A stretch of 60,705 bases of DNA. It comes from Methanosarcina spelaei (GTDB lineage Archaea; Halobacteriota; Methanosarcinia; Methanosarcinales; Methanosarcinaceae). Shown piece after piece: positions 1 to 60,705 of this stretch. The first letter of the stretch is position 1. Every line of letters begins with the position of its first letter. The notes beneath the pieces are model-generated. The model had not been told where the DNA came from and made no database searches. It saw nothing but the letters and a program-made list of their open reading frames with translations. A program made the translations under genes and the position numbers. The stretch spans positions 1 to 60,705 of the forward strand of contig NZ_LMVP01000445.1 of the NCBI RefSeq assembly GCF_002287235.1, written 5' to 3'.

Positions 1-92
1 TAAGCTATTTTGATAAAAGTTACACTTTAGAAAGTAGCGGAGCGTATTGATTTTAGATAAAATATTCAAAAAAAATATCTAATGAATAAACA

Positions 93-222
93 AATTCTTT
101 GGCAAAAATGCCAAAGAATTTGTTTTTCAAGATTATTGCAGCTTTTTGAGGTAGTTAGCAGAGAAAATTGTAGGTTTGAGGAAAGAACAATAAGAGAAAT
201 CACTAGATTATGGAATTGTGTC
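93..222 (+). repeat. 130-bp repeat, left copy of a long-distance inverted pair
   Basis: By eye this stretch is identical to the reverse complement of 60498-60627. It begins with a near-perfect 13-bp-arm hairpin (AATTCTTTGGCA / TGCCAAAGAATT, loop of four A). It then reads as an open, protein-like stretch of about 35 codons on the plus strand (TTG start at about 138) before a stop near 240. Flanks outside the 130 bp differ between the copies. It may be a remnant of a mobile element or of a duplicated gene end; no transposase is attached. Confidence 0.85.
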
Positions 223-241
223 GTTTTTAGGCTGGCTCTAT

Positions 242-272
242 GAAAAACTTCATTATTAAACGGAAGTTTTTC
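242..272. terminator. hairpin downstream of the 130-bp repeat
   Basis: A perfect 10-bp stem (GAAAAACTTC / GAAGTTTTTC) with an 11-nt loop lies here. The T-run in the 3' arm could end a transcript running rightward out of the repeat. It has no other assigned role; 273-442 shows nothing recognisable. Confidence 0.3.
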
Positions 273-442
273 ATGCCTCTTACATGTGGCAAGAACTATA
301 GGATTTAGATGTCAAATCTTTCTGAAATTCAGATATGATTGACCTTATAGAATAATACTTTGTGCAGTCGTATCATTAAAATCATTTTTGAGATGGTCTG
401 CATGATAATATTCTAAAATTAAGGAGCATTATTTCCATAAAC

Positions 443-658
443 CTAAAATAAATTTACGTCATCTATATCTAATTGGAGAAAACTAACAATTTTATTTATA
501 GTATTTCTCAAAATTATATTTTGATTCTCCAATTGGAATAACATTCTATCCTTTAATATCAAGATGTAATCTGAATTTCCAAAAAATTGAATATCTGATT
601 TTAAAGTAAATTTTACCTTTATACAATTGTAGAAATGATCCGAGTTTGAGACAGCCAT
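443..658 (-). CDS. small hypothetical protein, doubtful
   Basis: An uninterrupted 71-codon frame with no recognisable domain and AT-driven composition (many Ile, Asn, Leu). No ribosome binding site is visible. However, an AT-rich TATA-like stretch at about 681-692 lies about 28 nt upstream of the ATG, the spacing expected for a leaderless archaeal mRNA. It is divergent from the ADP-ribosylglycohydrolase gene. It may be a chance open frame or a worn gene fragment. Confidence 0.25.
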   Translation of the reverse strand: MAVSNSDHFYNCIKVKFTLKSDIQFFGNSDYILILKDRMLFQLENQNIILRNTINKIVSFLQLDIDDVNLF

Positions 659-709
659 TAGACAACTACTTGTCTTGTTGATTATATTTTAAAGTAATGA
701 GGATGACTC

Positions 710-1675
710 ATGAGTACAGGAAATATACAAGACATTAAAGACCTCGAAAAGCTTCGCGGCTACCTTTACGGTACTGCCTGCGCAGATGCCCTCGGCCGCC
801 CGGTAGAACATCTGACACTTGAGCAAATAAAACAGAAATATGGGGAAAAAGGGATTCTTGAACTTCCTCCCGATTCTCCCTGGACCGATGATACTCAGCT
901 AATGCTTGTACTTGCCAGGGCTCTGCTTCGAGGGGCTGAACTCGAACTTCCCTAGCTTATGAGCAAGATAGCAGAGGAACTTGTACTCTGGCTGGACGAA
1001 CCTGACCTGGGTGCAGGAGCGACTACAAGAGGCGCAGCCCTTAGTCTAAAGGATGGAATTCCCTGGAACAAATCCGGAATAAGCTCCAAAACCTGCGGAA
1101 GCCTTATGCGAGTTGGGATTCTCGGTTTTGTTTACCAAAACGACCCTATAAAATTGGTTAAAGTTGCTCAGGTTTCAGGCCGAATTACTCACTCTCATCC
1201 TGTTGCAGAAGCTGCATCGATTGCTGGGGCATACTCAGTGAAACTGGCCCTTGACGGGGTGGAACCCGGAGAAATGTTTGAACCGCTTCTTGAGGTCACT
1301 AAGGGAATCTCTCAGGAGTTCACTCAGGTAATGGAAAGTTCCTATAAAGTGGCTTATAGTGACGTCGGAGATGAAGAAGGTTTGAAGAAACTCGGACAGG
1401 GCTGGTATGCGGATGAGACTTTTGCTTTGGCATACTTCTGCATATTACGTTATCCGAATGATTATAAGAAAGCAATACAGACCGCAGTGAATATAACCGG
1501 AGACTCTGATTCGGTTGCAAGCGTAGCAGGAGGCATTCTTGGGGCCAGGCTGGGAATTGATGCTATACCTGTTTCCTGGATTGAAGCACTTAAGGAGAAA
1601 GAAAAACTGGAGAGAATGGTTTGGCCTCTGCTTGAAAAGTATTTTCAGCTTTCAGGAAGCAAATTGAGGTCTTGA
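710..1675 (+). CDS. ADP-ribosylglycohydrolase (DraG/ADPRH family) with in-frame TAG (pyrrolysine candidate)
   Basis: Predicted to remove ADP-ribose from proteins or small molecules using a dinuclear metal centre. The frame is open for 81 codons, meets TAG at 953-955 (codon 82), and continues in the same frame to TGA at 1675, 321 residues in all, the normal size for the family. Family motifs lie on both sides of the TAG: the G-x-x-x-G...ADALG element (residues 17-29), the metal motif WTDDT (58-62), GSLMR, THSHP and the C-terminal GDSDS (264-268). The TAG falls in a loop/helix region between metal motif 1 and the next conserved block, where sequence is normally variable. GAGG at 699-702 supports the ATG at 710. 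In Methanosarcina UAG can be decoded as pyrrolysine, so this may be a full-length Pyl protein. The alternatives are a recent nonsense mutation, or translation restarting at the ATG at 959. The fused reading is clear; decoding is inference. Confidence 0.8.
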
Positions 1676-1766
1676 ATTTATACTGAGGTTTTGAATTTAT
1701 ATTGAGGTTTTGAATTTATATTGAGGTTTTGAATTTATATTGAGGTTTTGAATTTAATATTGAGGT
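1666..1766 (+). repeat. 19-bp tandem repeat spanning the draG-like stop codon and the next gene's ribosome binding site
   Basis: GAGGT recurs at 1666, 1685, 1704, 1723, 1742 and 1762, a 19-nt period (20 in the last unit). The first unit encodes the last codons and TGA stop of the ADP-ribosylglycohydrolase. The last unit supplies the GAGGT ribosome binding site of the gene starting at 1773. Each unit therefore contains both a potential stop and a Shine-Dalgarno-like element. Confidence 0.9.
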
Positions 1767-1772
1767 CTTTAA

Positions 1773-2318
1773 ATGGATTTTTCCGAAAAAAATGGGTATC
1801 TCGAGAAAAGTGTTTACTCTGAAAAAAATAATTATTCTAAAAACAATGATTATTCTAAAAATAATGATTATTCCGAAAAAGATCTTTTTCCCGGAAAAGG
1901 TGTCTACTGTTTGATATTTGAAAATAGTGCCTGCAAGCTTGAGATCGGTAAAAAAGGGGAGTTCTCTTTCAGTCCAGGGTTTCATATCTATGTGGGATCG
2001 GCTCTGGGGTCAGGAGGGCTTAAAAGAGTACAGAGGCATATCAATCTTTCCCGGAAACGGGACCGAAATCCCAAATGGCATGTGGACCATCTTCACCTTA
2101 GTCCTGCTTTCAGGCTGGTTTCAGCAGTTTATGCTTTTACTTCTGAGCGGTTTGAGTGTGCACTTGCCAGTAGAATAGGAGGAGATTCGGTGTATGGCTT
2201 CGGGTGCACGGATTGTACATGCAGTTCTCATCTATTTTATAGAATTAAAAATCCTCTTTCAGAGATTACTGAAGCTTTTGAAGCCCTTGGACTTTCTGCC
2301 CTTGTACTGGAACTTTAA
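1773..2318 (+). CDS. DUF123 family GIY-YIG-like protein
   Basis: 181 residues. From about residue 45 the sequence matches the DUF123 family of small archaeal proteins, which resemble GIY-YIG nucleases. It has a GVYCLIFE strand, the HIYVGSA element corresponding to the YIG strand, a following GLKRVQRHI helix, a WHVDHL block and a Cys pair in CTDCTC. Some relatives are fused to endonuclease III, so a DNA-processing role is plausible but unproven. The first 44 residues are a low-complexity extension built on a YSKNND hexapeptide encoded by an 18-bp tandem repeat (about 1815-1880). The chosen ATG has GAGGT 6-7 nt upstream; a start nearer residue 40 would also give the whole domain. It lies just downstream of, and probably co-transcribed with, the ADP-ribosylglycohydrolase. 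Confidence 0.75.
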   Translation: MDFSEKNGYLEKSVYSEKNNYSKNNDYSKNNDYSEKDLFPGKGVYCLIFENSACKLEIGKKGEFSFSPGFHIYVGSALGSGGLKRVQRHINLSRKRDRNPKWHVDHLHLSPAFRLVSAVYAFTSERFECALASRIGGDSVYGFGCTDCTCSSHLFYRIKNPLSEITEAFEALGLSALVLEL

Positions 2319-2453
2319 TCTCTTTCTCATGCGCTGGAATTCTCACTTCTATCTCTTCCATCTCTTTTTCTCGGTAATGGCAGGAAAGCTTAAGGTAAAG
2401 CAGGATTTATTATATTCTCAAAAAAATATGGTTGTTTAATCAGGGGATGCCCA

Positions 2454-3989
2454 ATGGAACAATTCTATTTTATTGCCTGCATGCCTGACATACCCGGGGC
2501 ATTGCACAGGGCAGCCGAAATTATTACACGGTACAAGGGAAACATTAACAGGATTCAGTATGACCGCAGGATAGATACACATACAGTTTTTTTTGAAGTG
2601 ACTGCTGTTCCGCAGGCTTATGAAAAGATTCGTGAAGAACTGGAGAAAATAGGCTATCTCCAGACTTCCTTTCAGCCTGTAGCTTTCGTAAAGTTTCATG
2701 TCTATCTCCCGAACTGCCCTGGTGCTTTATTTGACCTCCTTAACTATATTACCTCATCGAAATCAAACATTACTTTTCTTGATTTTGATGATCGGGGGAA
2801 GCATCCTGAAAGGCTTGTCGTAGGTCTTCACATTGAGAACCCTAATACGACAGATGCCCTCCTGAATCAGCTTAAGTCCAGATACAGGCTAGACATTTTA
2901 GAGTATGATACTACCGGGGAGAAACTTGATGATACGGTATTTTATCTCAGGCTTGCCCAGAAGCTCAGGTCGTTTATAGGGACTACTGAAGACGATTTTT
3001 TGATGAGGTTCCTGCATGACATTAATCATATTACTCAGGAACTCTCAAACCTTCAGAAAGATCCGATTGAGGTTTTTGAGAACATCTTGAAAGTCGGGGA
3101 TTGCCTTAACCGGACTTCAGGAAACAATTTTTATGCCGATGTACAGAGGGTCAGAATAAAGGATGATATCGAACTTTTCTGTTTTCAACCTCCATGCGGG
3201 GGAAATATCTATCTTTTTGATACCTCCTACGAAAGGGTCATGATTGATACAGGGTATGGAATTTATTACCAGGACATCGTGAATATGCTCCAGTATTACG
3301 GGCTTGGAGATTTAAGCCGGCTTAAAAGGATTTACATTACTCATGCCGATGCCGACCATTGTGGAGCTGCCGGTTTTTTTTCCTCACCTTCCTATCTCAA
3401 CCGTGAAACTTTTTTGATCACGCGAGAAACCAGCAGAGCCTATGGGTCAAGCCATCAGGATTGCATTCTGGAAGAGGTCTATACGAAGATAATTAACCTT
3501 TTTTCCAGGTTTACTCCGCCTTCAAACACAGTTCTCTTTCCTGAGATTCCTCTCTCAGACGAAAAAATAGAAAAACGGGGTGAATTCCCTGTTATTTCAC
3601 GATTCCGAATCGGTGATATGGAATTTGAAGCCCTTGAAGGGATGGGAGGGCACATGCATGGAGAGGTCTTCTATCTTTGTCCTGAGGAGGGATTGCTCTT
3701 TCCTGAGGACGCAGTGATCAATTTCAAAAGCCTGGGCCCTGATAGAACAGCATATAATGTTCTGGCTGATTATCTTATGACGTCAGTGAATGTTGACAGC
3801 AAACTTGCGCAAGAAGAACGACAGGCCCTTCTTTCCCTCATTTCCAAGATTAATGAACAGCTCGCCAGGAAAAACAAAAAATGCCTTATCTGCTGTGGGC
3901 ACGGTTCGATATCCGTACTGGACAACGGAAAACTTGTCGAATACGTGGGTTCGGAGAGATATGTTGCAGGACAAAAAATGCATATCTAA
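2454..3989 (+). CDS. tandem ACT domain plus metallo-beta-lactamase fold protein
   Basis: 511 residues. Two ACT-like regulatory domains (about 1-75 and 78-150) sense small ligands, usually amino acids. A linker helix region (150-210) follows, then a metallo-beta-lactamase-fold hydrolase (about 230-500). The metal motif reads HADADHCG from His297, so the second His of the usual HxHxDH is Asp. Later ligands are visible in GGHMHGE, PEDAVI and the C-terminal CCGHGS. This variant motif occurs in some divergent hydrolases and oxidoreductases; the substrate is unknown. The likely model is amino-acid-gated hydrolysis. Start ATG at 2454 follows a GGGGAT element. No obvious operon partner. Confidence 0.75.
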   Translation: MEQFYFIACMPDIPGALHRAAEIITRYKGNINRIQYDRRIDTHTVFFEVTAVPQAYEKIREELEKIGYLQTSFQPVAFVKFHVYLPNCPGALFDLLNYITSSKSNITFLDFDDRGKHPERLVVGLHIENPNTTDALLNQLKSRYRLDILEYDTTGEKLDDTVFYLRLAQKLRSFIGTTEDDFLMRFLHDINHITQELSNLQKDPIEVFENILKVGDCLNRTSGNNFYADVQRVRIKDDIELFCFQPPCGGNIYLFDTSYERVMIDTGYGIYYQDIVNMLQYYGLGDLSRLKRIYITHADADHCGAAGFFSSPSYLNRETFLITRETSRAYGSSHQDCILEEVYTKIINLFSRFTPPSNTVLFPEIPLSDEKIEKRGEFPVISRFRIGDMEFEALEGMGGHMHGEVFYLCPEEGLLFPEDAVINFKSLGPDRTAYNVLADYLMTSVNVDSKLAQEERQALLSLISKINEQLARKNKKCLICCGHGSISVLDNGKLVEYVGSERYVAGQKMHI

Positions 3990-4081
3990 CTAAAACTTGT
4001 GAAAATTTCAACAAAAAGAATCCGAAATAAATCTAAATCAAGTATCACTTAAATAGTTAAAATTAAAAAGGCCAGGGATCT

Positions 4082-4163
4082 TCAGACCAAAGGTCTACAG
4101 TCCAAATATCTATTTTCCGTTATTTTAGCATGAAAATGCTGCCATCAGCATGCATTTTCATAT
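4082..4163. other. hairpins downstream of the ACT-MBL gene
   Basis: Two inverted repeats follow the ACT-MBL stop codon: AGACC-AAA-GGTCT near 4083-4095, and ATGAAAATGC pairing with GCATTTTCAT near 4130-4161. They may form the 3' end of the transcript or be worn repeat material. The rest of 3990-4190 shows nothing else. Confidence 0.3.
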
Positions 4164-4190
4164 AGTTGTGCATGTTATTCAAGGAATATC

Positions 4191-4375
4191 CATTGGTCAT
4201 CGGTTAAGAAAAATCGTTATCAATTGCATTGATTTTCATAAAATTTGTTAAATTATTCATCAAATGCAAAACTGGAATCTGATATCGATTTCAATTTAAA
4301 CACTAAACATTTGGGTTTGAGTTTTTCCGTCGAAATCGAGATCAGCAGCTCAAAATCCTTAACCGAATACAAATG
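4191..4375 (+). mobile_element. MITE copy 1 (185 bp, non-coding)
   Basis: Starts CATTGGTCATCGGTTAAG and ends with the imperfect inverted complement CTTAACCGAATACAAATG. A perfect 10-bp direct repeat, AAGGAATATC, flanks it at 4181-4190 and 4376-4385, as expected for a target-site duplication. Nearly identical copies lie at 26168-26353 and, inverted, at 57524-57709. There is no coding capacity, so a transposase elsewhere in the genome would have to mobilise it. Confidence 0.9.
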
Positions 4376-4478
4376 AAGGAATATCATGTTTGTTTTCTGT
4401 CAGGGTCCTTTCGGATTTCTCTAACTTTATACACTCAGTCATTATAATCGATCGGGAGTAAATCCGATCTATTTTATA

Positions 4479-4567
4479 TCCAAAACTAACGTAAATATCC
4501 AAATCAATGTAAATGTCCAAAACTAACGTAAATATCAAAATTAATGTAATCCAAAACCAACGTAAAA
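4479..4567. repeat. degenerate 18-19-bp tandem repeat beside the DUF2795 gene
   Basis: Five units beginning TCCAAAACTAACGTAAAT-like at 4479, 4498, 4516, 4535 and 4550. They lie about 40 bp beyond the stop codon of the minus-strand DUF2795 gene, so they form its 3' flank. Confidence 0.7.
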
Positions 4568-4609
4568 AACTTAAAGAATATTGGAAATGACATTTCTGAA
4601 AGAATTGGT

Positions 4610-4945
4610 TTACTCTCCTCCTCTCCCTCCGAATCCTTGGCTGCTTCCTCCAGATGAGGGTCCGCCTTCTCCAGTTTTACCAACTCCGGTTCCACCGAAT
4701 GATTGGCTTTTTCCCCCACCTCCTCCACCAACCTTTTGGCTGGCTGCGTCTATCGCTTGCATGAGAGAATCAGCGGACTTGTATTCTTCGTCAGGAATCA
4801 TTTCTATCTGCTCAATTATATTTTTAGAAACATTTTGTTTCCTGGCATGCTCTAAAACTTGTTCTTTTCTAATCGGAAACTGTAAATTCGATAATATATT
4901 CTGCATACTGCTGGTACTTGCTCTCATACCTTTCACCTTCCCCAT
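4610..4945 (-). CDS. DUF2795 domain protein with glycine-rich tail
   Basis: 111 residues. The core (about 17-67) matches DUF2795: a hydrophobic NLQFPIRKEQVLEHARKQ opening, then a helical stretch and a D-E-E-Y-K-S-A-D-S ending, as in small proteins of bacteria and archaea of unknown function. Residues 72-111 are Gly/Ser rich (GGGGGG, SSGGSSQGFGG), probably disordered. GGGGGT lies upstream of the ATG at 4945. A start at Met7 (preceded by GGTGAAAGGT) is equally plausible. Monocistronic, between a tandem repeat and the MITE region. Confidence 0.65.
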   Translation of the reverse strand: MGKVKGMRASTSSMQNILSNLQFPIRKEQVLEHARKQNVSKNIIEQIEMIPDEEYKSADSLMQAIDAASQKVGGGGGGKSQSFGGTGVGKTGEGGPSSGGSSQGFGGRGGE

Positions 4946-5050
4946 CTTTATGGATTTACCCCCAAATTAAACAATTATATTAATCGTATAAATAAATACT
5001 TAGTTACATATTTTGAAAGTAGCTCTCCTGCAGTTGAAAATTCTTCTCAA

Positions 5051-5150
5051 GAATGATATTATTCTGTCTTATAAAGAGTGATATTACTCTGTCTTACAAA
5101 GAGTGATATTACTCTGTCTTATAAAGAGTGATATTACTCTGTCTTATAAA
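5051..5150. repeat. four 25-bp tandem repeats
   Basis: Units beginning GAGTGATATTACTCTGTC start at 5051, 5076, 5101 and 5126 with one or two substitutions. Each unit contains GTGATATTACTC, a short inverted repeat, and TTATAAAG, which resembles a TATA box. The array sits between the tRNA-Leu 3' end and the promoter side of the DUF2795 gene. Confidence 0.9.
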
Positions 5151-5200
5151 TACTGCAAAAATCAGGTATGAAAAGTTTCGGAAAACGTTAAGTAAATAGA

Positions 5201-5285
5201 TGCGAGGGGTGCGATTCGAACGCACGAATTCCTACGAAAATGGGTCCTAAGCCCATCGCCTTTGACCTGGCTGGGCAACCCTCGC
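5201..5285 (-). tRNA. tRNA-Leu (anticodon UAG)
   Basis: A class II tRNA on the minus strand. The 7-bp acceptor stem (GCGAGGG / CCCTCGC) is followed by discriminator A. The anticodon loop CTTAGGA gives UAG, which reads CUA leucine codons. A long variable arm follows, then a T arm GTGCG-TTCGAAT-CGCAC. No intron and no encoded CCA. Despite the UAG anticodon it is an ordinary Leu tRNA, not a suppressor, because UAG as an anticodon pairs with CUA. Confidence 0.95.
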
Positions 5286-5320
5286 ACTAATGTTTGATTT
5301 CACTATTTCATTTATGTTTA

Positions 5321-5333
5321 ATTAATATAAAAC
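5321..5333 (-). promoter_or_regulatory. probable TATA box of tRNA-Leu
   Basis: Read on the minus strand this is GTTTTATATTAAT, 36-48 nt upstream of the mature tRNA-Leu 5' end. This position suits an archaeal box A. Confidence 0.4.
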
Positions 5334-5377
5334 AGGAAAAAGAACAGTTCAGATCTTCTTATTAGGGACTGATTAAA

Positions 5378-5449
5378 TGCGCCGACCGGGATTTGAACCC
5401 GGGTTTTGGGCTTGGAAGGCCCAAGTCATAGCCGCTAGACCATCAACGC
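5378..5449 (-). tRNA. tRNA-Gly (anticodon UCC)
   Basis: 72 nt on the minus strand. Acceptor GCGTTGA pairs with TCGGCGC and discriminator A follows. The D arm contains GGTCTAGCGGC. The anticodon loop CTTCCAA gives UCC (glycine GGA). The T arm is CCGGG-TTCAAAT-CCCGG. No CCA is encoded and no intron is seen. It lies about 90 bp upstream of tRNA-Leu on the same strand. Confidence 0.95.
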
Positions 5450-5477
5450 AAACTGCAACACATCTAGAGGTATTTGT

Positions 5478-5487
5478 GATATATATT
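5478..5487 (-). promoter_or_regulatory. TATA box of tRNA-Gly
   Basis: The alternating stretch ATATATAT lies 30-37 nt upstream of the tRNA-Gly 5' end on the minus strand, the expected place for an archaeal box A. Confidence 0.5.
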
Positions 5488-5754
5488 CTTTTCGCTAAGT
5501 TTTAGTTATTACATCTCCAGATTCCAGCCTTGAATTTGCTTTAAATTAGGTTATTTCTGCTTTTGTAAAGATAAGACTATCGGGACCTTCAAAATCAGTG
5601 TGTGAACTAAGATTATAAATGCTTATTTCAGATTATATATATCTAATAGGGTTATTCAAACAAAAATACACTCTAAAAATCCCAATTTTAAACTAATAAC
5701 TAAAATTAATCTTAAAAATTGAGAACTGAATGCAATAATAGCTTTATTTCAGTC

Positions 5755-5950
5755 GAATACCTCGCTAGTTTGCCGCAAGGATGAAAGCTTCCCCAGTAAC
5801 CGTTGATGACTATATAATTTATCAATTCCGTTTTTCGGTTGTTACCTTCTGATCAAACTAAACCGTTTAGGTTATTATTTCCTTTTACGGAGTTTCGAGC
5901 GGTAGCTCGAACATATCCCGTTGCTTGCAGCGGGGTGCGCTAGTGCAACT
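5755..5950 (+). ncRNA. GC-rich structured segment, candidate non-coding RNA
   Basis: Inside a 1-kb AT-rich gap (5450-6462) without a convincing gene, this patch is markedly richer in G+C. It can form TTCGAGC-GGTA-GCTCGAA (5894-5911), a perfect 7-bp stem closed by a GNRA-class tetraloop. A second stem, CCCGTTGC/GCAGCGGG, follows directly (5917-5934, one G-T pair). No family was recognised and the strand is a guess. It could also be a decayed gene or repeat. The remainder of the gap (5950-6440) shows only AT-rich sequence. Confidence 0.25.
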
Positions 5951-6462
5951 TTGATTTTTTGACAAACTATATTTATTTGTAATTATAGTTCAATTAAATT
6001 TTTCTTTTATATTATTCAATCTTATAAACGGACTAATTAGTTTCTAAATATGAAATTAAGTATGAACATTTTCCTTTAAATATAATAAAAAGCTGTATTT
6101 CATTATTTATTAGCCTATTTCACTTTAATTCTTGAAAACATTTCATAAAATTTATAACTAATGAAGAATATTAGATGAAAATGGGAATATTTGGCAGCAT
6201 ATCTATTTATTAGGAAATGTTAGTTCACATGATAGTTAGTGGATGAATTCTTAGTTGCAGAAACATAAGTCTTAACCAGTTAGTTTAAATTGAGCCTAAC
6301 TCCTCATTAGATATGTATTCTCGCCAAATATTTTGAGGATTCAGTATAATTTGAAAGCAGTACTGATCCTACGTACCCGATGGTAAGAAACACATAACTT
6401 CAATATTATATTAGAGTTATCCGTTTCTTGCTTCTTAAATCCAAATTAAGAGGTAATTAAAG

Positions 6463-6990
6463 ATGAAATTGAAAACCACTGGAGTAATAATTTCCTTGTT
6501 GATGATACTAATCACCTTAACGGGTTTAGTTGCAGCAAGCGCCGCCGAGAAAGTTAATGGGGACGATGGTCAAAGTACAATCAGCGTTACTCTCCAACAG
6601 GAAACCAGTAACTCTGCCCTAAAAAATACTGGAGAGGTAAGCATAGCGTCCCCTATAATAATGACTGGACAATCTAAACTAAGCGTTACTGGTAAAAGAA
6701 TTAATTTTAGCACATCAACATTTACGATTCCTTCTGTCTCATGTCCCCTAGTTCAGGCAACCTCAGAACTCTATTATAAGAAGACTCAAAGTAGTAAAGA
6801 AGCTTTTAAGATTTCGGCATTTAAGCAAGGAAAAAACGTTAAGAAAGTAGAAGCTAAGGGTTTTTTCATAGTCAAGCAATCCGGGTATTACCAGGTAATT
6901 GGCCACCACCGGATAGTTTCCCCGCCTGGATATAAACCCTCTGAAGCTGAAGACGTTACCTACAGTAAATGGAAATACGTTTCTGTTTAA
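6463..6990 (+). CDS. exported protein of unknown function
   Basis: 175 residues. An N-terminal signal peptide is clear: MKLK, a hydrophobic core to about residue 25, and an ASA-A cleavage-like site near 27. The mature part is Ser/Thr rich, then forms a likely beta-rich domain (about 65-175) with SELYYKKTQ, a G-F-F-I-V strand, and YYQVIGHHRIVSPPG. I do not recognise a family. AGAGGT lies about 8-9 nt before the ATG. It stands alone between the structured gap and an IS remnant. Confidence 0.7.
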   Translation: MKLKTTGVIISLLMILITLTGLVAASAAEKVNGDDGQSTISVTLQQETSNSALKNTGEVSIASPIIMTGQSKLSVTGKRINFSTSTFTIPSVSCPLVQATSELYYKKTQSSKEAFKISAFKQGKNVKKVEAKGFFIVKQSGYYQVIGHHRIVSPPGYKPSEAEDVTYSKWKYVSV

Positions 6991-7065
6991 TTCATAATCA
7001 TATTTAGTGTTTCGATTCCAAAATAGATTCTTTATTTAGCATGAAAGTACATGAGGATATCTTCC

Positions 7066-7530
7066 TCACGTGCTCTCTTCACCTTCTTTTTCCATTATCG
7101 CAAATATTTCACTAATTATTTTTATTCGTTCATCAACCGAGAATATCTCGGTCTCAACAATCTTCCTCTTTTGAATTTCTCCTTTTTTATATCCAGTTTC
7201 ATCTTCGTACATCTCATCGTTTACAATAAGATGCCATATTATCGTTGCAATTTTCCTTGCCAGGGCAATTATTGCCTTGGCATGTCCAATTGATTTCTTT
7301 TTCCTGTTAAAAAACTCTTTTAACTTACTATTATTCTTTCTTGCTGCTGCTTGAGAAATCTGCGTCAGAATCCATCTTGCTCCCTTTGATCCTCTCTTTG
7401 TAATTCTACCGTTGTGGTATTTATCTGCAGATTGATACACATTAGGAACCAGCGCAACTTTGATTAAATTTCTTAACTTTTTCATTAATCTTTTAATAGA
7501 CACACCTTTTTCCTGTATCGATCTTTTCAA
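7066..7530 (-). pseudogene. IS110-family transposase remnant, C-terminal part
   Basis: From about residue 28 the translation matches the C-terminal (transposase 20) domain of IS110-type transposases: LVPNVYQSADKYHNGRITK, GSKGARWIL, AARKNNSK and GHAKAIIALARKIATIIWHL. The DEDD catalytic N-terminal half is missing and the first ~27 codons do not look like the family, so a deletion junction probably lies near 7450. A full enzyme is about 330-400 residues. No intact IS ends were found. Inactive relic. Confidence 0.8.
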
Positions 7531-8287
7531 ATATTAATATTTGAAATTCAGATCGATATAACTTTTAAATTGTAACAGTAATTTTTATTCTGATGATTGA
7601 ATAACAAGTATTATTTTTACATACTGTAATAGTGAATATAAGTTCTTTGTTCTCTTATCTTCTTAATCTTATCTTCTTAATCTTATCTTCTTATTTCTTG
7701 ATCTATTACGTTCTTGTTTTGTTTTTTACTTTTAAGTTCTTCATTCCAGTTTTTAGTTAGGCTGTTTCTCAATTCGCATATCCTTTTGTGTAACTGATAA
7801 ATATTCGAGCTTAACAAAAAGTTAATGTAATGATCGTGTTATACGGAGTCTTAACGAATACAAAAGAGAATACTGTTCGCACTTTTTCTTACTGCTGGTC
7901 TGTCCTGGCATGTGCGTTCTGGCGTGTTCTTTATACATCTATACGATATTGAGTCCTCGGATAGTCATTTCGTAGCTTAAATTCTATCTGATCTCAAGCT
8001 CATATCGGGTAAAAGGTAAAATTCCAATATAATTATAAAATTCCAGAAAACTTTGGTAAATTCTAAATAATTATTCGACATGGAAATCTTAAGATGGCCC
8101 CAAAATAACAGTGTTTGAACTAAAAGACGAAAACAATGAGAACTTGGAGATTCATCTAGAATATAAGCTTTCCTTCTAACTTTGCCGAAGGAAACATTAA
8201 GTATTTACGAAACTATGTTTCGGAACTTAAGTTTGAGGTAAATAAGATCGTTACCGAATGCCCGCCCAAGTACACGGAGTAATATTG
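7531..8287. other. gene-free stretch with a 14-bp tandem repeat and hairpin
   Basis: The stretch is AT-rich. TCTTATCTTCTTAA repeats three times with a 14-bp period (7653-7694). A small CGAAAC-TAT-GTTTCG hairpin lies near 8208-8222. The latter part should contain the promoter and leader of the prenyl synthase. No short gene was convincing. Confidence 0.5.
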
Positions 8288-9145
8288 ATGAATATTGAAG
8301 AGTGGGAAGAGTACAGATATGTTGAATCAGGAATAAGTAACTTCATTGCTCAAATGAACGAGTCCAGCCTAAAAAAAATGGTAGAACATGTCTGTAATAC
8401 CGGAGGAAAACGAGTCAGGCCAATTATCCTCCTTCTCTCCAGTGAGATCTGTTCAGGTTCGTATCATCAGAGTCTCAATGCAGCTCTTGCTATTGAAATA
8501 ATGCACTCGGCTTCCCTCATCCATGATGACCTGCTGGATCAGGGGCTTGTTAGAAGAAACTTGCCTTCAGCCCCTGAAAAATTTGGCCCTTCCAGGGCTC
8601 TTCTTTGTGGCGATTACCTGATTGCAAAATGCTTTGAGTTTATTTCTCCTTATGGAGAAAAAGTGGTCAGAGATTTTGGAAAAGCCGGGATGGATATGGC
8701 TGAAGGAGAAGTCCTTGATTTGAGACTTGACAAGAACAATTTCGGAGAACGCAATTACTTCGAATGCATTTATAAGAAAACGGCTTCTTTATTTGCCATA
8801 AGCGCTTCCATAGGGGCATACACTGGAGGGGCTGATGAAGCCCTGGCAGAGCGTTTTAATTTCTTTGGAAATTGCCTGGGAACTGCATATCAGATTGTTG
8901 ACGATATTCTTGAGTTTCTTGAAGTAGTTGAAGGCAAGGAATCAAAATTCACATCCGAAACTCTGCCGCATGTGTACATGAAGAATATGTCAAAGGAAAA
9001 AGCAATAGAAAAATCTACAGATGCTGTAAAGCTGCGTGTTAATGCCGCAAAAGAGACTCTGTTGACATTTAATGAATGTCCGGCAAGGGACAAACTCTTT
9101 CAGATCACTGATTATATAACTGTCGATATGCTTGAGATTATTTAA
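8288..9145 (+). CDS. trans-polyprenyl diphosphate synthase (geranylfarnesyl or related)
   Basis: 285 residues. It elongates allylic diphosphates with isopentenyl diphosphate. Motifs: GGKRVRP, the first Asp-rich motif HDDLLD, the Lys/Thr substrate block KKTASLF, and the second Asp-rich motif DDILEFL, where the last Asp is Glu. Length fits a C20-C30 synthase. Start taken at ATG 8288 because GGAG lies about 8 nt upstream; an in-frame ATG at 8258 adds ten unconvincing residues. A C25 synthase for the methanophenazine tail is known from Methanosarcina mazei and, as I recall it, lies close to the ATP synthase genes, as this one does. That makes the C25 product likely, but chain length cannot be read from sequence here. 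Confidence 0.8.
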   Translation: MNIEEWEEYRYVESGISNFIAQMNESSLKKMVEHVCNTGGKRVRPIILLLSSEICSGSYHQSLNAALAIEIMHSASLIHDDLLDQGLVRRNLPSAPEKFGPSRALLCGDYLIAKCFEFISPYGEKVVRDFGKAGMDMAEGEVLDLRLDKNNFGERNYFECIYKKTASLFAISASIGAYTGGADEALAERFNFFGNCLGTAYQIVDDILEFLEVVEGKESKFTSETLPHVYMKNMSKEKAIEKSTDAVKLRVNAAKETLLTFNECPARDKLFQITDYITVDMLEII

Positions 9146-9299
9146 TTGCTCAACTTTTCCTGAAAAATGAACTGTGACACTGCCAAATTTCCGATATATA
9201 AAATGGAAAAATAATATTTGTTAATTTATCTAACCTAATAAGTCTTCTACTTTCTGACAAGTCTTTTAACTTCTGCCAACAATTTTACCAGGTGTATCC

Positions 9300-10481
9300 A
9301 TGCGAGTATATGATAGTCCAGTACTTAAGGTAAATGCCAGTACAGAAAACGAAAAAATTGTGCTTGATGTCGAAGGTCCTCTTTCCCAGCTTGCAAAACC
9401 TTTCCTCAAGCGCATAAATAACATTTTTGCGGAAGAGAAACCCATTTCAGTGGATGAAAACGAGATTATCTTCTCTACATGGATCCCACCTATTCCGGGG
9501 CCTGTTTTCAGCCGGGTGATAGGTGCTGAGATTGCAGCTATCCGGAAAAAAAGGGTTCCTGATCAGTTCTCAATAGGAATTACGGCTCGTTGTCCTAACC
9601 GCTGTATTCACTGTGGAGCAGCTGGTATCAAGCCGGAAAAGGAACTTACCCTGGATGAAATTTCCGGGGCTGTAGACCAGAGCCTGGATCTTGGGTCTTA
9701 CCTTATTTCTTTCGACGGCGGGGAGACTATGCTTCGAGACGATCTTGTAGAGATGATAGCCAGAGTAGATAAATCCAGGGCAATTGCTACCTGTCTCACC
9801 TCAGGTTTCAAGCTTTCCGAAGAAAAGGCAAAGGAGCTTAAAGCCGCAGGGTTATATGCCTCAAGAATTAGTCTGGACAGCCCATTTGAAGCCGAACACG
9901 ACCGTATTCGGGGCCGAGAAGGTGCATACAGAGATTCAATCTCTGGAATCAAAAATTCAATAGCTGCCGGAATCCTTACTGATATGTTTGTGGTTGTTTC
10001 CCCTCACAATATCGATGACCTCGAAGAATTTTACAACCTTGCATTTAACCTTGGAATGCATGAGCTTTCCATCTATGAAATTATTGCAGTCGGACGCTGG
10101 CTTGAGCACGAGGATGAGGTAATAGGAGAACAGGATGTCTCAAGGCTTGAGAAATTCCAGAAAAAGATGAACTCTAAACCTGAAGGTCCCAGAGTCACCG
10201 CATTTCCGTATTTTCTGGGCCCAAGTCTTTTTGGATGTTTTGCGGGAAGACGATGGATGCATGTTGCTTCGGACGGGGAAGTAATGCCGTGTGCCTACAC
10301 TCCTCTATCCTTCGGAAATATCTGTGAAGAATCCCTGGAAGCTATCTGGAAGCGTATGGGTAAACATAACGCTTATAAAAAAGATAATGCCGCATATTGC
10401 ATGATGCGCAACCCCGATTTCCGGAAGGAATATATTCATACGATACCCCAGGGTGCAAAGATACCTTACAGGGTTAAATAA
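9300..10481 (+). CDS. radical SAM protein with SPASM-like C-terminus
   Basis: 393 residues. The 4Fe-4S motif CPNRCIHC (C98, C102, C105) is followed by FDGGETMLRDDL, equivalent to the family GGEP motif. A C-terminal block has C-F-A-G-R-R...DGEVMPCAY, typical of proteins with auxiliary clusters. The first ~85 residues form a separate N-terminal region. Members of this group modify peptides, heme-like or lipid substrates; the substrate here is unknown. Being next to the prenyl synthase hints at lipid or methanophenazine metabolism, but the 154-bp gap does not prove an operon. AGGTG precedes the ATG by about 6 nt. Confidence 0.75.
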   Translation: MRVYDSPVLKVNASTENEKIVLDVEGPLSQLAKPFLKRINNIFAEEKPISVDENEIIFSTWIPPIPGPVFSRVIGAEIAAIRKKRVPDQFSIGITARCPNRCIHCGAAGIKPEKELTLDEISGAVDQSLDLGSYLISFDGGETMLRDDLVEMIARVDKSRAIATCLTSGFKLSEEKAKELKAAGLYASRISLDSPFEAEHDRIRGREGAYRDSISGIKNSIAAGILTDMFVVVSPHNIDDLEEFYNLAFNLGMHELSIYEIIAVGRWLEHEDEVIGEQDVSRLEKFQKKMNSKPEGPRVTAFPYFLGPSLFGCFAGRRWMHVASDGEVMPCAYTPLSFGNICEESLEAIWKRMGKHNAYKKDNAAYCMMRNPDFRKEYIHTIPQGAKIPYRVK

Positions 10482-11147
10482 CATTTTTATGTTATTTTTT
10501 ATTTTGTATTTTTAATTGTCAGTGAAGAAAACGAAAGATTTCATGGTTTTTTATTTAAATGCTCCTGTTTTCTTTTGAGAATGATCTACTCTTATATTTA
10601 AATTTTAAATACTGTTGTCTATATACCGATTCTATATCTCTTCAAAATTGGACAGAAGTCTGCTTTAGAAAATTAGTTTTGAATGTTTTGAATGTTTTGA
10701 ATGTTTTGATTTTTCTTTAAATTGGACTTAACTAGAGAAAAATTTCCATAGTTTTTGCCAAATAAATCAATCTTTATTTATTGTTTAAAAAGCTCTTAAA
10801 AAGCTTTTATTTAAAAAAAAGAGGTTAAAATCCCTTGCATTTATTATTTCATGTTTAATTTTTTTAACCGATTTTAATAGAGTTTTGAATATATTCTCAA
10901 GATTTTGCTTAAATTATTCAGGTTACGCCTCTCATTTTATTTCCATTACTCTATTTGGTATTTTTTTCCTGGGTTTAATTATATTATACTGTTGTTGCCC
11001 AATTATTTTTTACTGTATATTTAATCTTTTTCATTTTGACCATATATCTTGCTATTTATACTTCAAATATTCTTAAAAATTTCTTACATTTTGAATCTAT
11101 AATGATTTTTCATTACAATTATCCTGCTCTTCTTTGATAAAACCGAA
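10482..11147. other. AT-rich gap upstream of the ATP synthase operon
   Basis: The segment holds T-rich sequence after the radical SAM stop (probable terminator region). GAATGTTTT repeats with a 10-bp period near 10680-10708. A frame at 10885-11076 has no ribosome binding site and looks like chance. I see no gene. Confidence 0.5.
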
Positions 11148-11160
11148 GCTGTTATATAGT
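11148..11160 (+). promoter_or_regulatory. ahaH: candidate promoter of the aha operon
   Basis: GCTGTTATATAGT is a plausible TATA element about 95 nt upstream of ahaH, leaving a leader that can fold as CTAC(C)TCC-ATT-GGAGTAG. A second TATA-like stretch, ATTTATATATTA at 11217-11228, lies only about 25-35 nt from the ATG and would give almost no leader. Which is used cannot be decided here. Confidence 0.4.
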
Positions 11161-11251
11161 TCTTTCGCAAAGGATTTGTTAACTACCTCCATTGGAGTAG
11201 GGATTTTTAATTATTAATTTATATATTAAATTTTGAGAGACGGAGATTCAC

Positions 11252-11581
11252 ATGGCTAAAAATGAAATCTTATCTGAAATAAAAAAAGCAGAGGAAAGCG
11301 CTAAATCAATGGTTGACGAAGCCATTGAAGCTAAAAACAAGCGTATCTCCGAAGCTCGGGCTGAAGCCAGGGAAATCCTGAAACAGGCCGAAATCGATGC
11401 ACATAAAGCTGCACAAGACTCTTTTAAAGAGGGTGAAAAAAAGATCCTGGAGGAAAGAGATAAGATCATAAACGATGGTGAAAAAAACGCATTAGCCATG
11501 TCCCAAAAAGCTCAAGCTAACATCGACAAATCCGTCAATTACCTTGTACAGGAGTTTGAGAGGGCGGTCCTTAATGAGTAG
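11252..11581 (+). CDS. ahaH: A1AO ATP synthase subunit H
   Basis: 109 residues, nearly all charged coiled coil (KKAEESAK...[20 protein letters not shown]). This is typical of subunit H, which pairs with subunit E to form the peripheral stalk. First gene of the ten-gene operon; GGAG precedes the ATG. The stop codon is TAG, the only TAG terminator found among the window's intact genes. It lies inside the overlap with ahaI (ATGAGTAG), and a TAA follows after one sense codon (ACC), so read-through would add only two residues. Confidence 0.9.
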
Positions 11582-13520
11582 ACCTAAAGAGATGACAAGG
11601 GCCGTTATTGTCGGGCACAAAAGCATTCTAAAAGAAACCATCGATGCACTGCATGATACAAATCTTTTTCACGTCGAAGACTTTGTCGAAGACGAGTCTG
11701 GTTTTAAGATCAGCAAGCCATTCAAAAACGCAGAGGAAGTCTCTAAAAAGCTTGTGAAGATCCGCTCTATCGCCAATTATTTGGGGATTGAAAGCAAAAA
11801 ACCGGTAGTTCAGAAATCTGATGCTGTTCTGCGTGAACTTGACTCGAAATTAAATGAACTGGACAGAACAATTTCAACTAAAACGGAATCCATTTCCCAG
11901 CTTGAAAATGAATTAAAAGATATGGAGTCCCAGAAAAGGGAAATCCTGCCTTATCTGTCCATTGATCTTGATTTCGACTATTATCGTGGCTATGAAAGCC
12001 TCAAGGTTTTCGCAGGCACTTTAAAAAGTAACCTGGAAGCAAGTCAGATTTCGAGTATCACCCAAGCTTACGAACTGTACTTTGACCCTCAATCAAAAGC
12101 AGTTGTACTGTTTGTAGCTAAAAATGATGCTGACAAAGTTTACGAATTACTTCAGGGTCTTGGATTCAAAGAGCTTAGAGTTCCTGAAAGAGGTGGTGTC
12201 CCAAGCGAACTTTTAAGATCCATTGAACAGAGAGAAGCCGACGTCACCAGAAGGATCGAATCCTTAAAGGGTGAGATCGAGTCCTTGAAAACAAGGTACG
12301 CAGATTTTATTCTTGCAAGCGACGAAGTCCTGAGTATCGAGAGTCAGAAAGCAGAGCTGCCTCTTAGAATAGCTACATCTGAAAATGCATTCATAATTGA
12401 TGGATGGACCCCCACCGAAGATTATGACAAGCTTGTCAGTGTGGTTAACAATGCCACTAACGGCAAGGCATACATAACCAGCCTCGAAGTTCACCATGAG
12501 GAAGAAGAGAATGTCCCTGTCGAGTACAATAACTCAAAAGTAGTGGCACCGTTGCAGCAGGTTATGGATCTGTATTCCAGGCCTAAATATTTCGAAATTG
12601 ATCCATCTTCAGCGATTTTCATTACCTTCCCGCTGATCTATGGAATGATTCTCGGAGACATCGGATATGCACTGATACTGGGCACAATTGCACTGGCTAT
12701 CAAAAAGGCAATGAAGTCAGATGCAGTTAGTGATCTAATGAATATTCTTATCTATTGTCAGATTTGGTCAATTATTTTTGGAATTATTTATGGTGAGTTC
12801 CTTGGATTCTCGCTTGCGAGCGCGCATACAGCGCATGGAATAACGGCAGGCTTGATTCCAGGTTGGGAAACTATTACCCTCTTCGAGAGTATTGGAGGAG
12901 AAGAATTTACTTTCCCGATTCACAGGTCTCACATGGTAATGACTATGATTGGACTAAGCGTTTTCGTCGGACTGATCCATTTAAATCTCGGGTTCCTTTT
13001 CGGTTTTTCAAACATTGCAAGGCACCACGGGATGAAACACGCTATTCTCGAAAAAGGCAGTTGGATGATTATTGAGCTTGGTGTACTTCTTGCAGCTGTT
13101 GGTTATTTTGGCGGATCAGCATTGATGTATGTCGGTGCTATTGTTCTTGTTCTTGGAGTTGCGATGCTCGCTATGGGTGAGGGTATCGCTGGTGTGGTCG
13201 AATTGCCGTCTCTTATGGGTAACGCTCTCTCGTATGCCCGTATTATCGCAGTCGGTCTATCTTCGATTTATATCGCAGGTACAGTCAATGACATCGTCTT
13301 CGGAATGATATGGACTGATCACTCTAAGATCGGTTTCACGGCAATAGCTGCAATTATCGTATTTATACTCGGACATGGCCTTAACACCATTCTGAGTATT
13401 ATCGCTCCCGGACTGCACGCACTCAGGTTGCAGTACGTAGAATTCTTTGGAAAATTCTATCAAGGCGGGGGCAGAAAATTCAACCCATTCGGATATATAA
13501 GAAAATACACGGAGGAATAA
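11574..13520 (+). CDS. ahaI: A1AO ATP synthase subunit I (a-type stator membrane subunit)
   Basis: 648 residues. The cytoplasmic N-terminal half (to about 330) is partly coiled coil and binds peripheral stalks. The C-terminal half has about seven or eight hydrophobic segments, including [14 protein letters not shown], an [11 protein letters not shown] region and [26 protein letters not shown], characteristic of V/A-type a subunits and the ion half-channels. Start at ATG 11574, overlapping ahaH by 8 nt; upstream in-frame codons are not family-like. Confidence 0.93.
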
Positions 13521-13524
13521 AAAC

Positions 13525-13767
13525 ATGGTAGATGGAGCAACAGCAGGTCTTTTTCTGGACGCAGCAGGAATGAAAGCACTCGGTGCAGCAATCGCAATCG
13601 CAATTACTGGGTATGCATCTGCAATCGCTGAAAAAGATATCGGTACAGCAGCAATCGGCGCAATGGCAGAAAACGAAGGATTATTCGGTAAGGGCCTGAT
13701 CCTTACTGTCATTCCAGAAACCATTGTTATCTTCGGTCTCGTCGTCGCACTGCTTATCAACCAGTAA
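13525..13767 (+). CDS. ahaK: A1AO ATP synthase proteolipid (c-type) subunit K
   Basis: 80 residues, one hairpin of two membrane helices, forming the rotor ring. The ion-carrying carboxylate is Glu65 in IPETIVIFG of helix 2. Helix 1 (GAAIAIAITGYAS) lacks the P-x-x-x-Q element typical of Na+-binding rings, so proton use or mixed coupling is possible. Biochemical reports on Methanosarcina describe both ions. GGAGG lies just before the start. It is followed by a 209-nt hairpin-rich gap. Confidence 0.95.
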   Translation: MVDGATAGLFLDAAGMKALGAAIAIAITGYASAIAEKDIGTAAIGAMAENEGLFGKGLILTVIPETIVIFGLVVALLINQ

Positions 13768-13976
13768 TTCTGCTTAATTTAAGAGCGTACTCCGCTCTTA
13801 AATTTCTTAGAGCATTGCTTTAGGTTTACGTGGGCGTTTTTTCCTTGCCAGGCAGGCCTGGAGTTGTTGTAATGCTCTAAGTTTTCCTTAGGTATCGTTG
13901 CACTCTAAGCAGCTTAGAGTTTTTGCTCTAGGCTTTAGAGCACTTTTTTGCTCTAAATTTATTTGGAGGTGTAAGC
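13768..13976 (+). promoter_or_regulatory. structured ahaK-ahaE intercistronic region (processing or attenuation)
   Basis: At least four hairpins line up. AATTTAAGAGCG/CGCTCTTAAATT (13776-13804) comes first. CTTAGAGCATT pairs perfectly with AATGCTCTAAG (13806-13816 with 13871-13881) and encloses CCAGGC/GCCTGG. ACTCTAAG/CTTAGAGT is at 13902-13920. TGCTCTA/TAGAGCA (13924-13942) is followed at once by a T-run. The motif GCTCTAA or its complement recurs, so alternative pairings are possible. GGAGGT of ahaE follows at 13965-13970. The likely role is to raise c-subunit yield over downstream genes by stabilising or terminating part of the message. Confidence 0.7.
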
Positions 13977-14528
13977 ATGGGACTAGAGATCGTTGTAAAA
14001 GACATCCAAGAGGGTGCAAGAGCTGAGGTTTCCCGTATAAAAGCCGAAGGCGATGCAAAGGCCTCCGAGATCATCAATGAAGCTAAAGATATACAGAAAA
14101 AGACGCTCGGAGACAGCCTTGCCAAGACGGAAGAGGACCTCCAAAATCTGCACCAGCAGGTTATATCAAGTGCAAATCTGGAAGTGAAAAGAATTACGCT
14201 TAACAAGCGTAAGGATCTTCTAGATAGAGTTTATGTCCAGACAGTTGAAAAAATCAAGTCAATGCCGGCGTCCAAAAAAGAAGAGCTGTTGAAAACTGTT
14301 ATCAACAAGTACGAAGCTAGCGGTGCTAGAGTTTACTCTTCTAAAGATTCAGAAGAGATTGTCAAGAAGTTAACTTCTTTATCTTATGCTGGCAATCTTG
14401 ATTCTATTGGCGGAGTTGTTCTGGAAAACGAGGACGGGACAGTCAGGTTAGATTTCACATATGATTCAATCCTGAAAAACGTGTATGAGCGTTCATTGAA
14501 GCAGATATCTGATCTATTATACGGGTGA
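13977..14528 (+). CDS. ahaE: A1AO ATP synthase subunit E
   Basis: 183 residues. N-terminal coiled coil (to about 90), then a globular C-terminal domain with a segment containing GGVVLENEDGTVRLDFTYDS, typical of V/A-type E subunits. It forms the peripheral stalk with subunit H and contacts the catalytic head. A very good GGAGGT 6 nt upstream of the ATG, after the structured gap, suggests that translation re-initiates strongly here. Confidence 0.93.
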   Translation: MGLEIVVKDIQEGARAEVSRIKAEGDAKASEIINEAKDIQKKTLGDSLAKTEEDLQNLHQQVISSANLEVKRITLNKRKDLLDRVYVQTVEKIKSMPASKKEELLKTVINKYEASGARVYSSKDSEEIVKKLTSLSYAGNLDSIGGVVLENEDGTVRLDFTYDSILKNVYERSLKQISDLLYG

Positions 14529-14534
14529 TGTTAG

Positions 14535-15617
14535 ATGCGGCTTTTGGAGAGACTCTGGGGGCAAAAACCCTCACGAAAATCCGATAAAAAGATAAATGGC
14601 ACTTCTAACTATCCTTATGCCGTGACCCGTGTCCGCGCTATGAAGAGCAAGCTGCTCCCAAAAGAATCGTATCCCCGGCTTCTCAACATGGGGATTGATG
14701 AAATTACCCGCTTTATCCAAGAGTCTGAATACAAAAACGACGTTGACGAACTGGCAATGAAATATAGTGGTGGCGATCTGGCAGAACACGCATTGAACAG
14801 AAATCTTGCGCTCACCTATGATAAGTTGGTAAGAATCACCGCCGGAGAATTGAATTACCTGATTGTCGCATATCTCAAGAGATACGACATCTGGAACGTA
14901 AAAACACTTCTTCGTGGTAAATTATACAACGCGTCTGTTGAAGATATCGTTGAGTCTCTGATTGCTGCCGGGGAGTTTACTTACACTTCAATGTCAGAAC
15001 TTGCAGCCAAGGCCACATATCAAGAAATCATTGAGGCTCTGAAATATACCGAGTACTATCCCTTGCTGCAGAAGTTTGACGGAACGAACCTGGCATACAT
15101 AGAAAACGAACTTGACAAGATCTATTATACAGGCTTGTTTGAAGCAATCGGAAAACCAAGATCTAAGGACCGCAAGCTCTTTGTTAAAGTTGTCAGATTG
15201 GAAGTAGATGTTAAGAACTTAATTAACCTTTTCAGACTGAAAAAAGCAGGAGTTATGCAGCTCGATGAAATCATGCCTCTCATGATTGAAGGCGGTCTTG
15301 AGTTAAAGCCCGAAAAATTGGCGCCTCTCCCATATGACGAGTTTGTCAATGAGCTTCAAAGGACTCAATACTGGGACGTAATTTCAGGCGTTACGGGTCC
15401 GGATATGACTTCTTTGACTACTCTTGAAAGCAGGCTCACAAGATATTATCTTGAATCTTCAACCATTCTTTCGCATGTATCTCCGATCTCAGTTTTACCT
15501 ATTCTGGACTATATTATTCATAAAAATAATGAGGCTACTAATCTCCGGATTATTTTCAGGGGTAAAGAGGGTGGTCTCAGTGATGAATTAATCAAAGACC
15601 AGTTGGTGGTTATCTGA
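14535..15617 (+). CDS. ahaC: A1AO ATP synthase subunit C
   Basis: 360 residues, mostly helical, with [18 protein letters not shown] at the start and repeated Y-x-x-x-L type helices. It matches the V/A-type C (eukaryotic d) subunit that sockets the central stalk onto the proteolipid ring. It begins 6 nt after ahaE and its TGA overlaps the ATG of ahaF, so translation is coupled. Confidence 0.93.
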
Positions 15618-15919
15618 TGGAATTAGCAGTGATCGGAAAGAGCGAGTTTGTTACAGGATTCAGACTGGCTGGTGTCAGGAAGGTTTATGAAGCCGCGGAT
15701 ATCGCGGCCACTGAGTCCATTGTAAAATCCGTGCTTGATGATAAAAGTGTCGGGATTCTTGTAATGCATAATGATGACATTGGTAATCTGCCGGAAATTC
15801 TAAGGAAAAACTTGAATGAGTCTGTCCAGCCTACAGTAGTAGCCCTTGGAGGCAGCGGAGCAGGCTCGAGTTTAAGAGATAAGATAAAACAAGCGGTAGG
15901 TGTTGATCTGTGGAAGTAA
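15617..15919 (+). CDS. ahaF: A1AO ATP synthase subunit F
   Basis: 100 residues. Starts [20 protein letters not shown], a recognisable V/A-type F subunit opening. It has a small Rossmann-like fold and an [12 protein letters not shown] strand. It is part of the rotating central stalk. Its ATG overlaps the ahaC stop by one base and its end overlaps the GTG start of ahaA by 10 nt. Confidence 0.93.
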
Positions 15920-17646
15920 AAGGTGAAATTTATCGTGTGTCTGGGCCTGTCGTCACCGCAATCGGCTTGCAGGCAAAAATGTATGACCTGGTCAAAGTCG
16001 GTAATGAAGGTTTAATGGGTGAAGTCATCCAGATATTAGGGCCCAAGACCATCATCCAGGTATACGAAGAGACCGCAGGCATCAAGCCAGGGGAGCCCTG
16101 TTATTCTACAGGTTCGTCTCTATCCGTGGAACTTGGTCCGGGTCTTCTTTCCAGTATTTATGATGGGGTTCAGAGGCCTCTGCACGTCCTGCTTGCAACT
16201 ACGGGCGGTTTCATTGGCAGAGGTGTTACTGCAGATGGGCTTGATCACAAGAAACTCTGGGATTTTAAACCCATTGTCAAGAAAGGCGACTCCGTAAAAG
16301 GTGGAGAAGTGATCGGTGTTGTACAGGAAACCGTGAACATTGAACATAAGATCATGGTGCCTCCTGACATCTCAGGTACAATTGCCGACATCAAGAGCGG
16401 AAACTTTACGGTAATAGACACAGTCTGTACTCTCACTGACGGGACCGAATTGCAGCTGATGCAAAGGTGGCCTGTCCGGAGACCCAGACCTGTGAGGATA
16501 AAACTTACTCCAGATAAACCTCTGGTTACAGGACAGAGAATTCTTGACGGGCTTTTCCCTGTGGCAAAAGGCGGAACTGCTGCAATCCCCGGACCTTTCG
16601 GATCGGGAAAGACCGTTACTCAGCAGCAGCTTGCAAAGTGGAGTGACACTGAAATTGTGGTCTACATCGGTTGTGGCGAGCGCGGAAATGAGATGGCAGA
16701 CGTTCTGAGCGAATTCCCGGAACTCGAAGACCCTCAGACCGGCCGCCCACTGATGGAGCGTACTGTTCTTATCGCTAACACTTCAAACATGCCTGTGGCT
16801 GCAAGAGAAGCATCTGTGTACACCGGAATTACCATTGCAGAATACTTCCGTGACATGGGATTAGACGTCTCACTTATGGCAGACTCCACCTCCAGGTGGG
16901 CAGAAGCTATGAGAGAAATTTCCTCCCGTCTGGAAGAAATGCCTGGTGAAGAAGGTTACCCAGCATACCTGTCTGCAAGGCTGGCCGAGTTCTACGAGCG
17001 TTCCGGTGTTGCTGAATCTCTCAACGGTGAGAAAGGTTCCATTACTGTCATTGGAGCAGTATCTCCACCTGGCGGTGACTTCTCAGAGCCTGTTACGCAG
17101 AACACCCTGCGTATCGTGAAAGTGTTCTGGGCTCTCGATGCCAAGCTATCTCAGAGGCGTCACTTCCCGGCTATCAACTGGCTGAACAGTTACAGTCTGT
17201 ACAAGGAAAGCCTTAACGACTGGTTTACAAATAACGTGGCTCCTGATTATGTGGCTATGAGGGAAAGAGCAATGGGAATGCTTCAGACAGAATCCGAACT
17301 GCAGGAAATCGTGCAGCTCGTAGGTTCCGACGCTCTGCCAGACGATCAGCAGCTTCTGCTTGAAATTACCCGTATGATCAGGGAAATCTTCTTGCAGCAA
17401 AATGCGTTCCACCCAATAGATACCTACAGTCCATTCTCTGAGCAGTACAGGATCATGCAGGCAATCATGAAGTACGGAGATGCTGCACAGGAAGCTTTGA
17501 AATCAGGTGTTCCTATCTCGGAAATTATCAAGATGGACTCTAAGAATGAGCTTCCCAAGGTCAAGTTTGAGGAGAACTTCGACGCTTCTATGAATGCTGT
17601 CCTGGCAAAGATGGATAAAGAGTTTGCATCCCTGAGAGGTAGGTAA
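15910..17646 (+). CDS. ahaA: A1AO ATP synthase catalytic subunit A
   Basis: 578 residues. Nucleotide-binding catalytic subunit with Walker A GPFGSGKT (about 227-234), the long A-subunit-specific insertion before it (about 110-190), catalytic block [14 protein letters not shown] and the [15 protein letters not shown] segment. Translation starts with GTG, inside the last codons of ahaF. Length is standard and there is no intein. Confidence 0.96.
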
Positions 17647-17648
17647 GT

Positions 17649-19031
17649 ATGGTAAAAGAGTATAAGACAATCACTCAGATTGCAGGACCGCTTGTCTTTG
17701 TTGAAAAAACAGAGCCTGTAGGTTATAAAGAAATCGTTACTGTCAACCTGCCTGACGGAACCACCCGCAGAGGCGAGGTGCTGGACTCTTCAGCGGACAT
17801 AGTAGTTATCCAGATTTTTGAAGGTACTACCGGTCTGGACAAGAATTGTGGTGTAGTCTTCACAGGGGAAACCCTGAAGCTCCCTGCATCAATCGACCTT
17901 CTCGGAAGGATCCTTTCAGGTTCAGGAGAACCTCTTGACGGCGGGCCCAGGATTGTGCCTGACCAGCTTCTGGACATCAACGGAGCTGCAATGAACCCAT
18001 ATGCCAGGTTGCCTCCGAAGGATTTCATCCAGACTGGCATCTCCACAATCGACGGAACAAACACCCTGGTTCGTGGACAGAAGCTGCCTATTTTCTCAGC
18101 CTCAGGTCTTCCACACAACGAAATCGCCCTGCAGATCGCAAGGCAGGCGGCTGTGCCTGGATCAGAAGCGCCTTTCGCAGTAGTTTTCGCAGCAATGGGT
18201 ATTACCAATGAAGAAGCCCAGTATTTCATGAGCGACTTCGAAAAGACCGGGGCTCTTGAAAGGGCTGTGGTGTTCCTGAACCTGGCAGATGACCCTGCTG
18301 TCGAACGTATCGTCACTCCGCGTATGGCGCTGACTGCAGCTGAATATCTGGCATACGAACACGGCATGCACGTTCTTGTCATTCTGACTGATATTACCAA
18401 CTATGCAGAAGCTCTCCGTCAGATGGGTGCCGCCCGTAATGAAATACCTGGTCGCCGTGGGTATCCGGGTTACATGTACACTGACCTTGCAACTCTCTAC
18501 GAGCGTGCAGGTATTGTCAAAGGCGCAAAGGGATCAGTTACCCAGATTCCGATTCTTTCTATGCCTGGTGACGATATTACCCATCCGATTCCTGACCTGT
18601 CCGGATATATTACCGAAGGTCAGATTGTGGTTTCAAGAGAACTGCACAGGAAAGGTATCTACCCACCAATCAATGTGCTACCGTCTCTCTCAAGGCTGAT
18701 GAACTCCGGTATCGGAGCAGGCAAGACAAGGGAAGACCACAAGGCCGTTTCTGACCAGATGTATGCAGGTTATGCAGAAGGGCGTGACCTCAGAGGTCTC
18801 GTGGCTATCGTCGGTAAAGAAGCTCTGTCTGATAGAGATGTTAAGTTCCTTGAGTTTGCTGACCTCTTCGAACAGAAGTTCGTTACACAGGGCAGAAACG
18901 AGAACAGGACAATTGCAGATACTCTGGACATCGGATGGGGTATTCTTGCGCATCTGCCTGAAAACCAGCTGGGTAGGATTGACAATAAGTACATTCAGAA
19001 ATACCATCCTGCACACAAAAAGGGTCAGTGA
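17649..19031 (+). CDS. ahaB: A1AO ATP synthase regulatory subunit B
   Basis: 460 residues. Non-catalytic homologue of subunit A. The P-loop is replaced by [18 protein letters not shown], as normal for B subunits. Other blocks: [23 protein letters not shown] and [13 protein letters not shown]. It alternates with A in the hexameric head. Start ATG is 2 nt after the ahaA stop. Confidence 0.96.
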
Positions 19032-19036
19032 TTGTC

Positions 19037-19669
19037 ATGGCTCAAGACGTAAAACCAACTCGGTCGGAGCTAATTGAGCTCAAGAAGAAAATCAAGCTCT
19101 CTGAAAGTGGGCACAAGCTCCTTAAGATGAAGAGAGATGGTCTTATTCTTGAGTTCTTTAAGATCCTTAACGAGGCAAGGAACGTCAGAACCGAACTGGA
19201 CGCTGCCTATCTAAATGCTGCCGAAAAAATCAATCTCGCTTCTGCTGTAAACGGAATGGTTGCAGTCAAGTCAACCGCCTTTACAGCAAAGGAATCTCCC
19301 GAAATCCAGCTTTCAGGGCATAATATCATGGGTGTTGTGGTGCCAAAAATCAGTTCTACAGGCGTCCGCAAATCTCTTATCGATAGAGGTTACGGTATTG
19401 TTGGGACAAATTCATATATTGATGAGTCTGCAGATGCCTATGAAGATCTGGTAGAAAAGATCATAACCGCCGCTGAGCTTGAAACAACAATGAAAAGGCT
19501 TCTTAATGAAATCGAGAAGACTAAGAGGCGTGTAAACGCTCTCGAATTCAAAGTTATTCCCGATCTCATTGCAACCATGAAGTACATTCGCTTTACCCTT
19601 GAGGAGATGGAAAGGGAGGGTACTTCCCGGCTGAAGAGAGTCAAGGAGAGAATGAAAAATCAAGCTTGA
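19037..19669 (+). CDS. ahaD: A1AO ATP synthase subunit D
   Basis: 210 residues. Long antiparallel coiled coil (V-PTRSELIELKKKIKLSESG at the start, N-A-L-E-F-K-V-I-P at the C-terminal side), the family signature of subunit D, the central rotor shaft homologous in role to gamma. ATG at 19037 is chosen. An in-frame GTG at 19028 overlaps the ahaB stop but adds only three residues. Confidence 0.93.
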   Translation: MAQDVKPTRSELIELKKKIKLSESGHKLLKMKRDGLILEFFKILNEARNVRTELDAAYLNAAEKINLASAVNGMVAVKSTAFTAKESPEIQLSGHNIMGVVVPKISSTGVRKSLIDRGYGIVGTNSYIDESADAYEDLVEKIITAAELETTMKRLLNEIEKTKRRVNALEFKVIPDLIATMKYIRFTLEEMEREGTSRLKRVKERMKNQA

Positions 19670-19675
19670 TTTAAA

Positions 19676-19840
19676 ATGGTAGCATGTGACGATCAACCGA
19701 ATCTGGTTGAAAGAGCAGTGTTTAAGTTAAGTGAACCCAAAAACCAGGCCCGCCTGTTGCAGGTGGCCTGGAAAATTTCCCTTCTTATGATGGTTTTGGG
19801 ATTCATCATTATGATAAGAACAATTTCTCCGTATATGTGA
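19676..19840 (+). CDS. ahaG: A1AO ATP synthase small subunit G (AhaG)
   Basis: A 54-codon frame beginning 6 nt after ahaD. It encodes a polar N-terminal half (MVACDDQPNLVERAVFKL...) and one membrane helix near the C-terminus (WKISLLMMVLGFIIMIRT). In Methanosarcina mazei the aha operon ends with a small gene ahaG, and position, size and membrane helix agree. It is too short for most gene finders. Its role in the complex is not established. A terminator hairpin follows directly. Confidence 0.8.
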   Translation: MVACDDQPNLVERAVFKLSEPKNQARLLQVAWKISLLMMVLGFIIMIRTISPYM

Positions 19841-19841
19841 T

Positions 19842-19883
19842 CTGAATTTCAGGATGATTCTGATCCTGAATTCAGCCACAATT
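19842..19883 (+). terminator. terminator of the aha operon
   Basis: CTGAATTTCAGGAT pairs with ATCCTGAATTCAG (one bulged T, 6-8-nt loop), followed by ATTTTTG. It starts one base after the ahaG stop. Confidence 0.7.
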
Positions 19884-20095
19884 TTTGCTTCTATCTGAAT
19901 TTTTCGATTCAGCATGTAATTTTATGCTTGTTTTTAAAAACGTGTTATTGTTTACTTTTGTCTTACTTGACTGAAATCTGTACTTTTCTATGCTTACAAT
20001 CTGTGTAGTTGAAGTTTGAATCAGTTTACGATACTGCCGGATACTTTTATTATTTAGAAAGCTATTTTAATGACAAAAATTAATCTCTATTTTAT

Positions 20096-22399
20096 ATGCA
20101 AAACGAAGCAAGGCTTCTCCATATTACCGGTATTGTCCAGGGAGTAGGTTTCCGCCCCTTTATATATCAGCTTGCAAAAGTCCATGGACTTTTCGGCTAC
20201 GTGAAAAACCTGGGAAATTATGTGGAAGTTCTTATAGAAGGAAATAAGGAAAGTCTTGATAAATTTGTTAAGGAACTTCCTGAAAAAAAGCCTCCACTAG
20301 CTAAAGTTAAGGAAATCAAAACAAAGAATGTTCATTTTTCCGGGTATTCTAAATTTATTATCGTGCCTAGCGAATCCGGAGTTTTTGAAAATTCCATAAT
20401 TCCTCCTGATACGGCTATTTGCGAACAGTGCAGGTCTGAGATTTTTGATCCTTCTTCCAGGTATTTCCACTATCCTTTTACAGTCTGCACAAACTGCGGA
20501 CCCAGATATACAACTGTCCGGACCCTTCCTTATGACCGGGAAAATACCACTATGGCAGATTTTCCTCTTTGCCCGGAATGTGAAATCGAATATACCGATC
20601 CTCTCAATCGAAGATATCATGCCCAGCCTGTCTGCTGCCCAAAGTGCGGGCCGGAGATCTGGCTTTCGGACTCCGAAGGAAATGTCCTGGTAAAAGGTTA
20701 TGAAGCAATTTCACACGCCTCGGATCTCCTTCAACAGGGCTCAATTCTTGCTGTAAAAGGATTTGGAGGGTTTCATATAGCTTGCAATGCGCGAGAGGAG
20801 GAGCCTGTAACGGAGCTCAGAAGACGGTTAAGGCGCCCGGAACAGCCTTTTGCGGTTATGGCAAAAAGCGCCGTCGTTGCTGAAACTTTTGCAAGACTTG
20901 ACGGCGGAGGTAGGGAATACTTAACTTCTCACCGCCGGCCTATTACTGTGCTTCCAAGGTCTAAGGCGTTCAACCTGGCAGAAGCGGTTACCCCTGGCCT
21001 GCATAATATCGGGGTTATGCTTCCCTATACAGGCACGCAGAATCTGCTTTTTGACTGCGTACCTGATGCAGTATACGTTATGACCTCGGCAAACCTTCCA
21101 GGAAGGCCCATGGTTGTCGAGAACAAAGAGGCTCTTGAGAAACTTAAGGAGATTGTTGATTGTTACCTGTTGCACAACCGGGTTATTGCAAACAGAAACG
21201 ACGATACTGTTATTCGGATTGTTAATGGAAGGGCAGCTTTTATCCGGCGTTCCAGAGGCTTTGTGCCTGAACCCGTAGAACTGCCTTTCGAACTCAAAGC
21301 TTCTATAGGAGTGGGGGCTGAAATGAATTCTACTGTTACTGTGGCAAAAGGAAAGCTTGCCTATATCTCTCAGTATATAGGAAATACCAGTCATGTGGAA
21401 ACATTCAGGTATCATTCCGAAGTTGTCAGGCACCTTATCCGACTTACTGGAATCGAGCCTCTTTACTGGGGTTGTGATCTGCATCCTGCATTTAATACAA
21501 CCCGGTTTGCGCTAGAGATGGGAGGGGAAAATACTCTTCAGGTTCAGCATCATCACGCACATATGTTAGCTCTTATGGCTGACAATTCCCTCCCCCTGGA
21601 TTCCCGAATTCTCGGAATCGCTCTTGACGGTGTAGGATATGGCAGTGACGGTACAGTCTGGGGAGGGGAACTCTTTGAATCCTCTTACTTCGGACACGAA
21701 CGTATCGGTCATTTACTGCCTCAGCCGATGCCAGGTGGAGATCTTGCCTCGAAGATACCTTCAAGAATGGTTTTAGGTATCCTTTTTGAAAAACTTGGAA
21801 GAGCAGAATTGGAAAAACTTCCTCTTGTTTTTCCTAAAGGGGCGATGGAATTTTCAACGGTGATGACACAGCTTGAAACTGGGGTAAATGTTATCCGAAG
21901 CAGCAGTACAGGACGAGTACTGGATGCAGCAGCTGCGTTGCTTGGAATTTGCGAGATGAGAACATATGACGGGGAACCATCAATGAAACTTGAATCTGCC
22001 GCAACGAAGAGTACTCATACCATAGATCTTCCGATAATCTTCAAGAAAGATATAAACTCTGGACTTCCTCTGCTTGACACTACTGAGCTTTTTCTGGGTG
22101 TTTATGAACTTTTAGGAAAGTATCCTCCTGCTGACCTTGCTTTTGCGGTTGAGGAGAGTTTTGCGAAAGGAATTTCAGAACTTGCCATCTCTCTTGCCAC
22201 AAAAAGGGGGCTTGAAAAGATAGGGTTGAGTGGAGGAGTTGCTTATAACGATCACATAACTTCGTGCATTGCAAGAGCTGTTACAGAAGCAGGTTTTGAA
22301 TTCCTGGCTCACCGTCAGGTTCCCTGTGGAGACGGATGTATTTCATTCGGGCAAGCACTTGCGGCAGGGTTAGGCACAAAATCTGAGAATAAGTTTTAA
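20096..22399 (+). CDS. hypF: [NiFe] hydrogenase maturation carbamoyltransferase HypF
   Basis: 767 residues. It makes the thiocarbamoyl group on HypE that becomes the cyanide ligands of [NiFe] hydrogenases. Domains in order: acylphosphatase (1-90, GIVQGVGFRPF), two C4 zinc fingers (CEQC...CTNC and CPEC...CPKC, about 105-185), a YrdC-like domain (about 195-385), and a Kae1-like carbamoyltransferase domain (about 395-767) with HHHAHM, LALDGVGYG and GLSGGVAYND. Full family length. Other hyp genes are not adjacent. ATG at 20096 has no strong ribosome binding site. Separated from the aha operon by a terminator. Confidence 0.96.
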   Translation: MQNEARLLHITGIVQGVGFRPFIYQLAKVHGLFGYVKNLGNYVEVLIEGNKESLDKFVKELPEKKPPLAKVKEIKTKNVHFSGYSKFIIVPSESGVFENSIIPPDTAICEQCRSEIFDPSSRYFHYPFTVCTNCGPRYTTVRTLPYDRENTTMADFPLCPECEIEYTDPLNRRYHAQPVCCPKCGPEIWLSDSEGNVLVKGYEAISHASDLLQQGSILAVKGFGGFHIACNAREEEPVTELRRRLRRPEQPFAVMAKSAVVAETFARLDGGGREYLTSHRRPITVLPRSKAFNLAEAVTPGLHNIGVMLPYTGTQNLLFDCVPDAVYVMTSANLPGRPMVVENKEALEKLKEIVDCYLLHNRVIANRNDDTVIRIVNGRAAFIRRSRGFVPEPVELPFELKASIGVGAEMNSTVTVAKGKLAYISQYIGNTSHVETFRYHSEVVRHLIRLTGIEPLYWGCDLHPAFNTTRFALEMGGENTLQVQHHHAHMLALMADNSLPLDSRILGIALDGVGYGSDGTVWGGELFESSYFGHERIGHLLPQPMPGGDLASKIPSRMVLGILFEKLGRAELEKLPLVFPKGAMEFSTVMTQLETGVNVIRSSSTGRVLDAAAALLGICEMRTYDGEPSMKLESAATKSTHTIDLPIIFKKDINSGLPLLDTTELFLGVYELLGKYPPADLAFAVEESFAKGISELAISLATKRGLEKIGLSGGVAYNDHITSCIARAVTEAGFEFLAHRQVPCGDGCISFGQALAAGLGTKSENKF

Positions 22400-22494
22400 A
22401 AACTTTCCTGTCAGGTTGATGCTCAATTTTTTAGTATGTACGTTTATATCTTACCTTACAAGTTTAGATTTAGAAATACTTCACTATTCCCACA

Positions 22495-22522
22495 CTTGTT
22501 TTTGTTTTTTTTTCATTTTTTG
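22495..22522 (+). terminator. oligo-T terminator after hypF
   Basis: Runs of T (TTTTTG, then nine T, then six T) begin about 95 nt beyond the hypF stop. Archaeal RNA polymerase terminates at such oligo-T stretches without needing a hairpin. Confidence 0.5.
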
Positions 22523-22590
22523 AATATTTATATTACTATTGTACTGAAATTTGATTAGAAAGACTGAAATACAAAATTAAATAAATGATA

Positions 22591-22630
22591 CATACTTAGA
22601 TAGAAAAGGGTATACTTAGATAGAAAAGGG
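22591..22630 (+). repeat. duplicated 20-bp leader segment of the first DUF1699 gene
   Basis: ATACTTAGATAGAAAAGGG occurs twice in tandem (22591-22610 and 22611-22630). The second copy runs into the GGGGG ribosome binding site of the gene at 22638. Confidence 0.85.
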
Positions 22631-22637
22631 GGCATAA

Positions 22638-23093
22638 ATGGGGCTAGGTAGTGTACGTATCAGAGTCGTAACAAGTAGGGATGAGATTTCCGGCATGGGG
22701 GCAGAGGAAAAGGCAGTACACCTTGCTTTTAGACCTTCGGACCGAGATCTTTTTAGTCTGGTCAAGACATGTCCTGGGATTGAACTACTCCAGCTTCCCG
22801 CATCTTCCTATGAAGGGCTCTCCAAATTTATCAGGATGTATCTCGCTTCTTCAGGTATTCATCTGGTAAAAGGGGATGTCAGCGGGCACTGGCATGATCT
22901 TAACAATTACTTTGTGATACCCGCTTATGTGCTTGAAAAAATAAACGAACTGAAAGTCCAGGGAAGAACAGATGAAGAAATAATAGGTGAGATTACACAT
23001 ATAAGAAAAATTAGCCCTGATATGATTCTTCACTTACTTCACAGTTCTTTTCTGACGTCAAGCCCTGAGCGGCCGCGAATGAACAAAATTTAA
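22638..23093 (+). CDS. DUF1699-type protein, copy A
   Basis: 151 residues, paralogous to the gene at 25476-25883. Shared blocks: RIRVVTSRDE, the VHLAFRPSDRD block, FSLVKTCPGIELLQLP, GDVSGHW.DLN.Y and a C-terminal helix pair (LEKINELKVQGRTDEEI). I take it as DUF1699, a family of small conserved methanogen proteins of unknown function; the assignment is from memory. The ending (ELKVQGRTDEEIIGEI) resembles a degenerate helix-turn-helix, so a regulatory role is possible. Convergent with the coiled-coil gene 31 bp away. Confidence 0.65.
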   Translation: MGLGSVRIRVVTSRDEISGMGAEEKAVHLAFRPSDRDLFSLVKTCPGIELLQLPASSYEGLSKFIRMYLASSGIHLVKGDVSGHWHDLNNYFVIPAYVLEKINELKVQGRTDEEIIGEITHIRKISPDMILHLLHSSFLTSSPERPRMNKI

Positions 23094-23124
23094 CTAAAAA
23101 ATTCCGGCTTTTCTTCAGGAGAAT

Positions 23125-24303
23125 TTACAGACGCTTCCACCATTTTTTTGAGGCTTTCTGTTCTTCTATCTGCCTTAACCCCTCGGATGCCAGTTTGTGC
23201 TGCATTTTATATTTCCGGTTTTCCTCACTAACCCTGGAAAATGCTTCCTCTTTACTTGCAAGGGTTCCTTTTAACTGTTTTATAAACTCTTCTTTTTCTC
23301 TAAGCTGAACTGCCAGTTTTTCTTCCCCTTCAAAAGCAGAGAGCTGCTTCTCAAGTTTTTTTACTATTTCTTCGGCTGTAGCAAGCATAGTTTCCATAGT
23401 GTTTATTTTTCTTTCTTTCAAGGAAAGCTTCTCTTCAATTTTCCTCATCTCCCCAGTCCTTGTAATAACCTCTTCAGCCAGGGTCTTAAGGTCTTTATCT
23501 TTTACGGAAACACTTTTCTCAAGCTTTTCGATCTCTTTTTCTTTTGTTGAAATTTTTTCGGCAAGAGTTTTTCCGTTTTCCGTTTCCTCCAGGAGTTTCT
23601 CAGTAAGACTCTCAATCTCATCTTCTTTTTCTATGAGTCTGGACTCAAGGCGTTGGGCTTCTTCACTTTTTTTCGTAAATTTTTCCTGAAGTGCTTGGAG
23701 TTCCGAATCCTTCTCAAGAAGAAGTTTTTCTCGTACTTCAAGTTCTGTTCTCAGCTTGCCGACTTCTTTTTCCCAGTCTGCGGTCTGTTGGTCAAATTCT
23801 TTTATCTTCTGGATTTCCTCAAGTTCAGCTTCCAGGCTTCTCATTTCTATCGACTTGCTATCTGGATTATTTTCATAAGTACACAGCTCTTTTTCTTCGG
23901 AGCGGAGCTCGATCTGCCCCCTGGTGTTTTCACAAATCTCAGCCCAGGCAAGGATGGAAGCTATAGGAGTAACTCTCTTAAATACGGGATCGCCTTTCCT
24001 GCAGCCATAAACCTTGCTGGCAATATAACCTTCCAGGGTATCGAGGCCAAGATTAGGGTCTCCCAACTTCGAGTTTGTCGCATTTCCTTTCTTTACTTTT
24101 CCATTGTTTTCCTTTATACAATTGACAGCTTCGGTAAAGATTTCCCAGGGAAGAAATGGTTCTTTTTTCAGGTTGTCAACATAGACTCCATCCGTTTCGG
24201 CTCGAGCTTCAAAAAACTGTTTCCCGCTCATCAGCGGAATCTTTGACGGATTTCCTTTTTTATCAAACTGACTCTTTATTTTTGAGATAACGGGATCTTC
24301 CAT
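23125..24303 (-). CDS. coiled-coil protein of unknown function
   Basis: 392 residues from the preferred ATG at 24303 (GAGG 7 nt upstream); a longer reading from 24345 adds 14 unconvincing residues. Residues 1-150 form a compact domain with Trp/Tyr/Cys positions (LPWEIFTEAVNCIKE, GYIASKVYGCRKGDPV, SILAWAEICE). Residues about 165-385 are almost continuous coiled coil (EKEIEKLEKSVSVKDKD...). It ends ASKKWWKRL. No membrane segment. It may be a structural or scaffolding protein; I do not recognise the N-terminal domain. Confidence 0.7.
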   Translation of the reverse strand: MEDPVISKIKSQFDKKGNPSKIPLMSGKQFFEARAETDGVYVDNLKKEPFLPWEIFTEAVNCIKENNGKVKKGNATNSKLGDPNLGLDTLEGYIASKVYGCRKGDPVFKRVTPIASILAWAEICENTRGQIELRSEEKELCTYENNPDSKSIEMRSLEAELEEIQKIKEFDQQTADWEKEVGKLRTELEVREKLLLEKDSELQALQEKFTKKSEEAQRLESRLIEKEDEIESLTEKLLEETENGKTLAEKISTKEKEIEKLEKSVSVKDKDLKTLAEEVITRTGEMRKIEEKLSLKERKINTMETMLATAEEIVKKLEKQLSAFEGEEKLAVQLREKEEFIKQLKGTLASKEEAFSRVSEENRKYKMQHKLASEGLRQIEEQKASKKWWKRL

Positions 24304-25442
24304 GCATGAGCCTCTTAAAAGTAATATTGAAGGTATATTAAGCATGACATTTTATAAAAGTTGTGTGATTTTCGATATTTCTTAAAGCTAATAATGCCTT
24401 TTTGAAAAGAATAAGTCTGGCTTTCTTCAGAATAAAATTGCCTTAAATAGGTAAGATCAAAGTAAGTTCTATCCTTTAAAATAAGTAAGTTCTATCCTTT
24501 AAAATAAGTAAGTTCTATCCTTTAAAATGTATAGCTTCCTTATAATTTCGGGCTTTTAAATCTTTGAAACTGTTGAGACGATTTATGTCAGTTGGGATAC
24601 AATTTGTCTCTGTTATCATACTAAGTAACTGTCACAAAACAGATTAGGCAAACTTTTCATAAAGTTAATTTTTAATTGGTGATAATGATCTTGAAAATCA
24701 AGGCATCCAATCGAAACTTATGTATAGTTTGTTCTGTGACGACTCCTAAGGTGATTTTGTATTCTTCTTTTTACTGCATTGGAAGAATGTCTTTTTGTTT
24801 TTTAATTTCTCTAAGTTGCGGCTTCTTTTATATCTGGTGTCATGATATTTCCTCCATTCAACTGTAAGTAGTACGTCTGGATCTTCGTTTTTCCAGTATG
24901 TAATTTCGACATAGATCCATTAAGTTTGAATATTTAATAGATTAAAATTAAGGATTTTTCAGAAATGAAGAGTTAATTATGAAATCAAAGTACAGGTTAG
25001 TAATTAAAGAAGCCTGTAATTAAAGAAGCCTGTAATTAAAGAAGCCTGTAATTATGCTGAAATTTTAATCTTTTATATGCTCTTCTGATCATAAAAAATA
25101 AAATATCCTCTACTATATTGAATTTTGTTAATTTTTTCACAATGTCTGGAAATTTATTGTCTTCTGTTCCAGTGTCTTCACTCTTAAAATTGCCCTAACC
25201 TGACAAAAATGAAATTATCTCAAACAAAATTCTGCGTTTTTCTATGGATTTTGTTCTTGACACGGCTGCAAAATTTCTCAAGTACTTCTTTAAATTTTCC
25301 TAAAAAAACTGTTCTACATATTGATTTTTGTTATTTAGATGAGATTCTTACAAAAATAACTGAAAAAATGTAAATTTAAATTCTTTTTAAATGATTCAGG
25401 TAATTATAGAAAAATATTTAATGAAGAATTTTTTACTATCAC
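24304..25442. other. gene-free stretch with two tandem repeats
   Basis: It holds AGTAAGTTCTATCCTTTAAA x3 with a 23-bp period (24461-24528) and TAATTAAAGAAGCCTG x3.4 with a 16-bp period (25001-25054). The only longer open frame (24676-24867) lacks a ribosome binding site and a coding-like composition. Otherwise AT-rich, presumably with the promoters of the flanking divergent genes. Confidence 0.6.
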
Positions 25443-25475
25443 ATGAAAAAAATAGATACATCTGGAGGTTCAACT

Positions 25476-25883
25476 TTGAAAATAAGGGTTGTGAGTTCAA
25501 GAGAAGAAATCTTCACACTGAATCCAAATGAGAGAATAGTGCATCTGGCTTTTAGGCCTTCAAACAAGGATATTTTTTCACTGGTTGAGAACTGTCCTAA
25601 GATTGAGGTTATACAGCTTCCGAAATCTTACAGGCGTACTGTCTCAAAATCCATAGAAATGTTTCTTGAAATGCAGCGTATCCAGCTCATCGAGGGCGAT
25701 GTCTGGGGCCACAGGAAGGACATAAACGAGTATTACCGTATTCCTTCATCAATAATTGAAGAAATAAGAGAGCTGAAAATTGAAGGTAAATCCACTGAAG
25801 CCATTGAGGAAAAGGTTTCAAGGGAAAGCAAACTTAACCCTGAGATGGTTGCTTACATCCTTAGAAAGGATGTTACGGCCTGA
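25476..25883 (+). CDS. DUF1699-type protein, copy B (probable TTG start)
   Basis: 135 residues from TTG at 25476, which sits 6 nt after a perfect GGAGGT (25464-25469). An in-frame ATG at 25443 would add 11 residues but has no ribosome binding site and would place GGAGGT inside the gene. From the TTG on the protein aligns with copy A: KIRVVSSREE, VHLAFRPSNKD, FSLVENCPKIEVIQLP, GDVWGHRKDINEYYRIP and a C-terminal KIEGKSTEAIEEKV helix pair. Function unknown. Confidence 0.65.
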   Translation: MKIRVVSSREEIFTLNPNERIVHLAFRPSNKDIFSLVENCPKIEVIQLPKSYRRTVSKSIEMFLEMQRIQLIEGDVWGHRKDINEYYRIPSSIIEEIRELKIEGKSTEAIEEKVSRESKLNPEMVAYILRKDVTA

Positions 25884-26167
25884 GAGGTTGAAGCAGTAGC
25901 TTTAACTTCTCCTTACTCCTTTCTTTTTTCTATTGTTCTATGTTTTATCCTTTTATGGCTCATTATTTCTTCGAAATCTGCTCTCTTTAAAATTTGAGTC
26001 TTTTATTATTGTGATCTTTCCAACTTTTTTACGTTATTAACCTTTTAAATATTATTATTCCATAACTTTTAATACTTATAAAATTTTATTTTCTTCTTAT
26101 TTATTACACTCTTCTATTTTCTCTGACAACGCTTTCGAATCTTTTGTAGAACTTAATAGTATAACTT
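25884..26167. other. AT-rich 3' flank of DUF1699 copy B
   Basis: T-rich sequence (TCTTTTTTCT near 25922) after the stop codon probably terminates the transcript. I see no gene. Confidence 0.4.
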
Positions 26168-26353
26168 CATTGGTCATCGGTTAAGGAAAAATCGTTATCA
26201 ATTGCATTGATTTTCATAAAATTTGTTAAATTATTCATCAAATGCAAAACTGGAATCTGATATCGATTTCAATTTAAACACTAAACATTTGGGTTTGAGT
26301 TTTTCCGTCGAAATCGAGATCAGCAGCTCAAAATCCTTAACCGAATACAAATG
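26168..26353 (+). mobile_element. MITE copy 2 (186 bp)
   Basis: Nearly identical to 4191-4375 and in the same orientation. It starts CATTGGTCATCGG and ends ACAAATG. The flanking 10-bp direct repeat AGTATAACTT (26158-26167 and 26354-26363) is an exact target duplication unrelated in sequence to the other two. Confidence 0.9.
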
Positions 26354-26400
26354 AGTATAACTTAAATTAAATTGAAAAAAAACGCTTTCTGCTAAAACTT

Positions 26401-26528
26401 GATCAGGTAGAGGTAGAGCCTGACAGTAAATCTTTTAAAACTAATCAGGTTGGGGTAGAGTCTGACATTGAATCTTCTAATATTTCATTAGATAGGGGTA
26501 TAGTCTGACACTGGATCTTCTAAAGTTT
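26401..26528. repeat. 42-43-bp degenerate tandem repeat over the 3' end of a glycosyltransferase gene
   Basis: Three diverged units, aligned on TGACA at 26421, 26463 and 26506, share TAG-GG-TA-AGTCTGACA and a TCTT block. The minus-strand glycosyltransferase gene stops inside the third unit (TAA complement at 26488-26490), so the repeat spans the end of the gene. Confidence 0.6.
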
Positions 26529-27708
26529 CATCAGATTGGAATAAGTTCTCAACTTTTTGCAATATTGAAATATACTTATTTTCTATGTTTTCCCACGAGT
26601 AATTTTGCAAAACAAACTCCGTCCCGTTTTTACCCATAGCATTCCTCATTTCATCCCTTTCCAGGAGAAGATCCAGGCATGCCTTAAACTCCTCATAGTT
26701 TTCATAGTACAGGCCGGCATTACCTCTGATACACTGACCCTTTAACACATCACACTTTCCATTTACAAGTACAGGAGTTTTACAGAGCCAGGACTCCAGC
26801 AGAACCATGGACAAACTTTCATACTTTGAGGGCATTACTAATAGTTTTGCCGCTTTAAGCCCGTCAAACTTGTCCTGCTCAGGAACAAAACCTAAAGAAA
26901 GAATCTCAGGACTTTGAGGGATCTTCATAGTCTGTTTTCCAAGTAAAACGAGTTTTACAGAAGACGGCTTTTCCTCTTTATACCGAAGGAAATACTCGAA
27001 TAGCTCATGACAACCTTTGGATTCGTCAACTCTTCCGACAAAGATAATGAAATTATCCAGATTATATTTCCGGGCAAACAAAGCTGCATTAGTTCTATAA
27101 GGAATATCTATACCTACACCCACAACATCAGAAGGTATATTCGAAACCTTGAATTTTGAGGTGACAAAACTTTTCTCTTCTTCCGTATTAAAAATAAACC
27201 GCCTGGGGTATTTGAAGAGTGAATCGAATATCGACAAATAGATGGGAGGTTCATCATGTGCCGTAGGAACAAGCAGAGCTTTTTCTTTTACCTGTGGAAG
27301 GCCGAAGAAGGTAGTACAGTAAAGATAGGTAAAAAAGATAAAACAAGTATAATCATCTTTAGCATTTTTTATATAATTTAAAAGATGTGTTGAGTAAGGG
27401 CCCTGCATTTTCATCCATTTAACTTCGTCTTCGTAGTCTGGATTATTTCCAAAAATTTTCTCAGAGAATTTATTAAATGCCGGTAAGTCTCTTTCATAAT
27501 CAACCCGAAATCTCCTGACCCGCACTCCATTCAAGGTTTCAACCCCTGCAGGGTATTCATTCCTCCAGGTTATGTAATCTACTGCACAGGTAGTTAACAC
27601 TTCTACCTTACAGTATTTTGATAAATGTTCTGCTAAGAGCCTGCAGTGGAATTCGGCACCTCCATTAACTTCAAGGCCGTAACGCTGGACAACTAAGGCG
27701 ATTTTCAC
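26488..27708 (-). CDS. GT4-type glycosyltransferase
   Basis: 406 residues. GT-B fold enzyme expected to transfer a sugar from a nucleotide donor to a growing surface glycan on the cytoplasmic face. N-terminal MKIALVVQRYGLEVNGGAE carries the acceptor-side GGAE loop; the donor half has FVGRVDESKGC and the E-x7-E motif ESLSMVLLE. Starts with GTG, overlapping the stop of the upstream gene by 4 nt (GTGA). It is closely related to the glycosyltransferase at 28763. The last ~15 residues lie in a tandem repeat and are probably dispensable. Confidence 0.85.
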   Translation of the reverse strand: MKIALVVQRYGLEVNGGAEFHCRLLAEHLSKYCKVEVLTTCAVDYITWRNEYPAGVETLNGVRVRRFRVDYERDLPAFNKFSEKIFGNNPDYEDEVKWMKMQGPYSTHLLNYIKNAKDDYTCFIFFTYLYCTTFFGLPQVKEKALLVPTAHDEPPIYLSIFDSLFKYPRRFIFNTEEEKSFVTSKFKVSNIPSDVVGVGIDIPYRTNAALFARKYNLDNFIIFVGRVDESKGCHELFEYFLRYKEEKPSSVKLVLLGKQTMKIPQSPEILSLGFVPEQDKFDGLKAAKLLVMPSKYESLSMVLLESWLCKTPVLVNGKCDVLKGQCIRGNAGLYYENYEEFKACLDLLLERDEMRNAMGKNGTEFVLQNYSWENIENKYISILQKVENLFQSDETLEDPVSDYTPI

Positions 27709-28760
27709 TCTATCACCTTTTGAATGTATTCTTTTAGTAAATTTTCCATGGTAGGTCTTTCAAAGTGTTTTAGTCTTTCTCTCTGTTTCCGGATAATTCT
27801 TTTTCTGAAAACTTCATCCTTTACTACAAGATTAATCATCTCTGCAATCTCATCACTGTTAAATTTATTAATCAGTATTCCCGAATCTCCAAGAGTATCC
27901 GGGATTGCAGTACAATTATAAGCGAGAATGGGAGTATCAAAATACATACTTTCAACAAGCGGGACGCAAAAGGTTTCCCACTCACTCATGCACAGGAACA
28001 CATCAGCCAGTTTATAGTAAGAAATCAGGTCATCCATCGAGACTTTCCCAGGAACATAAACATCTTTTAGCTTTAGCTTTCTAATTATCTCCTGCAGTTG
28101 ATCAAGATAACTTTCGCAACCTTCGAAATTACCTATCAAAAACAAACGCGATTTTGGATTTATAAGCTTATAATATGAGAAAATTTTAAGAATGAGATGC
28201 TGGTTCTTTTGAGGGATAACCCTTCCAACAAAAAGAAGATTCACATAATCATCGTCAAAATTCGACAAGATACTTTCATTCGGATTTTTATTGTAAACAT
28301 TAAGGTCCAGTAAAAGTGGAAAAATTTCAGTGTTTTTAAACCCCAGGTTATTTAGCTCTAGCTGGGTATATCGAGAATTTGCCAGTGCCAGGTTTGTTAT
28401 CTCTGGATATGAATTGAGCTCCTCTCTTCCCCGTACCAGTAAGTACTGAATGTAATCGTTGATTCCATAAAGGTATTTTTCAGGAGTAATTCCGTGAAAC
28501 CTTATTATTTTCTTATCTGGCAATTTTCTTACATAATTAGAGACATCGGAGCCTATTGAGAAGTGAAATATTAACACGTTGTCTTTTGAAGAGACTTTAT
28601 CATATTCAAGATATTTTTTTGCATCCATTCCAGGGTGTATATTTTCAGCATATATCTGTGAGTCATAACCCCATTTTCTAAGGGTCTTATTAATCTCAAT
28701 AACCTCATTGCCTATTGCGTCACCAGGACTAAAGGTTGGCAATATTTGATGAATTTCCAT
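27705..28760 (-). CDS. GT4-type glycosyltransferase
   Basis: 351 residues. Donor-site blocks LLFVGRVIPQKNQHL and the E-x7-E motif ETFCVPLVE identify a GT-B family 4 enzyme. The N-terminus (MEIHQILPTFSPGDAIGNE) is the type seen in surface-polysaccharide clusters. Start taken at ATG 28760, 2 nt after the stop of the upstream gene; a TTG two codons earlier overlaps that stop. Central gene of three translationally coupled glycosyltransferases. Confidence 0.85.
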   Translation of the reverse strand: MEIHQILPTFSPGDAIGNEVIEINKTLRKWGYDSQIYAENIHPGMDAKKYLEYDKVSSKDNVLIFHFSIGSDVSNYVRKLPDKKIIRFHGITPEKYLYGINDYIQYLLVRGREELNSYPEITNLALANSRYTQLELNNLGFKNTEIFPLLLDLNVYNKNPNESILSNFDDDYVNLLFVGRVIPQKNQHLILKIFSYYKLINPKSRLFLIGNFEGCESYLDQLQEIIRKLKLKDVYVPGKVSMDDLISYYKLADVFLCMSEWETFCVPLVESMYFDTPILAYNCTAIPDTLGDSGILINKFNSDEIAEMINLVVKDEVFRKRIIRKQRERLKHFERPTMENLLKEYIQKVIE

Positions 28761-28762
28761 AC

Positions 28763-29932
28763 TCAAGCCTCTTCAAGAAATCGTACATATTTTTCCACAA
28801 TTCGGTCCCAGTTAAAGTTCTTATCTACATATTCCTTCCCATTTATAGCCATTTTTCTTCTTAACTGAGGATTCTTTAAGTAAAAGTTAACGCATCCTTC
28901 AAACTCTTCAACATTTTCAAAATACAATCCGGACCTACCTTTAATACAATGATCCTTTGTTACAGCGCATTCGGAATGAACCAGAACTGGGGTAAGACAT
29001 AACCACGATTCCATAATCACTATTGAAAAACTTTCGTTAATTGAGGGTTGACAAAGAAGGCTTGCAGCAGCAAAGGAATCATACTTATCCTGTTTCCGAA
29101 CAAAACCCAGGTCAAGAATATCTTTTTTAAACTTTTCCGGAATACTGACCTCTCCGCTTCCTATCAAGACGAGCTTAAGCTCATTCCGGTTCCTCTGTTT
29201 ATACTTACAAAAAAAGTCAATTAGAAGAGGAGTGTTTTTACCTGGCTCCCGCCGTCCAGCGTAAAGAATGAAGTCATCATATATTCCGTATTTCTCCCGA
29301 AATCTCTTTGCTTCAAAAGAAATATTAGTATCTATACCTTCTCCTAGAATTATTTGCTTGCCTTCAATGTCAAATATCTTGTTTGCCAGTGTTGCTTCGG
29401 GTTCAGCATGGAATATCAGCCCTGCAGCGCTCTGAAACATGTTTTTGTAAATATCCATATATGCGTAGCTCTCATCGTGAAGGCAGGGTATCAAAAATGA
29501 TTTTTTTGGATGGATTTGAGACCCATAATATGTAGTTCCGAACATGTAAGGTATGAACAGGAAGTAATCGTAGTCAGAACCGTGAGTCTCAAGATAGCGG
29601 TAAAGATCGTCGCTGTTAATCATTTCTTCGATATATATCTGCTCTTCTTTTGCCGAGATTTTCTGGTTACGCATCAATTTCAAGTTAATGCGATCAAATA
29701 ACCTGGTATTCCTTTGTCGGACCTTGAATCTTCTAATTGTGACGTTATTTAGTTGTGAAACTCCTTCTTCGTAATAATTGGAGCTCCAGTCAGAATTGAA
29801 CTCTTTCACACAGGTAGTAAGGATTTCAACTTCAATCCCGTTTCTGGAAAGATTCTCAGCCGTGTTTTTACATTCACTCTCCGCACCGCCTGGGATCTCT
29901 CCATACCAGGGAACAACAAATGCAATCTTCAT
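28763..29932 (-). CDS. GT4-type glycosyltransferase
   Basis: 389 residues from ATG 29932, which has GGAG at a better distance than the in-frame ATG at 29938. Motifs: FVVPWYGEIPGGAESE, YAGRREPGKNTPLL and the E-x7-E motif ESFSIVIME. Paralogue of the enzyme at 26488-27708 (same SWLC-TPVLV and C-KG-GLYFEN blocks), so the two may add similar sugars. Located just downstream of the large methyltransferase gene. Confidence 0.85.
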   Translation of the reverse strand: MKIAFVVPWYGEIPGGAESECKNTAENLSRNGIEVEILTTCVKEFNSDWSSNYYEEGVSQLNNVTIRRFKVRQRNTRLFDRINLKLMRNQKISAKEEQIYIEEMINSDDLYRYLETHGSDYDYFLFIPYMFGTTYYGSQIHPKKSFLIPCLHDESYAYMDIYKNMFQSAAGLIFHAEPEATLANKIFDIEGKQIILGEGIDTNISFEAKRFREKYGIYDDFILYAGRREPGKNTPLLIDFFCKYKQRNRNELKLVLIGSGEVSIPEKFKKDILDLGFVRKQDKYDSFAAASLLCQPSINESFSIVIMESWLCLTPVLVHSECAVTKDHCIKGRSGLYFENVEEFEGCVNFYLKNPQLRRKMAINGKEYVDKNFNWDRIVEKYVRFLEEA

Positions 29933-30023
29933 TAACATTGCTCCAAAGTTATCTCACAAACTTAAAGAAAGTGGAAAGTAGCCAGAATATTTACTTATTC
30001 ATGATTTCTTGATACTGGCTTCT

Positions 30024-33000
30024 TTACTTTTTCCCAATTACCGCATAGTCCTGAGCCCCATATAAGGCATCGTTTATCATGTCTATGTTTTGATTGGAGA
30101 TATCAATCACTGATTTATTCTCTTCTGCATCCTCGATATCAGGAAGCTTTTTCAATCTCATTTCCGGAGGTACGGGGGACAAAAATTTCGTTTCGATATC
30201 CCGAAAACCTGCGGTGTTGACTAAAAACTTTAGAGTTTCCGGATGTACAGGTTTTACGTGAGAAAGGTCTATGTAAAAGTTAGCTAAGGAGAATAATGAG
30301 AGAGGGTTAACTGTCTCAATAATTATGTAAAAACCGTATTTCAGTTTTTTATTGCAAAGGCTCAGCATATTAATAAGATAACTGGGACTGAGGTGTTCAA
30401 CTACCTGACTTATAAAAATCCCATCGAGGCTTTTGTCCTTGATTTCTTCAAGGGTTTTTATAGCATCTTTTAATTCGGCGTTCAGACCCTTAGATTTACA
30501 GAAATTTATCATATCCTCATCGACATCAATTCCTCTAGCATTGATGCCTTTTTGTTTTGCTAATTCCAGAAATTCGCCTCGTCCACATCCAATATCAAGT
30601 ACATTGGTGCAATTCTCAAAATAACCTATAAAGTTCATCTGATGCTGCAGAATATTTTCTCGTGAACCACGGAACCTTTCTTCAAATACATAATAATTAA
30701 TCTGAGGGTCAGCATTGCAAGAGGCATTAATCTGGGTATTAGCACTTCCAGAGGTATTAGTCTGAGTATTAGCATTTCCTGAAGTATTAATATGGGCGTT
30801 AGCTTTCCCTGTTAAGTTGTTCTGAGCATTAGCCTTTCCGAAGGAGTTATTCAGGGCACTGGTCTTTCCTGAAGTATTAATCTGGGCATTAGCCTTTCCG
30901 GATGAATTAATCTGGGTGTTAGCCTTTCCAGAGGAATCTGTTCCCTGGTTTTCGAGTCCTTTCTGTATTCTGGATTCAAGTACTTTGTTAAGCCAGGCTT
31001 TACTCTCAAGATCCAGATTAACAGCAGAAATTATAGATTCTACTTCTTTCTTTACACTGTTGACAACTTCAGATTTTAGCTGTTCAGACTCAACTTTTAA
31101 CTTTTCAGTTTCACTACTTAATTGCTCAATTTTTGATTTTAAGAGTCTGTTTTCATCTTCGAGTTCTTCAATTTCCGATGTTAACTTCTCTACTTTATGA
31201 GAGCAGGAGTTTGCTGTTTCCTTTGCATCACTGAGAACACCGGCAAGGTTATAATTAAGTTGACTTTGCTTCTGGAGTACGGGATCGACATAACGTCTGA
31301 CTTCTCCGTGCACTAATTTTCGACCTTTTATCAAAAATGTGCCCAAAAGTGGACGATGAGAACTGATCGAATAGTTATCGTTACGAATATCATAATCCAA
31401 ATTAGTTATTCCGGGTTCTTGAGGACTTCTTGCCCTTGGGGAGACTTCTGAAAATACCTGTTCTATCTCTTCAGCACTCTTTGGATCCTTATTTTCTTTT
31501 CTTTCCCTTATGTTCTCACGAATTTTTTCCATAATCTCTTCAACATTTATTTCATCGTCTTTAATCTCGAATGTATTATCCACTTTTGATTCCTCTGACC
31601 TGCATTCGTCCGGGTTTTGCTCGACTTTTGCACTAATGTTAAGTAAAGGCTTATTAGTAATTTCCTGAAGCCAGAAACAGCCTTCCTGCACGAGGTCAAT
31701 TTGTAATTGGTATTCCCCGTACTCTTGAGGAGCGACGACATCTACTTGAAGATCCCGCTGTTCTTTAGAATTTAAAGCAGGTAGTATTTCAGTCCTGAGC
31801 CCATCAAAAATTTCACAGGTACTATCAGTTTTCAACCAGTGATAAGAGATATGCACAGGATAAGGAGGTAGAGATACAAGCCGCTCTTTCCCGTTATTCT
31901 TAAGAGTTATATTCAACTTGAACTTTTTATTTGAGAAAGTATTAATTGAATCCTTTTCCGATAAAGCTTCTACGTTCACTCCTTCACGATCAAGTTTTTT
32001 GGGAGATAATAACTGAACAATCCGGTCTCTGTCGAGATCTTCAAAAGAGCTTACAGCAAGGATAGTTCTGGCATTATTGTACTCTTCCGAGCTAAATGAG
32101 TTTGTGAGTGAGCCTGCTAAATCTTGAGAATCGTTTACCCATGTCAGTATATGTGAAAAATATTTATTTAAGTTGAGGAACAGGCTTTGAGGGGTTTGTT
32201 CATTGACATGTCTCAGATCCTCGTAAAAAGTTCTGGGATTTTCTGGAATGTAAAGCCCAATGGATTTTGCTATCTTTCGTTTTTCTTCATAAGTATACTG
32301 ATAATACAACTTATTAGGATGAATATACGTGATGAATAAACCGTTTTCTTTAAGGAGTTCGGCGATTTTTAAAATAATTAATTCAAGTTTATCTTCTGGA
32401 GTACGCTCAATTAGATCAGTTGCAATAATTATATCGTATTTCTTATTAAATTTGTGATTTAAAAAATTGTCCTGAATAAATTCCGGGCGTTTGGTCGATT
32501 TATCGGCCAGACGTGTGGCTTTTGCCTTCTGAATCGCAGAAGAGGAGTCGTCAATTCCTGTTACGTGAGCTCCGGACCTTGATAAGATATAGGAGAGCTC
32601 TCCTCTTCCGCATCCCACATCCAGTATATTCATGTCTTTATTCGGATTAGCGAGACAAGAAATGGAAATTAAACGAGAATCTTCAAATTCTCTGCCTTTA
32701 TACCTTTTATAAGAATCAATAATATCTTCCAGATTCGAATTCTCCTTGTTCAGACCTTCTACAAATATATGCTTAGCTGAGCTTTTAGTTTTAATCAGTA
32801 GTTCGCCTGCATAAGAAGGTATCGTTATAGAAAACTCGATGAAATCCTTATATTTGTTTAAAAAATAAGTCGCACTTAATAAGTTTTCGTCAGACCAGAA
32901 GTAGCCGTCAACCAGGATCCATTTTCCTTTTTCCAGTGCCAGCTCCAAATCATGGAACGTATTATCTCCATCTTTCTGGCCGTTAATATGAATAAGGTCA

Positions 33001-33386
33001 TAGAAATCTCCAGGTAATGTAGTCATTGACCGACTATCGGCCAGCAAAAATTCAGCCTTGTAATTTTTTGTTATTTCTTTGGCCCAGTTATCCGCTCCTT
33101 TACTTCCTTCAAGAGCATTCAAACCGTTGTCTATTCCTAGATAAGTTGCATTTTCTGAAGCCTTAAGAAAAGTTATTGCACTATAACCATACCCGACTTC
33201 GATATCCAGTATAGATGTTGGACGGATCATTTTTGCAATTGCAAATTTCATGCGGTAATAATCAACCCATTCGTTGAATAGATGTGAAAATTTATCCCCA
33301 GGAAATGCATAATTCCTGAAATCGTAGTTAGTACGGTTATAAATAGAGATTAACTCATCCAGCATACTCTGTTCTCCAGAAAGCAA
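30024..33386 (-). CDS. three-domain methyltransferase with coiled coil and tandem-repeat linker (putative glycan chain terminator/ruler)
   Basis: 1120 residues. Order: N-terminal methyltransferase-like Rossmann domain (about 50-210, DIEVGYGYSAI, LIHINGQKDGDNTF). A second class I methyltransferase (about 245-400, ILDVGCGRGELSY). A beta-rich domain (about 475-590) resembling carbohydrate-binding or Wzt C-terminal modules. A basic linker. A coiled coil (about 715-810). Eight copies of a 10-residue repeat of type SGKANAQIN (about 816-895). A C-terminal methyltransferase (about 925-1060, NVLDIGCGRGEFLEL, SQVVEHLSP). It sits between glycosyltransferases and a Wzt/Wzm exporter. In bacterial ABC-exported O antigens WbdD caps the chain by methylation and its coiled coil sets chain length; this protein could be an archaeal counterpart. 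A kinase domain is absent. Role is inference; the methyltransferase motifs are clear. Confidence 0.8.
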   Translation of the reverse strand: MLSGEQSMLDELISIYNRTNYDFRNYAFPGDKFSHLFNEWVDYYRMKFAIAKMIRPTSILDIEVGYGYSAITFLKASENATYLGIDNGLNALEGSKGADNWAKEITKNYKAEFLLADSRSMTTLPGDFYDLIHINGQKDGDNTFHDLELALEKGKWILVDGYFWSDENLLSATYFLNKYKDFIEFSITIPSYAGELLIKTKSSAKHIFVEGLNKENSNLEDIIDSYKRYKGREFEDSRLISISCLANPNKDMNILDVGCGRGELSYILSRSGAHVTGIDDSSSAIQKAKATRLADKSTKRPEFIQDNFLNHKFNKKYDIIIATDLIERTPEDKLELIILKIAELLKENGLFITYIHPNKLYYQYTYEEKRKIAKSIGLYIPENPRTFYEDLRHVNEQTPQSLFLNLNKYFSHILTWVNDSQDLAGSLTNSFSSEEYNNARTILAVSSFEDLDRDRIVQLLSPKKLDREGVNVEALSEKDSINTFSNKKFKLNITLKNNGKERLVSLPPYPVHISYHWLKTDSTCEIFDGLRTEILPALNSKEQRDLQVDVVAPQEYGEYQLQIDLVQEGCFWLQEITNKPLLNISAKVEQNPDECRSEESKVDNTFEIKDDEINVEEIMEKIRENIRERKENKDPKSAEEIEQVFSEVSPRARSPQEPGITNLDYDIRNDNYSISSHRPLLGTFLIKGRKLVHGEVRRYVDPVLQKQSQLNYNLAGVLSDAKETANSCSHKVEKLTSEIEELEDENRLLKSKIEQLSSETEKLKVESEQLKSEVVNSVKKEVESIISAVNLDLESKAWLNKVLESRIQKGLENQGTDSSGKANTQINSSGKANAQINTSGKTSALNNSFGKANAQNNLTGKANAHINTSGNANTQTNTSGSANTQINASCNADPQINYYVFEERFRGSRENILQHQMNFIGYFENCTNVLDIGCGRGEFLELAKQKGINARGIDVDEDMINFCKSKGLNAELKDAIKTLEEIKDKSLDGIFISQVVEHLSPSYLINMLSLCNKKLKYGFYIIIETVNPLSLFSLANFYIDLSHVKPVHPETLKFLVNTAGFRDIETKFLSPVPPEMRLKKLPDIEDAEENKSVIDISNQNIDMINDALYGAQDYAVIGKK
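30700..30939 (-). repeat. 30-bp minisatellite coding eight 10-residue repeats
   Basis: Eight in-frame 30-bp units inside the large methyltransferase gene encode variants of (S/T)SGKANAQIN. Because the unit is a multiple of three, copy number could change without breaking the frame, altering the length of the linker before the C-terminal methyltransferase. Confidence 0.9.
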
Positions 33387-33423
33387 TTTATTAACATGAG
33401 CAATTAACAGTTTATATATTACT

Positions 33424-33508
33424 TTTCATAAGTGAACACTAGTACAATGACAATTTGGTTCATTTTTGATATTTCATAAGTGAATACTAGTAAAATAACA
33501 ATTTGATT
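33424..33508. repeat. 48-bp direct repeat upstream of the methyltransferase gene
   Basis: TTTCATAAGTGAACACTAGT and its near copy with TGAATACTAG lie 48 bp apart (33424-33460 and 33472-33508), each followed by an ACAATTTG block. They are 40-120 bp upstream of the minus-strand gene start. TTTATATATTA at 33410-33420 is a TATA candidate in the same region. They may be promoter elements. Confidence 0.55.
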
Positions 33509-33654
33509 TAGATTGATCTATCCTAAAATTATCTCACTTTCAATTTTTTTTATTCTTAGGATAGCATGTCTATTTTCCGCTGACCTCTTACGTGGAGAAA
33601 AAATTAGTTATGTATGCAAAAATACTCTATGTCTATACCTGATATATTTATAAT

Positions 33655-33779
33655 CCTTTACTAAGTCTTTCATTCTTTACTAAGCTTTCATTCTTTACTA
33701 AGTCTTTCATTCTTTACTAAGCTTTCATTCTTTACTAAGCTTTCATTCTTTACCAAGCTTTCATTCTTTACCAAGTCTT
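33655..33779. repeat. 18-19-bp tandem repeat spanning the wzt stop codon
   Basis: CATTCTTTACTAAG units start at 33671, 33689, 33708, 33726, 33744 and 33762. On the minus strand each unit reads CTTGGTAAAGAATGA or its variant CTTAGTAAAGAATGA, the last codons and TGA stop of the wzt-like gene, amplified downstream. Confidence 0.9.
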
Positions 33780-35014
33780 TCTTGAATTTTTATTTTTGGT
33801 TTCATATTGAAAACTCCAGAATAGACAATTGCATTACTATTAGGAATTACTTTCAATACCTCTATATCATGAGCCATGAGCAAATATTCTTCAAAAGCGT
33901 CTCTTCCGTATCCCTTATTTGCCACACCAACAGAGAATGAATAATCTCCTGCAGAAAGTGAAAATAAGAATTCCCAGGTTAATTCTGCAACCTGTCCTTT
34001 TTTTAGAGTAAAAGTTTTAATGCCACTACAATATGTATTTGTTTCAAATACTGATAAACCCAGATTATTTCTAACGTGAAGACCAAAGTGAGGATCGGAT
34101 AATTCTTTTAAGGCCTTAACTTGATATATAACTTTAACTACCTGTTCACTCTCAATGTGCAATATTTCCTCATTTTTTGAGTTCAGGACTTTAAAGGAGA
34201 GAAGTTTAACTTCACCTGTTGAAGCGCTTGGGTTTTTGTGACCTGTATGGTCATCTATTACTTCATTTACTATTACCTCGGTATTTCCCATATGTGATTT
34301 ACTCAAAATTATTCCATGGTAATAGTCAATTATATCTTTTGGGTCGCCGGAACTGATTATATGACCATGGTCCAGCAGTATTGCCGAATCACATATTGTT
34401 TTCACAGCGTTCATATCGTGAGATACAAAAATAATAGAGCCACCGTCATTTTTGAACTCTAATATTTTTCTCATACATTTTTGCTGAAAATATGCATCTC
34501 CTACTGACAGCGCTTCATCGACTAAAAAGCATTTTGGTTCTGCATGCATTGCTATTGAAAATGCAAGTCTCATAAGCATACCCGACGAGTACGTTTTGAT
34601 CGGGTCATAAATAAACTCTCCAAGCTCTGTAAAATTAATGATGTCATCTTTTTTTCTTTCTATTTCGTCTTTATCCATTCCTAGAAATGTCCCGTTCATG
34701 AAAATATTTTCAAGACCTGTAAGTTCATGATCAAAACCCGTTCCAAGCTCAAGTAAACCGGTAATTTTTCCATCTACTTTTATAGAACCCTCATCAGGAA
34801 GCAAAACACCGGAAAGTATTTTCAATAAAGTAGATTTGCCAGCCCCATTTTGTCCCACTACTCCGAGAGTTTTTCCTTCTTTTACTTCAAAAGAGACGTT
34901 TTGCAATGCAGTTATTTCTCGGTGGTATTTCTTCCGAAAGATTTTCTCTTTTAATCGGTCAGCGGGTGAGTGATATGACTTGAATGTTTTTGAAACACCT
35001 GATACTTTGATCAT
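33761..35014 (-). CDS. wzt: polysaccharide ABC exporter ATP-binding protein, Wzt type
   Basis: 417 residues. ATPase domain 1-250 with Walker A GQNGAGKST (54-62), the YSSGM signature and the Walker B FLVDEALSVGD. A C-terminal beta-sandwich of about 140 residues (GEVKLLSFKVLNSKNEEI...FGLHVRNN...) matches the Wzt C-terminal domain. In bacteria that domain recognises the modified end of the glycan. It pairs with the permease encoded 27 bp upstream. The presence of this domain is what ties the exporter to an end-capped polymer. The symbol is by analogy. Confidence 0.88.
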   Translation of the reverse strand: MIKVSGVSKTFKSYHSPADRLKEKIFRKKYHREITALQNVSFEVKEGKTLGVVGQNGAGKSTLLKILSGVLLPDEGSIKVDGKITGLLELGTGFDHELTGLENIFMNGTFLGMDKDEIERKKDDIINFTELGEFIYDPIKTYSSGMLMRLAFSIAMHAEPKCFLVDEALSVGDAYFQQKCMRKILEFKNDGGSIIFVSHDMNAVKTICDSAILLDHGHIISSGDPKDIIDYYHGIILSKSHMGNTEVIVNEVIDDHTGHKNPSASTGEVKLLSFKVLNSKNEEILHIESEQVVKVIYQVKALKELSDPHFGLHVRNNLGLSVFETNTYCSGIKTFTLKKGQVAELTWEFLFSLSAGDYSFSVGVANKGYGRDAFEEYLLMAHDIEVLKVIPNSNAIVYSGVFNMKPKIKIQERLGKE

Positions 35015-35041
35015 TTTATATTCACAACTTGTAATTTTTAA

Positions 35042-35809
35042 TTATATAAAGTCCCGAACATCCTTTTCAAGCTTTTTGAAAGTAAAACCTGCACACAGCA
35101 GAATCGCAAAACTCAACAGGAATAGATACAGAATAGCCTCTAAGTCCGGAATCTGCTCATATATAAAGACACTATGGTAGGCATGAATGAATGTAAACGC
35201 CGGATTATAGACCATAATCTTTTTGACGTATTCCGGAAGTATGTCATAAACATATACAATCGGTGTAAACCAGAACCAGAACTGAAGTACAATTCTTACA
35301 ATCTCTCTTAAATCTCTTATAAAAACAACAAATATTCCTATAAAAAATCCAAGTGAATAGGCAAAGAGTTGCTGTACCAAATATATTAACGGAACAAATA
35401 AGATTACAGGTTTTACTCCATATCCACTAATTAGAAGTAAAAACAAGAATACTCCCATTGTCACGACAAAAGTGATACTTTCCGAAATAGCAATATAAAG
35501 AGGGAATGAAGAAAGATCAACCTTTACTTTTGTGATTATATGTTTTTTATCTAAATAAACGGTGGCCGTTCTTGATACCGTATTTGAAAAAGCATTCCAA
35601 GCGATTACGCCAGAAGTAAGATAAAATCCATATGCGTAGACCGAAGACGAGCCAGGCAAACGCGATCCCATAAGGTTAGCAAATATAACGGTAAATATAA
35701 AAATATCTACAAGTGGATAAATGAAGTTCCACAAAGCTCCTAAGGTAGACCCGGAATACTTTTCAGTAATATCTCTTTTTGCTAATTCAAGAATTAAGCC
35801 TATATTCAA
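35042..35809 (-). CDS. wzm: polysaccharide ABC exporter permease, Wzm type (ABC-2)
   Basis: 255 residues with six predicted membrane helices. It opens with LAKRDITEKYSGSTLGALWN, the amphipathic entry helix of O-antigen-type ABC-2 permeases, and contains FWFWFTPIVYVYDILPEY, a typical family block. Forms the channel with the Wzt-type ATPase to move lipid-linked glycan across the membrane. First in a two-gene unit with the ATPase. Confidence 0.88.
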   Translation of the reverse strand: MNIGLILELAKRDITEKYSGSTLGALWNFIYPLVDIFIFTVIFANLMGSRLPGSSSVYAYGFYLTSGVIAWNAFSNTVSRTATVYLDKKHIITKVKVDLSSFPLYIAISESITFVVTMGVFLFLLLISGYGVKPVILFVPLIYLVQQLFAYSLGFFIGIFVVFIRDLREIVRIVLQFWFWFTPIVYVYDILPEYVKKIMVYNPAFTFIHAYHSVFIYEQIPDLEAILYLFLLSFAILLCAGFTFKKLEKDVRDFI

Positions 35810-35886
35810 ATTAATATCTCCTGATTATTACTTCGCCGGAATGACAGAATATTGTATTTTTCGAGGAATAATCTGATTACCGGAAA

Positions 35887-36984
35887 TTATCTCTCACAAA
35901 AACAGTTTTCGGGGGTAACATTATTTTTCATAGCATTTACAAAATTCGAGAGATCGAACAGAGCTGCTCTCTTAAAGCATTCGTTTCCATAGCTTGACGG
36001 GTCTTTCGAGATATTCTTTACTGCTCTGATTATATTTTGAGCATCTGCTTCCACAAACACACCGGTTTTTCCGTCGATTACCGTTTCCTTAAACCCACCT
36101 TCGTTTACAGCTACTACAGGTTTTCCACTTGCCATAGCTTCCACAGGTGTCATCCCGAAATCTTCGTCCATAGCAGTGCAGATAAAACCTCTACAGCGGG
36201 AGTAAAGGTCAAGTAATTCCGTCTCTGAAACCTCACCAAGGACCTTTACGTTTTCAGGTAAATTGTCAAGGATATTTTTTGCGTAACTTTTTGCGTGATC
36301 TCCTTTGGAATACCCTCCAACAATGACAAGCTTTTCTTCGGGCATTTTTTTGAATGCCTCAATTTGAATTTCCACTCGTTTTTCAGGATAGAGCCGGTTT
36401 ACTGAAAGCCAGAAGTCCCCGTACTCTTTACAGGTAAATTTTGAAGTTTCTACAGGGGGGTAGATAACTTCAGCGTCCCTGTGGAAATACTTTTTGATTC
36501 TTGTTGATGTATTTTTAGAGTTAGTTACGATTTTACAGACGTGGGAAAGGTAGTATTCGGAAATTGGCCTGTGGAGCCTGACCCAAATCCTGAAGAAAAT
36601 TGAAATCCAGATAGGTTGCCTGCTGATAAAAGTTTCATAAAGGTCATAAAAAGCTCGTGTAGGAGTATGGCAGTAATACAGGTTGGGTTTGTGTTTCTTT
36701 GCTGCGAAATACGCCCAGTTACCTGAAAAAATAAAAAAATCATATTCCTTTGAAAAATCACAGGATGCAAATTGAAAAGATGCGGAAATCTGCTTTAGAG
36801 GAGGTACTTTTGGGGTTTTTCCCAGGCTGATTATACGTATATCGGAGTACCCCATCTTTTTTACGGACTCCATATTCAAGTCAGTAGTGATAACATCGGC
36901 ATTGAAGTATTTTGCAAGCATGAGAACAAGTTTCTCTCCGCCGCCAATGGCTCCGAAATAATCATGAAATATGGCTATTTTCAT
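35887..36984 (-). CDS. GT4-type glycosyltransferase (mannosyltransferase-like)
   Basis: 365 residues. [19 protein letters not shown] with its GGGE acceptor-side loop, [26 protein letters not shown] and the E-x7-E motif [12 protein letters not shown]. These are features of the WbaZ-like mannosyltransferase group; the actual sugar is unproven. It lies upstream of the exporter genes, probably as the first gene of the minus-strand glycan operon. Confidence 0.87.
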
Positions 36985-37074
36985 CGATTTCTCACTTTTT
37001 CAGGGGGTTTTAACAAATGCAGATAAAAAGCTAATAAAATTATAAAAAGCTAATAAAATTATTTGTGGCCATTC

Positions 37075-37160
37075 AGTTGTGTACATTCAATGCACATTCA
37101 GTTCAATGCACATTCAATTCAATGCACATTCAGTTCAATGCACATTCAATTCAATGTCAA
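37075..37160. repeat. 16-bp tandem repeat
   Basis: TGCACATTCAGTTCAA-like units at 37091, 37107, 37123 and 37139, plus a degenerate leading unit at 37075. Confidence 0.85.
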
Positions 37161-37484
37161 TACCTAGTTTTTCCATGAGTGGGGACATTACTGTATTGGG
37201 TTTTTATAATCTGAAGCTTCCTATCCATCCTTAAATTACCAGTACTAAATTTATCTGTAATATCTGATTTCTGATTAGTAGCACAGGGTTTCCTGCAAGA
37301 TTTCAACAATCCATTAAGCTCAACGATTATAAATATATTGAAAATTGTATCTCAACAGTAGAGATATATAATACTTTCAGATGAGATGGTTCATTAGTTA
37401 TATATAATACTTCCCGGATGAAATGCCTCATTAGATGACGAGATAATTCATTAGATAGCAAGAGAGTTAGCCAGGTACTATAAC

Positions 37485-37660
37485 AGTTAACTTTAACTTC
37501 ATTTAATCATAGTTAACCTTCACTTCATTTAATCATAGTTAACCTTCACTTCATTTAAATATAGTTAACCTTCACTTCATTTAAATATAGTTAACCTTCA
37601 CTTCATTTAAATATAGTTAACCCCACTTTATTTAAAAACAGCTAACCTTCACTTTAAGCT
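37485..37660. repeat. 26-bp tandem repeat, about seven units
   Basis: AGTTAACCTTCACTTCATTT recurs at 37485, 37511, 37537, 37563, 37589 and 37615, with a last unit at 37640. Each unit contains GTTAAC, a perfect 6-bp palindrome. Confidence 0.9.
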
Positions 37661-37825
37661 TTAGTTTAGTATTATTTACCCGGTGATGAAAGACTTTACT
37701 CTGAAGATTGGAATCCTTAAGCATCACTTTAGCGCTATTCATTTGTTTACTTTCTTTGTATATGATGTCTAACGGTGCAAATTCAATACTGAGGCTACAA
37801 TTACAGTCTACGGTCATATATATTA

Positions 37826-38035
37826 AGAATATCCATGTTATCACATATTATAAATATTCATATTATCAACATGTTAAGAATATCCATGTTATCAACATGT
37901 TAGGAATGTTCATGCTATCAACATGTTAGGAATATTCATGTTATCAACATGTTAGGAATATTCATGTTATTAACATGTTAAGAATATCCATGTTATCAAC
38001 ATGTTAAGAATATCCATGTTATCAACAAGTTCAAC
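37826..38035. repeat. 26-bp tandem repeat with internal palindrome, about seven units
   Basis: ATCAACATGTTA-type cores at 37865, 37891, 37917, 37943, 37969, 37995 and 38021. Most units contain CATGTT-ATC-AACATG, a 15-bp inverted repeat, so the array presents the same palindromic site every 26 bp just upstream of aglB. Confidence 0.9.
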
Positions 38036-38152
38036 AATCACATTATTATTTAGATCTTAAAACAACCTTAAAGTTATTATATTAATTCAACTACTATCAA
38101 AGATTAAGATATTCAAAAGTTCAATGAATGCAAAAATTAAAAACTAAAAGAG

Positions 38153-40648
38153 ATGGTTACTACGAACAAAGGCATGGGATGTCCGGTGGCAAAACGGCCC
38201 ACTCATAATTTAAAATTCGGTATTATTTCTTTGACTGCAGTTATATTGATTGCTTTTCTCATGCGCATGATTTCATATTCTGCCGTTACTGCAAACGGAA
38301 GCATAAATGTTCTGGGATATGATAGTTTCTACCATATGCGGCGCATTTTATATACAGCTGTCAATTTTCCCCAGCCCCTTAACTTCGATTCTTATATCAA
38401 TTACCCTAATGGTTTTGAAGTAGGGTGGCCGCCTCTTTTTGACTTCCTGGGTGCGTTGCTTGCAAATATCCTGGGAGGAGGTCACCCGAGTCTGTATACC
38501 ACCGAGTTTGCAGGAGCTCTGCTGCCAGTGCTTCTGGGAGTTCTGGCAATAATTCCGCTATATATAGCAGCTGCTTCGGTATTTGACCGAAAAACCGCAC
38601 TTCTTGGGGCCTTGATTTTTGCAGTGATTCCAGCTCATGTTTACATCTCTCGGTTTGGAGCAGTTGACCATCACGTAGCAGAGACCCTCCTCTCAACTTC
38701 GGCTTATGCATGTTTCTTACTTGCTTTAAAGTGGGCAAGAGAAGGTTCTCTTTCCCTGGCCTCTCTCAAAACCATCTCTTCAGAAAAGAAACTAATAAAA
38801 TCGTTAGCTCTTGCAGGAGCATCCGGACTATTCTTTGCACTTCTGATTTACACATGGATAGGAGCTCCGGTGTTTGTAAGCTTTATTGTATTCTACGCAT
38901 TCATACAGACTACACTCGACCTTAAGGTCGGGAAAAGCTCAGCCTATCTTCTTATATGTTCTACTGTGACCCTTCTTGCAACGCTTCTCTTTACCATTCC
39001 CCTGTCAGCAGAGTCCTTGCGTCCGGGTCTGGAAATGAGTGCGATGTATGTTTCCTGGTTCCAGGTGTTCTATCTGTTCATCATGATAGCCGGAACCTTA
39101 ATCCTCTGGGGATTTTCCTTCTATATCTCGAAAAGAGATCTTGACTGGAAGTACTATCCAGCTGCTTTAATACTGGTCTCTGTAGCAGGGCTTTTATCTC
39201 TTAGAATTTTTTCCGCCGAATCCTATTCTTTCATAATTGAAGGAATGAACTTCTTCCTCGGAAAAGGTGAATATATAGGCACGATTTCTGAAGCCCTGCC
39301 AATGTTTTTAACTACACAGGGAAAACTTACTTTTTCGCCAGTACTGGGAAGTCTCGGGCTTTGTTTCCTTTCTACTCTGGGAGGCTTTTTCCTGCTTGGC
39401 CTTGAGTGGAAAGGAGAAAACGCAAAGCCAGAAGGGGTGTTTTTCCTCTTATGGTCAGTCTTTTTCGCATATTTAACGCTATCTCAGAGGCGTTTTTCAT
39501 ATCTGTTCGCAGTAAACGTCTCAATCCTTACTTCATACTTCCTCTGGATTTTACTTCAATCTTTTAACTTTGAGACTGAAGTAAGAAAGCTAGTAAAATC
39601 CGGTCCCGTTTCCGAGAAAAATGCCGTGCCTGCACTTAAGGCAGGAAAAGAAATGAAGGCAAAAACAAAATCAAAATCGAAAACAAGTAACTCTTCGGTC
39701 TCAAAAAATAATTCTCAACCCGACTATTTTAAAATTGTTTCATCCCTAATACTGCTAGGGCTTGTGTTTATCCCCTGCACATGGGCAGGACTTGCTTTCG
39801 CAAAAGATCAGGGCGTGATTGATCCTGTATGGAAAGATTCTCTGACATGGCTTGGAACTTCGAGCCCTGAAACTTCTTACTACCTTGATCCGTCCGGAAC
39901 TCCCGAATATGGAGTTTTGAGCTGGTGGGATTACGGAAACTGGATTGTTTATCAGGCTAAAAGACCTGCAGTTTCAAACAATTTCCAGACTGGCGTAGAC
40001 GATTCTGCACATTTCTTCACGACGGCCTCCGAAGAAGAAGCAAAGGCAATTATGGAAAAGCTCAAAGTAAAGTATGTAATAACCGACAATCTGATGGCAG
40101 GCGGTAAGTTTGGGTCCATTGTCGAGCTTGCAGGCGGGGACATAAACAAGTATCTAAATGTTCAAACCGTCAGTGGAAAAGGTGGGTTTCAAACCGTTGC
40201 AACTGCTAAAAAGGAATACACGGAAACCGAAGTATACAAACTTCAGCAACTTGACGGATCAAATCTCGGAAACCTCAGGCTTGTCCATGAAAGTATTGCT
40301 TCTGTGGAAGATAATGATACGACCAGTGACGTAAAGATATTCGAGTTTGTCCCCGGAGCCAGGCTTTCAGGTACTGCAGACCCAGGACAAAACATTACTG
40401 CGACCCTTGAGCTTAGCTCAAACACAGGCCGAAAATTCACGTATCAAAACGAAGTAACATCAGACAAAAACGGTTCATTTGAAATAATCGTACCTTACTC
40501 GACCGAAAATAAGGCAGGCGGAGTCAATGCTCTATCGACTTATTCCTTGAATGCAGGAGGAAATGCCACAATCTCAGAAATCAAGGTAACGGAAGATGAT
40601 ATCCTGAAAGGGAACAAGCTAGAGGTGAAAATCCCAGACTCAAAATAA
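38153..40648 (+). CDS. aglB: oligosaccharyltransferase AglB (STT3 family)
   Basis: 831 residues. Transfers a lipid-linked glycan to Asn in N-x-S/T sequons on the outer face of the membrane. N-terminal membrane region (to about 500) with about 12-13 helices. The first acidic motif GYDSFYHMRR (Asp57), the GWPPLFDF block, and DHHVAE for metal binding are visible. The soluble C-terminal domain holds the signature WWDYGNW (about 590). A Ser/Lys-rich loop at about 495-520 precedes the last helix. A start at Met8 is also possible. Divergent from the glycan operon, which could supply or flip its donor. Confidence 0.94.
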   Translation: MVTTNKGMGCPVAKRPTHNLKFGIISLTAVILIAFLMRMISYSAVTANGSINVLGYDSFYHMRRILYTAVNFPQPLNFDSYINYPNGFEVGWPPLFDFLGALLANILGGGHPSLYTTEFAGALLPVLLGVLAIIPLYIAAASVFDRKTALLGALIFAVIPAHVYISRFGAVDHHVAETLLSTSAYACFLLALKWAREGSLSLASLKTISSEKKLIKSLALAGASGLFFALLIYTWIGAPVFVSFIVFYAFIQTTLDLKVGKSSAYLLICSTVTLLATLLFTIPLSAESLRPGLEMSAMYVSWFQVFYLFIMIAGTLILWGFSFYISKRDLDWKYYPAALILVSVAGLLSLRIFSAESYSFIIEGMNFFLGKGEYIGTISEALPMFLTTQGKLTFSPVLGSLGLCFLSTLGGFFLLGLEWKGENAKPEGVFFLLWSVFFAYLTLSQRRFSYLFAVNVSILTSYFLWILLQSFNFETEVRKLVKSGPVSEKNAVPALKAGKEMKAKTKSKSKTSNSSVSKNNSQPDYFKIVSSLILLGLVFIPCTWAGLAFAKDQGVIDPVWKDSLTWLGTSSPETSYYLDPSGTPEYGVLSWWDYGNWIVYQAKRPAVSNNFQTGVDDSAHFFTTASEEEAKAIMEKLKVKYVITDNLMAGGKFGSIVELAGGDINKYLNVQTVSGKGGFQTVATAKKEYTETEVYKLQQLDGSNLGNLRLVHESIASVEDNDTTSDVKIFEFVPGARLSGTADPGQNITATLELSSNTGRKFTYQNEVTSDKNGSFEIIVPYSTENKAGGVNALSTYSLNAGGNATISEIKVTEDDILKGNKLEVKIPDSK

Positions 40649-40715
40649 GGACTTCCTGAACCGGATTTTTGAAACGAAAACAGAAATTAAAATTTTTTAA
40701 TAAATGAAAAGAGAA

Positions 40716-40925
40716 AAGGACTTTTTTCATTCTTTTTTCTTCCCTTTAAAAGATAAAAAGGACTTTTTTCATTCTTTTTTCTTCCCTTTAAAAGATAAAA
40801 AGGACTTTTTTCATTCTTTTTTCTTCCCTTTAAAAGATAAAAAGGACTTTTTTCATTCTTTTTTCTTCCCTTTAAAAGATAAAAAGGACTTTTTTCATTC
40901 CCTTTTTCTTCCTTTTATTGTTTCT
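40716..40925 (+). terminator. five 42-bp repeats forming a T-rich terminator array after aglB
   Basis: GGACTTTTTTCATTC units begin at 40718, 40760, 40802, 40844 and 40886. Each carries runs of six T (CTTTTTT and TTCTTTTTT). It lies 70-280 bp past the aglB stop and ahead of the convergent DHH gene, so it probably acts as a reiterated oligo-T terminator. The unit length is a multiple of three, so the array reads as an open frame (14-residue repeat), which I regard as fortuitous. Confidence 0.7.
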
Positions 40926-40992
40926 CAAATCGGCTTTACTTAATATCTTGAAAAGACACTTTCAACGGTAGGGATAGAGCTGAAATAAGACC

Positions 40993-42459
40993 TCATTCTC
41001 CCACACTTTCAACTCCTACGGCACTCAGGAACCTTTTCACTACGGCTTCATTAACCAGCCTGAGTAATGTCTGCCGGTCTTTTGTAGCACTGAAAACTCC
41101 AAGAGGAATCTGGGCTCCTGCTGCATTTGCATGTCCACCGGCATCTTCTCCGAAAGCCTGGCGCATAACTTCGCCGAGGTTAATTCTTATATCGTTGCTT
41201 CTCCCGGAGATATAAATGCGGTCTTCGGTAACCCCAAAAACTACGGTTGTAGAGATTCCCTCAAGGCTCAAAAGGTAATCTGCAGCTTGCGGAAGTGTAT
41301 CTCTATCTCTTATGTTCCCGACATTCGAGAGAAGATAACTTCCAAGCACCTGTCGGTTTCTTATGGCTTCTCCGAGTACTTCAAGAGTTTCGATGGCCAT
41401 AGAAGGCTGCTCAAGCTGATCAAGAATTCCGTGGTTCGAAAGTGGGTAAAGGTACGAAGCAGCTGAAAGATCTGCTGGGTCAGTCTTTCGCTTGAAATCC
41501 TGAGTATCAGTCCTAATTCCATAGAGCAGGGCTGTTGCCAGGGTCTTGGAGATGTTAATATTGAGCTGCTGCAGGTACTTTGTCATTATAGTAGCCGTTG
41601 CCCCGAAATTAGGCCGGATATCTATATACTCGGCCTTTATCTCAGTTTCTCCTGGTGGGTGATGGTCAATTACAATACCCACAAACGAATTGGGAGGAAC
41701 CATGTTATTAACGCCGGGAATAGAACAGTCTATCAAGGCAATTTCATCGTAGCCTTTGAGGCCGTTTTCTTCCATCTTGCCTAGATCAATCCCTAGAAGA
41801 TTTACAAAGGCTTTGTTTTCCTGATGCCCTATTCTGCCATGGTAGAGGATGTTTGCTTCAACTCCAATGCTCTTTGCAATCTCTTTCAGGGCCAATCCAC
41901 TCGAAATAGCATCCGGGTCAGGGTTATCGTGAATTACAATAGCAAGTCTTTTGTCCCTTATCCCTTTAAGCCACCGAGCAAGCCTGTTACCCCTGTGAAC
42001 CGATTCGGCCCTCTCAAGGGAACGGGAAAGGGAACTTGCAACAAGCTTGGAAGGCATAAAGACATAATCTGCCCCAAGATCTTCCATTTTCTCCTTGTTT
42101 ATAATATCTGAGGCGCGAGAAAAGAGTTGAACATCAGGATTAATTGCTTTTTTGAAATTCTCAATGCCCTTTCTGTTAGCCTCATTATTGGAAGTCAGGA
42201 AAAGTATAACAACAACATTCTTAAGGTCAATCTTATCGACAAGCTCAGGGTCGGAGATATCGCCTACAATTGCCTCAAAGCCTTCTTCCCTGAGAGTCTC
42301 AACCTTAGCTTCGTCTTTATCTACAATAATTACGAGCTTATTGCTTTCCCTGAGCTCTTTTGCAAGTGCAAAACCAACACTTCCACTTCCCAGAACAAGG
42401 TATCTGGGTTTGACTGTACTTTTAAGATTGCTATCCGCATCTTTTGATAAGTTAAGCAA
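40993..42459 (-). CDS. TrkA-N domain plus DHH/DHHA1 phosphoesterase
   Basis: 488 residues from TTG at 42459, which lies 7 nt after GGGAGG; a longer reading from ATG 42510 adds 17 residues without a ribosome binding site. N-terminal NAD-binding TrkA-N/RCK-like domain (about 15-130, LVLGSGSVGFALAKEL, VDKDEAKV). The DHH domain (about 165-330) has HDNPDPDAISS, DCSIPG and the DHH motif VIDHHPP. A DHHA1 domain follows (GGHANAAGAQIP). DHH enzymes split phosphodiesters such as c-di-AMP, nanoRNA or pAp. The RCK-type domain suggests control by a dinucleotide or link to ion homeostasis, so cyclic-dinucleotide cleavage is an attractive guess. Substrate not shown. Confidence 0.82.
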   Translation of the reverse strand: MLNLSKDADSNLKSTVKPRYLVLGSGSVGFALAKELRESNKLVIIVDKDEAKVETLREEGFEAIVGDISDPELVDKIDLKNVVVILFLTSNNEANRKGIENFKKAINPDVQLFSRASDIINKEKMEDLGADYVFMPSKLVASSLSRSLERAESVHRGNRLARWLKGIRDKRLAIVIHDNPDPDAISSGLALKEIAKSIGVEANILYHGRIGHQENKAFVNLLGIDLGKMEENGLKGYDEIALIDCSIPGVNNMVPPNSFVGIVIDHHPPGETEIKAEYIDIRPNFGATATIMTKYLQQLNINISKTLATALLYGIRTDTQDFKRKTDPADLSAASYLYPLSNHGILDQLEQPSMAIETLEVLGEAIRNRQVLGSYLLSNVGNIRDRDTLPQAADYLLSLEGISTTVVFGVTEDRIYISGRSNDIRINLGEVMRQAFGEDAGGHANAAGAQIPLGVFSATKDRQTLLRLVNEAVVKRFLSAVGVESVGE

Positions 42460-42678
42460 AAATAGTCCTCCCTGTTTTATATAAGTCCAGACAAGTGTAA
42501 AGGAAAGCAAACATTTGATCAGAATCCTGCTTATTCACATTTTACTGCAGCGAATTAACCGTAAAGTTAACTGTAGTTTTTTGGACTGTTTCTCTTGCTG
42601 ATTAGACACTCTTATGAAATTGAGTTTTATATACTGTACTCTTAAAGAAATAATATGCTTTTTATGGAAAATTCAAAA

Positions 42679-42714
42679 ATTCCGGTATATTATGTTATAT
42701 CGGAATGTAACATA
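42679..42714. promoter_or_regulatory. overlapping inverted repeats in the DHH/nnr divergent region
   Basis: ATTCCGGTATA and TATATCGGAAT (6-bp spacer) form a 28-bp near-palindrome. It overlaps a second one, TATGTTA...TAACATA (42691-42714), followed by a TATA-like CATATATACTT. The two cannot form together. Candidate operator between the DHH gene and the NAD(P)HX gene. Confidence 0.45.
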
Positions 42715-42843
42715 TATACTTAATAACATCAAATAGGTTTTCCTCGGTGTAGAAATATAAGAAATAAATTCCCTCAATTGCTCTGGAGGTATATAACAAT
42801 TTCTATCTATAAGTCAGAGAATATTTATGTGAACTAGAAAGTT

Positions 42844-42889
42844 CAGTTTTTCATAGACAGTTTTTCATAGACAGTTTTTCATAGGCAAT
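42844..42889. repeat. 15-bp triple repeat
   Basis: AGTTTTTCATAGACA occurs three times in tandem (last unit with one change), 55-100 bp upstream of the NAD(P)HX repair gene. Confidence 0.8.
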
Positions 42890-42941
42890 TTGAAAGCTTA
42901 AGTGGTGGGCAAAGGGGACCACATGAGATAGTCAGTAGGTA

Positions 42942-44456
42942 ATGGTTATGAAGTGCATCAGTTCTTTGAGGATGAAGGCGATAGACCGAAATTGCGAATG
43001 CCTTGGGCTTCTACCTGTCCAGTTAATGGAAAATGCAGGGGCCGTAATTGCACAGCACATAAGGGGAAAGCTTGAGAGCGGCAGGGTACTTTTTATTGCA
43101 GGCAGGGGAAATAATGGGGGAGACGCTTTTGTTGCAGCCAGGCATCTTGCAGGCTCTTTGGGATACATTGTAAATGTAGTACTGCTGGGAAAATCCAGGG
43201 ATATAGGAACGAAAGAAGCTTTCCGTAACTTTTCCCTCCTGAAGTTCAGCCGTGTAAATATGTTCGAAATAACGGACTCAAGCCAGCTTGAAGCTTCGGC
43301 TTCTGAACTATTTCAGGAAGCTGATCTGCTCGTAGACGCGGTATTCGGAACCGGAATAAATGGAAAGCTCAGAGAGCCCGAATCAACGGCTATCGACCTT
43401 ATAAACCTTGAAGGGAAAGCCGGAAAAACTGTAATCTCGATTGATATTCCCTCAGGACTAGATCCTGATGGTGGAGATTTTGAAAAAGCCGTGCATGCAG
43501 GGCTTACAGTTACTTTTCACCGTATGAAGATCGGGCTTTTGAGCGAGAAGGCAAAAGAATACACCGGAGTGATAAAGGTTGCAGATATCGGAATCTGTAC
43601 TGACGCCGAGCAGTATGTTGGTCCCGGAGACCTTATGATGCTGCGCAGACGGAAGTCAGAGGAGCACAAAGGGGATTCCGGAAAAATACTTGTTATAGGA
43701 GGAGGTCCGTACTCAGGCGCTCCGACTTTTGCAGCTCTTGCAGCCCTTAAGGCTGGAGCAGACCTTGTGACAGTAGCAGTTCCCGCACCTGTAGCCGAAA
43801 TAGTAGCATCATATTCTCCTAACCTGATCGTCCGAAAACTCTCTTCAAATGTTCTCTGCCCTGATGATCTTTCAATCCTTCTGGATCTTATAAGTTCCCA
43901 TGATGTAGTTGTGATGGGAATGGGGCTAGGGAGAGCGACAGAAACCCTGGAAGCCGTCCGAAAAATCATTCCTTTTTGCAGGAAAGCGGTTCTTGATGCT
44001 GATGCCCTCTCAGCTCTTTCAGGCACCATTTTTGAAAGCATTGCAGGCAACTGCGAACTGATAGTAACCCCGCATGCCGGGGAGTTTGCCCGCCTGAGAA
44101 ATATGGAAACCCCTGAGAGCCTGGAAGCTCGTATTAAAGCCGTCAGGGAGTTTTCGGAAGAAAAAGGGGTTGTAACACTTCTCAAAGGAAAAATTGATAT
44201 TATCTCGGACGGAAAACAAACCTTGTTGAACAGAACAGGAAATCCGGGCATGACCGTAGGAGGTACGGGTGACGTCCTTGCAGGGCTTACAGGATCGCTT
44301 TTTTCCAGAAATCCAGCATTTCTCGCGGCAGCCTGTGCTGCGCATATCAACGGGACAGCCGGGGATCTGGCTTTTGAAAAGGCCGGAAACGGGCTGCTTG
44401 CAACGGATGTTCTGGAGAAAATTCCTGAAATAATTAAAATAGCCGAAATAGGGTAA
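42942..44456 (+). CDS. nnr: bifunctional NAD(P)HX epimerase / ADP-dependent NAD(P)HX dehydratase
   Basis: 504 residues. Repairs hydrated NADH and NADPH. The N-terminal YjeF/NnrE epimerase (about 1-215) has VQLMENAGAV, AGRGNNGGDAFVAARHL and the VDAVFGTG block. The C-terminal ribokinase-fold dehydratase (about 225-504) has VIGGGPYSGAP, MGMGLGR, DADALSAL, VTPHAGEFARL and NPGMTVGGTGDVLAG. Full length. ATG at 42942 or 42948; AGGT lies upstream. Confidence 0.93.
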   Translation: MVMKCISSLRMKAIDRNCECLGLLPVQLMENAGAVIAQHIRGKLESGRVLFIAGRGNNGGDAFVAARHLAGSLGYIVNVVLLGKSRDIGTKEAFRNFSLLKFSRVNMFEITDSSQLEASASELFQEADLLVDAVFGTGINGKLREPESTAIDLINLEGKAGKTVISIDIPSGLDPDGGDFEKAVHAGLTVTFHRMKIGLLSEKAKEYTGVIKVADIGICTDAEQYVGPGDLMMLRRRKSEEHKGDSGKILVIGGGPYSGAPTFAALAALKAGADLVTVAVPAPVAEIVASYSPNLIVRKLSSNVLCPDDLSILLDLISSHDVVVMGMGLGRATETLEAVRKIIPFCRKAVLDADALSALSGTIFESIAGNCELIVTPHAGEFARLRNMETPESLEARIKAVREFSEEKGVVTLLKGKIDIISDGKQTLLNRTGNPGMTVGGTGDVLAGLTGSLFSRNPAFLAAACAAHINGTAGDLAFEKAGNGLLATDVLEKIPEIIKIAEIG

Positions 44457-44533
44457 AAAAAGATTGTGTAAAAGAGATAAAGTAAAGTCTACGTCTAAAT
44501 ACTATATATTTGCTTAATGGGGAGGGAATTTGT

Positions 44534-44719
44534 ATGGTACTTGAAATTGAAAGGAAAATCGAGCTGGAAATCGAAAGAAACCGGATAAGAATTGCGATTT
44601 TTCACGGGGAAGATGAACAGGTCATAAAACTAAATCTTGAAGAAGCCAGCGAACTTAGAGAAGAGCTGGGTAAATTACTTGAAGACTATTCACAAAGAAA
44701 GCAAATCAGAATTGACTGA
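44534..44719 (+). CDS. small charged protein of unknown function
   Basis: 61 residues from ATG 44534, preceded by a strong GGGGAGGG (about 44519-44526). An in-frame TTG at 44510 is rejected because it lies upstream of that site. The sequence is a beta-type first half (EIERNRIRIAIFHGEDEQVIKL) and a helical second half (EEASELREELGKLLEDYSQ). No family recognised. Its last codons and TGA belong to the first unit of a 14-bp tandem array. Confidence 0.7.
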   Translation: MVLEIERKIELEIERNRIRIAIFHGEDEQVIKLNLEEASELREELGKLLEDYSQRKQIRID

Positions 44720-44864
44720 TCAAAATCGACTGATTAGAACCGACTGATTATAATTGACTGATTAGAATTGACTGATTATAATTGACTGATTAGAATTAAC
44801 TGATCAAAATCGACCGATCATAATCAATTGATCAGAACCAATTGATCAGAGCCGATTGATCCTA
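44706..44864 (+). repeat. 14-bp tandem array starting at a stop codon
   Basis: About eleven units with an exact 14-bp period: cores at 44714, 44728, 44742, 44756, 44770, 44784, 44798, 44812, 44826, 44840 and 44854, consensus TNAGAATTGACTGA. The first unit encodes the last residues and TGA of the preceding 61-residue protein. Later units diverge gradually to AATTGATCAG. Confidence 0.92.
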
Positions 44865-45018
44865 TAAAAGTTGCGTTGAAATACTAAATATGCATAAAAC
44901 GCCAAAAAGCACTAGAAACGCCAGAAAAATCTATTAAAATGTTAAAAAAGTATTGAAAGGCCCAGAAAAATGGAATTGAAAGTCAGATTGGCTTGAACCA
45001 GACTAATCAAGTTTATAC

Positions 45019-45510
45019 ATGTGTGAAAAACGCGGTGATTTTGTGGAAAAGCAATTTACTCATATTGAGTCCGGCAGAGCGCATATGGTAGATGTCAGCG
45101 AAAAACGTGAGGTTCCGAGACTGGCACGAGCTGCAGGGGACATTATACTTTCCGAGGAGACTGTAGAGAAGATAAGAACGGGGGATGTGGAAAAGGGGAA
45201 TGTGTTCGCGACTGCGCGAGTTGCGGCCATACTTGCGATTAAAAAGACCCCTGAGATAATCCCAATGTGTCATCAGATCCCTATCACTGCAATAGATGTG
45301 GATTTTGAGATCGGCAAAGGGATGATTTCAGTGGAGGTAAAAGTCAGGACTGTAGGAAAAACAGGAGTTGAGATGGAGGCTCTAACAGGGGTTTCAGCAG
45401 CTCTGCTGACAATCTGGGATATGGTGAAATCAGTGGAAAAAGACGAAAGCGGGAATTATCCAAACACTTCAATACAAAATATCAGGGTGCTCGAAAAAAT
45501 CAAAGGATAA
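45019..45510 (+). CDS. moaC: cyclic pyranopterin monophosphate synthase MoaC
   Basis: 163 residues. Second step of molybdopterin (here also tungstopterin) synthesis: conversion of the MoaA product to cPMP. Signature blocks: MVDVSEKREVPRLARAAG, PEIIPMCHQIPITA and MEALTGVSAALLTIWDMVKS, including the conserved Lys and His. GTG at 45043, just after GGTGATTTT, is a plausible alternative start. Confidence 0.95.
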   Translation: MCEKRGDFVEKQFTHIESGRAHMVDVSEKREVPRLARAAGDIILSEETVEKIRTGDVEKGNVFATARVAAILAIKKTPEIIPMCHQIPITAIDVDFEIGKGMISVEVKVRTVGKTGVEMEALTGVSAALLTIWDMVKSVEKDESGNYPNTSIQNIRVLEKIKG

Positions 45511-45586
45511 AGCTCAGGGTGAGCCCATAAAAAATAAGCTTTTTAAAGGATGGAATATATCAAGACGGCAGACTGAGGTATATATC

Positions 45587-46438
45587 TTGAAAATTATAGG
45601 TGGACCAGCATCACAGTTACTTGCCAGCCGCACTGCCCGGGCTTTAGGGATAGAGCCTGTACTTTCCGAGTTTAATCGATTTCCTGATGGAGAACTTTAT
45701 CTCCGAATAGCAGAAGATACCGAAAACGAACGTGTGACCCTTATTCAAAGTACGCCCACTGATTCTGATTTTGTTTCCCTGCTCCAGCTTATCGATGCCT
45801 GTGAAGGAGCAAAAGAACTCAATGTCGTGATTCCTTACATGGGATATGCAAGACAGGACAAGAAGTTCAAGCCAGGAGAGCCGATTAGTGCCCGTGCAAT
45901 TGCCCGCTGTATCAGAGCTGACCGTGTCTTTACGATAAACATTCACGAAAAAAGTGTGCTTGAGCACTTCCCTGGCCACGCGGAAAACCTTGACGCAGCT
46001 AAACTTGTTGGGGAACATATCGTAGGGCTTAACCTGGAAAATCCACTCCTCATTGCCCCCGATTCTGGAGCTGAAGGGCTTGTAAAGCGTGTCTCGTCAG
46101 GTCTGGGCTTTGATTACGATCACCTGGAGAAAACAAGACTCAGTGGAGATACGGTTGTAATCAAGACAAAAAATCTCGATGCAACAGGCAGGAACGTTGT
46201 CCTTGTAGATGATATGATTGCAACAGGCGGGACAATGGCTGAATCTATCAAAATGCTCAGAGCTCAGGGAGCAGCAGACGTTCACATTGCCTGTGTACAT
46301 CCGGTACTTGCAAGGAATGCAGCTTTAAGACTCTTCAATGCGGGCGTGAAGGATATCATCGGAACCGACACCCTTGAAAAAGGAGAGAGCAGGCTGAGTG
46401 TTGCTCCCCTTATTGCAGACGCTCTTAAAGGACTCTGA
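45587..46438 (+). CDS. prs: ribose-phosphate pyrophosphokinase (PRPP synthetase)
   Basis: 283 residues, starting with TTG 7 nt after GAGGT. Makes PRPP for nucleotide, histidine and methanopterin synthesis. Motifs: NRFPDGELYLR, PYMGYARQDKKF (ATP side), the FTINIHEKSVLEHF block and the PRPP loop VVLVDDMIATGGTM. Archaeal-size enzyme, shorter than bacterial ones (about 315). It lies 76 bp after moaC and could share its transcript. Confidence 0.95.
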   Translation: MKIIGGPASQLLASRTARALGIEPVLSEFNRFPDGELYLRIAEDTENERVTLIQSTPTDSDFVSLLQLIDACEGAKELNVVIPYMGYARQDKKFKPGEPISARAIARCIRADRVFTINIHEKSVLEHFPGHAENLDAAKLVGEHIVGLNLENPLLIAPDSGAEGLVKRVSSGLGFDYDHLEKTRLSGDTVVIKTKNLDATGRNVVLVDDMIATGGTMAESIKMLRAQGAADVHIACVHPVLARNAALRLFNAGVKDIIGTDTLEKGESRLSVAPLIADALKGL

Positions 46439-46498
46439 TTAAAATAGTTTAATTTTATTACCGTTAACTATTTTTTATATTCTGTTGTTTTTAGTACT

Positions 46499-47209
46499 AT
46501 GACTCTTCCAGAAGTCTGTCCACTTGATGAAAGCCAGACATGTAAAGGGCGGGAGTGCCACCTCTTCTGCCTTGAGTGGAGAACGAAAGAACCCACCTGC
46601 CTTATAGGCTACGGCGTAACGAGTAAAATTAAGTCAGGTAAAGCTGACCATAATAAGGATACCTATGCTGAGGATACTTTCCGAAAATTAGGCAGAGATC
46701 CCCTATCTAAAAGAAAAAACGTCTCTGAAAAAGGAGACTGGATCCCTTCAAGGCTCATAAAAAAGTCTCCTGAAAGACATGTTGAAAGGAAAGAAGAAAG
46801 TGTTACTAAGAGCCGGCACTTCCAGGAAACAACTGTAAGGAAGCCTGACCTAAATCCCGAGGTAAACCACGACGAAAAACCGAGAGAAAGATATGCTCTC
46901 AGTGACCCTGAAAAAGCTTCCATGAGGCTGGAATCCAGACTGAAAATTGAGTCGACTGAACAAAACTCGATAATCTATGCAAACACCCAGCCAAGGGTAC
47001 AGGAAAATTCAAAGGCTTCAGAAAAAGTTATTTCAAGAGATAAGCATACAACAATCTTTGTACGTTCTGATACCAGTAAAAAAGATAACTCTTGCTTGCC
47101 AGGAAGAGAAGAAAAAGCAGAAAAGTCCCATGAGAGCAGGGAAAAACGTAGAGATAAAGCAATGGAAATAGATCTTCCTGAAACTTATGATGAGGACTTC
47201 TGGAGTTAA
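46499..47209 (+). CDS. Cys-rich N-terminal domain protein with disordered charged tail
   Basis: 236 residues. The first 40 hold five Cys in CPLDESQTCKGRECHLFC...CLIGY (Cys 7, 15, 20, 24, 34), a likely Zn or Fe-S site. The remainder is highly charged, low complexity (KKSPERHVERKEESVTKS...) and likely disordered. I do not recognise a named family; the N-terminal Cys block looks conserved while the tail does not. No good ribosome binding site is visible; the upstream TTTTTTATAT may be a TATA element for a leaderless message. Confidence 0.6.
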   Translation: MTLPEVCPLDESQTCKGRECHLFCLEWRTKEPTCLIGYGVTSKIKSGKADHNKDTYAEDTFRKLGRDPLSKRKNVSEKGDWIPSRLIKKSPERHVERKEESVTKSRHFQETTVRKPDLNPEVNHDEKPRERYALSDPEKASMRLESRLKIESTEQNSIIYANTQPRVQENSKASEKVISRDKHTTIFVRSDTSKKDNSCLPGREEKAEKSHESREKRRDKAMEIDLPETYDEDFWS

Positions 47210-47971
47210 CCGCCCTCAGCTCGAAAATGGCTGTTTTTCGAAACCATTGAGCTACAACCATTTCACTGACTAATCATAACCATCATGACATTTTAGATTT
47301 AACAGTGGTTTTCGGTCAGCCTTTTTTAAAAGGCTTGTGCTGCAACCGTTGTACTGTTTAATCATGCCATTACGACGTTTTAGATTTAACAGTGATTTTT
47401 GATCAAACTTTTTTTGAAAAAGTTTGCGCTTAAGCCTTTTTTTAAAGGCTTGGTTAACAGTTCTCACGCTAGAAAAAGTAACTCAGGCATAGGCAGACGT
47501 TCCGGAAAGGGTCTCTGACTCTTGAAGGAAATATTATTTTCATTGTTCGGCATTCCTTAAGGTGACCTGCTTGACTCCTTACAGGAGTCAATTGCTCTGG
47601 ATTTTAAGGTGTTGATAAATTATAAACCATGAACATAGAAGACTCAGTACCAAAATCTAGTGATGAATGTAAAACTCAAAATCACTAGATTTTATAAATG
47701 GTCACCATCCATGTAATACAACTTAGTGATTCAAGTCTTTAGATAGCGAATATCGATTTTGATAAAAACTGGATTCTTCTTGCTAATTAAGACTTTCTAT
47801 CAAAAATGCAAAAATCACTGGATTTTGGAACAGAGTCACATAGAAGGATTATGGATAATTAACTGTGCGTCTGAGAGAGAATTTTAATATCGTAAGATTC
47901 TCGTTTTCACTCTACTTAACTTTCATTTCGCATTCCCGGGAAGGAAACAAAAAAGGATACGATGATTCAGG
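47210..47971. other. repeat- and hairpin-rich gap before the TPD nuclease gene
   Basis: Two diverged copies (about 47261-47345 and 47350-47460) share TTTTAGATTTAACAGTG followed by a T-rich hairpin such as AGCCTTTT..AAAAGGCT. A similar AAGCCTTTT...AAGGCTTG hairpin recurs at 48768-48790. No gene was found. The promoter of the following gene must lie near its right end. Confidence 0.55.
47652..47693. promoter_or_regulatory. 13-bp-arm inverted repeat
   Basis: AAAATCTAGTGAT and ATCACTAGATTTT are perfect complements separated by 16 bp. They are followed by TATAAATGG, a TATA-like element. A related AAATCACTGGATTTT block recurs at 47810-47825. Possible operator or a degraded repeat. Confidence 0.45.
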
Positions 47972-48760
47972 ATGGACCGCCAAACATACCAGATAATTTA
48001 TAGCTCACTGCATGATTTTAAAGACGTTTTCCGCCTTTCGGAGGAATATTCCAAACCCGTAGGCGTGCTTGCAACAATCCTCAACCAGAAGGTCGTAAAA
48101 AAGACTCGGTTCAAGCACAGGAAAATTTATTCCCGAGAGAATGAACTTTTTTTAAAATGGAAACAGGGACGTACGATTCTTGATCTTGCAGAGTACACAG
48201 GCTTTCCTCCTACCCTTATGGCATCGCTTATTATGAAGAATTGTCAAATTTCCAAGAAAAGTATAAACTGGTTTTTCAAAAATGTGGACTTAATTGAAAA
48301 CCGTCGCCTTAGAAAGGAAGTCAAAAAAGCTCTAGAGACCGATCATTTTTTTTCTCCTCACGCCCATGAGATGCAGTGTAAGAAAGGTGAGATGGGAGAA
48401 GCACTTATCCAGAAATGGCTTGATGATAGGAAAATTCAGTATTGTACCGAAGTAGAGATTCGAGCTAAGGGAGATGGTAAGACTCCTGATTTTGTCCTGG
48501 AAACTCCTGTATGCATAGACAATCTCATGGTCAACTGGATTGAAAGCAAAGCGCTTTTCGGAGACGACTTCGAACACGAACATTATTCAAAGAAACAGTT
48601 TAGGGAATATGCAGAGATTTTCGGAGAGGGCATGGTTGTCTACTGGTATGGGTATCTCGAAGATATCCCTGCTGAAGGGTATCTTGTAAAAAACTATAGC
48701 TTTTTTGAAGAGTATGAAAAGGAAATTGACGAGCTATTTAATTACCTTGTATACTGGTGA
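47972..48760 (+). CDS. TPD-motif protein, archaeal homologue of CDIN1 (C15orf41)
   Basis: 262 residues. N-terminal helical part with a helix-turn-helix-like stretch (TILDLAEYTGFPPTLMASLIM, about 70-90), then a C-terminal PD-(D/E)xK nuclease fold. Key residues visible are the TPD motif (171-173), then W-I-E-S-K (189-193) giving the E-x-K. GEMGEALIQKWLDD precedes it, as in resolvase-like folds. Human CDIN1, mutated in congenital dyserythropoietic anaemia I, belongs to this group; the molecular function remains unclear. Convergent with rad50-mre11, which fits a DNA-repair link but proves nothing. Confidence 0.8.
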   Translation: MDRQTYQIIYSSLHDFKDVFRLSEEYSKPVGVLATILNQKVVKKTRFKHRKIYSRENELFLKWKQGRTILDLAEYTGFPPTLMASLIMKNCQISKKSINWFFKNVDLIENRRLRKEVKKALETDHFFSPHAHEMQCKKGEMGEALIQKWLDDRKIQYCTEVEIRAKGDGKTPDFVLETPVCIDNLMVNWIESKALFGDDFEHEHYSKKQFREYAEIFGEGMVVYWYGYLEDIPAEGYLVKNYSFFEEYEKEIDELFNYLVYW

Positions 48761-48849
48761 ACCGCAAGCCTTTTCAAAAAAGGCTTGAGCGAAAACCCCA
48801 GTAACATTTGGATTTGAGAACCTTATCCCCAAACCCTATAGGCGTGATA

Positions 48850-48887
48850 AACCGGCGCAACGGTTTTGATCAACCGGCGCAACGGTT
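48850..48887. repeat. two 22-bp-spaced copies of a GC-rich quasi-palindrome
   Basis: AACCGGCGCAACGGTT occurs twice, just before the rad50 stop in the convergent space, and each copy is almost its own inverted complement. With the hairpin at 48768-48790 it probably blocks convergent transcription. Confidence 0.6.
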
Positions 48888-48890
48888 GTA

Positions 48891-51800
48891 TTAAAGTTTT
48901 ACAATAGATGACATATTGGTAATAGGATCTTTTTCTACCTGGAAGACATGGTCTGCCGAATCTATAAGGGATTCGTCATGTGAGACCACAATAATCTGGC
49001 CTACGCCTATGCCGCGCATCATGTCTATTAGTTTCAAAAGCTGGTTTATATGACCGCGGTCCAGAAAAACCGTAGGTTCGTCCAGGATCATGGGGGGAAG
49101 CCCGTCTGCCCTGTCTCCGCCGAAACCCATAGCAAGAAGCCTATAGATTGCACAGCGCAGGACAAGGTTAAAGATTGCACGTTCTCCTCCGCTAAGGAGT
49201 TTGGGTTCAAGGGGAGTGCCGTCCTTTCTGTAAACCGTGAGATTATATTCCGGGTCGAGTTCGATATGGGAATAGGCATTGTTTGTGTACATGAAGCTGA
49301 ACATTTCATTCAAAAGGGTAGAAAGGGCCCCTATATTTTTTGTCCGCATATCAGCCCGAACGCGCATATACATGCTCTCAAGTTCCTCGGCATTACTATA
49401 TATGGCTTCGAGATACTGTTGCCTGTTTTCAAGAGCTTTGAGTTCGTCTTTCAGCTCATTGCGGCGTTTTAAGCTGTTCTCAACCATTCCGACTTCTTTT
49501 AAGAGCGCATCTTTAGTAGCCGTTATTTGCCGGGTTTTTTCAGTGAGGGTTGCCTGATACTCTTCAAGTTGAGTACGCTTTGACTGAAGATCTTCGAACC
49601 TGCTTCCCTCCAGCTTTCCTTCAAGCTGTTTTACCCGCTCGTTTCTTTCAAGGATCTCCCGGTCAAAAAAGCTGACTTTTTCGGCAAGGTTTCTGATTGA
49701 AGCCTCAAGTTCTGAGATTTTGTGCTTTATGTTATCCATCTGGATCAGGTTTGCCCCGAGTTTTTTTGTCTTCAAGAGATGCTTTGCACTCTCTTTATGG
49801 GTTTCTTTTGCCAGGGCTTCTTTTTTCCTCAGGGTTTCAAGTTCAACTTCCAGAATTTTGAGTTTTTCCTTTTCCAGAGTCTCTCGTTCGGCAAGTCCTT
49901 TTAATTTTTTACTGAGCTCCTCAAGCCTCTGCCCGTAATTTTCGATCAGCGCAAGGGAAGTCCTTATTTTTCCGTTAAGGCTCTCAATTTCCGAGGCGTT
50001 TTCAGCAAGTTTTTTCTCAAAAGCTTTTGCCTCTCGAAGCACTCTTTCACTCTCGCCATGGGCTTTTTGAGCAGCAGCCTCCCAGCCCTGCAGAGCTTTA
50101 ATATCAGGGAGGAGCTTTCCTATTTTAGCCTCAAGTTCCTCCTTTTGTTTATTAAGACCTTCGAGTTTTAGAGAATCTTCCTCGGTTCGGGTTCTATGGA
50201 TAGTTATCCTTTCCTGGAAGTCCTTTGCCTTATTTTTGAGTCTTTCAGTTTCCAGGTCGTAATCCAAAATTCGCTTCTCCAGTTTTTTTGCATCCTTGAG
50301 CCGATTAAGTTTTTTCTCTACTTCGGCCTGCTGGAGTTTTATATCGAGAAGTTCTGCTGCAAGCTTTTCTTTCTTCTGTTCGGATTCTCCGGTTGTGCAT
50401 GCAATTTCAGAGCCTTTAAGATCCTGTCCGCATGTAGGGCATTTTCCTTCAGTAAGCAACTGCCGGTTTTTACGGATTACTTTATCAAGCTCCCTGATAG
50501 TAGCTTCAAGCTCCTTTTCCCGCCCATGTAACCTGTTTTTATTTTCCAGCAGAAGTTCACTTAGATATTCCAGGTCCTCGAGTTGTTCTCCGGTAAAGCC
50601 AAGTCCCTTTAACCCTGCGGAAGCTTCGGATTTTTGCTCATGGACTCCCAGAATTGCCTTTTCATTTTCCCTGAGCTCTTCTTCAAGGATTTCTATATCG
50701 GTTTTACTTTTTCGGACTGTGACCCTGTAATTTTGAAGTTCCTTATCAAGTGTGAGAAGATTTATATCTCCTGTTTCTTTTTCTTTAAAAGCGAGTGCAA
50801 GTTTTGTTGAGGCTTCGTTTTTTCGTTCACGCAGAAGGCTCTCTTTTTCTTCCAGCTCTTTTATGAATAAAGGAATTTCATAAGTATCCGTGAAGCCTGT
50901 AGTCTCTTTTGCATCTTCTTTTAACTTTTTATTCTCATCCTCTATTCTCAGTATATTTTTCCTGTTTTCTTCAATTTTTCCGTTTGTAGTCCCAATATCC
51001 GTCCTACACTGCGTAAAAATCCGTTCAGTTTCAGTCTTTTCGTTTTCAAGATCGTTTAGAGCCTGAGTATGAACCTCTTCTTCTCTGAGGAGAAGAGCAA
51101 GTTCTTTTGAGATCGCATTTACCTTTTCCCTGGCAAGAAACTCCTCTTTTTCCTGCTGCAAGCTTAGTGCCTCAATCTCAAGGTCTCCAAAGCCGCATTC
51201 TTCCCGAATAAGATTATTTTCTTCTCCCAGTCCGAGCAGAGCCTGCCTTTGTTCATGGGTTTCTCCGGCGAAAACTTCTTTTTCCCGGATACAGTCAGTC
51301 TTGTCTTCCTGAGACTTAGCCAGGGCCTGCTTAAGACCCTGGATTTCCTGGAGGCGTTCCCTGTGCTCTGTAATCATCAGGTCGAGTTTTTCTTTCTGAA
51401 CAGCTGCAGCCTCTCTATTCTCATTGAATTTTTTTAAGACAGCATCGCTGTCCTTTACCTTCTGCCTGAGCCCATTCAAAACAGCATGCGGTTCTATGCT
51501 TTCAATTCCTTCAATTTCAGCTGTTACTCCCGAAAGGCTGTTACTGGTGTCTCTTTGAAGCCTTCTTACCGCTGTTTTTGCACTTCCAGCTCTTTCCCTA
51601 TATTCTTCGAGCTTTCCAAGCTGCAGAAGGCCGTCAATCATTCGCTGCCTGTCTTTTGGTCTTGCATTAATGAGTACATCAATTTCACCCTGCCTGATGT
51701 AAGCGCAGTTTCTGTATGCCTCTTCGTCCATATTCAGAAGGGAACAGACCTCTTCGTAAGTCCGGGTAGCCTGATCGATAATACTTTCCCCATTGGCATA

Positions 51801-52115
51801 GAGCACGCATTTTGAATTTGAAACGTTCTCACTTTTAGGGGAATACCTGAAAGCCTGTTCGATAAGATAATCCTGCCCTAAATGCTCAAAACCCAGGTTT
51901 ATTTTTGCATTTTCAGCCCCCTTGAAGACCACATCCGCAAGCACAAAATCCTTTGAGAGAATTTTGCTCCCAAAAAGCCCCATAAAACAGGCCTCAAGCA
52001 GGCTGGACTTCCCACTCCCGTTTACTCCGGAAATGACTGTAACTCCGTCTTCAAATGTAAAATCCAGTTTTTTATAACTCCGGATGTTTTCAACATACAG
52101 GTTTTTGAGCTTCAC
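48891..52115 (-). CDS. rad50: DNA double-strand break repair ATPase Rad50
   Basis: 1074 residues. SMC-like ATPase that holds DNA ends with Mre11. N-terminal Walker A GVNGSGKSS, long coiled coils (about 170-900), zinc hook CPTCGQDL near residue 556, C-terminal signature LLSGGERAIFNLVL and Walker B PPMILDEPTVFLD with the D-loop. Starts with GTG, overlapping the mre11 TGA by 4 nt (GTGA), so translation is coupled. Usual archaeal length is about 880, so the coiled coils are long. Confidence 0.96.
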   Translation of the reverse strand: MKLKNLYVENIRSYKKLDFTFEDGVTVISGVNGSGKSSLLEACFMGLFGSKILSKDFVLADVVFKGAENAKINLGFEHLGQDYLIEQAFRYSPKSENVSNSKCVLYANGESIIDQATRTYEEVCSLLNMDEEAYRNCAYIRQGEIDVLINARPKDRQRMIDGLLQLGKLEEYRERAGSAKTAVRRLQRDTSNSLSGVTAEIEGIESIEPHAVLNGLRQKVKDSDAVLKKFNENREAAAVQKEKLDLMITEHRERLQEIQGLKQALAKSQEDKTDCIREKEVFAGETHEQRQALLGLGEENNLIREECGFGDLEIEALSLQQEKEEFLAREKVNAISKELALLLREEEVHTQALNDLENEKTETERIFTQCRTDIGTTNGKIEENRKNILRIEDENKKLKEDAKETTGFTDTYEIPLFIKELEEKESLLRERKNEASTKLALAFKEKETGDINLLTLDKELQNYRVTVRKSKTDIEILEEELRENEKAILGVHEQKSEASAGLKGLGFTGEQLEDLEYLSELLLENKNRLHGREKELEATIRELDKVIRKNRQLLTEGKCPTCGQDLKGSEIACTTGESEQKKEKLAAELLDIKLQQAEVEKKLNRLKDAKKLEKRILDYDLETERLKNKAKDFQERITIHRTRTEEDSLKLEGLNKQKEELEAKIGKLLPDIKALQGWEAAAQKAHGESERVLREAKAFEKKLAENASEIESLNGKIRTSLALIENYGQRLEELSKKLKGLAERETLEKEKLKILEVELETLRKKEALAKETHKESAKHLLKTKKLGANLIQMDNIKHKISELEASIRNLAEKVSFFDREILERNERVKQLEGKLEGSRFEDLQSKRTQLEEYQATLTEKTRQITATKDALLKEVGMVENSLKRRNELKDELKALENRQQYLEAIYSNAEELESMYMRVRADMRTKNIGALSTLLNEMFSFMYTNNAYSHIELDPEYNLTVYRKDGTPLEPKLLSGGERAIFNLVLRCAIYRLLAMGFGGDRADGLPPMILDEPTVFLDRGHINQLLKLIDMMRGIGVGQIIVVSHDESLIDSADHVFQVEKDPITNMSSIVKL

Positions 52116-54433
52116 AGGTAATCACCAAGGTTATACTGTCGAGGTACTACAGCAGTTTTTCTCCTTCCTTTTTTCGACCCTGTCTTCCCCGTTTTTTCGT
52201 TTAGCTCTGTAGCCCTGGAAGGTTCCTCTTCAGGTAACTTTTCGGCTTTGCCTGTTTTTTCCCTCTCAGGTTTGCTTTTAACCCTGGATTCAGACAGCTT
52301 TTTACTCTTCTTCTCAGGCTCATTTTCAGGATTACTTTCGAGTTCGCTCTCAGGACTACTTTCAGATTCAATCTCAGGATTACTTTCAGGTTCAATTTCA
52401 GGATTACTTTCAGGATTACTTTCAGGATTACTTTCAGGTTCAATTTCAGGATTACTTTCAGATCTACTTTCAAGCTTTCTTTCAGTTTTACTTTCAGATT
52501 TAATTTCAGGCTTCTTTTCGGTTCGACCTCTAGATTTAGTTTCAGATTTCCTTTCGGCCTGACTTTCAGGTTTAACTTCAGGTTCGTTATCTTTGTCTTT
52601 CCTGAACTCGGTTTCTATTTCTTGAGTTTTTCCAGGATTCTCTGAAGTTCTCTGCAGGATATTCGATTCGAGCGGCACTATAGGTTTACTCGATAACTCT
52701 ATTGATCTCGAATCCGACATTTTCAGAAACTCCGAATTCGATGGTTCTTCAGAGCTTGAGCTTAGAGCCAGTTCGGAGCGGTCCTGATTCATGGCTGAAA
52801 TCTCAATGCTCTTTGAGGTTTCAATGCTCTTTGACACCTCAGTACTCTTTTTAGTATCCTTTTTTTCAGTATCATTAACTTGGTCTGAAGTCCTCAGAAC
52901 TCCTGAGAGTTCAGTAATTTCAAGTTTGCCGGTAATTGTTCCGGCCGGTCTTTTTTTTCCTGCAAATTTGTTTTCCTCTACAGCATCGGTTTTTATCTCT
53001 TCAAATTCCAGAAATCCTGTAGTGGTGGCAGAACTTGCGATGCTGGCAGTGTAAGCAGAATTGTCGGAACTGGCCGAACTGGCAGGAATCTCTATCCTGA
53101 AATCAGGGCTTTTGAAATCCGTAGTTTTTGCTTCAATAAGTTTCGAAAGCCTGCTTTCGGTCTCCTCGTCAACCCTTGACCTTGAAATATCAGGACTCCG
53201 AACAATTTCATCAATAATCAGCCCGCCGTCGTTTAAGCTCATTTTCCGGATCTCACTTGCAACGGCATGGTCAGGATCAGAAAAGGTTACCTTTAAGACT
53301 TCTTCAGGGAAGGATTCTTTTGCCCTCCGATCTATAACTTTTGGTACAAGAGCTCCTTTATTAAGCAGGTACTCCTCAAGCTCGCTCTGTGACAGGACTA
53401 CCCCCGAGTCCCCAAAAATTTCCAGAAATACTACGGATTCACGGATTTCTTCCAGATATTCGTCCACTTTAGAAAATATCTGTTCATAGGGTTTATCTTC
53501 CCCTTTCAACTCTACTCGAATGGAAAGAAATCTCCGGGTTGGAATTGTTCGCTTGCTAATTTCAAGCCCTTTTTCGGAAAGTGTGATGATATTATAGGAA
53601 CGGGCTTCTTTTTCGGACAGACTATTTCGTTCCGTACTGCCAGGGTAAGTAATCCAGGTCTCTCCGGTCTTATTTTTAATTATTGAATGTTCATGGTAGT
53701 CGCCAAGAAGAATTGCATCAACCTTGAAAGGAAGATTTTCAAGCACCTCGTCACAGTCCCATTCCGCATACGGAAAAGGACTCATTATCTGGTGCATGAC
53801 AAGCAGTTTCCAGCATTTTTCCGCAGGAGAGGATGGGATAGAAGAGGTGGACGAAGGAGAAGGGCTGGATAGATTAGAAGAAGTGGACGGAGTTGATTGG
53901 GCTGAAGGAGTTGAGGAAGTGGAAGGAGTTGAGGAAGTGGAAGGGGTTGAGGAAGTGGAGTCAGTGGAATCAGTGGAAGAGCTGGAAACAGCATTGGAGT
54001 CCGGCGCGTCAAACTCTGAATAGTCGAAGATAGGAATTTTTGATTTCGGGACACTGTCGATTCCGTAGATGGCCGCATTACCTATTATATGTGGTTTTTT
54101 CCCGAGCCTTGCCGCAAGTCTCATTTCTTCAAAAAGGTCAAGCCACTGAGTATTCTGTTTGCTCTCATGGTTCCCGACAATTCCTAAAAAAGGTATGTTA
54201 GCCGCCTTGAGCCTGGACAGGAGATTTATTGTCTCAAGGAGGTCTTCAAGGGTCGGGTTCCTCGAATCAAAAAGGTCTCCCGCATGCACTACGGCATCGA
54301 CCTGCATCTCAATCGCATCTTTTACAACAAGTTCGAAAGCTGCAAAAAAATCGTTTCTCCGTGCCTCGCTGTGGTACTGCCTGTATCCCAGATGCGTGTC
54401 TGCAGTGTGGAGTATCCTTATTTCCCTGGCCAT
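52112..54433 (-). CDS. mre11: DNA double-strand break repair nuclease Mre11, with insertion and long repetitive tail
   Basis: 773 residues against about 400-620 for relatives. Phosphoesterase motifs are intact: HTADTHLG (His9), HAGDLFD, GNHE, LLVMHQ and GDYHEHS. A Ser/Thr/Pro-rich stretch of about 60 residues (about 143-203, SSTPSTSSTPSTSS type) interrupts the catalytic domain between GNHE and LLVMHQ. After the capping domain (to about 400) comes a long low-complexity region, and from about 600 a repeated ESNPEIEPES segment. The protein ends RQYNLGDYL, which resembles a PIP-box (Q-x-x-L-x-x-aromatic). First gene of the pair with rad50. Confidence 0.93.
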   Translation of the reverse strand: MAREIRILHTADTHLGYRQYHSEARRNDFFAAFELVVKDAIEMQVDAVVHAGDLFDSRNPTLEDLLETINLLSRLKAANIPFLGIVGNHESKQNTQWLDLFEEMRLAARLGKKPHIIGNAAIYGIDSVPKSKIPIFDYSEFDAPDSNAVSSSSTDSTDSTSSTPSTSSTPSTSSTPSAQSTPSTSSNLSSPSPSSTSSIPSSPAEKCWKLLVMHQIMSPFPYAEWDCDEVLENLPFKVDAILLGDYHEHSIIKNKTGETWITYPGSTERNSLSEKEARSYNIITLSEKGLEISKRTIPTRRFLSIRVELKGEDKPYEQIFSKVDEYLEEIRESVVFLEIFGDSGVVLSQSELEEYLLNKGALVPKVIDRRAKESFPEEVLKVTFSDPDHAVASEIRKMSLNDGGLIIDEIVRSPDISRSRVDEETESRLSKLIEAKTTDFKSPDFRIEIPASSASSDNSAYTASIASSATTTGFLEFEEIKTDAVEENKFAGKKRPAGTITGKLEITELSGVLRTSDQVNDTEKKDTKKSTEVSKSIETSKSIEISAMNQDRSELALSSSSEEPSNSEFLKMSDSRSIELSSKPIVPLESNILQRTSENPGKTQEIETEFRKDKDNEPEVKPESQAERKSETKSRGRTEKKPEIKSESKTERKLESRSESNPEIEPESNPESNPESNPEIEPESNPEIESESSPESELESNPENEPEKKSKKLSESRVKSKPEREKTGKAEKLPEEEPSRATELNEKTGKTGSKKGRRKTAVVPRQYNLGDYL
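52321..52480 (-). repeat. in-frame minisatellite in mre11 tail
   Basis: TCAGGATTACTTTCAGGTTC-type units of 12-18 bp on the plus strand encode the ESNPESNPEIEPES repeats of the Mre11 tail. Confidence 0.8.
53824..54007 (-). repeat. in-frame minisatellite inside the mre11 catalytic domain
   Basis: GTTGAGGAAGTGGAAGGA units (18 bp) and shorter derivatives encode the STPSTS repeats inserted between phosphoesterase motifs. Confidence 0.85.
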
Positions 54434-54862
54434 GGTTCTATCAGTCTCTAATTTTTACCCTATAAGGGTTTCTATATTAGTAATTAACTAATTTCCACAG
54501 AAATCATACCGACTTTAAATTTCGAGTTAATATCTTTAGTGCCGTAATGCTGACTAATTGACGTAAATCCGACATAAGATTCAAAAATAGACTTCTAAAG
54601 GTACTTCGAATGGTAGGCAGCCTAGATATTTATATCAGTTCAAGGAGATCACGGTGACGATTTTAGGCTGTTTTCGGTTCATGAAACGGCACGGCCGGAC
54701 CATGTGGATTTCAGTTAAATGAAACAAGGTATCTCAACCAGTCCTATTCAGTCAGGGAGTTCTTTTTAAAAGATGAAGACACAAAAAAGAAAAAGAAAAA
54801 AACCACACATTGCAAATTATTTTTTCCCTGCATAATAAACACAAGCTTTTTGCGAAGCCGAC
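54434..54862. other. gap between mre11 and the next gene
   Basis: AT-rich, with no gene seen. It should contain the mre11-rad50 promoter on the minus strand. Confidence 0.4.
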
Positions 54863-55225
54863 TCATACACATCTTCTTGGGTTTGCAACCTCTCTTTTAA
54901 GAATTTCCATCCAATCCGGAGCCTGTACCCCTGGATACTCATACCCTAAAAGAAGCACTTCGCTGAATTCTTCGCCTTCAGCCGACATGGACCCTGTTAC
55001 CTCATATGTTGGAAACGGGACAGGAAGGACTCCTTTTACAGTCTCATCAACCTCCAGTTTCGTAAGCCTGGTGACGTTCTCAGTAAAAAGCACTTCTTCC
55101 GCACTGCTCGCAGCCACAATAGGTATTGTACGAATCGAGTGATATATACACGATTCAACTACAGCAAATCCAAGTACGAGTTCTTTCCAGATCATAGGTT
55201 TATTCCGGTCGGTTGTTTCTGCCAC
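54863..55225 (-). CDS. conserved hypothetical protein (possibly DUF473-like)
   Basis: 120 residues, starting with GTG after GGGGGAT. Beta-rich pattern with a hydrophobic opening (ELVLGFAVVESCIYHSIRTIPIVAASSAEE), a TRLTKLEVDETVKGVLP segment and a C-terminal YEYPGVQAPDWMEILKRE. The arrangement recalls DUF473, small archaeal proteins of unknown function, but this is a weak guess. No membrane segment and no operon partner. Upstream lies a 10-bp-phased repeat. Confidence 0.6.
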   Translation of the reverse strand: MAETTDRNKPMIWKELVLGFAVVESCIYHSIRTIPIVAASSAEEVLFTENVTRLTKLEVDETVKGVLPVPFPTYEVTGSMSAEGEEFSEVLLLGYEYPGVQAPDWMEILKREVANPRRCV

Positions 55226-55253
55226 TGTTTATCCCCCAACTATAAACATTTGG

Positions 55254-55313
55254 TTTCGTTCAATTTCGTTCAGTTTCATTTGATTTCATTTGGTTTCATT
55301 TGGTTTCATTTGA
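55254..55313. repeat. six 10-bp phased repeats
   Basis: TTTCGTTCAA, TTTCGTTCAG, TTTCATTTGA, TTTCATTTGG (twice) and TTTCATTTGA follow one another with an exact 10-bp period. TTT tracts in step with the helix turn favour curved DNA. Located 30-90 bp upstream of the minus-strand gene at 55225. Confidence 0.9.
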
Positions 55314-55572
55314 TTTTACGGATTTTGAGCTTATAGAAAGGATATGACCGTAAGCGATAAGTTATTTTCTTTTATGAAAATCAACACCTGTAGTCTCTAT
55401 TTTTATATTTCGATAATATGTGAAAATATCTCTAAAACCGTATCCAGAATAAAAATGAATCCGGAATATTTCTTTTTCTTGGAAACACAGCAAACCGGAA
55501 CTACTGAAACAGATAGAGAAATTTAAATACTTTTAGAAATTCCGATCTTCTAGAAATATGGGAGCTGTTTAA

Positions 55573-55935
55573 ATGATATCAGTACTTGAAGCACAGGAAT
55601 TTGCCAGAGAATGGATTGAGGCCTGGAATTCTCATAACATTGATAGAATTCTCGAGCATTATAGTGAAGATTTCGAGATGACCACTCCTATGATAGTTCT
55701 TGTAATGAACGATCAAACAGGCACCCTTAAAGGTAAGGAGAATGTGAAACCATACTGGGAAAAAGCACTTGAAAAAGTCCCCGATCTTCGGTTTGAGCTG
55801 CTTGAGGTGTTTGTAAGTGTCAATAGCCTGGTAATTTATTATAAAGCAGTTTTCGGAAAGCGTGCTGCAGAAATTTTGTTTTTTGGAGAAGATGGTAAGG
55901 TTAATAGAAGCATTGCTCATTATAACGAAATTTGA
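55573..55935 (+). CDS. NTF2-like/SnoaL-type protein, copy A
   Basis: 120 residues, cone-shaped alpha+beta fold of the NTF2/SnoaL superfamily (helix AREWIEAWNSHNIDRILEHYSEDFEM, then strands with TGTLKGKENVKPYWEKALE). Members include ketosteroid isomerase-like enzymes and binding proteins; the function here is unknown. GGAG (55561-55564) is 8 nt from the ATG and TTTAAATACT at 55523-55532 is a TATA candidate. A 95% identical copy lies at 57712-58074 (six differences). Convergent with the secreted GYxx protein. Confidence 0.8.
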   Translation: MISVLEAQEFAREWIEAWNSHNIDRILEHYSEDFEMTTPMIVLVMNDQTGTLKGKENVKPYWEKALEKVPDLRFELLEVFVSVNSLVIYYKAVFGKRAAEILFFGEDGKVNRSIAHYNEI

Positions 55936-56178
55936 TTTTTAAGGTTTCAACCTGAGTTCGTTTTACAGATCCATTTACTTGACCAGTTCTCTCTTCAGGT
56001 TTAAATCCATCTAATCCATTTTGTCACAGAAAATATCTCTTTCCTATAAGTCCATTAGATTCTGTATTCAAGTAAACAGATCTTGAGTTTACTCTTTTTG
56101 TTCCGGTATGAATTATCATCACTTGGTATATCACCGATGGAGTCATCTCACCGGGAAACCGTAGAGATGCTCACCGGA

Positions 56179-56511
56179 TCAGAGATCGTATAGTTTCTTT
56201 CCAGTGCTATATCCAGCACCGTACCCGTCTCTAAATCCGTTAAAGTATCCGCCATTGTATCCGGAATCTGGCCCGTAATAGATCATTAGGAACATTAGTG
56301 GACTTTTACCGGCTATGCCGTCTGTAAACCCGGCACTGTATCCTTTTGAGTATCCTTCCCAGTAGCCGCGAGTATAGCTGTCATTGCTTTTGTCTCCATA
56401 TTTTACAGATGTAGCTGCACTTACGGACGAAGCCGTCAGCGAAGCTACAAAAAGGACTAATAGGAAAATGCTCAGTGTCTTTCTTATTCTTTCAGATATT
56501 TGTTTTCCCAT
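56179..56511 (-). CDS. small secreted GYxx-repeat protein, copy A
   Basis: 110 residues. Signal peptide (MGKQISERIRKT, hydrophobic core to about 28, then SVSAA). The mature part carries repeating Gly-aromatic tetrapeptides: GYWEGYSKGYSAGFTDG and GYNGGYFNGFRDGYGAGY, separated by SPLMFLMIYYGPDS. Glycine every fourth residue suggests a zipper-like or cell-envelope structural role. GGGGGT precedes the ATG. Paralogue at 59126-59458. Family not recognised. Confidence 0.75.
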   Translation of the reverse strand: MGKQISERIRKTLSIFLLVLFVASLTASSVSAATSVKYGDKSNDSYTRGYWEGYSKGYSAGFTDGIAGKSPLMFLMIYYGPDSGYNGGYFNGFRDGYGAGYSTGKKLYDL

Positions 56512-56979
56512 TCTTTACCCCCAACTCTTTGTTTAATCAATCTGGATTTTGTGGTCATTTTACTATAATTCGTGTTTTAAACCTTGAATATTTATTGCGT
56601 CCACAGCAATTTTTTAAGCTGCATCGGTTAGATTAGCCCTACTTTGAGATTAATAAACCTTAATTTCTATTGCTGCTCAACTTATATGCATACAACTGGG
56701 AGATATATAAGGAGAATAGAAGAAATTCTCCTTATGCTTATTAATTATAGAAAAAAAGGACAATAAAGATCGAAATGAATCAAAAAAAGGAGAATTGATC
56801 GCTCAATATCACAAAAACGTTGTTGAGCCACGCTGTTGATCCGATGGTTCTGAAACTCTTTAATCCGCCGATATCAGTGAAAAGGAACTACAGGAAACAG
56901 TATATAGTAATAAGAAAATATATTACAAAAAACAGTATAATTTTAATTCATAATTGATAAAAATAAGGGGGGCAATAAG
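56512..56979. other. upstream region of GYxx copy A
   Basis: Much of 56570-56770 is shared, with changes, with 59530-59700 upstream of copy B (GGGAGATATATAAG and AACTTATATGCATA blocks). This shows that the duplication includes the promoter region. TATATAAG-type TATA elements face several ways. Confidence 0.6.
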
Positions 56980-57084
56980 ATGATGATAGGTACCTCTGAA
57001 ATAATATTTGCGCTCAGCATAATAATATCTGTTATATTCTTTATATTAATTTTGAAACTGCTTTTTAAATTAAAATGGAAATGA
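56980..57084 (+). CDS. 34-residue membrane microprotein 1
   Basis: A 35-codon frame (ATG to TGA) preceded by GGGGGG 8 nt upstream. It encodes a short N-terminus (MMIGTSE), one hydrophobic helix (IIFALSIIISVIFFILIL) and a basic end KLLFKLKWK. A paralogous frame of exactly the same length follows 22 bp later. The repeated architecture and excellent ribosome binding sites argue that both are real genes. Function unknown: small membrane regulator, toxin-like peptide or subunit are all possible. Confidence 0.6.
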   Translation: MMIGTSEIIFALSIIISVIFFILILKLLFKLKWK

Positions 57085-57106
57085 AAATTAAGTAGGGGGC
57101 TGTAAA

Positions 57107-57211
57107 ATGATGGGGATCAATGAAATAATAATGATTGTGCTCAATGTAATAATACCTGTTATATTTGTGATAATTATTGTGAAATTACTCCGTAAGTTGA
57201 AATGGGATTAA
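57107..57211 (+). CDS. 34-residue membrane microprotein 2
   Basis: A second 35-codon frame with GTAGGGGGC 6 nt before ATG. MMGINE, then the helix IIMIVLNVIIPVIFVIIIV, then KLLRKLKWD. It aligns along its whole length with microprotein 1; the E-I-I, VIF and KLL-KLKW positions are conserved. It also lies between the two duplicated NTF2/GYxx modules. No known family recognised. Confidence 0.6.
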   Translation: MMGINEIIMIVLNVIIPVIFVIIIVKLLRKLKWD

Positions 57212-57523
57212 TTAAGAGTCTAGTAAAAATAAATTCGGAATAATAGTAGATTAATAATTACAGTCATTCAAGGAAAATCCAACTAAGTACCCGTAGCGAA
57301 ATAACTTAGGCACGTTTTTATACTGTACTCAAATATTTTCGCAAACAAGCTCAACTATCTAGTTCAAACATAATTGTGTGTTGCATAGGTTATTTTGTTG
57401 TGGGCACTAAAATTCCTTTTTCCTGGAACCACAGCAAACTGGAATTCTCTAATAAATAATAAAAATTTTAATAACTTTGGAGTTCCGATTTATTAGAAGT
57501 ATAAGAGCTGTTTAAATGATATC
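57212..57523 (+). other. duplicated leader of NTF2-like copy B, cut off by the MITE
   Basis: 57420-57523 resembles 55470-55582: TGGAACCACAGCAAACTGGAA, GTTCCGAT and AGAGCTGTTTAAATGATATC correspond to the promoter, leader and start codon of copy A. The MITE now separates it from the reading frame. If the old start is used, translation would run into the MITE. Confidence 0.7.
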
Positions 57524-57709
57524 CATTTGTATTCGGTTAAGGATTTTGAGCTGCTGATCTCGATTTCGACGGAAAAACTCAAACCCAAATGTTTAGTGTT
57601 TAAATTGAAATCGATATCAGATTCCAGTTTTGCATTTGATGAATAATTTAACAAATTTTATGAAAATCAATGCAATTGATAACGATTTTTCCTTAACCGA
57701 TGACCAATG
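57524..57709 (-). mobile_element. MITE copy 3 (186 bp) inserted at a start codon
   Basis: Inverse orientation relative to copies 1 and 2. Flanked by the 10-bp duplication AAATGATATC (57514-57523 and 57710-57719), which itself contains the ATG and second codon of the NTF2-like gene. Comparison with the intact duplicate at 55573 shows the empty site directly, proving insertion after the gene duplication. Confidence 0.93.
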
Positions 57710-57711
57710 AA

Positions 57712-58074
57712 ATGATATCACTAATTGAAGCACAGAAATTTGCCAGAGAATGGATTGAGGCCTGGAATTCTCATAACATTGATAGAATTCTCGAGCATTA
57801 TAGTGAAGATTTCGAGATGACCACTCCTATGATAGTTCTTGTAATGAACGATCAAACAGGCACCCTTAAAGGTAAGGAGAATGTGAAATCATACTGGGAA
57901 AAAGCACTTGAAAAAGTCCCCGATCTTCGGTTTGAGTTGCTTGACGTATTTGTAAGTGTCAATAGCCTGGTAATCTATTATAAAGCAGTTTTTGGAAAAC
58001 TTGCTGCCGAAATTTTGTTTTTTGGAGAAGATGGTAAGGTTAATAGAAGCATTGCTCATTATAATGAAATCTAA
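57712..58074 (+). CDS. NTF2-like/SnoaL-type protein, copy B (5' end remade by MITE insertion)
   Basis: 120 residues, 95% identical to copy A (changes near residues 4, 5, 9, 79, 98 and 116). The coding sequence is complete because the target duplication restored ATGATATC. However, the original GAG ribosome site and promoter now lie 190 bp away. An in-frame ATG inside the MITE at 57700 would add four residues (MTNE). No ribosome binding site is visible before either start. It may be silent, or transcribed from the MITE end. Confidence 0.75.
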   Translation: MISLIEAQKFAREWIEAWNSHNIDRILEHYSEDFEMTTPMIVLVMNDQTGTLKGKENVKSYWEKALEKVPDLRFELLDVFVSVNSLVIYYKAVFGKLAAEILFFGEDGKVNRSIAHYNEI

Positions 58075-58191
58075 CTTTCAGGGTTTTGTAAAAATCCTTA
58101 ATTTAATACAATTATCTTACAATTTTTTTGTTTACATTATAAGACTAAGGATAAAACAGATGATTTTGATATTTTAACAGTGGGACCACGT

Positions 58192-58818
58192 ATGAAAAGC
58201 ACAGTATATCTTTACGTATTTGACACAATGGCTGACTGGGAAGTTGGTTATTTAAGCGCTGAAGTAAACTCGGGAAGATTCTATAGAAAAGAGGCTCAAC
58301 CTTTAAAAATAGTTACAGTTGGCATAGATAATACTCCTGTAATTACAATGGGTGGTATAAAAATAATACCTGATATCGGACATGAAGAATTTATCATTGA
58401 AGATGCGGCAGCTCTGATCCTCCCTGGAGGAAATACATGGACAGAAGCAATTCACGACCCTATTCTAAAAAAGGCTGAAGAGTGTTTGCAGAAAGGTGTA
58501 ATTATTGGAGCAATTTGCGGCGCTACAATGGGACTTGCTGAAAAAGGGATGCTGAACAATAGATGGCACACCAGTAATGATCTTGGGTTCCTTAAAATGA
58601 CATGTCCGAATTATGAAGGGGAAATGTATTATAAACAAGAACCGGCTGTAACTGACGAAAATCTGATTACTGCTTCCGTAACAGCTCCGCTGGAATTTAC
58701 TGTTCATGTGTTGAAGAAACTGGACGTATTCTCGCTGGAAACGTTAGATTCATGGTACAATCTTTATCGTACTCACGAATCGAAATATTTCTATGAGCTA
58801 ATTAGTTCAATTCAATGA
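58192..58818 (+). CDS. DJ-1/PfpI family (class I glutamine amidotransferase-like) protein
   Basis: 208 residues from ATG 58192; a GTG four codons earlier is in frame. Nucleophile elbow GAICGATMG with Cys109, the NSGRFYRKEAQPLKIVTVG opening and AALILPGGNTW strand are typical. Relatives act as proteases, chaperones or glyoxalase-like deglycases; this subgroup (DTMADWEVGYL start) is mostly uncharacterised. Follows NTF2-like copy B and has no counterpart in the first duplicated block. Confidence 0.82.
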   Translation: MKSTVYLYVFDTMADWEVGYLSAEVNSGRFYRKEAQPLKIVTVGIDNTPVITMGGIKIIPDIGHEEFIIEDAAALILPGGNTWTEAIHDPILKKAEECLQKGVIIGAICGATMGLAEKGMLNNRWHTSNDLGFLKMTCPNYEGEMYYKQEPAVTDENLITASVTAPLEFTVHVLKKLDVFSLETLDSWYNLYRTHESKYFYELISSIQ

Positions 58819-59125
58819 ATTGCAAAACCTTAAATTGAAAAAAGAGAACAAATCGAGGTTAAAGGGCATGCGGATCATTGACAAATCTGGCAAAGCAACC
58901 CTTTAGCCTTGTTGACCAGAGATAGGCAACCGTAAGTAAATTACAGACTCTCTAAAATCCGGTCATGCCTTCAAATTATTGAACAGGAATTCTAACGTTA
59001 GTAATTCTTTTAAACTCCATTCTTGAGTTTTGCTCTTTTTTGTTCGGTATGGGTATCAGCAGGCTTTATAACCGTTAGAATTATTTCGCCGGAAAACTAC
59101 ACTGATACTTGCCGGATCAGATGAA
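58819..59125. other. gap between convergent genes
   Basis: No gene seen. A few short inverted repeats and TTTTGCTCTTTTTTG (about 59027-59041), probably the terminator region for both convergent genes. Confidence 0.4.
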
Positions 59126-59458
59126 TCAGATACCGCATAATTTCTTTCCAATATTTAATCCGGCACCGTACCCGTCTCTAAGCCCGTTAAAGTATCCGCC
59201 ATCGTATCCGGAATCTGGCCCGTAGTAGATCATGGGGAACATGAGCGAACTTCTACCGGTTATGCCATCTGTAAACCCCATATTGTATCCTTTTAAATAT
59301 CCTTCACAGTAGCCACGAGTATAGCTATCATTGCTATTTTCTATATATTTTTCAGACGCAGATGCGCTTACGGATGTACTTGCTAGAGAAGTTGCAAAAA
59401 GGACTAACAGGAGAATGTTCAGTGTTTTTCTTATTCTTTCAGATATTTGTTTTCCCAT
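59126..59458 (-). CDS. small secreted GYxx-repeat protein, copy B
   Basis: 110 residues, about three-quarters identical to copy A with the same layout: signal peptide to about residue 30, then GYCEGYLKGYNMGFTDG and GYDGGYFNGLRDGYGAG. The GPDSGY core is conserved. Extra Cys residues appear (in GYCEG and near the end, KKLCGI), absent from copy A, which has Trp and Tyr there. GGGGGT precedes the ATG. Diverged more than the NTF2-like pair. Confidence 0.75.
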   Translation of the reverse strand: MGKQISERIRKTLNILLLVLFATSLASTSVSASASEKYIENSNDSYTRGYCEGYLKGYNMGFTDGITGRSSLMFPMIYYGPDSGYDGGYFNGLRDGYGAGLNIGKKLCGI

Positions 59459-59774
59459 TCTTTACCCCCTACTCTTTGTTTATTTGAATTTCGTGTATCT
59501 ACTTACTACTTGACGTTTTAAACCTTTGAATATGGCGTTTCACAGCAATTTTCAGCTACTTCGGCTAGATTAATCTTATCTTGGAATTAATAAACCTAAA
59601 CTTTGATTGCTGCTTAACTTATATGCATATACCTGGGAGATATATAAGAAGAATAGAAGAAATTTTCCTTATACTTACTAATCATAGAAAAGTACGACAC
59701 TAAAAAAATAAGCAATTGTAAGTAAATTGCAGTCCTGCTAAGACTTCATAGCATACTAAAGTTTTTTGAGTCAC
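59459..59774. other. upstream region of GYxx copy B
   Basis: Shares the AACTTATATGCATA, GGGAGATATATAAG and AATAGAAGAAATT blocks with 56570-56770. No gene seen. Confidence 0.55.
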
Positions 59775-60449
59775 TCAGGCTTTATTAAATAGTTTTTTCT
59801 TGATTTTTCGCATGGCACTACCTGACATTTGTTTAAGAATAATAGACGTGGGCGTGTTTTTTCCTGCAGGAGAAACTTTTCCTTCCCTGATAGCTTCCAG
59901 TACGGCTTCAAGGGTATTTTCCTGCGCGTCGATCTCGGTGTACGCTTGGCCCACCATTTCGGGAATATGAGAATCGCTTCCTGCAACGCCAGGGATTCCA
60001 AGCCTTTTTGCCTCGGCTGCGGCTTTTCGGTTGGCTCTATTAAATAGGCAGCGGGAATTGAAAACCTCAGCGGCATCAATATCAAGCCCTTCGAAGCTTC
60101 CTATCCCATGAGAACTGCGCTTGAAGGGGTGAGGAATAATAACCGTGCCTCCGAGTTTTCTAGCTCTCTTTATCGTTTCTTCCGGACTTAGAAGAGGCTC
60201 GATATTCTGGTTGATTCCGAGAACAAGGATATGCCCCTTCGAAGAACTAACCTCCACACCTGGAATAACCGTAAGCTCAAGGCCAAGTTCCAGGGCTCTT
60301 TTTTGACAGGCAAGACCGCCTTCCACAGTGTCGTGGTCACAGATAGCAAGTCCGTCAAGTCCTTTTTTACTTGCAGCTTCAAGAATATCATCATGGCTTG
60401 AGTTGCTATCTTTTGAATGCTCGGAATGTACGTGCAGATCGAATTTCAT
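59775..60449 (-). CDS. PHP-domain phosphoesterase
   Basis: 224 residues from ATG 60449. Metal-binding motifs: HVHSEHSKDS, ICDHDTVEGG, IPGVEVSSSKGHILVLG, IIPHPF and VAGSDSHIPEMVG, the full PHP set seen in histidinol-phosphatase-like and 3',5'-nucleoside bisphosphate phosphatases. The frame stays open upstream to TTG at 60584, but those 45 codons come from the 130-bp repeat and are not part of the family. A TATA box 24-37 nt upstream and no ribosome binding site indicate a leaderless mRNA at this ATG. Confidence 0.85.
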   Translation of the reverse strand: MKFDLHVHSEHSKDSNSSHDDILEAASKKGLDGLAICDHDTVEGGLACQKRALELGLELTVIPGVEVSSSKGHILVLGINQNIEPLLSPEETIKRARKLGGTVIIPHPFKRSSHGIGSFEGLDIDAAEVFNSRCLFNRANRKAAAEAKRLGIPGVAGSDSHIPEMVGQAYTEIDAQENTLEAVLEAIREGKVSPAGKNTPTSIILKQMSGSAMRKIKKKLFNKA

Positions 60450-60472
60450 GCTAACAGAAGAATGAGAAATGG

Positions 60473-60486
60473 ATTTATATAAATTT
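60473..60486 (-). promoter_or_regulatory. TATA box of the PHP gene
   Basis: Minus-strand AAATTTATATAAAT is centred about 28-30 nt upstream of the ATG at 60449, which predicts transcription starting at or next to the start codon. Confidence 0.65.
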
Positions 60487-60497
60487 TGAAGCAGGAG

Positions 60498-60627
60498 GAC
60501 ACAATTCCATAATCTAGTGATTTCTCTTATTGTTCTTTCCTCAAACCTACAATTTTCTCTGCTAACTACCTCAAAAAGCTGCAATAATCTTGAAAAACAA
60601 ATTCTTTGGCATTTTTGCCAAAGAATT
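60498..60627 (-). repeat. 130-bp repeat, right copy (inverted)
   Basis: Perfect inverted copy of 93-222 by eye. It ends just upstream of the PHP promoter. Its open frame reads continuously into the PHP gene from TTG 60584, creating a misleading N-terminal extension. 60628-60705 is AT-rich with nothing recognised. Confidence 0.85.
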
Positions 60628-60705
60628 GTATCCTCTTCAAATTTAAGGGATTTTCAACCGCATAAAAAATATAATAGTTTTTCCATTTTCCCTTATCATA
60701 TTTTG

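Follow-up and report, generated by a model that had tools for sequence, protein, structure and literature searches.

The window that we analysed is a stretch of 60,705 nucleotides, one entire contig of a draft Methanosarcina genome of 5.09 Mb in 559 contigs. Close to its start lies a gene predicted to encode an ADP-ribosylglycohydrolase (Table 1). The gene is 321 codons long, including one in-frame TAG at codon 82. This TAG is the single in-frame stop of the translated frame (710-1672), and the same frame is open on both sides of it, continuing for 239 further codons to a TGA at 1673-1675. PF03747 matched the translation as one domain across the TAG (residues 17-287; profile positions 1-285 of 287; E = 1.4e-68), and its score of 232.1 bits, against a curated cut-off of 26.2, indicates a full-length family match. 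Both metal-ligand motifs of the family, TDDT and D-x-D-S/T, are present and invariant in 17 sequences. We take TDDT and GDSDS to have the metal-binding role established for DraG and ARH3; because the TAG separates them, neither half would be a complete enzyme. No frameshift accompanies the TAG, the only lesion in the gene, and all motifs are intact. The original prediction, that the frame is identical on either side of the TAG and that family motifs flank it, is thereby borne out. A short tandem repeat (TTGAATTTATATTGAGGTT-like) occupies positions 1670-1760, immediately 3' of the glycohydrolase stop codon.

Table 1. Features of the glycohydrolase gene and of other loci. Positions without a locus label are those of the window.
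Feature	Position	Strand	Basis or remark
Putative Shine-Dalgarno-like GAGG	699-702	+	Sequence; 7 nt before ATG 710
Predicted ADP-ribosylglycohydrolase (DraG/ARH family) gene	710-1675	+	PF03747 across stop; 26 stop-free full-length orthologues
WTDDT, N-terminal metal ligands, residues 58-62, upstream of TAG	881-895	+	Translation; invariant, 17 orthologues
In-frame TAG, codon 82, presumed pyrrolysine; sister codon GAG	953-955	+	Translation, orthologue alignment
In-frame ATG right after TAG, possible restart without Shine-Dalgarno	959-961	+	Sequence; Met invariant in orthologues
GSLMR motif, downstream of TAG	1097-1111	+	Translation; invariant, 17 orthologues
GDSDS, C-terminal metal ligands, residues 264-268, downstream of TAG	1499-1513	+	Translation; invariant, 17 orthologues
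tRNA-Pyl, anticodon CTA	L049 5622-5693		Contig C368
PylS	L049 5943-7199		Contig C368; followed by PylB, PylC, PylD
HerA-like ATPase, TAG at 6639, codon 605	L093 6138-8453, G000:C24	-	Lys (AAG/AAA) in 8/8 relatives
TPR protein, TAG at 5912, codon 218	L094 5285-6565, G000:C35	-	Lys in 7/7 aligned relatives; sister AAG
GNAT acetyltransferase, TAG at 6432, codon 45	L089 6141-6566, G000:C516	-	Trp (TGG) in two closest orthologues
Dienelactone hydrolase remnant, in-frame TAG with TGA just before it, likely pseudogene	L122 11466-11750	+

The original prediction had called for a search for pyl genes in this genome and for an alignment of orthologues, holding against a new pyrrolysine protein either an absence of pyl genes or sense codons in all orthologues combined with truncated peptides only. 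A complete cassette of pylT, pylS, pylB, pylC and pylD is present on a single contig, with pylB, pylC and pylD assigned from sequence and gene order. A single in-frame TAG also occurs in the trimethylamine methyltransferase MttB of this genome and provides a positive control for UAG as a sense codon here. MtmB had no match in the whole assembly, despite the full cassette and the intact MttB, and MtbB was represented by two C-terminal fragments only (C152:3-158 and C156:4007-4162); both probably reflect repeats that the draft assembly collapsed or broke. Because the organism has a complete pyl cassette, incorporation of pyrrolysine at the UAG of the glycohydrolase is plausible. We found no pyrrolysine-insertion-like structure 3' of the TAG, where positions 950-1055 folded no better than shuffled sequences (z = -0.25) and an Rfam scan gave no match at the gathering score. 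A special insertion structure after UAG is not required for pyrrolysine reading: a UAG in a reporter was read at an apparent 20-30%, a fair efficiency, with no special signal (PMC2933860). We also looked for a DraT partner and obtained no match in this genome, a result that is uninformative, as control genomes gave none either.

The comparison with orthologues, in contrast to the search for pyl genes, bore out the sense-codon half of what the original prediction had named as its refutation. A match to the glycohydrolase was found in 28 of 31 Methanosarcina genomes searched, and in all 24 of those with at least 90% completeness and at most 5% contamination. These yielded 26 full-length orthologues besides that of the window, none with an internal stop, and codon 82 is a sense codon in every one (16 Glu, 8 Gly, 1 Lys and 1 Arg). 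The codon is GAG in G004, the sister genome (92% identical), and in G014, the next closest relative; in both, the surrounding sequence is nearly identical and the neighbouring DNA aligns collinearly. One G-to-T change, confined to this lineage, therefore accounts for the TAG. The window gene is the sole copy of its family in the genome. Two relatives (L030 in G030 and L031 in G018) carry second glycohydrolase-family copies, which are decayed and contain several different stops.

We also located residue 82 in a predicted model of the protein (mean pLDDT 71.7), which adopts the ARH fold and for which Foldseek returned MJ1187 (1T5J) as best match (TM 0.73, E = 8e-12). A loop precedes the helix 80-94, and the residue falls in the helix's first turn. 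In phmmer comparisons with DraG/ARH structures (E = 1.5e-28), residues 81-84 are missing from MJ1187 and from DraG (2WOC, 2WOE). Residue 82 is thus probably a tolerant, exposed position in the modelled protein, and a catalytic role for pyrrolysine there is unlikely, since the site is variable, lies at a helix start after a loop, and belongs to a stretch that these two enzymes lack.

That TAG is a rare terminator in the window had been offered as a sign that UAG is sense-capable. The count itself holds, TAG ending one of about 43 other ORFs that encode 80 aa or more. This ORF, named ahaH in the original prediction (11252-11581), does have the backup stop described for it, a TAA two codons later. 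As evidence for a sense codon, however, the count says little and we rejected it, because in 1.3 Mb sampled from this genome TAG is the stop of 4.6% of long ORFs (23 of 498), a rate at which about two would be expected in the window.

We also screened these 1.3 Mb, some 26% of the genome and so not an exhaustive set, for in-frame stops with coding sequence on either side and examined candidates with Pfam, taking TAG candidates to lower scores than TAA/TGA ones. The window gene ranked top among candidates lacking a nearby restart signal. Three more intact genes in the sample have a private in-frame TAG, encoding a HerA-like ATPase, a TPR protein and a GNAT acetyltransferase, which brings the private TAG genes of this genome to at least four. 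All three additional TAGs are one base away from the sister's codon, which is AAG in a HerA-like ATPase 97% identical to this one and TGG in the GNAT gene. Lys605, Lys218 and Trp45 are conserved in the closest orthologues, unlike codon 82, so neutrality may hold less well for these three changes. Of the TAA/TGA candidates we scanned 23; a Pfam domain, where present, never spanned the stop, several had no domain and were unjudgeable, and most resembled neighbouring genes. The excess of TAG over TAA/TGA in intact genes, coming from a non-exhaustive sample with unequal score depth, is suggestive only.

Changes along the window branch say little about what followed the mutation. In codons 83-321 we counted 5 nonsynonymous and 9 synonymous changes on this branch, whereas the sister branch had 9 and 11, respectively. 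Branch omega was 0.36 for the whole gene and 0.30 downstream of the TAG, against a background of 0.19, differences that were not significant in a low-power test (2dlnL 1.47 and 0.35, respectively). Nor was the downstream omega significantly below 1 (2dlnL 1.63), a comparison likewise of low power and from which the mutation is not datable. Too little time may have passed since the mutation for later selection to show.

Given a variable position that is occupied by a sense codon in all orthologues, a recent neutral change fits best. The account that we favour, and think rather probable, is that a GAG codon of a working glycohydrolase gene became TAG in this species' own lineage, that some read-through with pyrrolysine still yields the full-length enzyme, and that the change was neutral or nearly so. 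The cell would supply pyrrolysine together with a charged tRNA whose anticodon is CUA, and a fraction of ribosomes would insert pyrrolysine at the tolerant residue 82 and complete the enzyme, whereas the remaining ribosomes would stop at the TAG and release an 81-residue fragment. In a cell that makes pyrrolysine and reads it at UAG, a gene need not be lost through a change from Glu to UAG at a tolerant site. That the codon is read through, that the enzyme is active and that the change is neutral are all inferred here, and pyrrolysine would have no part in catalysis.

The main rival holds that the TAG mostly terminates, so that the enzyme is lost or nearly lost and decay has just begun. Such an early pseudogene would be consistent with a TAG private to this species and with a recent change after which selection is not datable, and the decayed second copies in G030 and G018 suggest that loss of extra copies is tolerated. 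The window gene is, however, the only copy in its genome, from a family matched in all 24 good-quality genomes; it contains no second lesion; and in the sampled part of the genome several TAGs but no TAA or TGA interrupt intact genes. We consider early decay unlikely on balance, while giving it appreciable weight. An error of sequencing or assembly, with GAG as the true codon, would require one wrong base in a draft of 559 contigs, but three other private TAGs without a TAA or TGA case fit biology better than random error, and the M. spelaei MC-15 genome (5.1 Mb), if from the same strain, was sequenced at 137x (PMC5563889). This makes an error improbable.

Still less credence is due to termination at the TAG followed by a restart, which would yield two polypeptides, cooperating or not. 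The original prediction named this competitor, and the in-frame ATG does exist, three bases past the TAG. On inspection of the sequence no Shine-Dalgarno-like element precedes it, as opposed to the GAGG before ATG 710; uninterrupted orthologues all have this Met, which hence is not a new start; and the metal ligands would be divided between the two halves. Least probable of all, to the point of being scarcely credible, is a selected and functional pyrrolysine at residue 82, for instance one that ties regulation to methylamine supply. The Pyl machinery is present and nothing else speaks for it, while the site varies among E, G, K and R, is missing in MJ1187 and DraG, and is TAG in no other species. 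What survives of the idea of a new pyrrolysine protein is thus plausible incorporation, and not a conserved or functional residue. The enzyme probably persists as a chance pyrrolysine protein and does not represent a new catalytic use of pyrrolysine.

If neutral capture of the TAG is correct, a candidate enzyme family joins the short list of pyrrolysine proteins that are not methyltransferases, and the three similar cases in this genome open the neutral route from stop to sense to direct testing in a Methanosarcina. Caution is also called for, in that genes labelled as truncated or as pseudogenes may be wrongly annotated in Pyl-coding archaea. We raise tentatively, without leaning towards it, the broader idea that UAG is read so routinely here that TAG drifts into ordinary genes, giving a wider accidental set that includes the four and probably more; such a set would be an intermediate step towards UAG reassignment.

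We know of no pyrrolysine in the DraG/ARH family, and our literature search combining pyrrolysine with ADP-ribosylglycohydrolase found no paper in the collection searched. MJ1187, DraG and ARH3 share the fold and motifs of the window protein; MJ1187 and DraG differ in having no residues aligned to its positions 81-84. With the methyltransferases MtmB, MtbB and MttB the window gene has in common an in-frame UAG, here within a homologous and otherwise open frame, and the same decoding machinery. Their pyrrolysine is conserved and catalytic, whereas the position in the window gene is variable and its TAG private (TAG in 0 of 26 orthologues). Beyond methyltransferases, a 2021 review gives transposases and Thg1 as the only Pyl proteins (PMC8211752). 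Thg1, the tRNA-His guanylyltransferase of M. acetivorans, acquired a translatable and dispensable UAG (Heinemann et al. 2009, as described in PMC2933860 and PMC3639795). By these descriptions its relatives have sense codons, like those of the window gene, and neutral evolution is the explanation given; pyrrolysine translation and a non-essential residue were demonstrated for Thg1, whereas the window gene belongs to another enzyme family and is known from its sequence. In having a private TAG that occupies a variable, tolerant site and differs from the ancestral sense codon by one base, the window gene fits, by analogy, the neutral capture of a sense codon by TAG described for Thg1.
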